Assembly: GCA_949358305.1 (NCBI GenBank)
Contig: OX442314.1
Span: forward strand, 60,583,369 to 60,647,368
Reading direction: 5' to 3'
DNA length: 64,000 nt
From: Strigamia acuminata
Lineage: Eukaryota; Arthropoda; Chilopoda; Geophilomorpha; Linotaeniidae
Of the stretch, positions 1-64,000 are shown piece by piece. The notes beneath the pieces were generated by a model that searched no databases, was not told the origin of the DNA, and saw only the letters and a program-made list of their open reading frames with translations. The position numbers and the translations under genes were made by a program. The first letter of the stretch is position 1. Each line of letters begins with the position of its first letter.

Positions 1-346
1 CATGCTGGCGGATGGAGGAGTCAAATCCTCCCGCGATGGTTCTCTCGACTGTCGTGACGGTCCCCGCCCCATTGTACCCTCCGGGTTAGTAACCCGTGAA
101 CGATATGTGAATTATCGTGTTAAACAAATTACTCGGGCATTGGTAATCCTGTATTGGCAATATCTTTTATACCGGTAAGTCCATAGAAATGTTTACCTGG
201 TGGTTGGTACCACCGATAGCGATTTAAAGCGTACAATTAAATACTCGGCGCCTGATCACGAGATCTTGTCGTCGTAAGGCATGCTGGCGGATGGAGTCTC
301 AACAACTCCCGCGACGTTCTCTCAATTGTCGTGACGGTCCCCGCCC
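1..346. repeat. Imperfect direct repeat, two ~67-bp copies
   Basis: The segment starting CATGCTGGCGGATGGAG and ending GACGGTCCCCGCCC occurs at about 1-70 and again at about 280-346, with several differences between the copies. About 210 bp of unrelated sequence separates them. The copies could be parts of LTRs or of a satellite unit extending left of the window. I recognise no coding sequence or known family here. Confidence 0.6.
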
Positions 347-887
347 AATTAATATTTATATAACAATTCATTTGTTATATTACATTAATCACTTTTACTT
401 TTATTCATTTGAAATATGGAATATTCTGCCGAATATTCCTGTCAATGCGAAGGACTTTTCGCATTATTAGATAATCGAGCTGTGGACCAAATACGTCTCC
501 GTAGCGTTATTTGTGACGATGCCGCAAGTCAGCCGTATCCCTTTGGCTTCGCCCGGATCCTCAACCAGTTGATGCCGCCTGCTTACACGCGTCAAGAACC
601 CAATTATGTTATTATAAGTAATAAATATGTTATGTCACACTAATACTGTAAGTTATTTCTACTCAGTCACGTATTCACATTTTACATAAACTTCTGTAAG
701 CTTATCTCGGTTAGGTTGTTGCTACTCTTAGCAACGTCTTGTTTAAACCGATTTATCTATCTCAAAAGGTCTATTAATTTAGCCTAAAAGTAGAATCGTC
801 ACAAGTTGCTTTCATTTTCAGAGCTGGAAGTTGATGTTTGGTTTTAGCTGTCGAATGGTTTTAGCTGTCAAATTGCATTAGCTTATA
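347..887. other. No recognisable gene; one 75-codon ORF
   Basis: A 75-codon ATG-initiated ORF lies at 416-643 (plus). It contains a run of polar and hydrophobic residues but no domain I can name and no signal peptide. The rest is AT-rich and non-coding in appearance. The ORF is reported only for completeness. Confidence 0.25.
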
Positions 888-1061
888 CAGTCGAAACTCT
901 TTATAACAAATCGCGATATAACGAATTATCGATATAACGAATTGTTAAGAATGACTTGGTTGGCCAGCCGTAGAACACCATGTTAAATATTTTTGTTATA
1001 ACGAATTTCAATATAACGAATTATTCGTTATAACAAACAAGTTTTCATGTACACTAGCTGC

Positions 1062-1265
1062 CGGCCAGGACCTAATCCGCGGGGGCCCGATCCGCGCGTC
1101 CCCATTACGCGCCAAAAAACTCCCGATTCCGCGTGGTCCCTATTCCGCGGTGAATTTAACGAATTTAATGAAATGATAATAAAGATGATGATAATAATTG
1201 ATTCCTCTTACGCGCGAAGCCCATCTGCGCGGTTCCTTTTCCGCGCGGTTCTTTTTCCGCGGGGT
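1062..1265 (-). repeat. GC-motif array, left copy (complement of right array)
   Basis: About nine degenerate copies of a unit reading roughly TTTTCCGCGCGGTTCC, spaced about 16-20 bp. An AT-rich spacer (about 1150-1205) interrupts the array. The same unit in reverse complement forms the array at 3595-3793. Inverted subterminal arrays of this kind often serve as transposase-binding sites; that role is inferred here. Confidence 0.65.
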
Positions 1266-1272
1266 TCGGTAT

Positions 1273-1315
1273 CGTAACGTTACGTATCCGTAACGTTACG
1301 TATCCGTGACGTTAC
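1273..1315. repeat. Tandem repeat CGTAACGTTACGTATC x ~3
   Basis: Three near-identical units of about 16 bp containing the palindrome GTAACGTTAC sit just inside the left GC array. The last unit is mutated (CGTGACGTTAC). Confidence 0.8.
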
Positions 1316-1346
1316 TCAGCCCTGACGATGCTGTATTGGCAGTATA

Positions 1347-2112
1347 CAGGGTGGTTCAAAAAGTCTGGTTCACAGTAAATAATTCCCAAACCGTTCTACA
1401 TGTTGATTCAGCAAAATTATTGTAGGGGTAGTATGTCGGGGGAAATCCAATTATGACATCTAATTTGACCTCTGAGGTCATCTTCAAGGTCATCTATATT
1501 GTAACTCAAGAACCGTGACAGTTAGAACAAAAAAGTGAATTAGAAAGTTGTAGAGCATCATCCAATTAGTCTAGAACTGTTCTTAAAAAAATTATTTCTT
1601 AGGGAAAAATTTTGAGAAAAAAAGGTTTGAAATGTTAGTCTACTCAGCTTTGTAACCTAAAACTATCATGTGGAATGTATTTCCAGAATAAATTATTTGC
1701 TTTCTTTTGTATTTCCTCTCTTCCACTTACAAGTATGACCCAATAAAGTGTCCTAGTTCAGGATTAGCTTGGTTGCCTCAATAGTTTAAGGTTACAAAGC
1801 TGAGTTATAATGCTGAGTAGGCCAATGTTTCAGACCTTTTTTCTCAAAACTTTTCCTGAAGAAATAATTTTTTTAAGTACAGTTCTAGACTAATTGGATG
1901 ATGCTCTACAACTTTCTAATTCCCCTTTTTGCTCTAACTGTCACGGTTCTCGAGTTACAATATGGATGACCTTGAAGATGACCTCAAAGGTCAAATTGGA
2001 TGTCATAATTGGATTTCCCCCGACATACTACCTTCACAATCATTTTGCTGAATCAACATCTAAAACGGTTTGGAAATTATTTACTGTGAACCAGACTTTT
2101 TGAACCACCCTG
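1347..2112. mobile_element. Long-TIR mariner-type foldback MITE, copy 1
   Basis: Ends CAGGGTGGTTCAAAAAGTCT and its inverted complement are flanked by TA (1345-1346 and 2113-2114). The two halves are inverted repeats of more than 300 bp that almost meet in the middle, so the element can fold into one long hairpin. It holds no real ORF. A diverged copy lies at 36750-38942. TA target and terminal CAGGG suggest a Tc1/mariner-mobilised element. Confidence 0.85.
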
Positions 2113-2171
2113 TATAAGCACCTTGAACTCGGTATTATTTTCATATTCGTCGTTCAATTGCTGTGTACACA

Positions 2172-3328
2172 ATGACTTCTACTTTAACAAAGTTGCCAAT
2201 TTTTTCTAAAGTGGAAAGTAAGCAGTGGTATGATGCTGCCAACTTTATTTATCGTGAGGACAAACCGGAAGCTGCAGACCCCAACATTATGTGCATGCGA
2301 TGCATTCTGCCAAACTGCCACAGCACAAGCAGGCTGAATTTAGCTAGCCGCAGCTTCGTATTATGTACGCCGCATATGCACGGCACTACACCGCTCAACG
2401 TGAATGTGAAGCTGTTTACTTATGAACTTGTACAGAATTGTCGAAGACTGAACCCGTCCGCACCTCGCAAACCGGAGTACAACAAATTGTACATTAAATT
2501 TCCCGATGTGGCATTGGAACGTCCTTTCAAATCCTTTAAGTCAATTCTCAGCCGGCATTGCAAGAAGGACATACCAAAACTGGATTCACTAAACAGTTTC
2601 TATGCCTTCTTTGAAGCACAGAAGGCTGTCAACGTAGATGATCGACTTTCTTTTCTGTATGATTGCACTTTGGTGGGTGAAGACGCCAACCGACTGAGGT
2701 AGTTGCGCCTGAAGCAGTCCAGCCAACCGCAAATCGCCGAGGTATTCGCAGAAGACGCACAGCGAGCTCGGATGAGGCAAGTGCCGAACCGCCTCTACAG
2801 CGTCGGCGCTCAGCTAGGAACACCGCGAGAAATGTGAATGGTGCTGACCAAACTGCTGTGGTGCGGCCCTTGGATAACGAAGTTGCCCCGCCACAGGTTT
2901 TCAATGAAGAGGTTGCCGTAACACTGGAATTAGGTGAAGAGATTGCCATAACACCGGAATTAGATGAAGACGTTGCCGTAACACAGGAATTTGAAGAGGT
3001 TGCAGTAACACCAGATGAGTGGGAGGAGATTAGGGAGCAGCAACGTTTACAGCATATTGACTCCTTACCTCCTCGGGTTCAGGCACTGGCAATTCAACTT
3101 GCCGAGTTTTTTAGCTGGGCTGCCGAGGACTTGGTTGAGGCAGCGGAGCTAAATTGTTACACTTGTCAGCTATGCAGCACTAATCAGTGCAACATAGCTT
3201 ATAAGTGTGGACATATGATCTGCGCAGCATGTGGCAAAAAGGCTGTTGAAATCGAAGTGCAAATCAAATGTCACGTTTGCCGGTTTGTAATTGAGAAGAA
3301 GAGCCACCTAACCAGGCTCTTCATTTAA
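2172..3328 (+). CDS. FLYWCH-like zinc finger plus RING protein, frameshifted
   Basis: The first frame opens at ATG 2172 and stops at 2700-2702. It has a Cys/His cluster (MCMRC, CHST, then CTPHMH) spaced like a FLYWCH finger but lacking the usual Trp. The second frame is open from 2681 to 3328. It begins with an Arg/Ser-rich stretch, then four acidic repeats of about 11 residues (type EVAVTPELDE), and ends in a C3HC4 RING (CQLC, KCGHMICAAC, KCHVC) about 20 residues before the stop. The frames overlap at 2681-2699, so one indel, or a missed intron or frameshift site, separates them. RING proteins are usually E3 ubiquitin ligases. The gene lies between the inverted GC arrays, so it may be cargo or a working gene of element H. 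No catalytic transposase motif is seen. Confidence 0.6.
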
Positions 3329-3381
3329 TTTTTGAAGTTAAAAACTTAAATCAATTTTACAGTGTAACAACAGTGTTACAA

Positions 3382-3527
3382 CAGTAGCTGCATTCAAAGA
3401 TTAAAATAATAATTTTAGTTTTAGTGTATTTTAAGTTTTAACATGGGTTTCAACAGGAAATGATGTCATTTTTGGTTTAAAATTGAAGTAAAACACAAAA
3501 TATTTTAGTTTTTGAATGCAGCTACTG
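3382..3527. mobile_element. Short MITE (146 bp) of the CAGTAGCTGCATTC family
   Basis: Its ends CAGTAGCTGCATTCAAA and TTTGAATGCAGCTACTG are inverted complements. It is inserted inside a tandem repeat of about 11 bp (AGTGTAACAAC units, 3357-3381 and 3528-3566), which continues on both sides. It is an internally deleted relative of the larger MITE that contains elements H and B. Confidence 0.8.
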
Positions 3528-3594
3528 TAACACCAGTGTAACAATAGTGTAACACCAGTGTAACAACCTACACGATTTTAAAACAATTAATGTT

Positions 3595-3793
3595 AATCGC
3601 GCGGATAAGGAACCGTGCGGAAATAATACATTTATTACATTTAATTTCATTGGCGCGGATTAGGAACGGCGCGGAAAAGGGAGCGTCGGGCAGGACCGCG
3701 CGGAAAAGGGATCCGCGTATCAGGGAGCGCGGATGGGGGACCGTGCGGCTCAGGGAAGCGCGGATTAGGCCCGCGCGGAAAGGAACACAGCCC
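3595..3793 (+). repeat. GC-motif array, right copy
   Basis: About eleven degenerate units reading about GGGACCGCGCGGAAAA with one AT-rich interruption (3621-3651). This is the inverted counterpart of the array at 1062-1265. The ~70-codon frames through it on both strands are artefacts of the repeat. Confidence 0.7.
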
Positions 3794-3801
3794 CTAGCTG
3801 C

Positions 3802-4586
3802 ATTCAAAAATTAAAATATTTGTGTTTTAACAATTGTAGTTTAAGTGTATTTTAAGTTTTAATTTTGAGTGTGAGAATTTTAACTCTATTTTATGAAATG
3901 GACAACATGTGTAGACTTTTACATGACATCACTGATCACCTGATATGTAATAAATTCCAAAATGTAGCATATAATACTCTCCAAGTGGTTAGAAAGAAGT
4001 ATGCATTGTTAGAATGTTATTATTTTTAGTAAGATTTAAAAATTTTATGCTTTGCTAGTAGAAGGAAGGAAGAAATTTTAAGAGTATGACCAACTGACAA
4101 CAGAGGTCATTGACAGCATCAATTCAGAGAGAAAGTGATTGGACATAAAAGAAGAAATTAATTAATAAAGCAACTAAATAATATTTATTAACAATCTTAG
4201 TTAGAAAAATACCAAAATTTATGGTTTGAATAAGAATGGTGAAAAATGAAAGAAGCAATTTAAAAACATGTTCACATGTGAGTTACCTATTTTCATGAAA
4301 ATTCTTCAGAAATTAAAATTCAAAATTTTTGTATTTATGTTTTATGAGTGTGTAGCACAAAAATTTAAAATATAACAGGAAGTGATGTGATAAGTTTTGA
4401 AGTGAAGTCATGTAACTACAGATAAAATATTAATTTGTGAGTGCTTGAATTTTAACTGAATTTTGCTTCAATTTTTATAAATCTTTGTATTCAAATGTAA
4501 TGCATAACTACACTTAAAATTGAAGTAAAATAGAGTTTAGTGAAATTGTATTTTAGTTTGTACTTTTACCAATTTTATTTTTATAG
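3802..4586. other. Body of the host MITE; no gene
   Basis: AT-rich MITE sequence left of Gypsy B. It shares its first ~35 bp and some internal stretches with the short MITE at 3382-3527. No ORF or RNA gene is visible. Confidence 0.6.
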
Positions 4587-4964
4587 TGTCATGCGGTTGA
4601 GTCGCGTCGTCTGCCGACCGTCTCAAACCAGCGCAAATAGTATTAGAATTGTCAAAATCTATCACTAGACTGCGTACGTGATGGTGACATCACGGGCGAG
4701 TCAATTAGAACTAACTCAGGGGGGTGACTTGGGTATAAAAGAGCGACTTTGACTCTTAGACCTCAGTCTTCCCAGGACTTCTAATGATTAATGTTTCAGC
4801 CAGTATATGGCATGATTAGTTTACAAATAAGAGAGAAGGTGTTATTCATGTCTTTAGTCTAATGTTTATTTTGCTTTTAGGTTTAGTCTTAGGTTTAGTT
4901 TTATGATTTCAATTAAGTTTATGATTTGTAATTAAAGAATAAAAGATACTGTTATTATTTCAAT
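4587..4964 (+). repeat. 5' LTR of element B, left part (378 bp)
   Basis: It starts TGTCATGCGGTTGAGTCGCG and contains GGGTATAAAAGAG (about 4730-4742), a good TATA box for the element's promoter. It matches 35455-35832 of the 3' LTR nearly base for base, then breaks at CAAT where element A was inserted. The rest of this LTR resumes at 25630. Confidence 0.9.
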
Positions 4965-6710
4965 TGTGACGGTGACGACCACAACTCCCATTTAACAATG
5001 GTACCGGGAAGAGATCGCAATAAATAAACAGTGAATACAATACGAGATAAATACAAGACAGTTTATTGTTGGCAAACAATATGAAATGAGCTAAATTATA
5101 CATAAGATTAATGCCGATATTTGGCAAGTTAACTGACTATTTAAACTATACAAAGAATTGGCCAATTGGCCCTAAAATAATATCACCACGTGTCGAAGAT
5201 GCGGGAGCGGTTTCCCCATCGCTCGACCTTTTTATAGATGTCGTCTAAGCCGGATGGCTGCATCCTGGAGTCCGATACGGCTTCGCTGGTTCCTTGGTTC
5301 GCTTGTGTAAATTATCGCACGTCGATAAATCGAATGATCTGAGCCTTGCGGTTGACTTTGTCTGCACCGCCACAACTGAGGTTGGATATTGGTGTAAGTA
5401 AATGTGTTCATTTACTTATCAATATTCTGATTATGAATTATATTCAATTCATAAGTGTTGTGAGTTTTTCTACTGGATATTTTGTTGATAAGTTGTCGTC
5501 AACTTATTTGTCACATTGAGTTCAATGTATTCGTGTTTTTAAGTCTTCTTGACTTTGATTAATTAACTTGTGGCCAAGTTAATATTGTTCTGTTGTAAAC
5601 GTAAAGGATAAATGTTAGACTTCCCGTCGCAACACACAATTGCCGTCGATAGAAAACGCCTTGCCATGCAGAACGGTATCAAGCGTCCCCTGCGCCGCAA
5701 CACGGTCGTTCGTCTAGCGATTGACGGTATCACGTACACAGGAGTCGATAGCTCGCGGCTCCGCACAGCAGTTTAGTCCTTCGCGGTACTAATAACAAAA
5801 CGACTGCTTTGGCACCGAATACCATGAGAATCAGCTTGCCAAACACTTGGTGCTACTCGTGGTTACTGTGAAACAGACTGCTTTGGCACCATCAGGTGAA
5901 GGAACCAACTCTCAACAGTCCCGGTGCTTACTCGCGGTTACGAGATGCGTTCATACCGAAAATGACCACTCAGTCCTGCCCGGAGGATACTGAATTGCAC
6001 AGAAGGCAGGTTCTCCTCGGCGAGACCGTAAATTGAAACATGTATGCAACATAACAATCCAATACGTCGGCTTCAATTGCCGGTGGTTGCATGATTCTGT
6101 AGAATCATGCAGCGGTTCTTTGTGAATAAATCAGCAAAGAACCAAGTGGTTTTTCATGGACAACGAATCATATTTCTTAAGTAATAATACCAAACAGAAA
6201 TAATCAAACAGAGCCGTGGGATGGCCGGTTGTTTGGGTTTATATAACCTGACTGGATTAGGGATTAATCCAATCAACCAATTGGAACATGGGTTCCACGA
6301 ATCCCTCCAATTCCGTATCACCGGAAGTGGATACGGAGGAGCAATATGCTAATTCTCACCACAACCGGAACTGGATACCCAGGACCGGAAATGGATCCAC
6401 CAATCACATCGGTCGGTTGATCGATTGATTGCCAAATCTCCTTTTCTGCTGAACTAGAGATTCAATTCACTGATTGTGAATAATACCCATTAATATATAT
6501 TTATATTAATACGAAAATAAGCTTTGTTTATTCTAATAAATATATTCTTATATTTATTTACCAGTTTTTAACTCGTAATTTGAATTTACCGCTGAATTAT
6601 AATCGCGCCATCTAGTGGCGACTCGGAGCATTGACAAATGCGGGTTTCGCCGTAAACACTTTAAAATTCGGCCGTGTTATTAATAAATAGCACTCATAAA
6701 CCGTCATACA
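4965..6710 (-). repeat. 3' LTR of element A (1746 bp)
   Basis: On the plus strand it starts TGTGACGGTGACGACC and ends CCGTCATACA. It is nearly identical to 23882-25627; visible differences include T/C near 6226 and AT shuffles near 6491 and 6650. A 67-codon minus-strand frame (5563-5766) and a 54-codon ATG-started plus-strand frame (5612-5776) overlap. Both are conserved in the other LTR, but recency alone explains that. Confidence 0.9.
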
Positions 6711-7207
6711 TCCCCCTTAATCACTCAACTTAGGAATTCTTTTCATAAGTTTATGTTATTCTTGCGAAATGACTTTATTAATATCTCAAAACAGGACTTT
6801 TTCATCCCGACTAGCTGAGTGTGTGTGCGTGTGACTCAAAATAACTTTCATATTTCTGATGTGCGCAACAATTCTTTTAATGAATTATCAAGAATAAAAT
6901 ATTATTTGGTTACAATAAAACAAACTTGAAACTTTACAACACTTAGTCTCATTTCTCCACATAATTATTATTTCAAATAACGGGAATTTTAACATAATTT
7001 TTTGGTAAATTATTTCTTTTTAGCTTTTCATTAATAAATATTAAAAAATTATTCTTTTTTAGGATCATCTCTTGATTTTCCTTTAAAACATGACTTTTCA
7101 TATCACAAAATGCTTATTTAAATTGTTCTAAACAGAATACTCTTGTATTTTTACGTTAATTCTAACACTTTTTAAAGTTTTCTAATTTTAGCAATTAACT
7201 CCGCGAG
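6711..7207. other. 3' untranslated region of element A with polypurine tract
   Basis: Read on the minus strand, the polypurine tract TTAAGGGGGA (complement of 6711-6720) primes plus-strand DNA synthesis directly before the LTR. The remainder is AT-rich with no ORF. Confidence 0.75.
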
Positions 7208-7666
7208 TCACTTGACTTCTTCTTCATCGGACTCCGATCCTTCACTTTCTTTCTTAAGAGTCTCGCTGGACTCGCCGACTTCGGATTTTTCTAGTGGAAG
7301 AAATTCCGCTGGTTTTCGGTCGATGACGAAATTGGGTTCTTTTGAAACTCCGCCTGTATTTTCTGCTGGTGGAGATTTCGGCGCATATTCCGGAGACCTT
7401 GGTTCATATTCTGGCGTCTTCTCGATTAAGTCATCGTTATCCTCCATGTCCTTCTTAGAAGCATCATATATTTCCGCAATGCAAGGAAGTCCGTAGAACC
7501 ATGAAGGATTGATTAATCCTCTTCCTTCCGTGTTGATTCTGTCTATTAACAGTGTCCATACATGCTCTAATATGGCAAAGGATTCGCCTCGATTGGCGTT
7601 AAATATCAACTTCATCAAGTGGACCGCGTAGTTGATGTTCGAGGGGTCGGTAGAGCCTGAGCGCAT
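7208..7666 (-). CDS. Element A ORF3, downstream part
   Basis: This 152-codon frame begins with an ATG placed directly after, and in frame with, the TAA that ends the upstream part (TAAATG on the minus strand). It starts with a folded-looking segment containing WTLLIDRINTEGRGL and WFYGLPCIAEIY. It continues into a Pro/Glu/Ser-rich acidic tail with a short repeat (EYEPRSPEYAPKSP) and ends in acidic serines. I recognise no family. Either the TAA is a disabling mutation in a ~550-codon ORF3, or the two parts are made by readthrough or reinitiation. Position after pol matches env in errantivirus-like elements, but there is no signal peptide or membrane segment. Confidence 0.55.
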   Translation of the reverse strand: MRSGSTDPSNINYAVHLMKLIFNANRGESFAILEHVWTLLIDRINTEGRGLINPSWFYGLPCIAEIYDASKKDMEDNDDLIEKTPEYEPRSPEYAPKSPPAENTGGVSKEPNFVIDRKPAEFLPLEKSEVGESSETLKKESEGSESDEEEVK

Positions 7667-8854
7667 TTATTCCGTAATTCTTTCGGCAATCTTAAAAAGC
7701 GTCGGAAAATAGTGGCTCACCTCATATTCGAATAGATGCGCAATTTTCGCTCCTGGTGGAAGGAAAAAGGGTTCCACAAGAAGTTCGTTTTCGGCTTCTT
7801 TTTCGTTCTTCTTGGATACCGTTTGACATCCTTTATCGATGACTGTCGTACTTCGTGGTCTTCGGGAGCTCTCTAGAGCTTCTGGCGGAATTCTCAGATC
7901 TTGCATTTCCCTTCCTAGTGGAGTGGTTATGGCGTTCAAGAACTCCGGGCTGATGTACGGCGATCTTCCGTCACTGGAGAGGACAATTTTACATTCCGGG
8001 CAAGTTGCCCACATCCTGGCTGGGGGAGGGTGAATCCCCTTGACCACAAACGGTAAAAAGCTTGGGCGCCAAGGTTGGCTTTTGGGCCGCTTCTTTGTGC
8101 CCTCGCAATTGGAACATTGCGCCAGGTGGCCTCCGGTTCCCGATCCCGAGACCCACCCGACGGCGGAACAAAAAGGACATGGCACTTTGTCCTTCGAGAG
8201 TACCATATTGTCGTGTGGTTTGCCGTTCTCCGAATCGCGTTTACACTGGTCCCGTCTTTTCTGCATCTGACGAACTTTATTTGCCAACTTTTGGCGATCT
8301 GACCATGCGCTGGTATTTGGCCTATTCCTAGGTTGGTCGGACCTTCGGTAGGAGGAATACGACCTCTTTTCCCGATCTCGGTCTGGTGAATCGTTAAATC
8401 TAACGTATTCTCTTTTTGAACGCTCCTGGCCAGTACAAGAGGAAGGTGTAGCGTTTTCTGAGGTTCGGCGGCGTTTAGCTTCCGTTGGTGGAGATTTTCT
8501 TCTTCGTTCTGGCGACTTGACTCGGTTGTACACAATCTCCACCTTTCTTGATTGACTAGTACTCGGCTGATTTTTCTCAATTGGCGGATTATTTCTTGCG
8601 AAGTCATCCGCTTTTATCTTTGGGATAACAAATGGCTTCGTTGTTGATTCTTTCTTTGCCGGTTCCTCCTGTAACGTGGGGATTCCGGGTGGACCAAGCT
8701 CAGCGGGGAGCAATTCGGGATGTTGGCGCGCCCAACTCAAAATATCCCAGCCTCTGGCGTTGATAATTACAGGTGTTTTGGGACACCCTTCTACAAATAC
8801 GGCGGCGGCCGAAGGTGGTGCCGTTACTTCTTCATCTGATGAAACTCGTTGCTT
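7667..8854 (-). CDS. Element A ORF3, upstream part: basic protein with CxxC clusters
   Basis: The frame is open from after a stop at 8855-8857 to the TAA at 7667-7669. No ATG occurs near the front; the first is about 180 codons past the TTG at 8740. It therefore probably begins by splicing, and a candidate acceptor ...CTAAAAG lies just at the opening. Counting from the TTG at 8740: residues about 60-165 are Arg/Ser/Pro-rich and very basic, then a four-Cys cluster (C188, C191, C209, C212), like a zinc ribbon, then CPEC at 247-250. Such a protein could bind nucleic acid. It does not resemble Env, protease or chromatin-reader domains I know. Function unknown. Confidence 0.6.
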   Translation of the reverse strand, partial: KQRVSSDEEVTAPPSAAAVFVEGCPKTPVIINARGWDILSWARQHPELLPAELGPPGIPTLQEEPAKKESTTKPFVIPKIKADDFARNNPPIEKNQPSTSQSRKVEIVYNRVKSPERRRKSPPTEAKRRRTSENATPSSCTGQERSKREYVRFNDSPDRDREKRSYSSYRRSDQPRNRPNTSAWSDRQKLANKVRQMQKRRDQCKRDSENGKPHDNMVLSKDKVPCPFCSAVGWVSGSGTGGHLAQCSNCEGTKKRPKSQPWRPSFLPFVVKGIHPPPARMWATCPECKIVLSSDGRSPYISPEFLNAITTPLGREMQDLRIPPEALESSRRPRSTTVIDKGCQTVSKKNEKEAENELLVEPFFLPPGAKIAHLFEYEVSHYFPTLFKIAERITE

Positions 8855-9411
8855 TTAGCGAAGATGTTCTCCGCCAACGTAGAATTCTAATTTTATATAT
8901 AAAATAGTCGTGAATATCTCTTGATATATTTAAATTTATCATTACTTACACGTAACACTCTAGTACAACGTTGAACCGTCGTGATGATATTTCGAATTTT
9001 CTCGAAGGAGAAATTTTGTTCCTCACGCCGAGGTCACGTGTTCGTCTCTTTTCAGACGAAATTAATCACTGAAGTTTTCTCTCGTCCTTTTCTATCATGA
9101 AAGGATTATAACATTAAGTCCCGACACATAATTTCCGAGTTTTATTGGTAATACATGGGTCTTACCACGAATCTCGAGGTTTTCTTTGAAAGAAATCGCG
9201 ACGAACTTTTTCTATCGACGCAGGTGTCAAAGTTGACTCGCACATGTGTGTGAAGTTTGTGAGAGAACAAATCCTCTACTCTCTACCCGGGGTATTTTCA
9301 CCATACTCTCCTATAGGTTATGATTTAACCATGACTAATTTGTGGGTCAAAAGTGACCCGATTTTTTATCTTTTAAATACTTTTATATTTTATTTAAAAA
9401 ATACGCTATCA
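8855..9411. other. Gap between pol and ORF3 of element A
   Basis: About 550 bp without a convincing ORF on the minus strand. It probably carries splice signals for a subgenomic ORF3 message, by analogy with env messages of errantivirus-like elements. That is inference; I see only a plausible acceptor near 8853-8860. Confidence 0.4.
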
Positions 9412-12400
9412 CTAGCGGCGATCTTGAATCAGATGTATAAAATCTGTTGTGTATTCTTGATCTGTCGTAGAAATTCGCTTCGTACGAGGTTGCAGTTGCG
9501 GGAGTTCACAACTTCTTTTTCTTTTCCTAAGGTTATAATCATGTCTTGGATTATTAACTACGATGTCGCTTTCTTTTGAAGCGGGTGTCGTAACTTCTTC
9601 GGGATCTACTTCCATGTTAGCAGAGTTATTTCCTAACTCCTGATTATTTAATTCACTTGAATTATTTACGATCGAACTTTCGTTCATCCAATCAGGGTTT
9701 GGGTGATTTTCTACTTTTCCACTCTTTTGGTCGAGTGTCCAAGTCTCAATCGGGTAAGATGGGATATAAGGTGAGAGGTCATCAGTATTTATCGATGGTT
9801 CTATTGATCCATCAACTAATTTTCTCAACTTATACGCACCTCCTGGTAAAACTTCCATAATTTCCCATGGTCCGTCTCGTTTTTCTGCGAAACCTTTAGT
9901 AATTCCTTTCTCTTTATTAGAAAGAATGTGAGTGGCTTTCCATACTAAATCACCGACAGTGTATTCACAAATGTGAAATTTATTCCTGTGAATCTTGTCG
10001 TGTCGCTCATAATTTGCTTGAATACGCAAATGCATCTCTTGATGTGCTCGACGTAGAATTCCAAGTAAATTATATACGTATTCTTCCGGGTTATTCTTGT
10101 CAAATGCATTCGCATGTTGAATGATCCGAGGATCAAAGGGAAGAGGCACATTTCTTCCTGTGTTCAGTAAAAATGGCGTCGCACCTGTTGCTTCGGATTT
10201 AGCCGTTCTTGAGGCAAATGCAAATTCATTTAAGAATCTTGGCCAATGGGAGTGAATGTCCGAATAAAGAGCCAGCATAATTTTGATGTCTCTATTGGCC
10301 CTTTCCGTAGGATTGGCCTGAGCGTGATATGGACTCACATGAGCCATTCTGATGTTGTGTTTTTTACAAAACTCTTCATAAATCGTGGATATGAATTGGC
10401 TCCCGTTATCACTAACAATTTTCTTTGGGTATCCCCATCTATGAATCACTTCTCCTAACCTATTCACGATAGATTCACTAGATGCTTTACTTAAAGGGAA
10501 TAATTCTACCCATTTCGTACATTGATCGATAATTACTAATACAAATCTGTATTGGCTTCTTCCTGTCGGTTTGGGACCCATTAAATCAATGCAGATTACT
10601 TCCCACGGGTAAGACATGTTATGAGGAGTGTAACTCGCTCTATGCTTTTTATGTTGACAGGGCTTGTATTGCTGGCAATGAATACAACTTCGGACGTAAT
10701 TGCGAGTATCTTTATTCATCTTCGGCCAGTAATATATAAGTTTCGCTCGTTCGAGCGTCTTACTCATCCCTGCATGTCCACTTAATGGATGTCCGTGACA
10801 GGCAAACAGTACTCTTCGTACTAATGAAGGTGGAATGACAGCTTTAAATCCGTTTCCGGAGTCATTCAATTCTTCTTCGAACGTTGGTTTGAAGTAAATC
10901 AGCATTTCATTACCATTTTCTTCTTGAAAATCTAATTGGTAACCTTGGACTGCTTTCATCCATTCTTTAGTTTTCTTAAACTTTCTTTGTTCGATTTCAT
11001 CCCGTTTCAGATGATCGATTATCATTCTACACTCTTTATCGGCCAGTTGAGCTTCTATAATTTCTTCTCGAGTCGGTGGAACTTCCTTTAAAACTTCAGT
11101 TAAAGCACTAAATAGTGTTTCTTCTGTAGCTTCATCCATTTTCTCCCCCTTTTCCAAAGTATTGTATAATAATTTGGAATAATCGAAATGAAGCTGCACA
11201 TTCGTTAGAAATTGGCAATCTTCTCTATTATTTCTTCGAATAATTTCTCGATTTCCGTCCCATTCTGGCCAGAATTGAGTAATCTCGATTGGCTCACAAT
11301 AATCATTCTCTGGAATATCTTCGATCTCCAAAGGCGCTCTCGAGAAGGCGTCGGCAACTTGGTTCTGGGTACCTCGTCGATATTTAATCTTAAAGGCGCC
11401 ACATTGAAGTTTAATTGCCCAACGACCAAATCGTCCCGATGGTTCTGGTTTTCCCATCAGCCATTTTAATGCTTCGGCGTCTGACTCCAGAGTAAATGTC
11501 GTATATTCGATATACGGTCGGAATTTGTCTACTGCCCACACTACTGCTAAACACTCGAGTTCGGGTGTTGAGTAGCGTACTTCGGCTCCTCGTAAGACAC
11601 GACTAGCATAAGCTACTGGTCTAGGAGTCATGATCATTTCTCCTTTTCCTTCATCGAAGAATTCTACATCTTGGCATAATACGCTACCAAGTCCATCATG
11701 TGATGCGTCAGTCAAAATCACGAATGGTTTCATCATATCTGGCATTAACAAAACTTGTGTTTCGTCGCATAAGATATTTTTTATTGCTTCAAAAGCTTTC
11801 TCTTGTTCTTCTCCCCATTCGAACACTGCTTTATCATGCATCATGCTAGTTAGAGGCCTAGCAATTTTTGCATGTTCGGGAATAAATTTCCGGAAGAAAT
11901 TTGACAGGCCGTGAAATCGTTGAATATCTTTGGAATTCTTAGGAGTTGGATATTTCCTAACGGATACTATCTTGTCTGGGTCAGGTGTTAATCCAGTTGG
12001 AGTTATTAAATGACCCAAAAATTTGAGTGTAGTTTTTCCAAATTTTGATTTTTCCTTATTCACCGATAAGTTGGCTTTATCCAATCTTTCTAACACATCC
12101 TTGATGTGTCCAAGATGTTTCTCCCAAGTGGTGGAGAAAATTATTACGTCGTCTAAATAGACTAGAGCGTGTTGGTATAATGCTTCGCCCATCACTCGTT
12201 CCATTAAGAACTGAAATGTACACGGCGCATTGCAAAGACCAAAAGGCATGCGGACAAATTGGTAATTGCCTTTCGGAGTATAAAAGGCTGTTTTCTGTCT
12301 ATCTTCCTCGTCCATCTCGACCTGATAATAACCTTTGGTAAGGTCAAGCGACGTGAAATATTTTGCCTGATTTGTATTGTGGAGCAACAAATCAATACTT

Positions 12401-12534
12401 GGCATTTGTATGGCGTTGATTTCGGTGATTGCATTCAACCACCGATAATCGATACATAAACGATAAGTACCATTTGGTTTGGCTACGATCACTGGATGAC
12501 TTATGTAAGGTCCAGTAGCTCTTTTGATCAAATT
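9412..12534 (-). CDS. pol: Element A Pol, C-terminal part: RT, RNase H, integrase
   Basis: Minus-strand Pol continues here after the Copia insertion. In order it has: RT with the YLDD active site and the downstream thumb region; RNase H starting at LTDASHDGLGSVL; an integrase HHCC zinc domain (HGHPLSGHAG ... CIHCQQYK); and an integrase core with the D-D-E residues in ICIDLMGP, VSDNGSQF and NPTERANR. The C-terminal tail ends in a basic stretch (YNLRKRKR). All motifs look intact. The open frame runs on past 12534 into Copia LTR sequence to 12591, but that is not part of the gene. The N-terminal part is at 19493-20667. RT copies element RNA and integrase inserts the cDNA. As it stands the gene is broken only by the Copia insertion. 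Confidence 0.9.
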   Translation of the reverse strand, partial: NLIKRATGPYISHPVIVAKPNGTYRLCIDYRWLNAITEINAIQMPSIDLLLHNTNQAKYFTSLDLTKGYYQVEMDEEDRQKTAFYTPKGNYQFVRMPFGLCNAPCTFQFLMERVMGEALYQHALVYLDDVIIFSTTWEKHLGHIKDVLERLDKANLSVNKEKSKFGKTTLKFLGHLITPTGLTPDPDKIVSVRKYPTPKNSKDIQRFHGLSNFFRKFIPEHAKIARPLTSMMHDKAVFEWGEEQEKAFEAIKNILCDETQVLLMPDMMKPFVILTDASHDGLGSVLCQDVEFFDEGKGEMIMTPRPVAYASRVLRGAEVRYSTPELECLAVVWAVDKFRPYIEYTTFTLESDAEALKWLMGKPEPSGRFGRWAIKLQCGAFKIKYRRGTQNQVADAFSRAPLEIEDIPENDYCEPIEITQFWPEWDGNREIIRRNNREDCQFLTNVQLHFDYSKLLYNTLEKGEKMDEATEETLFSALTEVLKEVPPTREEIIEAQLADKECRMIIDHLKRDEIEQRKFKKTKEWMKAVQGYQLDFQEENGNEMLIYFKPTFEEELNDSGNGFKAVIPPSLVRRVLFACHGHPLSGHAGMSKTLERAKLIYYWPKMNKDTRNYVRSCIHCQQYKPCQHKKHRASYTPHNMSYPWEVICIDLMGPKPTGRSQYRFVLVIIDQCTKWVELFPLSKASSESIVNRLGEVIHRWGYPKKIVSDNGSQFISTIYEEFCKKHNIRMAHVSPYHAQANPTERANRDIKIMLALYSDIHSHWPRFLNEFAFASRTAKSEATGATPFLLNTGRNVPLPFDPRIIQHANAFDKNNPEEYVYNLLGILRRAHQEMHLRIQANYERHDKIHRNKFHICEYTVGDLVWKATHILSNKEKGITKGFAEKRDGPWEIMEVLPGGAYKLRKLVDGSIEPSINTDDLSPYIPSYPIETWTLDQKSGKVENHPNPDWMNESSIVNNSSELNNQELGNNSANMEVDPEEVTTPASKESDIVVNNPRHDYNLRKRKRSCELPQLQPRTKRISTTDQEYTTDFIHLIQDRR

Positions 12535-12999
12535 TGTTAGGTTGACGTTTTCCTGTTTGTCCTCGCATCCGCGTAGATTATCAGATTGCATATTGTGGTT
12601 AAATGCAATCAGTGTGTTGCCATGTTGATGTCCCGTATCGCAGTCGGTTGATTCTGATTTTTAATCCCAATGCTGGTTTTGTACCGCAACCGACTCCTAT
12701 TACGTGACAACACACACAACCTGTCATCTGCTCAAATGAGCACTTATTGTTTATGTTGTTCTGTTTATTTTATCCATTAGTTTTGTCTTTCTGCAAAGAA
12801 CAAGTCAGTGTATTGAAACAATGATTTGTTCTGTGATTTCATTGTGTTTGAGATCGAGGGCGTTTAGCCTCGAACCAGGCTTTTATGTAACACACTTACT
12901 TTTGTAATAAAAGATGGCGGACGCGTGTCCGATTTATCCGCCCAGCCAAAACGATGTTTCGAGTTATTTCGACTGCGCACAGGCCATTGCAACTCTTCA
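12535..12999 (+). repeat. 5' LTR of the Copia element
   Basis: Starts TGTTAGGTTGACG and ends CAACTCTTCA. Contains AATAAAAGATGG near 12906, a likely polyadenylation signal. Same length and apparently same sequence as 19028-19492. Confidence 0.95.
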
Positions 13000-14126
13000 A
13001 AGTGGTAGCAGAGGGTAAAAACGATCTGGCAACGATGTTTTTGGAGAAGAAACGGCCATTTTGCGACTACGAGAAGTCGCCGAGTGTGCGCCCGCCCAGC
13101 TCGTCGTAAAAACGAGTTTTCGGTGCGGATTTCATCGCAGAATCGTCGTGACAACGTGTGCGGACGATTCTTCGACACCAGAGGATCGTTTGGATACGTT
13201 TTTGGTTCGGAAATTTATGTTTTTCGTCGCCTCGACGTCGTGCAAATAAACGACGGTCGAGATTTGTGCTTCGAGAATTTCTACGTGTGTGTGCGACGAG
13301 AATCACTTCGTGGGAATTTTCATCAGTGTTGTGTGCACAAATAAGCACACAACAAGGATACAAACGACGGTAGGACATTATTTTGTCGATTTTCGTGCGA
13401 AATAAGCACGTTTGGACGCCATCACGGAAGATTTTCGTGACGGCGGCCATTTTTTTTGGATTTATCGTCGCGAACGACGATTTTCGCAGCATACAGAGAA
13501 GTCTGTAGCCAATGAGAAGTCCTGCACACGATAAGCGTGTGTGCAGGCATTGATTACCGTGATTTGAACCCCGGAGTTCATCTCACGAAGGCGCGGACGA
13601 GCGCAACGTTGATTTTCCCGCGATCGCACGGAAGTGTGCACGCGGACGGCACGACAGCCCAATTCCCGTGCATACGACGACGTGAGAACAACGTTTCGCC
13701 TTCGCGGGATAATATTGCGACGCCTTGCACCCGCAATTCGACGCAACTTTGCCATCTTAACACCGAAAAAGTGTATTTTTTGATTTATTTATTATCTCGT
13801 GAAACTTTGTATAGTTTTAAGGTTTTTGTTTTTTCCCTTGTTAGAATCGGTGCTACCCTACGTCCAGTCGGGCACGTAGCACTGTATTCTTGGCTAGGCT
13901 TATCCACGGCCACCCAACCATCCCGCGGGCCCCAGGAGGCGCGAACGGAAGAGTTGGGGGATTGCTAGTCAAGGTTTTCCAATCTCACTTATTGAGATTC
14001 CCCGGGTTGTGTGCATAATTCGCTTTCACTTTTGGGGGAATTCTGCATCCGTGCGACGAATTTTTACGTGATTTGTGTGATTTGTGCTTCGCTTTTTCAC
14101 TGGATTTCGTCGAAAATTTTCCCGAA
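13000..14126 (+). other. Leader of the Copia element with primer-binding site
   Basis: The primer-binding site TGGTAGCAGAG begins at 13003 and fits the 3' end of initiator Met tRNA. About 1.1 kb follows before the first in-frame ATG of gag-pol. Several 60-140-codon frames cross on both strands, but none has a recognisable domain. The sequence is rich in CGA/TCG, which keeps frames open by chance. Confidence 0.7.
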
Positions 14127-17100
14127 ATGGCGTCCTACGACCGCCATGATGATTATAAGGATGTGAAAAAGTTGGACGGAACCAACTACCCGACTTGGAG
14201 CGTACAAGTCCAGCTCCTTCTCCAATCGTACGGAGTTTGGGGCCACGTGACCGGCAAGACGAAAGAGCCGCCGGCCGGATCACCGTTTCGAGAGACAAGG
14301 GATTTTGAGAAAGGCGAGGAAAGGGCTCGCTCCACCATTTGTCTGGCGTGTGGCGAAGCCCAGCAGGTTGTGGCTGTCGCCCACGCTACTGCGAAGGAGG
14401 TGTGGGAGGCACTGAAAGCTGCCTACCAGCCCACGACACGGGCACGTAAAGCCCGTCTTCGCCGGGAATTTTTGGACATGCGGTTGCATGAAAACGAAGA
14501 GATGTTTGTTTTCACCGCACGAGTTGACCGAAAGGTCGTGCAACTTGCCGACGTCAAGATAAACATTACGGACGAGTTTCACGCCTTTCAATACCTTGAC
14601 CTGTTGCCACCCCAATACGAACCGGTCAAGCAGACGGTTTATCACTGGGGTGACACGGAGTTCACGGCAGCAGCGGTCAAGGAACGCCTAGTAGGCGAAT
14701 ACAACCGCCTACATGTAACAACCGACGAGTTTGGCGTGCCTTCCAAGGCGCCATTGGAGAACACTGGTGCCTTCTTTAACCAAGGCGGAAGACATCGCGG
14801 ACGTGGTGGAAATGCACCCGGCGGCCCACGCATCTGTTTTACTTGCGGTGGGACGGGCCACTTCGCCCGCGAATGCCCTACTCCGCCGAAACAGCAATTT
14901 CCTGCAAAAGGGAACCAAACTGGACAGTTTAGAGGCAACCCACGTGGAAAGGGGCGTGGAAGGGGCCAACAAAAGGCCACTGTCACTCAGGCCGACATAT
15001 TTAGTGACTCTCCAGTTTCTTATTACTCAGCGGCGGTTTGGCTTCAACAACAACCCCCTGTGCCGGCTTCCCACGTGTCTCATGCGAATTATGATTCGCA
15101 ATGGTACGTCGACACAGGGGCGACGGACCATTTCTCCTTCAACAAAGACTGGTTCTCCGACTTCAAGCCATTAACTGGCCACGTGCAACAGGGAGAAGGA
15201 AAGTCGAGAATCGAAGGAATAGGAAATGTGACATTGACATCGATTTACGGAACCCGCACCCGTGCACTTACATTGCAAAATGTATTTTATGCACCCAACT
15301 TTAGGAAGAATTTGATTTCGTTGGGTCGCACGGATGAAGCTGGGGCAACGACCATGATTAAAAATGGCAAAATGGTTATTTATAACGACAAAATTGATGA
15401 CCCTTCCATCACTGCGGAACGCACGAGTGATCGGATGTATAAGGTCAATTGTCGTATTTCTCCTGTGAACACTGCCGCATTACCTGCGCAACAGGCTGCG
15501 ACAGTGTCTTCTAGTCCGCTTATAAAAGGCGATGAAGTTGTAAATTCGATACTAACATACCCTAGTTTTAAGGACGCATTAACCCAAAATTCGAGTGAGT
15601 CAGGGAAACCTGCACCAGCGATAAAGGGGCAAGCGAGTGTTGCGAACAACGCGCCTGCGAAAGTTACGACCAATGCGCAAGCGAATGTTTCAAATAAAAT
15701 CAAGGCAAAGACTGCCAATGCCTCTAAGGAGGCAAGTTCAATTGTGCAGAACAAAGCAGACAAAGCAGAGAATGGGAACAATTCTACTAATGGGGTTAAA
15801 ACTTTTGACAAGAAAGACAAGGCCCAAACTATGGACATTTGGCACTCCCGCTTAGGGCATTTAAATGCAAAGGGAATTGCGGGTTTAGAGAAGTCAACTG
15901 ATGTTTTTGGGCTGAAACTCTCGAATAAGGAGTTGTCGACGTGCGACTTTTGCGCCAGGGCGAAGAGCACACGTGCTAGTTTTCCCCCAATAATTGGAAT
16001 TACGACAAAAAGCATTTTGGAAATAGTACACTTAGACGTGTGGGGCCCCGCTCCAGTTCAAACATTGGGTGGGGCATACTATTATCTCATTCTCATTGAT
16101 GATTTTTCCCGCTTTATGTGGATAATTATCATGAAACGGAAAAGTGACGTTTTAGGACATTTCAAGCGGTGGCTACTTGAAGTTGAGCGAACGACCTCTA
16201 AGAAGGTAAAGGCCATAAAAACCGATAATGGAGGGGAATTCATATCTAGACAATGGGACGCTTATGTGGCGACAATTGGGCTTAAGTGTATGAGGACTAA
16301 TGCATACAGCCCAGAAATGAATTCGGTCGCCGAACGGGCGAACCGTACCATTCTTAATGGTACTCGGGCACTTCTTTTTGAGAATAAATTTCCCGCCACT
16401 TTATGGGCAGAGCTTGCCGTTTCAGTTGTATATCTGAAAAACCGTTTTCCACATACGGGAATTGGGGGAAAAACACCTTATTCTGTGTTTTATGATAAGA
16501 AATTGTCCCTTCGCCATGTCAAGTGCATTGGCTCATTGACTTATGTCCATATCCCATCTCAGACTCGGGGTGGGAAATTACAAGACAGGGCATGGGCTGG
16601 GGCATTAATTGGATACGCCGCTTCTACACGCGGCTATAGAATTTGGGATCCGAATAAGAATCAGGTGTTTTTGTCTAAACACGTCAAAATTTTTGAAAAC
16701 AATTTCTGGTTTGAATTAGGGACGGCCACGTCGCCTGAATTGGAGAATGACTTTGATACTTCGAGTTCGGACTCGTTCAATGGGTCATTTTCTGACGACG
16801 ACAGTGTTGCTGGCGACCCGATAATTCAGGAGGCTCCGGGGATCCCGGAGGTCCTAGAAGTTCCGGAGATTCCGGAACCCCCTCCTGCGATACAGGAAGT
16901 TCCACAGCCTGTTCCGCAACAAAAAGTGAAACCCGCATTGCCCACGACCCCAAAGCCTACTCTTAGACCTGAATTGAGGCCAGTCGCTAAACAGGCAGCT
17001 CGGCAACCCCCACTCATGCCCGTTGAGGGGAACCCTATTCTTGGGGACGGGGATACAGAGGATGAGCCTGTTGAAGAAATTGGTGGGGCGAAGGGGGATG

Positions 17101-19010
17101 ATGTGAATTACTTCAACATCTATCCTGACAGTGATGGGGAACCTGAAATTCCTCCTGGGATTCAAACACGGCGTGGATCACGATCAAAGAAAAAGCAAGG
17201 GAACGTGATGTTACATCCGGAACTACTGCCGTTAAATATGGCGGAATGGGAACGACGCGCATCCGTCCGTAAAGACGGAGCGACGGCGGGACAAGTAGAT
17301 GTTGTTTACATCACGCCCTTAAAGGACAAGATAAGAAGTCGAGTTGATATCGCACGGTGGTGCGATGAAGAAGGGTACGCATATGATGCGACCTTATTTG
17401 ACTTTAAGACATTAGAGGGGGACGGTGAACCGTTAGGGTTTGCAGGTTTCTGTGCCGTCGAGCCAGAAACCTACGAAGAAGCCATGTACCACATCAAGCG
17501 TCCTGATTGGATAAAAGCCATGAGAGAGGAAATTGATGTGTTCGATGAAAGAACGGTTTACAAGGAAGTTGACAAAACGACTTTAGATGAGGGTACGACT
17601 CTCTTGGGATCGAAATGGATATACAAAATGAAGCGCGACCACACGGGTGTTATCCAACGCTACCGAGCCCGACTCGTCGCACAGGGCTTTAAGCAAAAGC
17701 CCGGAGTTGACTTTACGGAGGTGTTCTCCCCCGTCGTCAACTTCGTGCTAGTGATAGTGTTCTTTTGCACTTTGGTGATACTCAAGGGATGGCGGGATTT
17801 ACACCTGGATATCAAGGCCGCGTACCTTTACGGGGACCTCGATACGGTACAGTACATGGAGATCCCCAAGGGATATCGTACCGCCCATAATAAGCATAAA
17901 TGCTGGATGCTTTTAAAAGCACTTTATGGATTACACCAGTCCGGTCGTATGTGGTACCAGGTCCTCCACATACGACTACTTGAATTGGGCTTTCAACCGT
18001 TGTTGGGTTTAAACTGTGTCTATGCCCTAGACAACGACGCGATAGTCATCTTCTACGTGGACGATATCGTGCTATTCTCGAAGGATGACTATGTGGAACA
18101 ATGCGTTTTGAAGTGGTTACGGGAATCGTTTGAAGTAGTGAGTCTGGGACCCGTAACTTTACTTTTAGGAATCGAGTTTGATAGGTCCGGGGGCATGATT
18201 AAGATCCACCAACGGAAATATATTGAAAAGCTTTGTAAAGCGTACGGGATTGACTCGTGCCATCGAGTAAAGGTTCCAGTAACCCCGGGAACCATGATTC
18301 AAGGTGTAAGAACCGGAGAAAAAGTCGACACCTCATTCCCGTACAGATCTCTGGTCGGAAGTCTGTTGTTCATCGCCAGCCGAACCAGACCCGACATACT
18401 GTTTTCAGTAATAGTGCTTTCCCAGTATAACGAGACGCATTCGACGCGCCATGTCAATATGTTACTGCAGGTCCTGCGATATTTGGCCACCACGTCGAAT
18501 TATTCGATTAACTTATCGAACTGTAAAAACGAGAATTTGACAGTTTACACCGACGCGTCGTTTGCCCTGGATCAAGACAGACGACGAAGCTTTGGGGGAC
18601 ATATTGTCTATATGGGTGGCATTCCCATCTCGTGGAATTGCCACAAACAATCGATGACCTCCCTGTCGATCATGGAGAGCGAATTTCTCGCCGTGGTCGA
18701 TGGGGTGAAAGAAGTTATTTGGCTCGAGCGCCTTTACGATGCAAAGATAATGTTTTGTCTCGAGCGAAATACACCCTGCGTTTTTGCGGATAGCCAGCCG
18801 GCTATCCAATACTGTAAGAATAGGATCGAGAACAGGGCAAACAAACATATAGACGTGAAGCTCCATTTCGTTAGAGATTGGTTTGAGAAAGGAACGTTTT
18901 CAATCGAGCATGTTTCCGGCGAATTAAATGTCGCGGATATTCTGACGAAATGGTTAGCTAAATCCAGATTGAACGCGCTATGCGAATACATCTTTGTAAT
19001 TGACAAATAG
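14127..19010 (+). CDS. gag-pol: Copia Gag-Pol polyprotein, 1627 aa, intact
   Basis: The frame is open from 14073 through a TTG, but the first ATG is at 14127. Domains in order: UBN2-type Gag (about 1-190); CCHC zinc knuckle CFTCGGTGHFAREC (about 236-249); aspartic protease (WYVDTGATDHFS, Asp about 329); GAG-pre-integrase zinc region (HSRLGH ... CDFCARAK, about 570-615); integrase core with D (HLDVWGP), D (TDNGGEF) and E (VAERANR) at about 636, 700 and 736. A Pro/Glu-rich linker (about 880-1010) precedes RT with YVDD at about 1310, and RNase H (VYTDASFA, about 1472, ending HVSGELNVADILTK). Order PR-IN-RT-RH is diagnostic for Ty1/Copia. No stop or frameshift interrupts it. Confidence 0.95.
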   Translation: MASYDRHDDYKDVKKLDGTNYPTWSVQVQLLLQSYGVWGHVTGKTKEPPAGSPFRETRDFEKGEERARSTICLACGEAQQVVAVAHATAKEVWEALKAAYQPTTRARKARLRREFLDMRLHENEEMFVFTARVDRKVVQLADVKINITDEFHAFQYLDLLPPQYEPVKQTVYHWGDTEFTAAAVKERLVGEYNRLHVTTDEFGVPSKAPLENTGAFFNQGGRHRGRGGNAPGGPRICFTCGGTGHFARECPTPPKQQFPAKGNQTGQFRGNPRGKGRGRGQQKATVTQADIFSDSPVSYYSAAVWLQQQPPVPASHVSHANYDSQWYVDTGATDHFSFNKDWFSDFKPLTGHVQQGEGKSRIEGIGNVTLTSIYGTRTRALTLQNVFYAPNFRKNLISLGRTDEAGATTMIKNGKMVIYNDKIDDPSITAERTSDRMYKVNCRISPVNTAALPAQQAATVSSSPLIKGDEVVNSILTYPSFKDALTQNSSESGKPAPAIKGQASVANNAPAKVTTNAQANVSNKIKAKTANASKEASSIVQNKADKAENGNNSTNGVKTFDKKDKAQTMDIWHSRLGHLNAKGIAGLEKSTDVFGLKLSNKELSTCDFCARAKSTRASFPPIIGITTKSILEIVHLDVWGPAPVQTLGGAYYYLILIDDFSRFMWIIIMKRKSDVLGHFKRWLLEVERTTSKKVKAIKTDNGGEFISRQWDAYVATIGLKCMRTNAYSPEMNSVAERANRTILNGTRALLFENKFPATLWAELAVSVVYLKNRFPHTGIGGKTPYSVFYDKKLSLRHVKCIGSLTYVHIPSQTRGGKLQDRAWAGALIGYAASTRGYRIWDPNKNQVFLSKHVKIFENNFWFELGTATSPELENDFDTSSSDSFNGSFSDDDSVAGDPIIQEAPGIPEVLEVPEIPEPPPAIQEVPQPVPQQKVKPALPTTPKPTLRPELRPVAKQAARQPPLMPVEGNPILGDGDTEDEPVEEIGGAKGDDVNYFNIYPDSDGEPEIPPGIQTRRGSRSKKKQGNVMLHPELLPLNMAEWERRASVRKDGATAGQVDVVYITPLKDKIRSRVDIARWCDEEGYAYDATLFDFKTLEGDGEPLGFAGFCAVEPETYEEAMYHIKRPDWIKAMREEIDVFDERTVYKEVDKTTLDEGTTLLGSKWIYKMKRDHTGVIQRYRARLVAQGFKQKPGVDFTEVFSPVVNFVLVIVFFCTLVILKGWRDLHLDIKAAYLYGDLDTVQYMEIPKGYRTAHNKHKCWMLLKALYGLHQSGRMWYQVLHIRLLELGFQPLLGLNCVYALDNDAIVIFYVDDIVLFSKDDYVEQCVLKWLRESFEVVSLGPVTLLLGIEFDRSGGMIKIHQRKYIEKLCKAYGIDSCHRVKVPVTPGTMIQGVRTGEKVDTSFPYRSLVGSLLFIASRTRPDILFSVIVLSQYNETHSTRHVNMLLQVLRYLATTSNYSINLSNCKNENLTVYTDASFALDQDRRRSFGGHIVYMGGIPISWNCHKQSMTSLSIMESEFLAVVDGVKEVIWLERLYDAKIMFCLERNTPCVFADSQPAIQYCKNRIENRANKHIDVKLHFVRDWFEKGTFSIEHVSGELNVADILTKWLAKSRLNALCEYIFVIDK

Positions 19011-19027
19011 CTAAACGAAGGGGGATT

Positions 19028-19492
19028 TGTTAGGTTGACGTTTTCCTGTTTGTCCTCGCATCCGCGTAGATTATCAGATTGCATATTGTGGTTAAATGCA
19101 ATCAGTGTGTTGCCATGTTGATGTCCCGTATCGCAGTCGGTTGATTCTGATTTTTAATCCCAATGCTGGTTTTGTACCGCAACCGACTCCTATTACGTGA
19201 CAACACACACAACCTGTCATCTGCTCAAATGAGCACTTATTGTTTATGTTGTTCTGTTTATTTTATCCATTAGTTTTGTCTTTCTGCAAAGAACAAGTCA
19301 GTGTATTGAAACAATGATTTGTTCTGTGATTTCATTGTGTTTGAGATCGAGGGCGTTTAGCCTCGAACCAGGCTTTTATGTAACACACTTACTTTTGTAA
19401 TAAAAGATGGCGGACGCGTGTCCGATTTATCCGCCCAGCCAAAACGATGTTTCGAGTTATTTCGACTGCGCACAGGCCATTGCAACTCTTCA
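19028..19492 (+). repeat. 3' LTR of the Copia element
   Basis: Begins right after the polypurine tract and ends CTCTTCA. It is followed by the AAATT duplication and element A pol sequence. Frames reading from element A into this LTR (to 19357 on the minus strand) are junction artefacts. Confidence 0.95.
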
Positions 19493-20670
19493 AAATTATC
19501 CGCTTCTAATTCTTCTACTAATTTAGTCATAATGGCTATTTTAGCAGGGTTATACATTCGAAACGGTTGTTTTTTCCACGTTACATCCTTTTTAAAGGTG
19601 ATCTTATGCTTTATTATGTTAGTACATCCGACTTTATCCCTAAAGACGTTCTTAACACTAGCAATTACTTCGCGTAATTTACTTTTTTCCTCATCTGAAC
19701 AGTCACAATCTTTTACCAACAATTCTTCCCAATTATTTGGCGTATGTGTGGCTGTTGTGTTGTCAGTCAACACTTGTACTCGAGCTAAATTGCAATTTAA
19801 CTCGTCAGTTTCGTAGGGTGCAGTCCAGTCGGACTTGCTGTCGCAAGTAAATACAGCTCGTGCTGGATTTAGATTAATTTTGGTTCGGCGCATAAAATTA
19901 TGTCCGATAATTAATCCACACACATTATTATCCAAAATGATAAAATTTATCGGTGTGAATTCTGCTCCATCTGCCCATTGTACACACAAAGTAATTTGTC
20001 CCAGTGGAATATGAGTAACTCCAACTGCACAAACTCTCATGTGTTTCGGACAATCTTGTATGAAATCGGGAGATGCACAAGTCTTACTTAGTAATTGTAA
20101 CCCAATAAAACACTGTGTGGCTCCTGAGTCCATCAAAGCATTGTAGGTGAGTCCACCTATCGTAATTTTCATTCGGGGGTCATCGATGTGATTTCCCAAT
20201 TTATTAATTCGTTCGATGCCATCTTTTCGTTTTAACTGATTCTCGTTAATGTAAGATTTCAATCTCGCAAATCTGGAAGATTTGGAGTCGGGATTCAAGT
20301 TATCAATCATTGATTGTAAATTCTCGAATACTCCTCCACTAGAACTGGTGGATTCGTCACGAATATTAAGATTGGACGTATCTTGTATTAGCCGAGTTAA
20401 AGATTCGTCCCCCTTATCTGGAGAAAACAGGTCGTCGTAAAAATTCAAGAACGGGTTTGCTGTCTCCTCTGCCGAAAAAGGTGTATTTGATGCGATTTTA
20501 AACTTATAATTCCAGTTTCTTTTCCGTGTCTTCCGGTTAGGACGAGCACGCTTAATTTCTTTATCCTGAATAGTTAAATTATCCAAAGTTTCGGAAAGTG
20601 CTTGTTCCAAGTCTGGTGGTAAAATTCCTTCGAAATTATTGATAGGGGGTTCGAGGACCCCCGCCACTAG
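19493..20670 (-). CDS. pol: Element A Pol, N-terminal part: protease and start of RT
   Basis: On the minus strand, Pol is reached by a -1 shift at the end of gag (A AAA AAC then TAG). It is followed by about 100 residues of linker and an aspartic protease with DSG (ALMDSGATQCFIG) and the later hydrophobic-hydrophobic-GHNF turn (GLIIGHNFM). The frame then enters the RT N-terminus (KKQPFRMYN ... VEELEADN). It stops being element A at 19493, where the Copia element is inserted, and resumes at 12534. No other lesion is visible. Confidence 0.85.
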
Positions 20671-23048
20671 TTTTTTGGAACCGGTGGGGTTTCAGTATTT
20701 GGTGCCGTAGTAGCGTTCTTTGGGTCTAAGAATTTACTAAATAAATCCGACACTGTCTTACTTATCGTTGTTTGCATACTGTTATTCATATCAGTTTTTA
20801 ATTCTTCCATTTTTTGATCAATAGCCTCGGCAGTTACCCAATTTTGGCGTGGTCGCTTAAATTCGTTCGGCTGCTGATTAGTGCTATTGTTATTGGAATT
20901 ATTATTTCCAGGGAAATTATTACTAAATTTTCGCTTTGGAAGCAGAGGGCATTCTCTTTTGAAATGACCTGGTTGTTTACAATGAAAACATTTCCCTGTC
21001 TGATTTTCTGACATGGCACATAATAAACTATCCATTGATACGTTATTTTCTGTTGAGTCGTTGACTTCAGTCGTTTCTTCTTCCGGCTCTATTTCCATCA
21101 ATTGGGTGGATCGAGCGGAAGGTCTCGTGTTTTTGGTATCTTTAGAATACTTCTGGTTGTTAGATACCATTTTATCAATTTCTTTAGAATTTTCTGTACG
21201 AATTCTTTGGGGTTCAAAGAGTGCTCTATTCATTCGTACGAATTGAAAGATTTTATCTACTGACTCGCTCCTGTACAGATTTCGATCGATTAATCTATTG
21301 TAACTTGTCCAATTCAAGTTGTCGAAGAGCGTGGCAACATTTCCTCTTTCGGAGTACGATCCTTGGGCTTTAGTGAATCTGACTAGAAATTCATATAAAG
21401 GTTCATCATCTCCTTGGATTACTTTTCGTACATTTCGGAATCGAGTAGTTGGAATCATGTCGAATTCTTCACGAAATAATTCTACGAAGGTTTCCCAATT
21501 GGTAAACTTGGTTTTATTCTCATCATACCATTGTTGGGCTAATCCCGACAAGTAGGTTGGAATACCTTGATTAACCATCTCGTCCAGGGTCAGTCCCTTG
21601 GAAATAGATACTGTTTTAGCCACTGATAAAAATTTATCTATATCCTCCTGTTTTCCGTCGAAAACTGGAAGGTCTTGTCCTTTGAAAAAGACTTTACTGG
21701 GTCCTGGATTATTAGACCGTTGAGGTCCAGCAGCTTGTTGAGTTTGAACGAATGTATCCATTCGACTATCCAATTGTTTTTGAAATTGGGCGGCCATATT
21801 TTGTTGCATCTTTAGCATATATTCAAATGACATATTGGTTTCTTCCGAGGGAAGTCTAGTTCCGGTAGAGCTTCCTGCAGAAGAGTGTGAACTTGGAATG
21901 TCACCTGTTGACGCACGTGAGGGGTTTGATTCGTCTCGAGGTTCACTTCCGTGACTAGTATGGGTGGATGCCGCAAGATTAAGGCGAGAATTTAAGAGTT
22001 TTTCTTTATCTCTTTGGTTGCCTTCGGCGCGATGCAAAAGCGTTGTCGTTTCTTCGAGTTCTTTTCGTTGTTGGCTCAACTCATCCCGCTGTCTCTGGAT
22101 TTCGTCTAAAAGTTTGTTGAAATCTACAGCTGGTGCTTGATTCTGCGGGATCTTATCCCGGCTGATCATAACTTGTTGGATTTCTTCAACTTCCGCCGTC
22201 TTCTGACGAATTTCAGCTTGTTTAGTAGCTTCCTCGTCGAGCTGATTTTGACGAATTTTTTCGTCGTTAATCTTCTTTTGATTAATGGATTCTTCTCGAA
22301 GTCGCTCTTTTTCTACCTCGTCTAGTCTCAATTGTTCTTGTCGAGTTTGAGGTAAGACTGGAGATGGTAGTGGAGATAATTTTCGTCGGATGGCGGATTT
22401 ATTGCCTCGCCCTTTAGGGGTTTGTTTGGCAAAATGTCTCGTCCCATTTTCCGTATAAATATGCGGATTGGGTTGCTTTTTAGCATTTTCAGGTTGAAAA
22501 GTTGAAAAATTGGATCCTCCTGCCTCCGAAATACTTGGAGTATTGTGGCAACTGGCGTTGCGGGAGTGAGGAGTTCTATTTCCCAAACTGGACTGATCAA
22601 GCGATTCTTTGCTTGAAGTTCTAAATAACTCTCGAATATCTTGATTTCGAACTGACGGAGTTTTAATTCTTGCTTGATCTCCCAACTTACGTTGTGGAGT
22701 TTTAGATCGTGATCTGTTTTCTTCGGGTAGATCTTTTGGCGAAGGGGTTGGGTCCTTTTTAGAGTTATGGTTCGCCAAACTCTCCTTCGAAAGTTCTACT
22801 CGTTTTTCCGGAGTTGGATTAATACGTATGTTACGTAACGCCCGCTTCGTCACAAATTCAGAAGCTTCGATTATGTTTTTGAACTGTGTTTTATCCAGTT
22901 CATAATGCGTACAAAACTGTGTGAGTTCATCGGGAATCATTTCCGTTTGATCACAGAGTTTTACATAACTTGAATTCAAGCTGGATACTTCTTCTGCGGC
23001 TTTTTCTTCGGCCACTTTCTCTTCGTTAGGAAGATTGTTTGGATCCAT
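20667..23048 (-). CDS. gag: Element A Gag, 793 aa
   Basis: ATG at 23048 on the minus strand; stop TAG at 20669-20667. The N-terminal half is charged and low in complexity (Lys/Glu/Gln-rich, likely coiled coil around residues 240-360). A retrotransposon Gag core follows (QQWYDENKTKFTNWETFVELF region) and then a CCHC zinc knuckle CFHCKQPGHFKREC at about residue 684. It forms the particle and packages element RNA. At almost 800 residues it is long for a Gypsy Gag. The reading frame is intact. Confidence 0.9.
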   Translation of the reverse strand: MDPNNLPNEEKVAEEKAAEEVSSLNSSYVKLCDQTEMIPDELTQFCTHYELDKTQFKNIIEASEFVTKRALRNIRINPTPEKRVELSKESLANHNSKKDPTPSPKDLPEENRSRSKTPQRKLGDQARIKTPSVRNQDIRELFRTSSKESLDQSSLGNRTPHSRNASCHNTPSISEAGGSNFSTFQPENAKKQPNPHIYTENGTRHFAKQTPKGRGNKSAIRRKLSPLPSPVLPQTRQEQLRLDEVEKERLREESINQKKINDEKIRQNQLDEEATKQAEIRQKTAEVEEIQQVMISRDKIPQNQAPAVDFNKLLDEIQRQRDELSQQRKELEETTTLLHRAEGNQRDKEKLLNSRLNLAASTHTSHGSEPRDESNPSRASTGDIPSSHSSAGSSTGTRLPSEETNMSFEYMLKMQQNMAAQFQKQLDSRMDTFVQTQQAAGPQRSNNPGPSKVFFKGQDLPVFDGKQEDIDKFLSVAKTVSISKGLTLDEMVNQGIPTYLSGLAQQWYDENKTKFTNWETFVELFREEFDMIPTTRFRNVRKVIQGDDEPLYEFLVRFTKAQGSYSERGNVATLFDNLNWTSYNRLIDRNLYRSESVDKIFQFVRMNRALFEPQRIRTENSKEIDKMVSNNQKYSKDTKNTRPSARSTQLMEIEPEEETTEVNDSTENNVSMDSLLCAMSENQTGKCFHCKQPGHFKRECPLLPKRKFSNNFPGNNNSNNNSTNQQPNEFKRPRQNWVTAEAIDQKMEELKTDMNNSMQTTISKTVSDLFSKFLDPKNATTAPNTETPPVPKN
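20671..20677 (-). promoter_or_regulatory. -1 ribosomal frameshift site A AAA AAC at the gag stop
   Basis: In gag frame the minus strand reads CCA AAA AAC TAG. A AAA AAC is the archetypal X XXY YYZ slippery heptamer, and Pol lies in the -1 frame from exactly this point. GC-rich sequence (TGGCGGGGGTCC) follows; I did not fold it for a stimulator. Confidence 0.8.
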
Positions 23049-23861
23049 TTTATAAAAATATAATTGAATCGGTCGTTTTACTAATTTAGCGGTGAAAACT
23101 TCGAATCGTGACTAGAATCGGATGGCGCGGTCAGGATGGTTACTGAAACACGTCTGCTGGTCTGGTCTGGAAGCGAATGATCACTGTCTGATCTGGCTCT
23201 CCTTTAATAGCAGGGGGCTGGGGATCCCTAGATCTCCTAGCTCCTGATTGGCTGATTTGTTATCAAACAGTTGTACAATGAACGTATTATTTTCGTTATC
23301 AGTTCTTTACTAAGTCCGTTCTCTTCGCCATTTTAGTTTTTACCGATAAAAAAAAATTCTTTCGAGAGATATTTGTAAATATTCCCAAAATTGTATATTT
23401 CACAAAAAATAAAATAAATTTACTTTTTCAATCAATCGTTGTTAATTGTTTCAATTTATGTAACTTCTCCTTAATACGGGATTTACTTCGAAATTCCATA
23501 TCTTGCAAGTGTTTCTCTTTCTTGCGATTCGTTAAAACATGTTTGAACGTGTTTTTGTATTTCTACACTTTTCAAAATAAAATAAACACCAAAATACAAC
23601 TATTCTGTAATTAATTTCATCAAATCCTCTTGGCGTTTTTAGTATTTTAATACTTCGGATAAACCTATCTCAGCCATCGTGTGATAGATTTAGAATTCCT
23701 GGTTGCAATTCCTTTCGTCCAGAATTGTATTATTCATTTTCTTCGAGAAACAGAATGTACTTTCTAAAACTGCAATTTGTAAAATTTATTTACAAATCTT
23801 TTAGTCTTATTTTATCTCAAAAATTCACTTTTTACAATTCAATCGAATTAATTGCAACCTA
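23049..23861. other. Leader of element A
   Basis: Read on the minus strand, this ~0.8-kb AT-rich stretch lies between the primer-binding site and the gag ATG. No ORF of note. Confidence 0.7.
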
Positions 23862-23879
23862 ATCTCGGTGGGACCTCCA
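23862..23879 (-). other. Primer-binding site of element A (tRNA-Gln type)
   Basis: On the minus strand TGGAGGTCCCACCGAGAT follows the LTR after a 2-base spacer. It is complementary to the 3' end of a tRNA ending ATCTCGGTGGGACCTCCA, which I recognise as the T-arm and acceptor end of animal tRNA-Gln. The assignment rests on memory of tRNA ends. Confidence 0.7.
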
Positions 23880-23881
23880 CG

Positions 23882-25627
23882 TGTGACGGTGACGACCACA
23901 ACTCCCATTTAACAATGGTACCGGGAAGAGATCGCAATAAATAAACAGTGAATACAATACGAGATAAATACAAGACAGTTTATTGTTGGCAAACAATATG
24001 AAATGAGCTAAATTATACATAAGATTAATGCCGATATTTGGCAAGTTAACTGACTATTTAAACTATACAAAGAATTGGCCAATTGGCCCTAAAATAATAT
24101 CACCACGTGTCGAAGATGCGGGAGCGGTTTCCCCATCGCTCGACCTTTTTATAGATGTCGTCTAAGCCGGATGGCTGCATCCTGGAGTCCGATACGGCTT
24201 CGCTGGTTCCTTGGTTCGCTTGTGTAAATTATCGCACGTCGATAAATCGAATGATCTGAGCCTTGCGGTTGACTTTGTCTGCACCGCCACAACTGAGGTT
24301 GGATATTGGTGTAAGTAAATGTGTTCATTTACTTATCAATATTCTGATTATGAATTATATTCAATTCATAAGTGTTGTGAGTTTTTCTACTGGATATTTT
24401 GTTGATAAGTTGTCGTCAACTTATTTGTCACATTGAGTTCAATGTATTCGTGTTTTTAAGTCTTCTTGACTTTGATTAATTAACTTGTGGCCAAGTTAAT
24501 ATTGTTCTGTTGTAAACGTAAAGGATAAATGTTAGACTTCCCGTCGCAACACACAATTGCCGTCGATAGAAAACGCCTTGCCATGCAGAACGGTATCAAG
24601 CGTCCCCTGCGCCGCAACACGGTCGTTCGTCTAGCGATTGACGGTATCACGTACACAGGAGTCGATAGCTCGCGGCTCCGCACAGCAGTTTAGTCCTTCG
24701 CGGTACTAATAACAAAACGACTGCTTTGGCACCGAATACCATGAGAATCAGCTTGCCAAACACTTGGTGCTACTCGTGGTTACTGTGAAACAGACTGCTT
24801 TGGCACCATCAGGTGAAGGAACCAACTCTCAACAGTCCCGGTGCTTACTCGCGGTTACGAGATGCGTTCATACCGAAAATGACCACTCAGTCCTGCCCGG
24901 AGGATACTGAATTGCACAGAAGGCAGGTTCTCCTCGGCGAGACCGTAAATTGAAACATGTATGCAACATAACAATCCAATACGTCGGCTTCAATTGCCGG
25001 TGGTTGCATGATTCTGTAGAATCATGCAGCGGTTCTTTGTGAATAAATCAGCAAAGAACCAAGTGGTTTTTCATGGACAACGAATCATATTTCTTAAGTA
25101 ATAATACCAAACAGAAATAATCAAACAGAGCCGCGGGATGGCCGGTTGTTTGGGTTTATATAACCTGACTGGATTAGGGATTAATCCAATCAACCAATTG
25201 GAACATGGGTTCCACGAATCCCTCCAATTCCGTATCACCGGAAGTGGATACGGAGGAGCAATATGCTAATTCTCACCACAACCGGAACTGGATACCCAGG
25301 ACCGGAAATGGATCCACCAATCACATCGGTCGGTTGATCGATTGATTGCCAAATCTCCTTTTCTGCTGAACTAGAGATTCAATTCACTGATTGTGAATAA
25401 TACCCATAATTATATATTTATATTAATACGAAAATAAGCTTTGTTTATTCTAATAAATATATTCTTATATTTATTTACCAGTTTTTAACTCGTAATTTGA
25501 ATTTACCGCTGAATTATAATCGCGCCATCTAGTGGCGACTCGGAGCATTGACAAATGCGGGTTTTGCCGAAAACACTTTAAAATTCGGCCGTGTTATTAA
25601 TAAATAGCACTCATAAACCGTCATACA
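23882..25627 (-). repeat. 5' LTR of element A (1746 bp)
   Basis: Same length as 4965-6710 and nearly identical to it. Right of it the split 5' LTR of element B resumes at 25630 (TCAAACTCTGACTG), which pins the junction. Confidence 0.9.
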
Positions 25628-25629
25628 AT

Positions 25630-25732
25630 TCAAACTCTGACTGTTTCATTTCACTCTTAGTAATTAAATGATGTTTAGCAGTAAAATAGTAAACATTACT
25701 TGGTCCAATTAGGCCAAGCGGGCCACGTAACA
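25630..25732 (+). repeat. 5' LTR of element B, right part
   Basis: Matches 35833-35934 of the 3' LTR with one extra T, ending GGGCCACGTAACA. Together with 4587-4964 it rebuilds one ~481-bp LTR. Confidence 0.9.
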
Positions 25733-26345
25733 AAGTGGTGGAGATTGCGGTTTTCTTTTGAGACCCACTAATTGGTTGATAAAAGTAGTGAATAAGTAAA
25801 AATTTACAGTAAAATCAGCCAATTTTGTGCTAAATTTGAGAAGTTAGAGCTAAAAAACCCCGAAAAAGCTAAGTTAAAAATAAGAATTCTTATAAAATTT
25901 AGAAAGAGTGCAGATTAATTTGCATAATAGAAAAAATAAGAGTGAATCAGAGAGTGACTCAGAGTTTGAAGACAGTATAGTGATTGAATATTTAATAAGG
26001 TTACATTGGATTAGATAATATTTTGGATTTAATTGTTAAAGTTGTTTAAGATTGTTGAATATTGAATATTTAGAGGGAAATAATTTTGATAATAATTTAT
26101 AATTTTAGTAAATAATTTTTTTTTTCAGGAAATTGATTGATTCTGTTGATGATTGATAATGATAATTTGTTTATTTTCAGGAAAATAGTGACATTAATAA
26201 TATTTTGAATTTAAATTGGTGTTCATTAATAATAAATAAAATTTGTTTCAGGATTGTGTGTTGTGAATTGTGGTTATTAGTGAATGTGTGAGGTGCATTA
26301 TAGAGTAGTGAAAATAAAAATTATAGTGCATTTCAAAGCTTAACA
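25733..26345 (+). other. Leader of element B with primer-binding site
   Basis: A primer-binding site TGGTGGAGATTGCGG starts at 25736, shared with elements D and E. I could not assign its tRNA. Several TTTTCAG-type acceptor sequences occur at about 26128, 26180 and 26251, so a spliced leader is possible. No upstream ATG is in frame with gag. Confidence 0.6.
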
Positions 26346-27691
26346 GTGGAGAAACCAGTGAAGCTTACACAAACACAAACGGATAATCTACTAGATTTAC
26401 AAAACCAAGAATTACAAAGGACAGTAGATAATCCCAAAGTTTCAACTAAAAGAGGGAGTGGAAAAATAAAACACACTAAACCTGAAGTTATAGAGGAAGA
26501 ACAAGTTGTTGAAATAAAACAAGAGGAACCAGTTGTTGAGATAAACCTAGAAGAGCATTTCCAAGACTCATTATCCCAACAGGAACTTGATTCTTCTTCA
26601 CCTTTGAAATTAATAAAGCCAAAAGTGTTACAATCAGTTTTTGAATTATTAACACCAATAAAGATACAAACACCTTTAGTAAATACTAATACTCAGGGAT
26701 CTACATCAAAAGGAATAAAATCCAAGATGACGGACCCAATAGCAGTTCTAACTGACCTTTTTAAGAGTGTAATGATACAAAAGCGGGATGTTATTTCTTA
26801 TGACACCACAAAAGGGAATATTGACCAATGGCTAGTAGCGTATGAAGCCACAATAGGCACTGATGACGAGAGAGTTAAGCATTTACCATTAGCGTTAAAA
26901 AGAATCCAACATGGACTTTGACCGAGTGGAAACCACAACTTGAAAAAAAGTTTCGTAGGGGCCAGGAAAATGTTTTAAATACTCTTCACTTCATGAGACA
27001 CACAGAAGGAACAGCAGATGCCTATATGAAGAAAGTATTGGCCGAATGTGCTTTTGTATTACCAGAACTCACTGAAAGTCAAAAAATTAATTATGTATAC
27101 CAAGGTTTGAAGCCGGCAATGCAGCAAATGATTGTAACTGTGTTTCCGACTAAACTGGCAGAGATGGAACAAAGACTTAAGTTGTACGAGACCATGAAAA
27201 TTAAGGATCCAACGGATGTACTGCTCTCACTTTTTCAAAAAGTAGTGGACGAAAAGGTAACTCCAGTAACAGCAGATAAACTGAGTGGAACTGTTGTAAC
27301 CCCATTAACCCACGCCGAGCTTTTGACTGAAAATGCAAATTTAAGGCAACAGTTATTGGCTTTTGAGACAGAGGATCCGGAATCTGAAGTACCCATCTTA
27401 GTAGGAAGCCAGTGGTATGCACCAATGAGACAAGGAGGTCAGAATTTTCAATACAAGAATTTTCAAGGAGGTATTAATAGAGGTGGTAGTCAAAATTACA
27501 ATACTAACAATAACAACAATAGTAATAATAATAATACTCGTTCGTGCGGATGCTATCATCATTTTAGTTGCGAGTTCTATAATCCACCAAGGTACCAACA
27601 GGATAGAGGTAGTAATGCTGGAAGACCAAGAAGACGTAGAAGAGAAGGTCCTAATCCTACAGTTAACACGCAACAACAGACGGAAAACTAG
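26346..27691 (+). pseudogene. gag: Element B Gag, broken by deletion and frameshift
   Basis: The frame starts at 26346 without an ATG (GTG there; first ATG at 26728). It runs to a stop at about 26919, and the correct frame resumes from about 26897 to 27691. Compared with the intact Gag of element D, about 14 codons are missing at the junction (after LALK) and the frame is shifted, so no full Gag can be made. The rest matches D closely: the ATIGTDDERVKHL core, the KINYVYQGLKPAMQ stretch and a C-terminal Cys/His motif (SCGCYHHFSCEFY) instead of a CCHC knuckle. It ends with Asn repeats and a basic tail. Confidence 0.85.
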
Positions 27692-30154
27692 CTGAACGGC
27701 CACAGAGAAATTGTTACCATCCAAATAGAAGTAAGAAGAAGAAGAGAAGATGGAAAAAGGATAACATCACAATAATTGATGCAAAAATTTCGGAGTCATT
27801 GTTGGAAATCCCAGTAATTGTAAAAAATTTGGAAATAAAAGCAGTCATAGACACTGGAGCAAAAAGTAACCTTTTGAGTGAAGAAATAGCAGAAATGTTG
27901 CAGTTGAATTACACGCCTACGCCAAACATTAGATTGCGAGGAATAGGTAATGATTTAATAACTCCAGTGGGCAAGATAAATTTGAATATTCATATAGGAC
28001 AATTGCAGTATGCAGTTGAAGTTTTGATAGTTAGAAATTTCAATTACCAGCTTTTATTGGGTGACCCATTTATGACATTTGCGAAGTGTGTCGTCGATTA
28101 TGACTTACAAAAAATCTTTGTGGGCCGAAATAGTGGAGTAGAAGCAGTTTTCCCGATGAATAAAACGTATGTGGATCAGAATTATGTAGCAAGAGTGACA
28201 AAAAATATAGCAATTCCACCAATGCACGAATGCGTAGTACCAGTTAATTTAAGTACAGCTTTAACAACAGAAATGTTTTTGGAACCTTTAGGTAATGTAA
28301 TTGATAGGTTTGGAATTATCTGTTGCAAAACATTAACGAAGTTTGAAAACGGCAAAGGCGTAATACGAGTGGCAAATCCAACACCGAAGTCCATATTTCT
28401 ACAGGAGAAGTCTGCAATTGGTAAGGCACATTATATTATTGAAATTGGGTGGTTGGATGAAAAACAAGCAAATTGCTTTGACTCTAACTCCTCAACTGCC
28501 AAAGGCATTGGATTGTTGGATGAAAAGCATGCACATTGCTTTGACTTTGACTCTTCAATAGCCAAAGATAAGATGAATAAAAATCAACAACAGCAGATGA
28601 AGCAGTTACTCCAGAAGAATGAGGACAGGTTTGCCATTTCAAATAAAGATTTAGGAAGAGTAACCAACTTTAGTCATAAGATTGATACAGGAGACCATGA
28701 TCCTATTCACTTGCAGCCGTATAGACGTTCAATCGCAGAAAAAGAAGTAGAAGCTGAGGAAACAAGAAAATTGTTAGAATTGGGAGTAATTAGGGAATCA
28801 GAAAGCCCATGGAGTGCGCCAGTCTTGCTAATAAAGAAAAGAGATGGTAAGTGGAGATTTTGTGTCGATTGGAGAAGATTGAATGCTGTGACAAAGAAAA
28901 TGGTGTACCCGCTGCCAAGGATAGATGACACCTTAGATCAACTAGCAGGGGCCCAGTTTTTCTCAATGATGGATTTAATCCAAGGATATTTCCAAGTAGA
29001 AATAAATGAAGAAGATCGAGAGAAAACAGCATTCACAACCTCCAGCGGCCATTATGAATTCAACGTTCTGGGGCAAGGACTGTGTAACAGCCCTGCTGCT
29101 TTTCAGAAGTTAATGAACAAAGTACTGGGCAATCTATTGGGTAAGGTCTGTATAGCCTATATTGACGACCTTATAATCTTCTCAAAGACATTTGAACAAC
29201 ATTTACAAGACTTGGACTCAGTTTTCGAAAAACTGCGAATTGCGAACTTGAAGGTGAAGCTAAGTAAATGTACTTTCGGGACCAACACCATCCGATACCT
29301 CGGACATGTGATTGATTCAAAGGGCGTTTCACCAGATCCACAAAATCTCGAGTCTGTGGCAAAGTTTCCAGTGCCACTAAATGTCAAGCAATTAAGAGGA
29401 TTTTTGGGTTTGTGCTCATACTATAGGAAATTCATTTTAGGATTTGCTGATATTTCCAAACCCTTGGTCAACCTTACGAAGAAAGACGAGAAATTCGACT
29501 GGGGACCGCCTCATGAAGAAGCATTTAAAAAACTAAGAACAGCTTTGGTAACGGTACCTGTGCTGGCTCACCCCAATTTCGCACAGCCATTTATAATATC
29601 GACGGACGCTAGTGCTTACGGTCTGGGAGCTATCCTGAAGCAAAAGATCAACAATCAGGAGCACGTTATATGTTATGCAAGTAGGTTGCTGAGCCAAGCC
29701 GAACAAAACTATAACGCGACGGAAAGAGAATGTCTCGCCATATTGTTTGGCATAGAGAAGTATCGACCTTATTTGTGCGGAAAGAAGTTTACCATCATCA
29801 CGAACCATTCAGCCCTTCAATGGCTGAAAAGCGTCAAGAATCCAAATGGTAGGTTGGCACGATGGAGTCTGCAATTGGTTGATTACGATTATGATGTACT
29901 GCATAAGTCGGGCAAGAAACACACAGATGCCGATGCATTAAGTAGAATTCCAGAAGAGGTTGGTGGAGAAGAAGTCATAGAAATTCCTTCACTAGCTCTC
30001 GAGAATCTCGATTTGCCTGCTGAGCAGCGCAAAGATCAGAAGATTTTGGAAATCATCACAACCTTGCAGAAAAATGAGCAACTTCCGCGCAACAGAAGAC
30101 GAACGCTAAAGCAATTCGTACTTCAAGGCGACACTTTGTTTAAGAAGAAGAAAT
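27689..30154 (+). pseudogene. pol: Element B Pol, N-terminal two thirds (PR, RT, RNase H)
   Basis: The -1 frame opens at the gag stop (GAAAACTAG). It codes a basic linker, the protease (AVIDTGAKSNLLS), RT with the YIDD active site (CIAYIDDLIIFS, near 29155) and RNase H (ISTDASAYGLGAIL). It is collinear with element D Pol up to the residues TLFKKK. At 30155 a Copia LTR begins, so the integrase zinc domain and most of its core are gone. The ORF itself is intact to the breakpoint and reads into the LTR until 30258. Confidence 0.9.
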
Positions 30155-30723
30155 TGTTGGTGCGCTTTGCACTATTTACTTCAAAATGCGGTCACAAATT
30201 ATTAATATTTATATTCCTCGATATTTATTTCATTAGTTGTCGTATCTCGATGTATTGATTAATTTCCATTGTGTTATTCTTGATTTCAATCATTTATTAG
30301 GCATTGAGCACAATGCACTTAGTTGTTTGTCCTTAAGCATTAGGCATCTTGCTTTAACTAGCAATTCAGTTGTATTTATCGTTCGCTTTCAACGCCAGAT
30401 GGCGTTACTGTTCACTTATGTTTTTCCAACATGGCGCAGCACAGGTGTGCTTGCCTTCTCTGTATTTTCTCCAAGGTTCAACTTAGAAATGGAACCAAAT
30501 GTAAGCATATTTCGTTATAATAAACTGTTTTATTGTTTTAAACACTCTGTGTGTTTATTTGACGGCGTATAAGTGCCATTGGCACGGCCGTATCGTGTCC
30601 AAACCGCAACCCGCAACTTAGCCTGTGCGTACGCGTAGTACGCCGCCATTGCCGCATTTCGGCCACGTTTTTCTTTTGTTTTTCTGCACGATTAATTCGT
30701 GCAATTTGTCCACCTCTGCTACA
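30155..30723 (+). repeat. Probable 5' LTR of Copia C (~569 bp)
   Basis: Starts TGTTGG and ends about ...TGCTACA, just before the primer-binding site. The end is inferred from the binding site because the 3' LTR is lost. AATAAACTG near 30519 may be its poly(A) signal. The LTR end and primer site form a short hairpin (CCTCTGCTAC / GTAGCAGAGG). Confidence 0.7.
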
Positions 30724-33700
30724 GTTGGTAGCAGAGGATGGTTGTATCCTCTGCAAACCACACTTCACTGCGTTAACTTCGCAACATTACGCGAATTTTC
30801 GCGTTTTGCGGCGAATTTTTGTTTCATTTCAGGTGCCGACGATTTTCGCCGACGATTTTGCTTTCCTGCAACGTCCACGGGCGAGGATCGACGATTTAGC
30901 ACACAAAGTGCAGTTATTTTCAACGATAACCGGAAAATTTTCGCGGGATTCGCGAATTTTCCGATCTTTGCTTATATAATTTCAGATTCCGACGATTTCT
31001 ACGACGATTTCCTGCTGCCAACGACGAATTTCAACGTGGATCAACGTCTACATTGGAGATTCATCACCTTTTCCGTCGATAATCGGGAATTTTGCGCGTT
31101 TTTCGCGAATTTTCCCGGGTTTTTTTTCATGTATTTACAGAGTTCGACGATTTTTGTTTTCGACAACGTCCAAGCGACGTTTCCAACTAGAAACGGATCG
31201 AATTTGCTACATTGCACCCCGGCGTGCGTGTAGTATCGACGATTTTGGATTTTTCCTCGTGAATTCGAGACGTATTGCGCTTTTCGGTGGTTTTTCAATA
31301 AAATCACGCCGTGTTATCTTTTTGCACGAGATTGTGAAGTTATTCACAATAGATTCATCTATTTCTCCTTCTTATTGCTTTCCAGATTCGCAATTCACTT
31401 TGTTAGTCATTAAGATAGTGTTTAAGATTTTGGTGGGCCAATTAGAATCGGTTTCGCCCTTTTGTCCAGTCGGGCACGCGAAGCTTGTATTCCCAGTTAA
31501 GGCTTTCTCAGGGCCACCTAACGTTTCCGTGACCCCAGGTGGTTTGCAAAGGGCGTTAGGGAGATACTTAACTGGGGTTATTTGTGCCAATTGTAGCATT
31601 GGCATCCCCTTTTTGGTTTCCGCTTTGACAGTGCTCCGAATTAAGTGCTACGTTATCAGTGCATCGAACATTAGTGCATCGACGACACCAGTGCTTCGCA
31701 TTTCATCAAAGCATTTGCCAGTGCCACTTCCAATTCCACGGTATTTTTCGCGTCTGTGTTTTGGAATCTACCATGCAGAAGTCGTCCGATCAACAAGGCT
31801 TGCGGACGCCCATACTCTCGGTGGGAAATTACGAGATGTGGGCGCGCAGCATGAAGATGACGCTCAAATCTGAAAGTTTGTGGCACCACGTCACGGAAGA
31901 GGACGAGGAGGATTTCAAGAAGACGGCTGACCCGAAGGAACTTAAGAAATACAAACGCCGGAAGGACAAGGCGTTGGGCTTGATTTTCTGTTCCGTCTCA
32001 GAGGCGAAGAAGTCCGCCCTGGACAATTGTGACACGCCTAAGCAGGCGTGGGACATCTTAGCGAAAATCTACGCGCCAAGCTCACGCGCCCGGAAGGCGG
32101 CTCTTCGGCGGGAATTTCTCGGTCTTCGCTTACAAAAAGGCGAAGAAATGGCGGATTTTCTTGGACGAGTGGACTTCCACGTCCAGAAATTAAAAGATAT
32201 CGGGGAGAAAACTTCGGAGGATCATCATGCGTACCAGTACTTGGACATGCTCCCCTCCGAATATTCACAAGTTTCCTTCGCCATTTACCATTGGGAAGAC
32301 CCGAAGTTCAAACCCCAAGCTGTCGCGGATCAACTCCTCTCGGAGTATATGAGACTCGGATCGATGAGGTCACACGATCAATCGTCAACGTCTTCCCAGG
32401 CTTACTCGACGGACAAATCTCGTGGGCGATCTCGTTCTCAACGTCCACTTTCCACCGTTACGTGTTTTAATTGCGGCCAGATGGGGCACTACGCAAATAA
32501 GTGTCCCGAACCACGTAAACAACAGTCTTCTAATCCGACAGCGTCTCTTCAAAGACCTTCTAGAAGCAGAAGCCGCAAACGGGGGAAAAATAATCCGAAC
32601 AAGGCCAACGACGGTCGTCCGAGAGGAAGTTCGCAGGTGAAACGAGAATCCACGTACTTCGTCAACGCACCCCCGCAGATAACCGAATCACCGACGGCCC
32701 ATTTTATGCAGTCCCACGAGTGGATCGTGGACTGCGGCGCAACGGACCACGTCACTCACGTTTCCTCGTGGTTTACTGATTTTGTCAAACTCGTGCCCTT
32801 CGACATCGAATTGGGGCAAGGCACCTCCCAGGTTACCGGCAAAGGGACTGTACGAATCGAGACTTTAATCGACGGATGTCAGTGTGCAGTCAACCTGGTC
32901 GACGTGCTGTATGCTCCAAATTTCGAAGCTAATCTAATCTCAGTGTCGAGAATTGACAAACGTGGTCACCATATCCACGTGTTTAATGGACAGATCGATG
33001 TCTACGAGACCGACTTTCACCGCCCGGGTCTCCGAGCTAAAGTTAGGGGCGGCCTTTACTACGTCGACGGCTTGTGTCCACCCGTGTCTACGGTTACGAG
33101 TGCTGTTTCTGTTTCGGAACTTCCACCTCCAGTAAAGACTTTAGTTACCGTTGAGGAAGACTTCGTTAAAATTCCAAAGCCGAAAAAGAGACAAAAGGAA
33201 CGCGAGACGTCTGATTTCCGGATTGAATTTCCGCCGTTACCACAGGCGACACTTCCCATTCCAACTCCGAAATCTCCTCCCGCTCCTGCACCCGCTCCGA
33301 CACCTATCCAAGCCAAAACCACATCCGCCTCTCATCAATCCTATGTCGACATATTAAAGTCGATTCCATTCGCCCATGTCCCATCCTCTCCTCCACCTTC
33401 TTCCGGAACCAATCAGAAAAAGGTTGCGGCGCCGACTTCGAAGAAGGATGCTACCGGGATATGGCATAGTCGACTAGGACACCTGCATACAAATGCTATG
33501 AAGCTTTTGGCGGCGAATGAGCCGGTTTACGGGATAGAACCCAGCGAAGTTATGAAAGAACTGGCCTGCAATCATTGTCGCATCGGTAAATCCACCAGGG
33601 CATCGCATAAGCCCGATGAACATCCCATCACGTCGAAGGCCCTGGATCTACTCCATATGGATTTGTGGGGCCCACATCAACAGGATTCATTCGGTGGCGC

Positions 33701-33822
33701 TCGTTACATTTTTACGATCATCGACGACGCAACGCGTTATACATGGATGTTTCCTTTGGCCCAGAAATCTCAAACCTTCGAGTGCTTTAAAGACTTTGTG
33801 TCCCGAATCGAGAGAGATCACA
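30155..33822 (+). mobile_element. Copia element C, 3' half deleted
   Basis: It starts with an LTR at 30155 (TGTTGGTGCGC), followed by a primer-binding site for initiator Met tRNA at 30726 and gag, protease and the first part of integrase. Near 33822 it fuses to the Gypsy B integrase. The rest of Copia pol, its 3' LTR and B's integrase sequence between the two points are missing. A deletion after insertion explains this best. Confidence 0.85.
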
Positions 33823-34097
33823 CGGATTGGGATGAATTTTTGTCATTTCTTCTTTTCTCTTATAATACTAGAGTCCATGAAACAACAGGTTATACCCCTT
33901 ATTATTTAATGCGAGGTTATGAAGCTGATCTCAACGTGGATGTCAACTTAAATCTTCCTCGAAAAGAATTCACTTTGCGTACTTCCAGATTTATCAGGGA
34001 GGCGAGGAGAATTTCTAATGAACGGATACAAGAACAAGGTGAAAAAAGCAAGAAACGCTTTGATTTGGACAGAGTACATGTGAAATTCGATCCATGA
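31773..34097 (+). pseudogene. Chimeric ORF: Copia Gag-PR-partial integrase fused to Gypsy integrase
   Basis: ATG 31773. UBN2-type Gag; CCHC knuckle CFNCGQMGHYANKC; protease with an altered active site, DCGATDH instead of the usual DTGA/DSGA; GAG-pre-integrase zinc region (IWHSRLGHLHTN ... CNHCRIGKS); first catalytic Asp region of Copia integrase (LHMDLWGPHQ). After FVSRIERD (about 33822) the same frame continues as Gypsy integrase (DWDEFLSFLLFSYNT ... VHVKFDP) up to a TGA at 34095-34097. Element D has GGA (Gly) at that codon, so the stop is a point mutation. The fusion is an accident of deletion and is not expected to work in transposition. Confidence 0.85.
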
Positions 34098-34640
34098 GAG
34101 CTTGTTTATTTGAAAACACCACATCGAAAGGTTGGTTTGAGTGAGAAACTCCTGCCACAATTCTCTGGTCCATATGAGATAGTGCGAAGAACAGCACCAA
34201 ATGATTATGAAATTCGAAGTTCGTCAGGTAAGAAGATGGATATTGTAAATATAGAGCGATTAAAACCGTACAAAGCAAGAGAAGAAATCTCAGATGACAT
34301 TATGAAACCTTTAACATCTAAAAAGGTTACATTTGCCGAAGATTTGACAGAAGCAGTCAAACAGAATGAAATAGTCACAAAAAACAACGAAAATTCGTCA
34401 AACAAACCTGTTTCTGCGGCAACGGAACGTTTCATCGACGATGATGACCAAATATCATTGCGAGGCTTATTCGAGGACGAACTTCCGGCGAAAACTGGGA
34501 AAAATCAACTACCGAAACCGTCACCAGGTGTCGCAAGTGCGGTTGACAACGACGCACACGCGCGGCTGCCTGAAATTGGCAGTTTCCGGTCACGCCGCCT
34601 ACGAAAGCAGGATCGACGTGATTACACCACATTTTATTAG
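34098..34640 (+). pseudogene. pol: Element B Pol C-terminus (integrase tail)
   Basis: In frame with the preceding chimeric ORF after its TGA. It matches element D Pol from ELVYLKTP through LLPQFSGPYEIVRRTAPNDY to the conserved end (RSRRLRKQ). The stop is TAG at 34638-34640. Without the TGA it would complete the integrase C-terminal domain. Confidence 0.85.
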
Positions 34641-34986
34641 GTTTTGTCAAAGAAAGCACAAGTAAATTGTAGCGACCTGAGACAAAGCCTGATTTAAGTC
34701 TTAACAAACTTCATTTCAACGAGTTTTCGTGTGAAGGTAGGTATTGTTGTGGAATAATTAAATTAAAATCTGATAATGCGGAAATTTGAGACGAATCTAA
34801 CGTGATTGTTTTTGAGAAACTGCACTGAAATTATTGACTTAGGAATTTTTCACATTGAATATTTAATAAGTTTAGACTTAATAAATTCATAGCTATTACA
34901 TTTGAATAATAATCGCAATAGATAGATTGGACATTAAATGGAATTCAACTGGAATCAACTTGAGATACATAATCGACCGTGATTGG

Positions 34987-35097
34987 ATGCGTCACGCGCA
35001 CCCGATTCACCTCAGACATCGCATTTTGTATGAACTGGCCCAAAAGGCATTGGAGCCGTTCAAGGAGGAGACCGAAAAACTTAAACCTCCGGTGTAA
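34987..35097 (+). pseudogene. 36-codon stub of the ULP1-like ORF3 of element B
   Basis: A short ATG-started frame (MRHAHPIHLRHRILYELAQK, then a Glu/Lys-rich tail) lies between pol and the 3' LTR. It aligns with the C-terminus of the protease ORF of element D (LRLRFVYEIANREILPFELI). The position relative to pol and LTR is the same. Everything N-terminal, including the catalytic residues, is missing, so B once had ORF3 and lost it by deletion. Confidence 0.65.
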
Positions 35098-35454
35098 ATT
35101 TTAAATTGTAATTTAATTTTGTTTTGTTTTTTTTTGTATATTTTACTTAAAAATGTGTTTTTATATAGAAAATAGCGAAAAAATGAAAAAAAAGTAATAT
35201 AAATGATGAAAAAATCCAAAAAGTATGTTGTATTTATGAATATTTGATGTAGCATTGAAATATATTGATTGACATTGAAATTTTTTTTTTGTAAATTTTG
35301 TTTTTGATTAAATGACATGAAGATATGAATAACACATGGGAATGACTCATAATTTAATGTTTAAAATAAAGATTATTTAGAATGAATAACACGAGGGTAG
35401 TTTAAAATTTTGATTGCTTTGGTTTTTGGAGACCAAAAAATTAAAAGAGGGAGT
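35098..35454. other. 3' end of element B, AT-rich; polypurine tract
   Basis: AT-rich without genes. The polypurine tract AAAAGAGGGAGT abuts the 3' LTR at 35455. Confidence 0.7.
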
Positions 35455-35934
35455 TGTCATGCGGTTGAGTCGCGTCGTCTGCCGACCGTCTCAAACCAGC
35501 GCAAATAGTATTAGAATTGTCAAAATCTATCACTAGACTGCGTACGTGATGGTGACATCACGGGCGAGTCAATTAGACATAACTCAGGGGGGTGACTTGG
35601 GTATAAAAGAGCGACTTTGGCTCTTAGACCTCAGTCTTCCCAGGACTTCTAATGATTAATGTTTCAGCCAGTATATGGCATGATTAGTTTACAAATAAGA
35701 GAGAAGGTGTTATTCATGTCTTTAGTCTAATGTTTATTTTGCTTTTAGGTTTAGTCTTAGGTTTAGTTTTATGATTTCAATTAAGTTTATGATTTGTAAT
35801 TAAAGAATAAAAGATACTGTTATTATTTCAATTCAAACTCTGACTGTTCATTTCACTCTTAGTAATTAAATGATGTTTAGCAGTAAAATAGTAAACATTA
35901 CGTGGTCCAATTAGGCCAAGCGGGCCACGTAACA
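35455..35934 (+). repeat. 3' LTR of element B (480 bp, uninterrupted)
   Basis: Starts TGTCATGCGGTTGAG, with a TATA box GGTATAAAAGAG near 35600, and ends GGGCCACGTAACA. It is the intact reference that shows where element A entered the other LTR. ATAG follows. Confidence 0.95.
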
Positions 35935-36414
35935 ATAGACAGGAAATGATGTCATTTTTGTTTTAAAATGGAACGAAAACAAAAAATGTTTTAATTTTTG
36001 AATGCAGCTACTGTAATACCAACAAGCCCTCGTTATAACGAATCTTCAAAACTGATCACATGACTCACAACATCTTATGCCCATATTAGGAACACATTTA
36101 AAAAAAATAAAAAATTTTCTGTTTTAAAATGGCTGCCAAATGAAAAGCAATTTTGATTTAGGACAAGTTGAACATTTTTAATGCCATTAACAATGGCAAG
36201 AAGCTACCAATTGTAGCAGTTGAGTTTAATTTGTCCTGTTTTAACAATTTTAACTGTTTTTAAGAATCAGGATAAAATTAACATGATTTTATGAATAAAT
36301 AATGTTGTTTGTGATGAAATTTTATTTTTTTCAGCTAATTCGTTTTAACAAATTCTCGTTATAACGAATTGATTTGTCCGGTCCCTTGCGATTCGTTATA
36401 AAGAGTTTTGACTG

Positions 36415-36749
36415 TCTACAATTTGAGTCCAGTTTACGACGACAGCACATGCTTCATTATATTTTTACTCTATTTGATCGGTTATAATGAAGCCTAATTA
36501 GGCCATAATAAAATTTATAAGCAATGTAAATATAAAATATTTTATATATACTATTTTATATAGATATATAATATAAATATAAATTTATAAAAATATACAA
36601 AAGTATGCAAAAATGTACAACATCATGCTAGAAATGCTAGAAAAATGTAGAAAATGTAGAAATCATATAGAAATATATAAAAATATATGTAAATATGTAA
36701 AAATATATGGAAATAGGTAAAATATATGGAAATACGGTATGTAAAAATA
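36415..36749. repeat. AT-rich low-complexity stretch
   Basis: Mostly degenerate repeats of AATATATGGAAAT/AAAATATATG type from about 36520. No gene. Confidence 0.7.
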
Positions 36750-37411
36750 CAGGGTGGTCAGAAAGTCTGGTTCTATGAAAATAATTCCCAAACTGTTCTA
36801 GATGTTGATTCAGCAAAATTATTGTAAGGGTAGTATGTCGGGAAAAATTCAATTATGACATCCAACTTGACCTCAGAGGTCATCTTCAAGGTCATCCATA
36901 TTGTAGCTCGAGAACCGTGACAGATTGAGAGAAAAAGTGAATTAGAAAGTTGTAGACACTGGAAAAAAAATCAGATTTACTCACTTGTAAAGAATTGTAA
37001 ATATATAGATAGATGGATTTTACAAGTTTGTAAATTAGATTTACAAACAATTGAAAATAAGTTTTTTCCAAACATATTTACAATCTGGAAAAAGACCATT
37101 TCCGTGACCTTTTTTACAATAACTTTACAAACATTTTCAATTGTAAAAATTTGAAATTTTACAATATATTTCCTATAAATTTCCAATATATTTCCAATAT
37201 ATTTTCAATATATTTTCAATAAAAAAATCTACTACCCTCTATTTTGAAAAATATAAATAAACAAACTCAATTTTTTTCTTAAGCAGTTTGATTTTTTTTT
37301 TTCAAACACTATTCAACAATTAGTTTTCATTGATTAGATCACAATTTGCATGTTTTATTAACAGTTTTATTTAAATTTATTTTAATCTTATAGTTTTCTT
37401 TTTTCTTACCT

Positions 37412-37483
37412 TGACCTCTGCTGGAATTGAACCTGGGACCCTTTGTTCTAAAGACCACTACCCTATCCACTAGGCTAGCATGA
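37412..37483 (-). other. tRNA-like segment with A and B boxes (SINE head or tRNA relic)
   Basis: On the minus strand it reads TAGCCTAGTGG (A box) and, about 35 nt later, GGTTCAATTCC (B box), with the spacing of a tRNA. Acceptor and T stems do not pair properly, so it is not a functional tRNA gene. It may be the head of a tRNA-derived SINE or a decayed tRNA. Confidence 0.5.
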
Positions 37484-37593
37484 CTTGTGATAATCAAATG
37501 TGTAACTTCCCATAAGTTATATAGCTAATTCTTTGTTAAATGGTTTTGATTTGAATTCTCTAACAGTCAATTTGGTATTTATTGTTTGAGATA

Positions 37594-38155
37594 CAGTCGA
37601 AACTCTTTATAACGAATTGCAAGGGACCGGAAGAATCGATTCGTTATAACGAGAATTCGTTAAAACAAATTAGGTAAAAAAATTAAATTTTATCATGAAA
37701 AACATTATTTATTCATAAACATGGTATTTCATGGTAGTTTCATGTTAATTTTGTCCCGATTCTTTAAAATTGTTGAAATTTGCAGCTGAAATTGTAGAAC
37801 GGGACAAATTAAACTCAGTAGCTACAATGGATGGCTTCTTGCCACTGTCAATGGCATTAATAATGTTCAGCTTGTCTTGAATTGAAATTGCCTTTCGTTT
37901 GGCAGCCATTTTCATTTTTCTTTGTTTTCTAAATATAGGCATCAGATGTGATCAGTTTTGAAAATTCGTTATAACGAGAGCTTATGGGTATTACAGTGTA
38001 CCTGAAAACTTGTTTGTTATAACGAATAATTCGTTATATCGAAATTCGTTATAACGAAAATATTTAACATGGTGTTCTATGGCTGGCCAACCAAGTCATT
38101 TTAAACAACAACGATAATTCGTTATAACGCGATTCGTTATAAAGAGTTTCGACTG
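37594..38155. mobile_element. pogo/Tigger-type element, copy 2 (562 bp, complete ends)
   Basis: TIRs CAGTCGAAACTCTTTATAAC and complement are flanked by TA on both sides. Many GTTATAACGA palindromic motifs lie near both ends. It is internally deleted: only the N-terminal DNA-binding part of a transposase is left. Confidence 0.9.
37745..37942 (-). pseudogene. CENP-B-type HTH fragment of a pogo transposase
   Basis: A minus-strand frame of 65 codons contains KRKAISIQDKLNIINAIDSG and VATEFNLSRSTIS, the pattern of the CENP-B N-terminal helix-turn-helix found in pogo/Tigger transposases. No DDE domain follows. The HTH motif would recognise the element ends. Confidence 0.8.
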
Positions 38156-38943
38156 TATATTGTATTTTAAGTGTACGAGCCGGTTGTTTGTTTCATTAAC
38201 GACGGTACGTTTCATCGACGAAACACGTATTTTTCCGTCCCTGCGCCCTGATTGGTCGTTTCCATATTGTGCCCACACGTTCGAAATTGGTTCGTTTTAG
38301 GCATTATTTTCTGTTCAGAGTTCAAAATTGATACAATTTTCATGTTCCTGACTGTATTTTACCTTGTGCCTGTTACATTTCATGTGTTTAAATGTTACCT
38401 TTAAATTTCATGCATTTTCTTGCCTTTACATTATTTTTACAATCATTGTGAAATGACATATTTTCATTTCATACATCTACAACACATTTCCAACTTAAAG
38501 AAAACTGATTGGAAACATAACACTTTGAACAAAAGATTTACAACTTATTGGAAATATTAGTTTTCATCTCTAGATTTACTACACATTTCCAGAAGTTTGG
38601 AAATATGTAATCATTTCCAACATATTTCCAACAAATTTCCTCATCGTAGTAAATTCAACTTTTCCATATAAATTTTCAACTTGGAAATGTTTGGAAATTT
38701 GCTTTTTTTTCCAGTGAGAGGACCATCTAGTTAGTCTAGAACTGTTCTTAAAAAACTTATCTCTTTCAGAAAAGTTTTGAGAAAAAAAGGTTTGAAATGT
38801 TAGTCTACTCAGCTTTGTAACATAAAACAATCATGTTGGACTGTATTTCCAAAATAAATTATTTCTTTTCTTTTGTGTTTCCTCTCTTCCACTTACAAGT
38901 ATGACCAAATAAAGTATCCTAATTAAGGATTAGCTTGGTTGCA

Positions 38944-39345
38944 AAATTTGACCTTGGGATGTTCCTTCAAGGTCATTTGAAAATTATCTCGGAAACCGTT
39001 AGAGATAGACAAAAATTTGCAATTGTAAACTTGTAGAGCAACATTTGTTTAGTCTAAAAATGACTAATTCTCAAATCTTTTGTACTAAAAAATTTTAAGA
39101 AAATCCACAATTGAAAAAGTAGACACAAGTAAAAAAATAACATGGCTAAAATTTGGAAAAGTGTCAAAAATGTGCTGATTAGATGTAAAATGACCCAAAA
39201 AATCGATTCCCCTGATTGGAATTTGCATATCTGGCATTGTTGCAGAGATATGGGTAGAAAACTGAATTTTTTTATGACTTTTCTTTTCAAAACTAATTTT
39301 TCAATTGCGATTTTCTTAAATTTTTTTAGTACAAAATATTTTGGC
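38944..39345. mobile_element. Diverged relative of the long-TIR mariner MITE, with hairpin
   Basis: It shows the same motif order as copy 1 (GACCTT...CAAGGTCAT, GAAACCGT, TTGTAGAGCA, TAGTCTA) but is diverged. Its right part contains an inverted repeat (TTTTGTACTAAAAAATTTTAAG near 39080 and its complement near 39320). Confidence 0.5.
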
Positions 39346-39965
39346 ACCACGTCACTGAAACAGAAGAATTGAACAATGCATTGGTCACCGAGAAAGAATA
39401 GAAAAAGTTCCAACATCGAAAGGACCGGGCATTAGGACTGATTTATTGCCACGTGTCCGAAGCAAAGAAATCGGCGTTGGATGAATGCAACACTCCTAAA
39501 CAATCATGGGACATTCTTGCGAAAATTTATGCACCGAGCTCTCTCGCCCGTCAAGCGGCAATGAGGAGAGAATTCCTTCAGCTGAGATTAGAATCCGGTG
39601 AAGAAATGGCGGACTTTATTGGTCGCATCGATCTCATGGTGCGACAGTTGAAGAATATCGGAGAGGAGGTTCTTCCGCACCATCAGGCCTTTTTTTTTTT
39701 GGACTTTTTGCCCACGGAATACAACCAAGCCAGTTTTTCGATTTATCATTGGCCACTTGTCGATTTTACGCCCGCTCGTGTTGCAGATCAACTGTTATCA
39801 GAATATCTTCACCTGAAGTCGATTTTGAATCGAGACCCGAAGAATACAACAGCTTTTGCGCCGGAACGTCGTGGACGTGATCCATCTCGACCTCCTCGTC
39901 CCTTATCATCAGTACGTTGCTTCAATTGCGACGATTTGGGACACTATGCTAACACGTGCCCATGA
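39335..39965 (+). pseudogene. Copia gag relic, related to Copia C
   Basis: Frames here match the Gag of Copia C: EAKKSALDECNTPKQSWDIL, the IYAPSS...REFLQLRL stretch and a CCHC knuckle CFNCDDLGHYANTC. Upstream of 39453 a stop (AATAG near 39399) breaks the homology. Everything downstream of the knuckle is absent. No LTR is recognised. Confidence 0.85.
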
Positions 39966-40400
39966 CCTAAGGGCCAGAGAGCAGTGTCACCGTGGGTGGC
40001 CAGACGGTCACTACTTAGGGATGTGAACTCCACCTCCGAGGTCGACACCGAGAGTCAAAATGACACCCATCATCACCTCTTCAAGTGTATGGACCCAAAT
40101 CGGTTTTGCGGCCTCTTTTCCTTGGAGCGGGCGTGTTTGGGGACTACTGCTGGATGGGCGTCCCCGTCCAGTCACCTTGAGACCACCAGCATCGAGGACC
40201 TCCGTCGGTTTGTCGACGATGCTGACTTTCTATGATCCTTTCACCTAACCCTTTTCCCATCCTTCCCACTTTTCTAAATAGAGTCCTTCCCCGACTTTTA
40301 TAAAAATCTGCTTTGAGCGTATCTGTGTGGGCCGTCCGTTGTCCATAGATGGCTCGCTGTCACAAATAAATACATGTCTCTCTACCAGCTGCAGGTAACC
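39966..40400 (+). pseudogene. 3' end fragment of a non-LTR retrotransposon
   Basis: It contains DTHHHLFKC followed by a region like the C-terminal tail of R1/LOA/I-group ORF2 proteins, where a Cys/His motif with HxLF..C is common. Short and degraded. It lies head to tail with the next relic. Assignment is by motif only. Confidence 0.45.
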
Positions 40401-40419
40401 ATCTATTTTGTAAAACCTC

Positions 40420-43400
40420 TATCTACCTTCCACCTGGCGCATAAATTGGTCAATACCTTCTGAACATCAAAAGACTTTTGGAAAATTTACCCGGATGGTG
40501 TGGCGATAATTGAAGACTTTAATTGCCGATCCGAGCATTGGGGCGACAGTTTGACGGATGCCAAGGCTGGTTCAGAGCAAACTTTAAAACGGCACAGGAT
40601 CTATCAGTTGGCAACGACTGAAACTCACCCTCCACATTTATCACAGTTAATGACCAAAGTTGTATAAATTTGGTCCTCCACTCGGCGGGTTTTGGCATTA
40701 AGGACTGACAGGTTTTATCAGAGGAATCATTGAGCGACCACTCGTTCATCGCTTTCTCTCTCTTGACTAACTGCATCGAGGATCCTCAACGTGGAACAGT
40801 TACATGTAACTGGAAGTGCATCAACTGGCGAGGTTTTAAACAGGAGTTGCACTCTCAACACAATACGCTGATGAGTCAGCCCCTCGAGACAGAAGCGGAA
40901 ATCCAGTTTTTTGCTCCAGATTTCACGACTTGGTGTTGGGGTCATACCAACAGAACACTCCATTGCGACATCACCATCGGGTTTCCCACCCTTGGTGGAA
41001 TAGAAATCTCTGGGCCTATTGCTGATCGGTGCGTCGTTTGCACCGAAGTTTTCAACGTGCCCTTGGGTCTGACCAAAACGAGCGCAATACGCAGTTTACA
41101 ATCGTGCCCGGATCGAGTATCGAGAGAGCACTTCGCAGGCTAAGGTTACTTCCTGGGATGCTTTCGTTCTGGAGAACTCCACCTCCAATCCCTTTTCCCT
41201 GCATTATTGCATCCTCACCGGCCGTCATCGTGGACCCATTCCCCTCTCTTCCATCTCTGGTGAATCGAATTACGACCTTTACCTTCACCATCTTCATGCC
41301 TATTTCCCTAAGGACGATTTGGAGTTGGATTCTCAAATGGAGCGGACTATTCGACACACAGTGCGAGGAATAGACGCCCCTTTCTCCGATGTAGAACTCC
41401 AACGCGTGGTTGGGTTTATCTCCATCGACAAGGCCCCAAGCATCGATAGGGTTCCAGCAGTCGTCCTTCGTCATGTCTTAGAGGCGTTGACAGGGTTTTG
41501 GCTCCGGCTTCTGACGCTTGTCTTCAGTGTGGTGTTTTTCCATTATGTTGGAAACGTGCTAGAGTGGTGTGGCTGCCAAAAGAAGGGGAACGTTTCCACC
41601 CGAATTGTCTGCTGCTTGTTTTAAGAAAGGTCCTTGATAAATTGATTAACGGAAGACTGGTCTTCTTTCTGGAATCTGAACAAGTATTGTCCCTGGAACA
41701 ATATGGCTTTCAGACCCAGTATAGTACCATCCAGGCCATTCGGAGGTTAACCTCTTTTGTTCAGATTGAGTGGAATAAGCTCCGTCATGTTGCGGCCATT
41801 CTCCTGGATAGAAGAAATGCTTTTAATGTTGCCGGCCACATCAGACTCTGAGAAAGATTAATGAAGGCGAGAGTCCTAGCCAACATCTTCTGGACTGCGA
41901 GTTCATTTCTGGATCAGCGTGTGGCGTGTTCGGATCCCTACCAGGTAGACACAGACATTGGTTGCCTCCAGGGATCTTCCCTGGGGGCAACCAGGATTGT
42001 CCACTCTGTGAACCTACATGGGAAATATAGACAGTGCGGCCTTGATCGCGCAGGTTTTTGCCGACAGCCTGGTGGCCATTTCGGCGGGATTCCTCAGAGA
42101 CATTAAAACCCTGTGCAGCAAGTGTTGGACACAAATAGTTGAATGGGTGGGGTCGAACCAATTGACCTTTTCGGTAGAGAAGACAGGCCGTCCGCGCCTG
42201 ATGATGGGGCTTAATACCATCACTTTTACTCTAACAGTTTTACCCCCTAGAGGTTATTGTCGACAATCATCTCTCCTGATTACCTCATTTGGACTATGTG
42301 CTTAGGAAGGTGGAAACTATCAGGCGTCAGCTGTTCCTGGTGGCTGGGTCCAGGTGGGGCCCTGCAAGAGGGGCTAGGATGGCCATTTACCACACCGCAA
42401 TTCTCCCAATGGTCTTATATGCGGCAGAGATGTGGGGTCACCGGACGGCCATGATGCACTCGATTCAACGGCACGGATCGGATGTTTTTGCTATCTGTCA
42501 CCGGTGGTCACCACACTGTTTCAACTAAAGCTCTTAAAATTCTTGCCAACTGTCTACCTTTGTTTATCCTGGCTTACCATCAAGCTGTTACTGAGTGGGA
42601 TCCCGAACTGGAGTCAGTGATTAGAGTATCATTATGAGAATTTCTGCATCCCTCTTTCCCAACACTGGGGGTTAGAAAGAACTGGATCTTGGAGCCAGGG
42701 CTCGGAATGCTGAACATCTACACTGAAAATTCGAAGGCAGACGGCAAGGTGGGTTCCGCTTTCGTGTGTCTACCTGCAGGCGGAACCTGTGTGCATGGCG
42801 ACTAGACAGTGCTGGATGGTCGCTGCTCGGTCTTTTCGGCGTTGAATTGGAATGTGGACCGGAACAACCACATTCCATATTTTGTCATCCCGGACTCGCT
42901 TTTGGCAGTCAAGCTGATAGCGGCTGGAGGTGAGGTGAATTCCATGGCGAGGAAGTGCTATGACAGGTTAAGGATAACTAGGAGCGCCACCTCCATCAAA
43001 CTTTGTTGGATTAGAGCACACCAGAGCCACATCAGTAACGACGAGGCAGACCGGCGAATCGAACGCAACAGTACCCTGTGACATTTTCTATTTCGCCAGC
43101 TTCTTTCCTGAAGGGAGTGTGCAGAATCAAGGTGGAGGAGCATTGGCAGCATATCTGGATGACATGAGAGAAAGAGAACTGGACATGGGGATTTTTTTCC
43201 AGAAATCCACGATGCAGACGGACTATCGTTGTCTCCCCCAATGGTGTGGCTGGTTACGAACCACGGACCTTTTAACTCAAATCAGAGGAGCGCGACAATG
43301 CCTGTCACCAGCTAAGTGCCGAGTGCTAAGTGCCAAGTGCCGCCCGAACGACTGCACTTGTGTTTTCGGAATGAAATTCTAGATGATAACCAAACGTTAG
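40420..43400 (+). pseudogene. Decayed non-LTR retrotransposon ORF2 (endonuclease, RT, RNase H)
   Basis: Across several frames with many stops one can follow: an AP-like endonuclease end (LHSAGFGIKD ... LSDHSFIAFSL, about 40420-40760); RT beginning (APSIDRVPAVVL, about 41440), the LDKLINGRL ... EQYGFQTQYSTIQAI block (about 41630-41740) and VFADSLVAISAG for the active-site region (about 42050), with Asp replaced by Ser; and an RNase H end (KLCWIRAHQSHISNDEADR, about 42990-43050). The order fits the I/R1/LOA group. Completely inactive. Confidence 0.75.
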
Positions 43401-43599
43401 CATTCCATGGTTTGACATGGCTCGTAACCCCGTAATGAAGCTAAATGTGTTAACTGTGGTCGGCGGAGGCTATCGCCCTGCAACCATATGGCCAACGACC
43501 CTAGCTGCCTGGTATATTTGGATCGACTTTGGATGTATTGCTCGCAGGTCAACTATGAAACTCATTCAACCTAAAGTGCCTACAAATAAACACAGGTTG

Positions 43600-44310
43600 A
43601 GGAAAGATTGCTATCTCTCTAGCAAAGGACATTCGGTTCACAGATAATTACGATATTGCCATCATCGGTGCAGTTGAGTTAAGGCTGCAATGCCGACAAC
43701 TGGGATGTACGACGTCCACAAAGACTATCATCTGGATCAATAACCGAAGTTTGAACATCACGAACATCTCGTTAACTTCACCGTAATTTCTATTATGGAC
43801 AGCGATCATAACTTTTGCTTTGCTGGCATCTACTTCTACCCTGGAATTGATGTCGGACACTACTTGCTGGATGCAGTATTAATCTAACACATTGCTTAGC
43901 ACCACTACCAAAAGACCAATGAGTAAAAAAATTTAATGCTTTTTAAATATTGTTAATTTTATTTTAAATTAGGCTTCTTTTTTCGTAACAATTTTGGCGG
44001 CTGCATTGGGGGAAATTTTCGGAGACTATCTACACCAAAGAAAAGCAAGACTTGTGTTGGGGAAAGTCTTGGACAAACTCACCAACGGAAGACTTGTTTA
44101 TAGATTCATCTCCTTCGGCTTTGACGGTGGAGCGAACTGTGAATCGCCATGTTATTGCAATCTAGCTCGACGCCAGGAATGCCTTAAATATGGCCTGGCA
44201 TACCCAACTGCGGCAAATGTCCGACTTTTAATAAAGAACTCTACTTTTAATAATAAAGCAGTCCGAGTCATTTAAACCTACAACATGTGCCATCCCCCGA
44301 ACCACGTAAC
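43600..44310 (+). pseudogene. Second non-LTR relic (endonuclease and RT scraps) plus LTR-end-like tail
   Basis: The first part resembles an endonuclease (YDIAIIGAVE ... KTIIWINNRSLNIT). From 44050 a short RT block (GKVLDKLTNGRLVY) repeats the motif of the neighbouring relic. From about 44228 the sequence (AATAAAGAACTCTA ... CCGAACCACGTAACA) matches the end of the LTR-like repeat at 44548-44789. Confidence 0.55.
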
Positions 44311-44547
44311 AATATTTTAAACGTTTAATCTCAATGCTATTGACTTCTTTTTAGGCATCCAAATATTCTCCATTTGTTCGGCTGATATTACAATTTTTGT
44401 GTTATTTTTAAATACGCAGGCCCTGTGCAGTTGCACAAACTCCTGAAACGTGAGACTTGTTTTGACAACAAACAAACCTCTAAGGTAATGCATTTTTATC
44501 GCTATTCAAGTTTTAAAAAAAAGCACTTTGTTAATTTTTTAGTACAT

Positions 44548-44789
44548 TGTTACGTGTCTGAACTGGGCTGAAAAGCAGCAAGTCCAACAAAACTATTGAG
44601 CGGCACTTGTCTTCCATGCATCTTTTGTAAGATTTAACATTAGAATTAAGTTATAGCCAACATTTGGTTACAGCCAAATTTCAGACTTTGAATAAAGAAC
44701 TCTATTTTCATAATAAAATAGTCAGAGTCTTTTAAGCCTAAAAACATAAACTTGTTACCAGTTCGTGCCATCCCCCGAACCATGTAACA
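44548..44789 (+). repeat. Solo-LTR-like repeat (242 bp)
   Basis: Starts TGTTACGTGTCTGAACTGGG and ends CCCGAACCATGTAACA, with AATAAAGAAC inside. The TGTTACG...GTAACA ends resemble those of the Gypsy D/E family LTRs. Its last ~85 bp are repeated at 44228-44310. No convincing target duplication flanks it, so this may be a truncated or rearranged LTR. Confidence 0.5.
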
Positions 44790-44901
44790 ATATCCACCAA
44801 GTTGTATGGGTCGAGTGGGGCACATTCCTGAGCAGACAACACGTCAGGACTATTAGCTCAAGGACTATTCGCGCCACAAACAATCGCCAATTAATCCCAA
44901 A

Positions 44902-45030
44902 ATGAGAAGGACGATGAGAGAGCAATTACATGATATGCGAAGGGATCATCAGCCTTTTAAATTGTTACCAACAATTGCAGAAATAATAAGACAACAGCAA
45001 GAAGATTCCTTGGAGTGTAGAATTAATTGA
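44902..45030 (+). other. Short coding-like frame, 42 codons
   Basis: The ATG-started frame MRRTMREQLHDMRRDHQPFK continues with LLPTIAEIIRQQQEDS and stops at 45030. Charged and helical-looking, but no family recognised. It could be a scrap of a transposon protein. Confidence 0.25.
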
Positions 45031-45162
45031 TTATTTAACATCTACCTTACGATGAAGAACAGGCAACACACATCAAATATCCTGCAGTGGATGTTATGAA
45101 GTGTGAAAACCCATTCAGTTTTACATGTAATATTTGATATAATTTAGATTAACAAAGTTCAG

Positions 45163-45324
45163 TAGGTGCATTCAATAAGTCTAAAACGTATGCAAAACTC
45201 GTTTCGTGTTTGCATGTGACGACATTCCCATTGAATAACATGTTATTCAATGGGAATGGGAATGACGTCACGTGCAAACACGAAACGAGTTTTGCATACG
45301 TTTTAGACTTATTGAATGCACCTA
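45163..45324. mobile_element. Near-perfect palindromic MITE (162 bp)
   Basis: The sequence TAGGTGCATTCAATAAGTC and its complement form the ends. The two arms, about 78 and 84 nt, are complementary throughout except for a 6-nt gap (ATTCCC missing in the left arm) and one mismatch. It folds into a single hairpin with almost no loop. The short frames on both strands reflect the palindrome. Confidence 0.85.
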
Positions 45325-45330
45325 GTGTAA

Positions 45331-47086
45331 TTTTATTTTTATTTTCTATTTTATTTGAACTTCTTTTAAATTGTGATTTTGTTTGGCAGAGAGTGTGTTT
45401 CTCCCATCTTGCTTCAATTAGGGTGCTGGACTCTGAGAAAGCACTCACTTTTATAACCCAAACCCAAACATCTTTGCTCTCCCCTTTTGTAGAGCGCCAT
45501 GTTTTATCAGTACGCTATAGTTTGTATCATTTTTGTTTTGTCATTTTATTCTTTCTTTTATTGTCTTTAAAATATAAACTTTTAGTCTTGAGGAAATTGC
45601 CAATCACTGCAGTTCAGTTTCCAGTAGCAGAGTATAAACTTTTTGCTACTATTAACTGTTGACAATTTTATTTTTCTCTACATCAATCCGCTGCTGGTCA
45701 TTCTGTCGTTTGTGTTAACTTTATATTCCGACATTAGTAATTCCAACCTCCTTATGGGATCCTGACATGGACATCTCCTTAAGCTGTTGTGAATATACTA
45801 CTGTTTTCAACAATAGGAACTTTATTTCTACCTTCACCCCTGACACAGGTGAATTAGGCCAATCATTCCGTCATCGAGGTGACTTAATTCCATCCATCCT
45901 AACAATAGACACTTCTCTCTTAGCCATCGACCGAGACACACCTCCTAGATCTTAGCTAGAGAATGTCAAACTTTTTCTTTGCGTCCTAACAAGTGCACCC
46001 ACACTCCATAACCCTATTGCGCCACTTCTAAGCCGACATTTTAGAATCCGTGTGTCTGTTGAAATTCATCACCCCACCGTGTGATCAATTATATTGCGCA
46101 TAATCATTATTTTACTCCCATTTACCCCAACGTGAGTACAAGACTGTCGAATATAAAATTATGTTGAGTCACTGAGAGACCATATTCCTTTAATCGCCCG
46201 ATGTCCACATATGATGGCGACCTGCTTAGGAGGAATCTACGAGCCTTTGCCCCCTTATTTGCAATAAATTCCCTTTTATGCGTTTTTTTGTCAAGTTAAT
46301 TTACAACATCCAAACTAATCGTAACATGTTTTATTTTATTTTTGAAGAAAGTTTTTTTTTTACTTTATTTTTGAAGAAAGTGATTTTTAATTCATTCTTG
46401 AAGAAAGTTTTTTTTTATTTTATTTTATTTAATAATTTGTTACAATTTACAAACTATGTTTACCATTGGACGATTTTTTTTATCCAAGGCAAGTTTGGTA
46501 AGTTACAATTAATCAATTTCCTGTTACTTGATTTGTAAAAGATAAAAGCCTGTAAAAATATCTTTTCAGTTGTAATCCATGCTGCTGCCGCATCCTAAGC
46601 ATTGAGCACAATGGAATTTTCCTAATTATGAGAGAGAGTGCACAGAGTCTGAACGCCTAATCCGATAACAAATTAGCCGCAATTTTCAAAGTTAGATTCT
46701 AACAACCTGTTTGCTCTGTTTGTCACGTACGGCCCATTTGAATATTTTATTTTATTTATTTATAACTTGTAGCATGTTATGGGTGATGCCCAAAAAGACG
46801 GAAAGGTCGCAAAGGTCCGAAAGGTCAAAAAAGAAAATGAACACAGTCTAGTTTTTTTTCAGCTTAGTTTGTTATTGTGGCACCAACCCTGTGGATTATA
46901 CAATTACATCACCTCTTGTTGTGACTTCAACCTTTGGTATTGTTGCATACAACCATTGTAAGTTATTAGGCAACTTGTTGCCTAGCAACATTCCTTCTTC
47001 CCGATTAATAAAATAGTCGACCTTTGAAATGTCATCGAGTTAGACGTCTTGGCTTGATTTCGGGCCTTTGGGCCCAGGAACAGACT
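45331..47086. other. No recognisable gene; short T-rich tandem repeat
   Basis: AT-rich. At about 46338-46412 there are three units of TTTTTGAAGAAAG(T) with a period near 28 bp. The 60-150-codon frames are low complexity. A stretch near 46140-46240 (TGGCGACCTGCTTAGGA) is vaguely like a primer-binding site, but no LTR pair is visible. Confidence 0.45.
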
Positions 47087-47489
47087 TTAACCCTTCCAAC
47101 CCTGAGATGGGTCATTTTGTGACCCCGTTTTAAAAAAATCATTTTTTTTATAAGAAATACTCCCTCTGTCCCAAATTATGGTATACATTTCTACTATTAT
47201 TTTTGTTTCAAATTATGGTATACATTTCAAGTTTTATTTGATTTTTATCATTATAAAAATGCAAAATTAATATAAATAAGTTAAATTTTAAATAAATTAA
47301 GTAAACAATAAATAATATGGAGTAAATAATAACAATAAAAAATAAAAAGTAAACAATAACAATAAATAATACTCCATAACAATAACTTGTAATGATTGCT
47401 CTGAATTTGTGAATTTTGTAATTGTTGCCATTCTTTGCTATCATCCCTGACTCCATACAACATTTCAATGTCAAAAATACATTGTTACG

Positions 47490-47720
47490 TTTATCTTTTG
47501 GCAGGAATATGTCCTTCATTGTATTGTTTTTTAACTTCTCGCCGAATTCGTGAAATAGTTAGTGGAGTAATTTCAATTTGCCTGCATATTTCATTAATGA
47601 TGCCTTATTCCTAACAATACTTTGTTTCAGCAAGAGCTGTTGTATACAATTTCGCTGATTATCAGTTAATTTATTCTATTTTGTCATTTTTCTTTGGAAA
47701 CAGCCATTTTTCGAATTCAT
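47490..47720 (-). pseudogene. N-terminal scrap of a mariner transposase
   Basis: The minus strand reads KLTDNQRNCIQQLLLKQS, then, across a frameshift, a stretch with helix-turn-helix character (ITPLTISRIRREVKKQY), as in plant-type mariner transposases. Stops and frameshifts disable it, and no DDD/DDE region is left. Confidence 0.55.
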
Positions 47721-47931
47721 TTTCACTTTACTTTAAGCACAACAGGTGTCACTTAATTTTGAGTGCATTTTGATAAGATGCAACTCAGCAACAATGGAAT
47801 GATAAAACTAATTACCCATAATGCAATTCATTGGTTAGCAAACACACTTAATTTTGAAGGATATTCAGTTAAAATATCTTAGAAATATACAAAACCAACG
47901 ATAATCAAGAACTTTTTAGAGAAATGTATAC

Positions 47932-49003
47932 TGTTACGAGGTTGACGAGCACACTGTGAACCAGTTGTCGCCACCTCGCTTCCGTAACTAAACGATTCGA
48001 ATTAATGCTGTAAACCCTCACTAGAGTTCGCCTTAAGCGAATGATCTCATTAACTTACCCATTAAGTAATAGTAGAATCACCCAAGTTTACTTGGCTGAT
48101 GAGGAGAACTGAAATGTTAGTTCATTCCGAGCTTTCATACCGAGAGGTTGTCGGGCAGGTACTGCCGCGGCATCTTGAGGTTCTTCACCCACCAAAGTTA
48201 TTCATGCTTACTAGATTTAAGATAGTTTTATAAGATTTAGTTTTAAGTTAATCTTTGGTTTATTTCAGATTGTATTTATGATTTAATAAACATACAGTTA
48301 TATTTTATTAATAATACAATGAGTCCTCTTTATTTCCTTCTTATTAGCAACACAGTTAAATGCTAGTTTAACTTAATGTAATTACAAACCCCCAGTTTAA
48401 TAATAAAGTATTTACGTGGTCAAACAGTAGTCAGTCTGGCCACGTAACAAAGTGGTGGAGATTGCGGTTCTTTCTATTTGAGACCCATTAATTGGCTGAA
48501 AGTAGTGAAAAGTAGTAAAAGTAAAGTGAAATTGGCCAGTTATTTGCTAAAATTAGAAGATCCATTTGAAATCCGTACAAATTTGCATTAAAATTCAGTA
48601 AAATTCAAGTGAAACTCATATAAAATTTTGAAAAGTTGCAAACTCATTTGCATGAGTGATAAGATTGAAAGGTGACTCATTGTGAAAACTTTCTTTTAGG
48701 GTCAATTGCAGTTGAATATTTAATTATAGTGCACTAATAAGATTTACATATTTGAATTTATTAAAGATATTTACTCAAGTTGAATTTATAATAAAATGAG
48801 GTTGTTTTGGAGGTTAAGAGTGGTGAATATTCAATGTTTGTTTAATGATAAAACTTATATTAATAATGATTCAATTATAGGAAATGTTTTCTTTTTGGTT
48901 TATGTAGAAGTTTATGTTGATTTTGATGATTAATTTTGATTATTTTTCAGAAAATAATAAAGTATTTACGTGGTCAAACAGTAGTCAGTCTGGCCACGTA
49001 ACA
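47932..49003 (+). mobile_element. Gypsy element E, internally deleted, innermost of the nest
   Basis: Flanked by the 4-bp duplication ATAC (47928-47931 and 49004-49007). A complete 5' LTR (47932-48449, 518 bp) is followed by a primer-binding site (48453, TGGTGGAGATTGCGG) and ~500 bp of leader similar to element B. It then joins directly to the last ~50 bp of a 3' LTR (TATTTACGTGGTC...CACGTAACA). The whole coding region is deleted, with AATAATAAAGTATTT microhomology at the junction. Confidence 0.9.
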
Positions 49004-49399
49004 ATACCATAATTTGGGACAGAGGGAGTAATTTTTTTTTTCATCTGATTTTTGCTGACTATTCTTTTGAAACATCACTAGACACTATACCACAGTTGAA
49101 ATTTTTTTAATTTTTTAAGTTTTTTTATAATTTGAACTCAAAGTTTAACTGGGTCAAAAAAGACCCATCTTAGGAGTCCAAAGGACATAAATCATGATCA
49201 TCAGCAGGCTCCGCTAATGTCAACCATTGCCACCAGGTGTCGCGGCGGCCATCTTTGTTGTTGTCAAAAACACACGTGTTGGCCAAATTCTTTCGGAAAT
49301 CTTTAAGACCCGGATTTTGCGCATGCGCAGAATCTGGGTCATATAATGCCCATCTTAGGGAGAGATGGGAGGCCAATTCTTTCGGGTTGGAAGGGTTAA

Positions 49400-49592
49400 T
49401 GAAGGCTGCCACACTGCAGTCTGAAACATTCTCAACACGTACATAAAACCTCTGTATGCCTACATTGATTGTAGCAGGAACTGGAGACACGTTAACTGCA
49501 ATCTTGTCTACACACGTAGCAATAGTTCTAAGATACACCCTCATTGTGATAAATTGAAATAATAGCCCTTTAGGTGCCCCTGACAAGACCAA
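49400..49592 (-). other. Open frame interrupted by the piggyBac insertion
   Basis: A minus-strand frame from ATG 49547 (or further upstream) reads into the TTAA site. If the piggyBac is removed, the frame continues at 47086 downward (VCSWAQRPEIKPRR) to a stop near 47030. No domain recognised. It may be part of an older element or a host exon. Confidence 0.3.
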
Positions 49593-49595
49593 GGT

Positions 49596-51374
49596 AGCAC
49601 GGCTAAGGGGCGTAGGGTTGCCAGATTTTTAGGAAAACAAATTAGGACATGAATATTTTTTTTGCTTTACAGTCCTACGTCCAAATTAATTCACCACGAA
49701 ATTCAGTGCACACATAAACCTAACTATGTTAAGCTTGAAATGTCATTTCAAGCAACATCAGAAATGGGATAAAGCGTAAATCTCAATTTTATTGTAAAGA
49801 TGCCAGAGATTCAATTCTCACCCACATTCCCACAAACAAGTCTGCAGAATCTTAAAATTTAAAACCAACCGGCAGATAATATCATCATTGTCATTTATCG
49901 TAAGTCCAATGATGCAAACACGAAATTAAACAAACTAAAGAAACTGAATACCAACCATATAACGTTTCAAAATTAATACTGGTGTACATAAATGCCACAT
50001 TCATACGGGAATGCAGTCTTACAATACGAATATGTAAAATTGTAAATGCCACATTCATGTTGGGAATGCAGTCTTACAGTACAACAAAAATGTGCAAATG
50101 ACCAGAGCTCTCTTCTGGTTCGACCGAGACAAGTCGCGTGCTCAGTTTATCCAGGGGTGACCAGGCGGAGGTAGAGAGTTGGATTTTACACCCCCGCCAA
50201 CAAATCAACTATTAATAAATAAGGCAATCAAATTGTAAAAATAGAAATAACATGAAAAATCAAATTATTTAAATTAAAGACAATCTTCCAAGCTAAAGTG
50301 TTTGAATACAAAAATTGAAGGTATCATTTTTTAAAGGAAGACTGTTGATAGAAGACGAATAGAAATATTTGTAATATTTTGATACAACTACGCATTCAAC
50401 ATCCCTGCATTGCACGCCATTTTAGAGATTCGAAAACCGGGCAAAAAAAATTTGAAATATCAATTGAGCAAAATCACCATTGCCTCCTAGAAACATTGGA
50501 ATTGGAACCACAGACGTTCGAGTTATCACGGAACATTGGAATTCGGACGCAGAGACGTTTGAGTTAACGAGCTTTCATTGTCAAGAGTAACGTGTCGAGT
50601 CTGTGTTAGTACAGGGCTGACACGAGGAAAAACACGGTTTGATGCTCGATGGAGAATAAATCTTACATGTTACACGATTTTATGTACGGAGGCTTAGATG
50701 AACGATCATTTTTAGGCCCACTATTTTTCAATTCCAATTTTAAATGAAAAACTTAAGGTTTTTACATGCTAATTGTACAAAAAAACTAAAATATTATGCA
50801 TGGCATGTTTATGATTATAATTTGCCAAAAAATATGTGATAAAATGTATTTAACTAAAACGATTACGCGTTATTTGTCCACAAGATGTCAGTACAGGCGA
50901 TCTTGATCTACACGAGAATCGCGGGCAGAAACGATGATTGCTGCGAGGGTTTTTGGTCTAGATTCGGGCCTGGGAGCATTGTCTTTGACCAATTGCAATC
51001 GGCGTCTGTTTAATTCGGTATCATCCAATTTACGAATGGTATTTTATAATCTGCTTCGGTCGCTAACTCAACAACTCCTTACAATCGGGTTAAGTTTTTG
51101 CACGTAAATTTGGGGATATAGTTTTAATGGAAGAACAAAATACTGTAGACCAAGAATGACATGGCGTTACGAACGTGTTATATCAACGAAGATCGGCCGA
51201 GACAGGAAAATACGTTCATGCAAACTAAGACTTCCGAATGGGACAAATTTGCGGAGACCCATACTAGTGTGTTCCTTGCGCAGGCAATTAATTTCATCGT
51301 GTGTGTTGCGTCCAGCGTCTTGTGGCCCTCCCTTGACCACATGATTTCCGTCCGATCCGTAGTTCAATGCACGG
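49596..51374. other. No gene recognised; ~54-bp tandem duplication
   Basis: AT-rich sequence. AATGCCACATTCAT...GGAATGCAGTCTTACA occurs twice in tandem (about 49991-50043 and 50045-50097). The rest, up to the target site of element D at 51375, shows nothing I can name. Confidence 0.5.
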
Positions 51375-51378
51375 ATAT

Positions 51379-51871
51379 TGTTACGTGGCTAAATGGGGAT
51401 TGATTTAGTCCTACGTGACATGAATTCAATCAAGAATGACACAGGGTTTTATATGTAAAATGCCTGTTGGCTTTATTGTTCAAAGTCGGACATTTACTAA
51501 TGCAAATGTTCGGTCATCAGCTCTTATTACATTTGTTCATTTATTAAACCTAAAACACATAAATGGTTCATTCAAATCAAATAAGGATGATGCTGTTGTT
51601 TATTCAATTCAGTTTAGGAAACCTAGTCCTGCCTGACCGTCAACCGGCTGGCAGTAGTAGGTGAAGGTAACAGTTTGAGAATCAAAAGAGATCTGAGCTC
51701 TCTGGCTTAATCAACTCACTAAGTAAACTCCTATTCCCCCTATCAACTAAGTTGAACGGTCTGTGCATCTAATTAGGTGCGCAGCGCCGTCTAGTGAGAA
51801 TTCATTGCATTAAATGCCTAAACAGAGCGAGCAGAGCCAGCCGATACACGGTACGGCTCTACCGCGTAACA
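51379..51871 (-). repeat. 3' LTR of element D (493 bp)
   Basis: On the plus strand it reads TGTTACGTGGCTAAATGGGG ... CCGCGTAACA and looks the same as 59893-60385. The 66-codon plus-strand frame in it (51436-51636) is antisense to the element and without recognisable features. Confidence 0.95.
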
Positions 51872-52283
51872 GCCCCCCCCTTTAATTTTTTCGGTCTCTC
51901 GAAAAACAATGAATTGTTCTAACTAACGCATCTCCTTTCACATAAAAATTTTCAAATCATAAACACAATTTTACAATTTTTGAGAATCTCTTTTCATCAT
52001 CCTTATTTTTACAAAAATATAATATGATACACTTTTCAATGTTTATAAATGTCATAGTCACTTTTTATTACACTTTTACATTGGAAACAATATTCAAAGT
52101 TTAAAATTAAATAAAATTAACACTTTTCATCAATAATAACACTTTTTGGTTTTTCGTTTTATATTACTTTTTTTTTTCCAGTTTTCAATTTTCTATAAAA
52201 TAAAAAAAAAAACACACACAAAAAAAATGTTCAAAGTTCGTGTTGATTTTACACTTATTCACTTAAAGAAGTTAAAGTTCACT
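51872..52283. other. 3' untranslated region of element D with polypurine tract
   Basis: On the minus strand AAAGGGGGGGGCT precedes the LTR directly. The remainder is AT-rich with poly-A/T runs and has no gene. Confidence 0.75.
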
Positions 52284-53657
52284 TCACTCTCCTCCTTCCG
52301 CTTGATCTTTCTTATCCTCTTCCTTGATCAATTCGAATGGGAGAATTTCACGGTTTGCAATCTCATACACAAATCGTAAGCGTAACTCACATGGCTCCCC
52401 AAACTGCATTAAGTCACGGTCTTCAACGTATCTTCTAGTGAAGTAGAGTATGGTTGGGCCACAGCTGTCATTATCCAATTGGTGCATACGTGGCGGATCC
52501 CAACGTATGAATTTGTTTGGAAACTTTACTCCTGCATCCATCAACGAGTATCTTAAAGATTCCCACTTTGGATATGTGCGCTCTATTGGTCCGCTTGGGT
52601 CATAAAGCACGTATTGGGTTGGTTTTTTCCGCCAATCCACTATGAAAAGCTGCCAATGCTCTTCAATAGGAACTGGAAACACCCAAATCTTCTTTTGAGC
52701 ACTTGGAAGTCTCTTCATTAGCCAATAGATCGCTTCCTTTCGTTTAGCTGGGTCCACCATTTTGAAGACCCACTCAGATTGAATTGGTGCCAATATGGGA
52801 TATCGCTCTTCTAACAGTTGGAGGTAGTGATCAACGACGCTGTCATACGTCCAGCTCTGTCGTCCCGGCGTTAGATCGCCTAATGCTGCCATCTGATAGT
52901 TCATGACTTTAATCGGCGGACAACCTACGGCGTCGAATGCTAAGTCATATTTTGGCGCATTACTATAGTCTAATGCAAGTCCGAGAGCCTGGACCTGTCG
53001 TGCAGCGTCCAACTCCACACGGTATACCCGTATAGGAGTGGGAAACACTACACTAGGGTCCTGGAAGGACTCTCTTCTCGCTAGGGCGATGGCTTTTAAA
53101 ATATTTTTTCTTATCTTCGCCTCCTGGATCAGCAAAGCATTCGCCCCTGTTCTCCACAACTGGTAGTCGGGCAGTCCCATCACTCCTTTTAATTTCCTGG
53201 CTCTAATGGCGTTGACCATATTCCGGTGCTCCATTCGCAAATCATTTAATCGGCGTTTGTTTCGATCAACGGTGTGACGCATTTCTTCTTCCCGGATTCT
53301 TTTCGATTGCTCGTCAAACACTTTCTTCTTTTGTGCTTTCTTATCTCGTTTCAATTGTCGATTCTTACGACGACGACGCAATAAGCCTTCTTCACCCTTT
53401 GTTAATGGTCCTGCATATTTCTTTTTGTCTTCCTCCGCCTTTTGTTTTCCTTCTGTAAACGGGCGTGGGCAGTTAACCAATTCGTCCAAAGTTTTACTTG
53501 TGCTCGGCTTATTTGCTAAATAAATTTCCAAGTCATCGCCTTTCTTAAGTTGACGTTCCAAAAGATCGCCCACTTGCATCGAGCAGACCGAATCCGCATC
53601 GCTGTCACTGTCACTACGCACATCCATCCGATCAAATTTGCTTGCCATTTCGTCCAT
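52284..53657 (-). CDS. Element D ORF3: ULP1/SENP-type cysteine protease, 457 aa
   Basis: A true ATG at 53657. Residues 1-160 are charged, with a very basic Lys/Arg stretch (about 90-150, likely coiled coil or nucleic-acid binding). The C-terminal half looks like a C48 (ULP1/SENP) protease. W269 followed by Y278 fits the ULP1 start (W-x2-D type); H334 is in EEHWQLFIVDW; D353 in YVLYDPSG; Q393 and C399 in HQLDNDSCGPTILYF. This gives the His-Asp-Gln-Cys order of the family. ULP1 proteases remove SUMO or related modifiers, and adenovirus-type relatives mature capsids. Here it is encoded between pol and LTR of an intact Gypsy element. Its target is unknown: it might process Gag-Pol or strip modifiers from host factors. 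All four catalytic residues are present. Confidence 0.85.
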   Translation of the reverse strand: MDEMASKFDRMDVRSDSDSDADSVCSMQVGDLLERQLKKGDDLEIYLANKPSTSKTLDELVNCPRPFTEGKQKAEEDKKKYAGPLTKGEEGLLRRRRKNRQLKRDKKAQKKKVFDEQSKRIREEEMRHTVDRNKRRLNDLRMEHRNMVNAIRARKLKGVMGLPDYQLWRTGANALLIQEAKIRKNILKAIALARRESFQDPSVVFPTPIRVYRVELDAARQVQALGLALDYSNAPKYDLAFDAVGCPPIKVMNYQMAALGDLTPGRQSWTYDSVVDHYLQLLEERYPILAPIQSEWVFKMVDPAKRKEAIYWLMKRLPSAQKKIWVFPVPIEEHWQLFIVDWRKKPTQYVLYDPSGPIERTYPKWESLRYSLMDAGVKFPNKFIRWDPPRMHQLDNDSCGPTILYFTRRYVEDRDLMQFGEPCELRLRFVYEIANREILPFELIKEEDKKDQAEGGE

Positions 53658-54073
53658 TCGGATTCTAATATATTATTTGAAAAGAAAATAAAATAAATTA
53701 ATTCATTAATCCAAAATATTCACAAAATTATTCCAATTTTCATTCACTATTTCATTTAACATTTCATGTTGCACTAAATTACACTAAATTTAACAATTCT
53801 TCAACTAATTAGTCACTTGATAATATATGCACACACTAAAATTTCATTTTGAAGATTTAACACAATTATTTAAGCCTAAATTTCCATTTCGCGATGTTAT
53901 TTTCTCACAAAATTCGCGATAGATTCGTTTCGTTTTTAAGCTATTTGTTCGCCAAATTCGTTCAAAATTTCACTCTCTTCACTTACGGAATCACACACAA
54001 ATCAACTGCTGCTATTATTAATGCTTTAGGTTTCTTTGAGTCACACAGTAAACCCGGTTCGTCTCAGAAAACC
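53658..54073. other. Gap between pol and ORF3 of element D
   Basis: About 415 bp, AT-rich. It may hold the splice acceptor or internal promoter for ORF3. No ORF of its own on the minus strand. Confidence 0.5.
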
Positions 54074-57000
54074 TTAACACAATCCACTATAGTCACGACG
54101 AGCCTGTTTGCGAAGGCGACGTGACCGGAAACTCTCGATTTCAGGCGGCGACGCGTCATCGACTGCGTCAGCGACACCTGTCGGCGGTTTTCGCAATTGA
54201 TTTTCTTTGTTTTTCCGTTCGTCTTCATTTTGCCATCTTTCCATAATTTCTTTCGGTCCATAGAGCGCTTTTAATCGCTCTTTTTCGCTTGGAATTGGGA
54301 AATTTGACACTTTTGTTGTATTTTCTTCAGGTTCAAAGAGTGTTTTTAACGAAATTTGATCGTCATCGCTAATGAATCGTTCTTTAGCGATCGGAATTGG
54401 CGAAATTGACGTGTTTTCTTCAATTTCTTGTTGTTTTTCACTTTGTGTTGCAATTTTATCAGCAAATGTGACTTTTTTAGCCGTCAATTCTTCTAATATC
54501 TCCGCTGGAATTTCTTCTCTGGGTTTATACGGTTTTAATCGTTCAATGTTAACAATATCTGTTTTCTTTCCATTTGAACTTCTAATTTCGTAGTCATTTG
54601 GCGCGGTTCTTCTTACTATTTCGTATGGGCCTGAGAACTGTGGTAGGAGTTTTTCACTTAACCCAACTTTTCTATTGGGTGTTTTGAGATATACTAATTC
54701 TCCTGGGTCAAATTCCACATGAACTCGGCCTTGATCGAATCTTTTTCTGCTTTTTTCTCCTTGCCATTCCAACCTTTCATTTGCTATTTTCCTAGCTTCT
54801 CTGATGAATTTCGAGGTTCGCAAGGTGAATTCTTTCTGAGGTAAGTTGAGGTTTACGTCCACGTTCAAATCAACTTCATACCCTTTCAAAAGATAATAAG
54901 GTGTATATCCTGTCGTTTCATGCACACCGGTATTATATGAGAAAAGCAAAAATGGCAAAAAATCATCCCAGTCCCTCTGGTCCTTATCAACGTAAATTTG
55001 CAACATTTTTGCAAACGTCGCATTAAAACGCTCAGTAAGTCCATTGGTCCTTGGATGGTACCCTGAAGTGGTTTTGTGTAGGGCTTTAAACATATTTGAT
55101 ACTTCTTCCACCATTTTGTTTCTGTATTCTGTGCCTCTATCGCTCAGGATTTCTCTCGGACTGCCTTCCTTCAACATTAACTCATAAAGCAAGGTTCTAG
55201 CTGCTTCCAACGCTGTTGATGCTGGAGCTGCTCTAGCAATCACTGTCCGCGACAAATAATCTGTCATTACGAAAACATACTTGTTGCCCTTGTCGGAGGT
55301 CGGAAAACTTCCCAGTGTATCGATTCCAATCTTCTCGAAAGGCTTAGATATCGTAGACCACGGCTGCATTAAACCTTTTGGCGCTGTTGTCATTGATTTC
55401 GAGCTCGCGCAATGTGGACAAGAAAGTACGTAATTTCTAACGTCTTTATATATCCGGGGCCAGAAGAATCTTGTTCTCATTCTCTTCCATGTTTTGTTTA
55501 GGCCCAAGTGAGCACCCGTCAGTCCGTCATGCATTTCTTCAAGAACTGCAGTTTTCAAATGCTGCGGAACATATAACAGATTTACTTCCGTGTCTAGGGA
55601 ATTCAAAGAATTTTTCTTCCTAAACAACACATTGTCGAGAAGAACGAACTGCTTTAGAGGACGTCTTCTCTTCTTCGGAAGTTGCTCTACTTGATTCATT
55701 GCGGTGATCAATTCCAGTAGCTTCTTGTCCTTACGCTGCTCAGCAGGAAGGTCGAGCTGTTCGAGTAAAAGTGAGGGAACTATTTCGTTTTCTTCCTCGC
55801 TTAAATCTTCTGGAATTCTGCTCAAGGCGTCGGCATCTTTGTGCGCTTTTCCGCTCTTGTAGATCACATCGAAATCAAAGTCTACTAGCTGTAGGCTCCA
55901 TCTAGCTAGTCTGCCATTGGGGTTTTTGACTGATTTTAGCCATTGGAGTGCCGAATGGTCTGTAATTATCTGGAACTTCTTACCATACAGATAAGGTCGA
56001 TACTTTTCAATTCCAAACAGAATAGCCAGACATTCCCTTTCTGTGGCTGTGTAATTCTGTTCTGCTTGGCTGAGAAGTCTGCTGGCATAAGCTATCACAT
56101 GTTCTTGTTTGTTTATCTTCTGTTTCAACACTGCTCCAAGACCATATGCGCTCGCGTCGGTCGATACCATGAAGGGTTCTTCAAAATTAGGGTGCGCAAG
56201 CACTGGCACGGTGATAAGGGCGGTCCTCAATGTTTTGAAGGCCTTGTCATGAGGTGGGCCCCAATCAAATTTCTCGTCCTTCTTCGTCAAATTGACTAAG
56301 GGCTTGGATATGTCCGCAAAACCTGGAATGAACTTCCTGTAATACGAACAGAGCCCTATGAATCCTCGAAGAAGTTTGAGGTTAGTAGGAACTGGAAACT
56401 TCGTGACGGATTCCAGATTCCTTGGGTCTGGTGATATACCCTCAGAGTCCACGACATGTCCTAAATACTTGATGGTGTTCGTTCCAAATGTGCACTTGCT
56501 CAACTTCACCTTTAAGTTAGATTGTCTAAGCTTGTCGAAAACGTTGTCTAGATCTTTCAAATGCTGATCGAATGTTTTAGAGAAAATGATAAGGTCGTCA
56601 ATGTATGCTATACAAACTTTGCCTAGGAGGTTGCCTAAAACTTTGTTCATTAACTTTTGAAAAGCTGCTGGACTATTGCATAATCCCATTCCTAGGACGT
56701 TAAACTCAAAATGTCCGCTTGAAGTGGTGAATGCTGTTTTTTCGCAATCTTGTTCATCTATTTCGACTTGATAATATCCTTGAATAAGATCCATCATGGA
56801 GAAGAACTGTGCACCTGCCAGCTGATCTAAAGTGTCATCTATTCTTGGCAATGGGTACACCATTTTCTTTGTTATCGCATTCAAACGTCTCCAGTCGACA
56901 CAAAATCTCCACTTACCATCTCTTTTCTTTATTAGCAATACAGGCGCGCTCCAGGGACTTTCTGATTCCCTTATCACTCCCATATCAAGCAATTTCTTTG

Positions 57001-58020
57001 TTTCCTCTGCTTCGACTTCTTTTTCCTTCATAGAACGACGATACGGTTGCAAATGTATTGGGTCATGGTCTCCAGTATCGATTTTATGCTTATACACTTG
57101 AACTCTTCCCAAATCCTTATCAGAAACAGCAAATCTGTCTTGATTCTTTTGAAGAAGTTGTCGCATTTGCTCTTGTTGGTCTTTATTCATTTTGTCTTTT
57201 GCTATTGAGGAGTCAAAGTCAAAACAGTGTACCTGTTTTTCATCAAACACCCCAACATCAACCACATAATAAGCTTTTGCGATTGCTGACTTCTCCTTCA
57301 GAAAGACTGTCTTCTTGGTTGGGTTAGCCACTCGAATGATGCCTTTGCCGTTCTTGAAATCTGTTAAAGTCTTACAACCTATCACAGCAAATCTATCAGT
57401 AACATTATGTAATGGTTGCACAAACATGTCCAATGTTATTGCTTTATTCAAATAGATGGGAACAATGCACTCATGCATTGGTGGAATTGTGATGTTCTTC
57501 ATTACCCTCGCAACATAATTCTGATCAACAAAAGTTTTATTCATTGGAAATGACACTTCCTTTCCACTAGTTCGGCCCACAAAGATTTTTTGTTTGTCGT
57601 AGTCTAACACGCACTTCGCGAACAGCATGAATGGGTCACTTAGCAGTAATTCATAATGAAATCCTTTAACAATCAGGACCTCGATCCTGTATGTTAATTC
57701 ACCAATTGTAATGTTCATCTTGGTTTTTCCTATTGGAGTCACAAGTTCTCCGCTTACCCCTTGTAATCGTATATTTGGGCTTGGCGGGTACTTCAACTGT
57801 AAAGCTTCAGCAAGCTCTTCGCTGATAACATTGCGTTTTCCTCCAGTGTCCATAACTGCCTTGACTTCCATGTTGTTCACTATTACTGGAATTTCCAATA
57901 GAGATTCTGAAATGTTCATATTGACTACGATTATCTTCTCTTTTCTACTTTTTCTTTTCTTCTTTGGATGACAACATCTTCCTTGTTGATGGTGACATCT
58001 TCCTTGTGGCCGACCCACTA
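54074..58020 (-). CDS. pol: Element D Pol, ~1314 aa, intact
   Basis: Reached from gag by -1 frameshift at GAAAACTAG (58018-58026), counting from the GTG at 58018. A basic Cys/His linker (1-30) leads into protease DTG at 57-59. RT has conserved YPLPRIDDTL and the YIDD active site at 472-475. RNase H starts with D621 (STDASAYGLG) and contains TDHSALQWL. Integrase has a zinc domain (H830, H837, C867, C870) and core residues D900 (GIDTLG), D960 (LSDRGTEY) and E996 (GLTERFN). The C-terminal domain (LLPQFSGPYEIV) and an acidic tail follow. No lesions. Order PR-RT-RH-IN is diagnostic for Ty3/Gypsy. Confidence 0.95.
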
Positions 58021-59349
58021 GTTTTCCTCTTCTTGTTGACCTTGTTGTGGGTTCTGCTTAGGATTAGGGTTCGTTTTACCGCCCCCTTGTGTCCTTTTCT
58101 TCTTAAACCACCTTCTGTTGTTTGGGTTCCCTCTATTTTCTTGAGATTGTTGCTCCTGTGGCGCTGATGTGTTATGTTCACAACCATAACGATGCCAACA
58201 TCCACATGAACGCGTTGTTGTCGGACTACTATTTGACCGCTGTCTACCTCTGTTATATCTACCTCTAAAGTTCTGTCCGCGCTGCGATGCTGGAATATAC
58301 CACTCGCCTTGTATGAATAATGGAACCGATTGTTGTGGCTCTACTGACTCACTAACGAGCTTTTGCTGTTTTAATTTAATATTTTCAGCTAATAACTCGG
58401 CGTAGCTTACTGGGGATCCCCCTGTTCCAGACAGTATACCTGTTGTCGTAGGGTTCACCTTTTCATCTACAACTTTTTTGAACATTGTGAGCAGTAGATC
58501 CGCTGGTTCTTCTGTTTTGTGACTTTCATACAATTTAAGTCTCTGTTCCATTTCTTCTAACGTCGATGGAAATACTGTTATCATCATCTTCTGCATTGCA
58601 GGCTTCAAACCTTGGTAAACATAATTTATTTTCTGAGTTTCAGTCATTTCTGGTAGAATAAACGCACATTCGGCCAAGACTTTCTTCATGAAGGCATCTG
58701 CTGTACCCTCTTTGTGTTTCATGAAGTGGAGAGTATTGTAAACATTTTCTTGGCTTCTTCTAAATTTTTTCTCGATCTGTGGTTTCCAATCCGTCCATTT
58801 CCATGTCGGATTCTTCTTTAGTTGTTCCACAAACCATGCCAATCCATCAGTCTTTAAGGCTAATGCTAGATGTTTTACCCTCTCATCATCTGTTCCTATT
58901 GTAGCTTCATATGCCACAAGCCATTGGTCGATGTTGCCCTTTTCTGTATCATAAGTGACAACAGGTCGCTTCTGCACTACCAAACTCTTCAATAAGTCGG
59001 TCAATACGTCCGTTGGAGTCTGTGGTGATGTCATTTTCGGAAAATTTGGTTTAATTGGGGTTGGAACTGGTTTAGTTTTTACTGGTGTAAATGTCTTTAT
59101 TATTTCTTCTAAACCTTTTTGTGGAATTAATTTTATTGCTGGAGTAGCAAAATCCAATTTCTGTAATATTGATTGAGGTTGAGATCGGACTTCTTTATCT
59201 TCCTTCTGAGGTTCAGTGTCAGATTCGGATTTAGCGTTTTTACTTCTTCTAGTGGTGATATTTTTCAAATTTGGTTCAGGTGACTGCAAATTTTGTAAAT
59301 CCTGAAGATTATCCAAGTTGAATTGTGACAATTTCACTGGCTTATCCAC
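58018..59349 (-). CDS. gag: Element D Gag, up to 443 aa, no upstream ATG
   Basis: The frame opens after a stop near 59359 and has a GTG at 59349 (VDKPVKLSQ) but no ATG until the one in PKMTSPQTPTD, about 100 codons in. The stretch before that ATG is conserved with element B (KPVKL, DNL.DLQN), so it is probably translated through a spliced leader or a non-AUG start. The core (NIDQWLVAYEATIGTDDERVKHL ... KFRRSQENVYNTLHFM) is a retrotransposon Gag. The nucleocapsid part has CGCWHRYGC and a basic Arg/Lys/Gln tail instead of a CCHC knuckle. Stop TAG at 58020-58018. Confidence 0.85.
   Translation of the reverse strand: MDKPVKLSQFNLDNLQDLQNLQSPEPNLKNITTRRSKNAKSESDTEPQKEDKEVRSQPQSILQKLDFATPAIKLIPQKGLEEIIKTFTPVKTKPVPTPIKPNFPKMTSPQTPTDVLTDLLKSLVVQKRPVVTYDTEKGNIDQWLVAYEATIGTDDERVKHLALALKTDGLAWFVEQLKKNPTWKWTDWKPQIEKKFRRSQENVYNTLHFMKHKEGTADAFMKKVLAECAFILPEMTETQKINYVYQGLKPAMQKMMITVFPSTLEEMEQRLKLYESHKTEEPADLLLTMFKKVVDEKVNPTTTGILSGTGGSPVSYAELLAENIKLKQQKLVSESVEPQQSVPLFIQGEWYIPASQRGQNFRGRYNRGRQRSNSSPTTTRSCGCWHRYGCEHNTSAPQEQQSQENRGNPNNRRWFKKKRTQGGGKTNPNPKQNPQQGQQEEEN
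58020..58026 (-). promoter_or_regulatory. Gag-Pol frameshift site of element D (GAAAACTAG context)
   Basis: The minus strand reads GAG GAA AAC TAG in gag frame, and Pol is open in the -1 frame from this stop. Element B has ACG GAA AAC TAG and element A CCA AAA AAC TAG. The heptamer G GAA AAC does not obey the X XXY YYZ rule, but AAC TAG in the A site is conserved in all three. Confidence 0.6.
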
Positions 59350-59892
59350 ACTGAAGCCTTATATTGCACTTTTTTATTCACTTCACTAGCACTAATCTCT
59401 TTCTAAACACTGAATACACTAACACGAATTCATTACCTGAAAACTTAAAGTGTTATTAGCATATAATTCATAAATATTACACTCAAAATTACAAAGAAAA
59501 TAATCCAACAATAACATTTCAAAACAATTTTTCAATTCCTATAAATTCACAAAATTTCCTGTAAATAAATATCAAAATTAGTATTTATACACTATATATT
59601 TTATTTATTCTAAATATAACAATTGTAAATCAATTTATTAATCCCTAATAAACAATTAAACTCTATTTTTATTTCCAAAATGCAAATTATTTCACACAAT
59701 GACATTAAATATTCAAGCTGTGACTTCACTTGTTTTTACCAACTCTGAGTCATTCAAGATAATTGCTATAAAATCAGCAATTTTCAAGTTTTTATTTCTA
59801 GATTTTTATTAAATTATTTTGGCAATTTTAATCCAATTTTAATGGGATTTTAAATCTAAACGGGCTACAATCGAGACCGCATCTCCACCAGT
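59350..59892 (-). other. Leader and primer-binding site of element D
   Basis: On the minus strand TGGTGGAGATGCGGTCTCG starts two bases after the LTR. It matches the sites of B and E in its first ten bases and beyond. The leader is AT-rich; an acceptor-like GGCTTCAG lies just before the gag frame. Confidence 0.65.
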
Positions 59893-60385
59893 TGTTACGT
59901 GGCTAAATGGGGATTGATTTAGTCCTACGTGACATGAATTCAATCAAGAATGACACAGGGTTTTATATGTAAAATGCCTGTTGGCTTTATTGTTCAAAGT
60001 CGGACATTTACTAATGCAAATGTTCGGTCATCAGCTCTTATTACATTTGTTCATTTATTAAACCTAAAACACATAAATGGTTCATTCAAATCAAATAAGG
60101 ATGATGCTGTTGTTTATTCAATTCAGTTTAGGAAACCTAGTCCTGCCTGACCGTCAACCGGCTGGCAGTAGTAGGTGAAGGTAACAGTTTGAGAATCAAA
60201 AGAGATCTGAGCTCTCTGGCTTAATCAACTCACTAAGTAAACTCCTATTCCCCCTATCAACTAAGTTGAACGGTCTGTGCATCTAATTAGGTGCGCAGCG
60301 CCGTCTAGTGAGAATTCATTGCATTAAATGCCTAAACAGAGCGAGCAGAGCCAGCCGATACACGGTACGGCTCTACCGCGTAACA
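59893..60385 (-). repeat. 5' LTR of element D (493 bp)
   Basis: Apparently identical with 51379-51871. ATAT follows on the right. No AATAAA lies between it and the stop of the neighbouring host gene on the minus strand. Confidence 0.95.
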
Positions 60386-60611
60386 ATATTCAATTAGTGT
60401 CTGCGAAATTCAATTCAGCTGTTAGTCCACTTACCTGTTGTTATTCCTGAAGTCTGGAGTTCACGTTGGGTTTTTTGAGGAGTACAGCCATAGTCGACAA
60501 ATAAATAATTTTAAATCAATTATTTGTTTGCAATTGTTTAATTTAGTTTAATTTATAACCTTTACCATTTTTTGAAAATTTCTTTACAACTTTTGTAGGG
60601 TCAATTTTTTA

Positions 60612-61648
60612 CTAAGCGGTGAAATTTTTATCGAATTGGATAGGACAGTGCAAGTACTGTTTTAACTCATATCCTTTTCCAGAGAGAGGATAAACGCATT
60701 CGAAGGCCATTGCTATCATACCTATCAGTTTATTTTGGACAAAATTAGAAGCCAGTAGACATTTGCACGATCGTTCAAACTTTGGATCCTTCGTAATACA
60801 CTCCGCAGAATCAAGGGTAAAATCTTCAATGGCCAGCTCAGCAGTCTTCAACACGATATCTTTAGAATTAGCATATGAATTAAACGTAATCTTGCCATTA
60901 ACCCATTTTAGCAAAATGGTATCAGTTATTAATTTGGTATCGTCGTTGCACTCCGGCCCGGCATCATCTGCCGGCGCGCATACGTCGAGCTTTGATAAAC
61001 TCTCAGCATCAACTTCTGGATGTTTGTGCAACAAAGAAGCTTTTAGTATATCTGCGTTGTCTCCAGTAGCGCATCCTGCGGAAAGTGGGTCGGCAAAATC
61101 CTTCACAACCGTTGCTGGGCTAAAATTAAGTGAAATAGATTAACAAAACTGATTGGTAGAAGATACTCTTATTGTTATCAATTGTTCCAATTATTACTTG
61201 CAAGGTAATTCACATGTACAGTTTAAGCTGAAATGGGGGAGTGTGATCGATACTGGAAATCGGTGACCACCGTCAGCGGTCTTAACGGGACAAACTTTAA
61301 AGTCTGGAGTCAGCTCACCAGATGACAATCCACGAATTGAACACTTGTCACATGGTGACCCCTGATACTCTAGGCCAATCGGTTCAGACCTAACAAGGAT
61401 GAAATGAATTTAATACTGTGTAATTGATTTTTTTTATAGAGATATTACACCTTTCTAGAGCGAAAGTTGCGCTGGCAATTCCACTGTCCATGATACTTGT
61501 ACACTCGACACAATCTGAAATGATATTAGTTAATAATATAAGTAACTGACTTAGTTGCTAAGGTTTCTACGTTACCAACATCCCAAGCAACAATCCATTT
61601 AGTCGTTTGGCAGCACAAACACAAGAACAGCAATACTTTACTCAACAT
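60612..61648 (-). CDS. Host gene: secreted cysteine-rich protein, 4 exons, 278 aa
   Basis: Exon 1 61648-61576, exon 2 61514-61451, exon 3 61389-61198, exon 4 61119-60612. Every intron begins GT and ends AG (lengths 61, 61 and 78 nt), and the phases join without a stop. The first ~22 residues (MLSKVLLFLCLCCQTTKWIV) form a signal peptide. The mature part has many cysteines, including CVECTS, CDKC, NCTCELPC, CAPADDAGPEC and SCKC, so a disulfide-rich extracellular protein is likely. NCT and NFT are possible N-glycosylation sites. An acceptor-like TTTTAG just 12 nt before the ATG suggests a 5' UTR intron. I recognise no family. This is the only convincing single-copy host gene of the window, and element D sits about 225 bp past its stop. 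Confidence 0.8.
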
Positions 61649-61943
61649 GTTTTCCAGCTAAAAGAAAAGTAATATTCATGGTCATGTTCGAGGTAATCGT
61701 AAAAACAAACGGAGAAGTCAGTTTTGTTAGATCTGAGAAATCATTTATATTTGTTACCGTATATTTGAGATCATTGAGTTGATAGTCCTGTCTAATGTTA
61801 TTGTAAAATCAGGCTTTATTGTTTGCTTATAGGATAAATCTCCTTTGCTTTATAACTTGTGTGTATGATTTTTTCTGTGTGTTATGTATCATGTGGTCGG
61901 AGATGTTAGGAAACCCTCCGACCAGTCATTCCAATGAATAAAG

Positions 61944-62186
61944 ATGGCGCCCAAGTTTGGGTTTTCCAACATCAAGAAAATATTTTTATTCTCAACATCC
62001 AACACTGACAGCTCATTAAGTTTCACGGCAGAAAAACGAAATGGCTTGTACTATATCGTCGACAAGAGCGAAAACAGAAGTCGAGAAGACAAAAACCGTT
62101 TTGCGACTAACAAAATAACCCAGTTGCGATTGCAACACGCACAAATAACAATCAAAGATAAAAATGGTAAACTTAACTTCTTTTAA
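61944..62186 (+). other. Short ORF, 80 codons, unknown
   Basis: The ATG-started frame MAPKFGFSNIKKIFLFSTSN continues with charged sequence and ends KDKNGKLNFF. It is preceded by CCAATGAATAAAGATGGCG. No domain seen. It could be the start of a gene, a TE leader ORF or chance. Confidence 0.25.
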
Positions 62187-62439
62187 TTAAAGAAATTTTA
62201 ACACGGAGAAACCCGTGGTAACACATGTTCATACTACTCAAAGACATGAAATTAGAATACACACCTCTGTCAAAACAAAAGTTGTGTTTGAAATCACATC
62301 ACACAAAAAATAATCAACATATAACCAAATGTTTATTTTTCCCAATACAATGAACAAAAAATGAATTAAATAAACAAAATTTCATGAAAATTGATCAATT
62401 TTTTCAGAAGTTATCATGAAAAATGATTGGGCTCTGCAA
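62187..62439. other. No gene recognised; AT-rich left flank of the Tc1 relic
   Basis: It contains GACATGAAATTAGAATAC (about 62243), a motif repeated at 62473, so it may be part of a second, truncated terminus of the same Tc1 family. Confidence 0.35.
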
Positions 62440-62479
62440 GACACTAAATTAGAATCCTCAAGAATTAGAGGCATGAAAT

Positions 62480-63399
62480 TAGAATATTTATTGTTAATAT
62501 ATTGTAGGTCTGCCTTTTGCATTAATTACTGCCTTAATACATCTGGGCATAGATTCCACCTGGCCACTCTAATACTTGAACCAATCTTGAGTAACTTTAG
62601 CTGAATGTGCCGGTGCTAAATCATGTTGAAATGAATAACCAGAAAAGCATACTCTTTGTTTTAATGAAGTCAAAAGTTCATCCATGAGAATATTTTTTAT
62701 TTTCCAGCATTAATAGTACCTTCAACTAACAAGAGAGTGATAATGCCCCAGCATTAATAGTACCTTCAACTAACAAGAGAGTGATAATGCCCTTTGCAGC
62801 CATGAAACCCCATACCACAACAGATGTGGGATGCTTCACTGTAGACCTCACACATTTGTGAACATACTCCTCTCCTTTTCTTCGCCAGATACTGGGCCCA
62901 GAATCACCAAATGTTATACAAAATCGAGACTCATCTGACCAAATGACCTTTTTCTACTGATCAACAGTCCATTTCATTGTTTTCTTGCCCACAATAATCG
63001 TTTTCTTCGCTGTTTTGCATTAAGATGTGGTTTGTGTTTAGGAACTCGAGACTTGAATCCCATTTCTTTTACCCTTCTTAATGTTGTGCGAGTTGACACT
63101 TGGATTTTAGATGTTTGTTTCCACTCCTGAGTTATTTATTCAGCATTCTTGAACCTATTTTTCTTCACAATCTCATGAAGGGAGCTGTCCGTCCATTTAG
63201 ATGTTTTACGAGTGCGTTGTTTATATTTTTGCTGGTCAGAAATCTCAACACCATTTGCCTTAAATTGTTTTATAACTTTTGATACAGTTGACTGGGAGCA
63301 AGGAATAGCTTTGGCTATGTCAATTTGCTTCAGTTTTTGTTGAAATAAAGTAATTATTTTGGTTTTTTCACGATCAGTTAAGTCTGATCGCTTTCCCAT
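62480..63399 (-). pseudogene. Tc1-like transposase pseudogene
   Basis: ATG at 63399 (MGKRSDLTDREKTKIITLF) with a bipartite helix-turn-helix (IDIAKAIPCSQSTVSKVIKQ). The frame stops at 63136, then continues in other frames with the DDE core start (VIWSDESRFCITFGD) and GSVVVWGF-like sequence (TSVVVWGFMAAKGIIT). A tandem 44-bp duplication (62704-62747 and 62748-62791) shifts the frame again. Several stops occur. The long upstream extension of the first frame through Phe-rich sequence is simple repeat, not gene. Confidence 0.85.
62704..62791. repeat. 44-bp tandem duplication inside the Tc1 pseudogene
   Basis: CCAGCATTAATAGTACCTTC... to ...GATAATGCC is present twice, back to back and identical. 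Because 44 is not a multiple of three it destroys the frame. Confidence 0.9.
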
Positions 63400-63545
63400 C
63401 TTTGATTCAATTTGAAGTGACATTAGCATAATGTTATAACAAATAATGACTATATATTCACTTTTTGAGCTTAGCTCATTAATTGCAGATAAGTTTGGGA
63501 TGATTACATTTTTATAATTTGCATTCTTGCTCAATATTCTAATGG

Positions 63546-63820
63546 GGTGGCGAATGTATCGCGAAAAGAGAAATCGCGAAAAGAAGGAATCGCGAAAATC
63601 GGGATTTGTTTTTTCATACGGAAGTAGGCGCGAAAAAAGGAATCGCGAAAGAAAAAATCGCGAAAAAAGAAATCGCGAATCAAACTTTAGCGAAATGTTA
63701 CAAAAAATTCGAAAAAAGAAAACGCGATATTCAGAAAGCGCGAAATTAAGGAAAAATCGAAAAAAATGGAAAAAATCAAAAAAATGGAAAAAATGGAAAA
63801 AATGCAAAAAATTGAAACTA
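63546..63820. repeat. TCGCGAAAA array and A-rich simple repeat
   Basis: About nine degenerate copies of AATCGCGAAAAGA from 63556 to 63735, then GGAAAAAATGG-type simple sequence to 63820. In layout (GGGG-containing start, CGCG motif every 12-20 bp) it resembles the GC arrays of element H, so it could be one end of a related element reaching beyond the window. Confidence 0.6.
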
Positions 63821-63868
63821 TTCATTTAACTTATTAACAAAATGAAACAAAGAACGAACACAAAAACT

Positions 63869-63991
63869 TTACAGTGTTGCCGAAGCTCGACCACGTCCTC
63901 GCCCACGCCCTCGCCCTCGCCCTCGTCCACGCCCTCGTCCACGCTGCGTAACCGCTGGATTTGCGGGTGGTGGTGAATTTGCTGCTGCCAT
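63869..63991 (-). CDS. Short Arg-Gly-rich ORF (40 aa) at the window edge
   Basis: ATG at 63991 (MAAANSPPPANPAVTQ), then about ten Arg-Gly repeats, and a stop after ASATL at 63869. RG-rich stretches bind RNA and are common in nucleolar and ribonucleoprotein tails. It may be a tiny separate protein, the C-terminal exon of a gene beyond the window, or chance in a GAGGGC repeat. Confidence 0.35.
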   Translation of the reverse strand: MAAANSPPPANPAVTQRGRGRGRGRGRGRGRGRGRASATL

Positions 63992-64000
63992 CCTATCTCG

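Follow-up and report, generated by a model that had tools for sequence, protein, structure and literature searches.

The stretch of DNA analysed here (the window) is 64,000 nucleotides of the Strigamia acuminata genome, from contig OX442314.1, and coordinates are given within it. A complete Ty3/Gypsy element, which we call element D, occupies 51379-60385 on the minus strand. It is placed in Ty3/Gypsy by its LTRs, target duplication, putative primer-binding site, polypurine tract and gag, followed by protease, reverse transcriptase (RT), RNase H and integrase in that order. Read 5' to 3' along the element, its features are:

51375..51378 and 60386..60389, no strand: target-site duplication ATAT, read in both flanks
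59893..60385, minus strand: 5' LTR, 493 bp, identical to the 3' LTR
59877..59890, minus strand: putative primer-binding site TGGTGGAGATGCGG, two bases after the 5' LTR
58018..59349, minus strand: gag open frame of 443 codons, with no in-frame ATG before codon 105
54074..58018, minus strand: pol (protease, RT, RNase H, integrase), in a frame open from 58057
53664..53700, minus strand: putative 3' splice site (pyrimidine tract, then TAG), tied best of 61 AGs in 1 kb
52284..53657, minus strand: ORF3, 457 codons, predicted ULP1/SENP-like protease, 416 nt after pol in a separate frame
53589..53627, minus strand: SIM-like motif, ORF3 residues 11-23 (hydrophobic-x-hydrophobic plus an acidic/serine run), assigned at motif level only
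53058..53447, minus strand: basic helical segment, ORF3 residues 71-200, with NLS-like clusters in some copies
52323..52892, minus strand: C48 catalytic domain, ORF3 residues 256-445, placed by profile and alignment
51872..51883, minus strand: polypurine tract (AAA and a G run, then C), abutting the 3' LTR
51379..51871, minus strand: 3' LTR, 493 bp, identical to the 5' LTR

An earlier inspection of the letters of this DNA (the sequence-only reading) had described identical-looking LTRs, open gag and pol, and an intact 457-codon frame between pol and the 3' LTR, and all three observations are borne out. Since the LTRs are identical, the insertion is recent. The pol frame overlaps the end of gag, so a -1 shift is presumed between them. 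Element D gag matches Ty3_capsid weakly, under the Pfam cut-off. Its conserved start lacks an ATG, and the same start is at issue in the gag of 26346 (+) and in copies fetched from elsewhere in the genome. The beginning of the conserved gag protein is close to a GTG whose surroundings, of the type GGCTT(AA)CAGTGGA, recur in several lineages; non-AUG initiation or a spliced leader could each provide such a start. The target duplications read for element D and five other copies are all 4 bp long and end in TAT (ATAT in D, L025 and L038, CTAT in L027 and L031, GTAT in L033). From these six, the integrase may prefer NTAT.

The sequence-only reading had assigned ORF3 to the ULP1/SENP proteases by the catalytic order H334, D353, Q393, C399, and these residues are found at those positions. 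Searched alone against the PDB, the window ORF3 matches SENP1 at E 2.2e-4 (phmmer), followed by SENP2 and yeast Ulp1. These are host enzymes, and the window ORF3 is too divergent from them for recognition by Pfam, where it has no C48 match when searched alone. We therefore aligned it with 12 copies from the same genome that are 32-42% identical to it. These 13 represent four lineages and were taken from a set of 20, leaving out the near-duplicates L023, L025, L026, L028 and L034, L039, whose first in-frame ATG lies later, and L021, which has a stop. With E allowed up to 10, 12 of the 13 match Pfam C48 (best 1.2e-4), the window copy being the exception. The profile of all 13 matches 16 PDB chains, namely of SENP1 (5.8e-12), SENP5 (1.2e-8), SENP2 (4.3e-7), SENP3 (1.4e-5), Ulp1 (1.3e-4) and XopD (1.3e-3), and no chain of SENP8 at E 0.01. 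A C48 profile search had been proposed as a check on the assignment; it thus succeeds for the family profile against SENP1 and fails for the window copy alone in Pfam.

The active site is equally informative. The four catalytic residues are in register with those of SENP1 in the 13-copy profile, and they are invariant in 13 of 13 aligned copies, as are W269 and W335. In the SENPs, tryptophans at these two places line the tunnel for the Gly-Gly tail. The ORF3 of L037 has a single cysteine in 456 residues, and it is the catalytic one. Single-sequence AlphaFold models of ORF3 are poor (pLDDT 44.8 and 37.9), and a fold search with the first of them returned nothing at E 0.001. Taking profile and active site together, we consider it nearly certain that the predicted ORF3 product belongs to the ULP1/SENP (C48) cysteine proteases. 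Two other identities were tried and rejected. A chance frame of 457 open codons has p ~4e-13 at the local base composition, and the copies and the selection described below also speak against it. An env protein is contradicted by the lack of any membrane segment and of any env family in Pfam; the window ORF3 has a highest 19-residue hydropathy of 0.72, and six other copies range over 0.69-1.43. No homologue was found at E 0.001, with either the single sequence or the alignment as query, among 7,997 candidates scored, which were drawn by exact-word seeding from a collection that includes nr and UniRef entries; a search of IMG/VR found none either.

ORF3 is not confined to element D, which the sequence-only reading had asked of it. 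At least 94 stretches of the S. acuminata genome match it, in at least 92 places, and 79 of 94 among the matches listed have no stop. Their identities to the window copy fall in groups at 91-100%, about 42%, 39-41%, 36-37% and 33-35%, with a few between. Twenty loci were fetched, of which 18 are well centred (L023-L040). In 15 of them, ORF3 is preceded by nearly the whole of RT and by integrase, in an unchanged order. Of the other three, L023 shows just the tail of RT ahead of RNase H and integrase, L029 the last part of pol alone, and L038 no pol. Complete LTR pairs lie within five of the fetched stretches and are 100% identical in L025, L027, L031 and L038 and 99.6% in L033. The LTRs of L036 and L039 are cut by the end of the stretch and are 100% identical over the visible part, those of L030 are represented by two short pieces (98.9 and 100%), and the other ten stretches have no pair inside. 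Approached from the pol side, 60 of the 150 RT copies listed are followed after 2-8 kb, in the same orientation, by a listed ORF3, a figure that becomes 37 of 42 for those listed whose RT is at least 98% identical. The other 90 of the 150 have no listed ORF3 downstream; both the RT and the ORF3 counts are lower bounds, but ORF3 may be dispensable. One contig, C13 (10.3 Mb, about 4% of the genome), holds 28 of the 92 ORF3 places among those listed and is perhaps a sex chromosome or heterochromatin. The genome also has other long C48 frames, one of 1075 codons at six places with equal scores and one of 1828 codons at two, which probably belong to other ULP1-bearing mobile elements.

Purifying selection on ORF3, a further check named beforehand, is evident in every comparison within the lineage of element D: dN/dS is 0.05-0.13 in 36 of 36 pairs among nine copies, four of which have stops. 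Twenty near-identical loci, including that of the window, contain 53 distinct variants, of which 46 are synonymous, 7 are replacements and none is a stop; the expectation without selection is 24% synonymous, 71% replacement and 5% stop. Nineteen pairs were examined in other lineages. Eight close pairs gave dN/dS of 0.04-0.17, the very close pair L029/L030 gave 0.39, one saturated pair gave 0.27, and the remaining nine gave no ORF3 value. Some RT and gag values from these comparisons, in pairs that include L040, look misplaced and were set aside. By these substitution patterns ORF3 is under purifying selection. The earlier proposal of a ULP1-type protease as the third ORF of an intact Gypsy element is accordingly supported by profile, active site, copy number and selection, and the comparisons made here show ORF3 as an accessory gene belonging to one clade of Ty3/Gypsy.

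The genome contains derivatives that have lost one or the other part. L038 consists of an LTR, a gag fragment, an intact ORF3 and a second LTR; its LTRs are identical at 573 bp, its duplication is ATAT, and it lacks pol. The reciprocal loss is seen in the window itself, in an element B whose pol is interrupted and in which the following is what is left of an ORF3 otherwise deleted:

34963..35094, plus strand: remnant of the last 44 ORF3 codons of another lineage, in element B, 100% identical over 44 aa to L029/L030

At L050, the last 47 ORF3 codons are left beside an open pol frame of 1360 codons, and the exact 31-mer of this junction is found a single time in the genome. We considered whether ORF3 had been spliced out at L050 and rejected this, as the junction falls within ATTTT, a short shared run, and no GT-AG border is evident. 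At L051, beside a pol copy with RT at 88%, there is no similarity to ORF3 or pol within 1.2 kb. The absence of ORF3 from at least two copies fits a product that would be either trans-acting or dispensable. Element B shows a further rearrangement: a Copia gag/integrase frame at 31659-34097 (+) runs directly into the C-terminal part of its integrase, an apparent Copia-Gypsy fusion. Elsewhere in the window, at 14073-19010 (+), there is an intact Copia gag-pol frame of 1645 codons with an MBD (methyl-CpG-binding) domain between integrase and RT (residues 1057-1112, E 6.8e-9).

ORF3 is present in at least four pol lineages. Four deep lineages are recovered by the pol tree and the ORF3 tree alike, with the window ORF3 on a long branch of unsure placement, so the association is old within the clade. 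ORF3 evolves far faster than RT, the respective identities to element D being 32-42% and 85-92%. Within lineages, the relationships are modular. Over most of the pol stretch compared, L030 and L040 share 91-99% identity (86% in its first interval); the value drops to 65-79% within ORF3 and is 70-84% past its end. For L035 and L037, identity is 86-95% in pol and 60-66% in ORF3. The pol tree pairs L036 with L039, whereas the ORF3 tree pairs L035 with L036 and L037 with L038/L039. Those ORF3 groupings are rejected by the pol data (AU p 0.014 and 0.033), and the pol grouping of L036 with L039 is rejected by the ORF3 data (AU p 3e-50). For L040, its ORF3 grouping is rejected by pol (p 0.008), and the grouping of L030 with L040 is not rejected by ORF3 (p 0.46). 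There is no conflict between pol and ORF3 for L024 with L028 (p 0.42). Because the trees and the identity profiles disagree in this way within lineages, elements have apparently exchanged the end comprising ORF3 and the LTR independently of pol, with template switching as the probable mechanism. The way the 3' LTR is copied in reverse transcription would be enough to tie the LTR to ORF3.

As to expression, element D and most copies have a pyrimidine-rich acceptor 5-7 nt ahead of the ORF3 ATG; in L035-L039 the distance is 46-48 nt. By a score of our own, devised after seeing the sequence and applied to copies that within one lineage are not independent, this acceptor takes first or second place among all AGs in the kilobase upstream in 15 of the 18 copies scored (tied first in D). 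It comes sixth in L029 and seventh in L030, where the support is modest, and eleventh in L040, where it is weak. No 5' splice donor common to the lineages was found, and the candidates differ. The message for ORF3 would be a spliced subgenomic RNA with its acceptor just before the ATG. As to location, the SIM-like motif is present in six of seven copies scanned, residues 70-200 contain 33-42 lysines and arginines versus 15-19 aspartates and glutamates, and NLS-like clusters appear in only four of seven copies. The motif, the basic segment and the C48 domain together suggest a nuclear SUMO protease. The basic helical region would be its route into the nucleus, and the N-terminal motif would dock it on SUMO-rich chromatin. 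There it would strip SUMO from host factors that silence transposons by SUMO-dependent piRNA or heterochromatin pathways. Acting in trans, it would let complete copies carry along both the ORF3-less and the pol-less ones. In Drosophila, Piwi-mediated silencing is described as requiring SUMO conjugation (PMC8733420). Given this requirement, the suggested nuclear SUMO protease, and the anti-silencing activity of the plant VANC proteins taken up below, we favour anti-silencing. Our tentative reading, which we would put somewhat short of an even chance, is that ORF3 is a trans-acting, probably nuclear SUMO protease directed against silencing.

The alternative that survives best accepts the SUMO protease and changes its targets, which would be proteins of the element or host import and integration factors (Gag, integrase, tethering factors) in place of silencing. 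The identical protease evidence applies to it, and ORF3 and pol have remained together in at least four lineages, their deep trees being congruent. The pol-less and ORF3-less copies fit either kind of trans action and single out neither. We regard this alternative as rather unlikely. It is less probable still that ORF3 cuts ubiquitin or NEDD8 and so shields element or host proteins from degradation. Specificity varies within C48, and ORF3 is distant from every solved relative; but all 16 chains matched are SENP1/2/3/5, Ulp1 or XopD, with SENP8 absent at E 0.01, and the SIM-like motif points to SUMO. The sequence-only reading had offered two guesses, desumoylation of host factors and a maturation protease, of which we consider the first more likely. 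A second maturation protease cutting Gag or Gag-Pol would share its broad fold with the adenovirus-type maturation proteases, and yet pol already encodes an aspartic protease, the profile matches are to SENP/Ulp1, and the tryptophan pair that lines the Gly-Gly tunnel of the SENPs has invariant counterparts. Moreover, the L050 copy keeps its 1360-codon pol frame open without ORF3, and ORF3 is deleted from element B as well, where pol itself is interrupted. We judge this role improbable. That ORF3 is carried along without serving the element, as the open pol frame in a copy without it might imply, is scarcely credible given dN/dS of 0.05-0.13, 46 of 53 variants synonymous, and an active site invariant across copies only 32-42% identical to that of element D.

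To our knowledge, and in the literature searched, no transposon-encoded enzyme has been shown to attack the SUMO conjugation on which piRNA-guided silencing depends in flies. Under the anti-silencing reading, a conserved, intact SUMO-type protease borne by Gypsy elements, in recent insertions, is a concrete candidate for such an attack. With ORF3, a new enzyme would also join the few non-env ORF3s known, and its history points to module exchange between coexisting retroelements. A search of the literature at the level of titles and abstract openings, covering few subscription journals, found no ULP1 ORF3 in a Gypsy element.

ULP1 domains have been reported in three groups of DNA transposons: Ginger1 (PMC2836005), Crypton (PMC3212892) and MULE/VANDAL (PMC13317346). 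In Ginger1, as in element D, a ULP1 domain occurs together with an integrase of Gypsy type (PMC2836005). However, Ginger1 is a cut-and-paste element with TIRs, related to Gypsy through its integrase, and its ULP1 (or OTU) domain is the C-terminal domain of the transposase (PMC2836005). We rejected membership of element D in Ginger1, as its ORF3 has a frame of its own, 416 nt beyond pol, and its ends are LTRs, not TIRs. CryptonF and CryptonS are also described with an accessory C48 peptidase, which in some CryptonS is an additional protein; these are tyrosine-recombinase elements, and the C48 cases given are in oomycetes (PMC3212892). Comparable in layout are the Vesta and Juno Gypsy elements of bdelloid rotifers, which like element D have an enzymatic, non-env ORF3 after pol (PMC5408684). 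There, TelKA2n keeps ORF3 and is missing most of pol, resembling the L038 type of derivative. The ORF3 of Vesta and Juno is a DEDDy exonuclease or a GDSL esterase, whereas that of element D is predicted to be a SUMO-type protease; the words "ulp" and "peptidase" are absent from the main text of that report (PMC5408684).

A functional parallel is with VANDAL/MULE elements of Arabidopsis (Kaonashi, KIU), where a ULP1 domain likewise occurs in an accessory gene of a mobile element (PMC13317346, PMC10398659). Escape from silencing is described for Arabidopsis VANDALs whose VANC genes include ULP1, a domain whose own role is given there as unknown (PMC13317346), and VANC proteins are described as acting in trans against silencing (PMC13317346, PMC10398659). 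VANDALs are plant DNA transposons in which ULP1 is fused to a sequence-specific VANC, whereas element D is an arthropod LTR retroelement with ULP1 in an ORF of its own. In a crude test for VANC-like repeated, family-specific noncoding motifs in six elements, no 7-9-mer exceeded the shuffled maxima. By analogy, a wider picture can be drawn that we hold to be doubtful as a whole: an animal LTR clade would have its own trans-acting, anti-silencing SUMO protease as the counterpart of plant VANC-ULP1, with ORF3 and LTR forming a cognate unit swapped as a block against a shared pol, and with pol-less helpers and ORF3-less cheaters around it.
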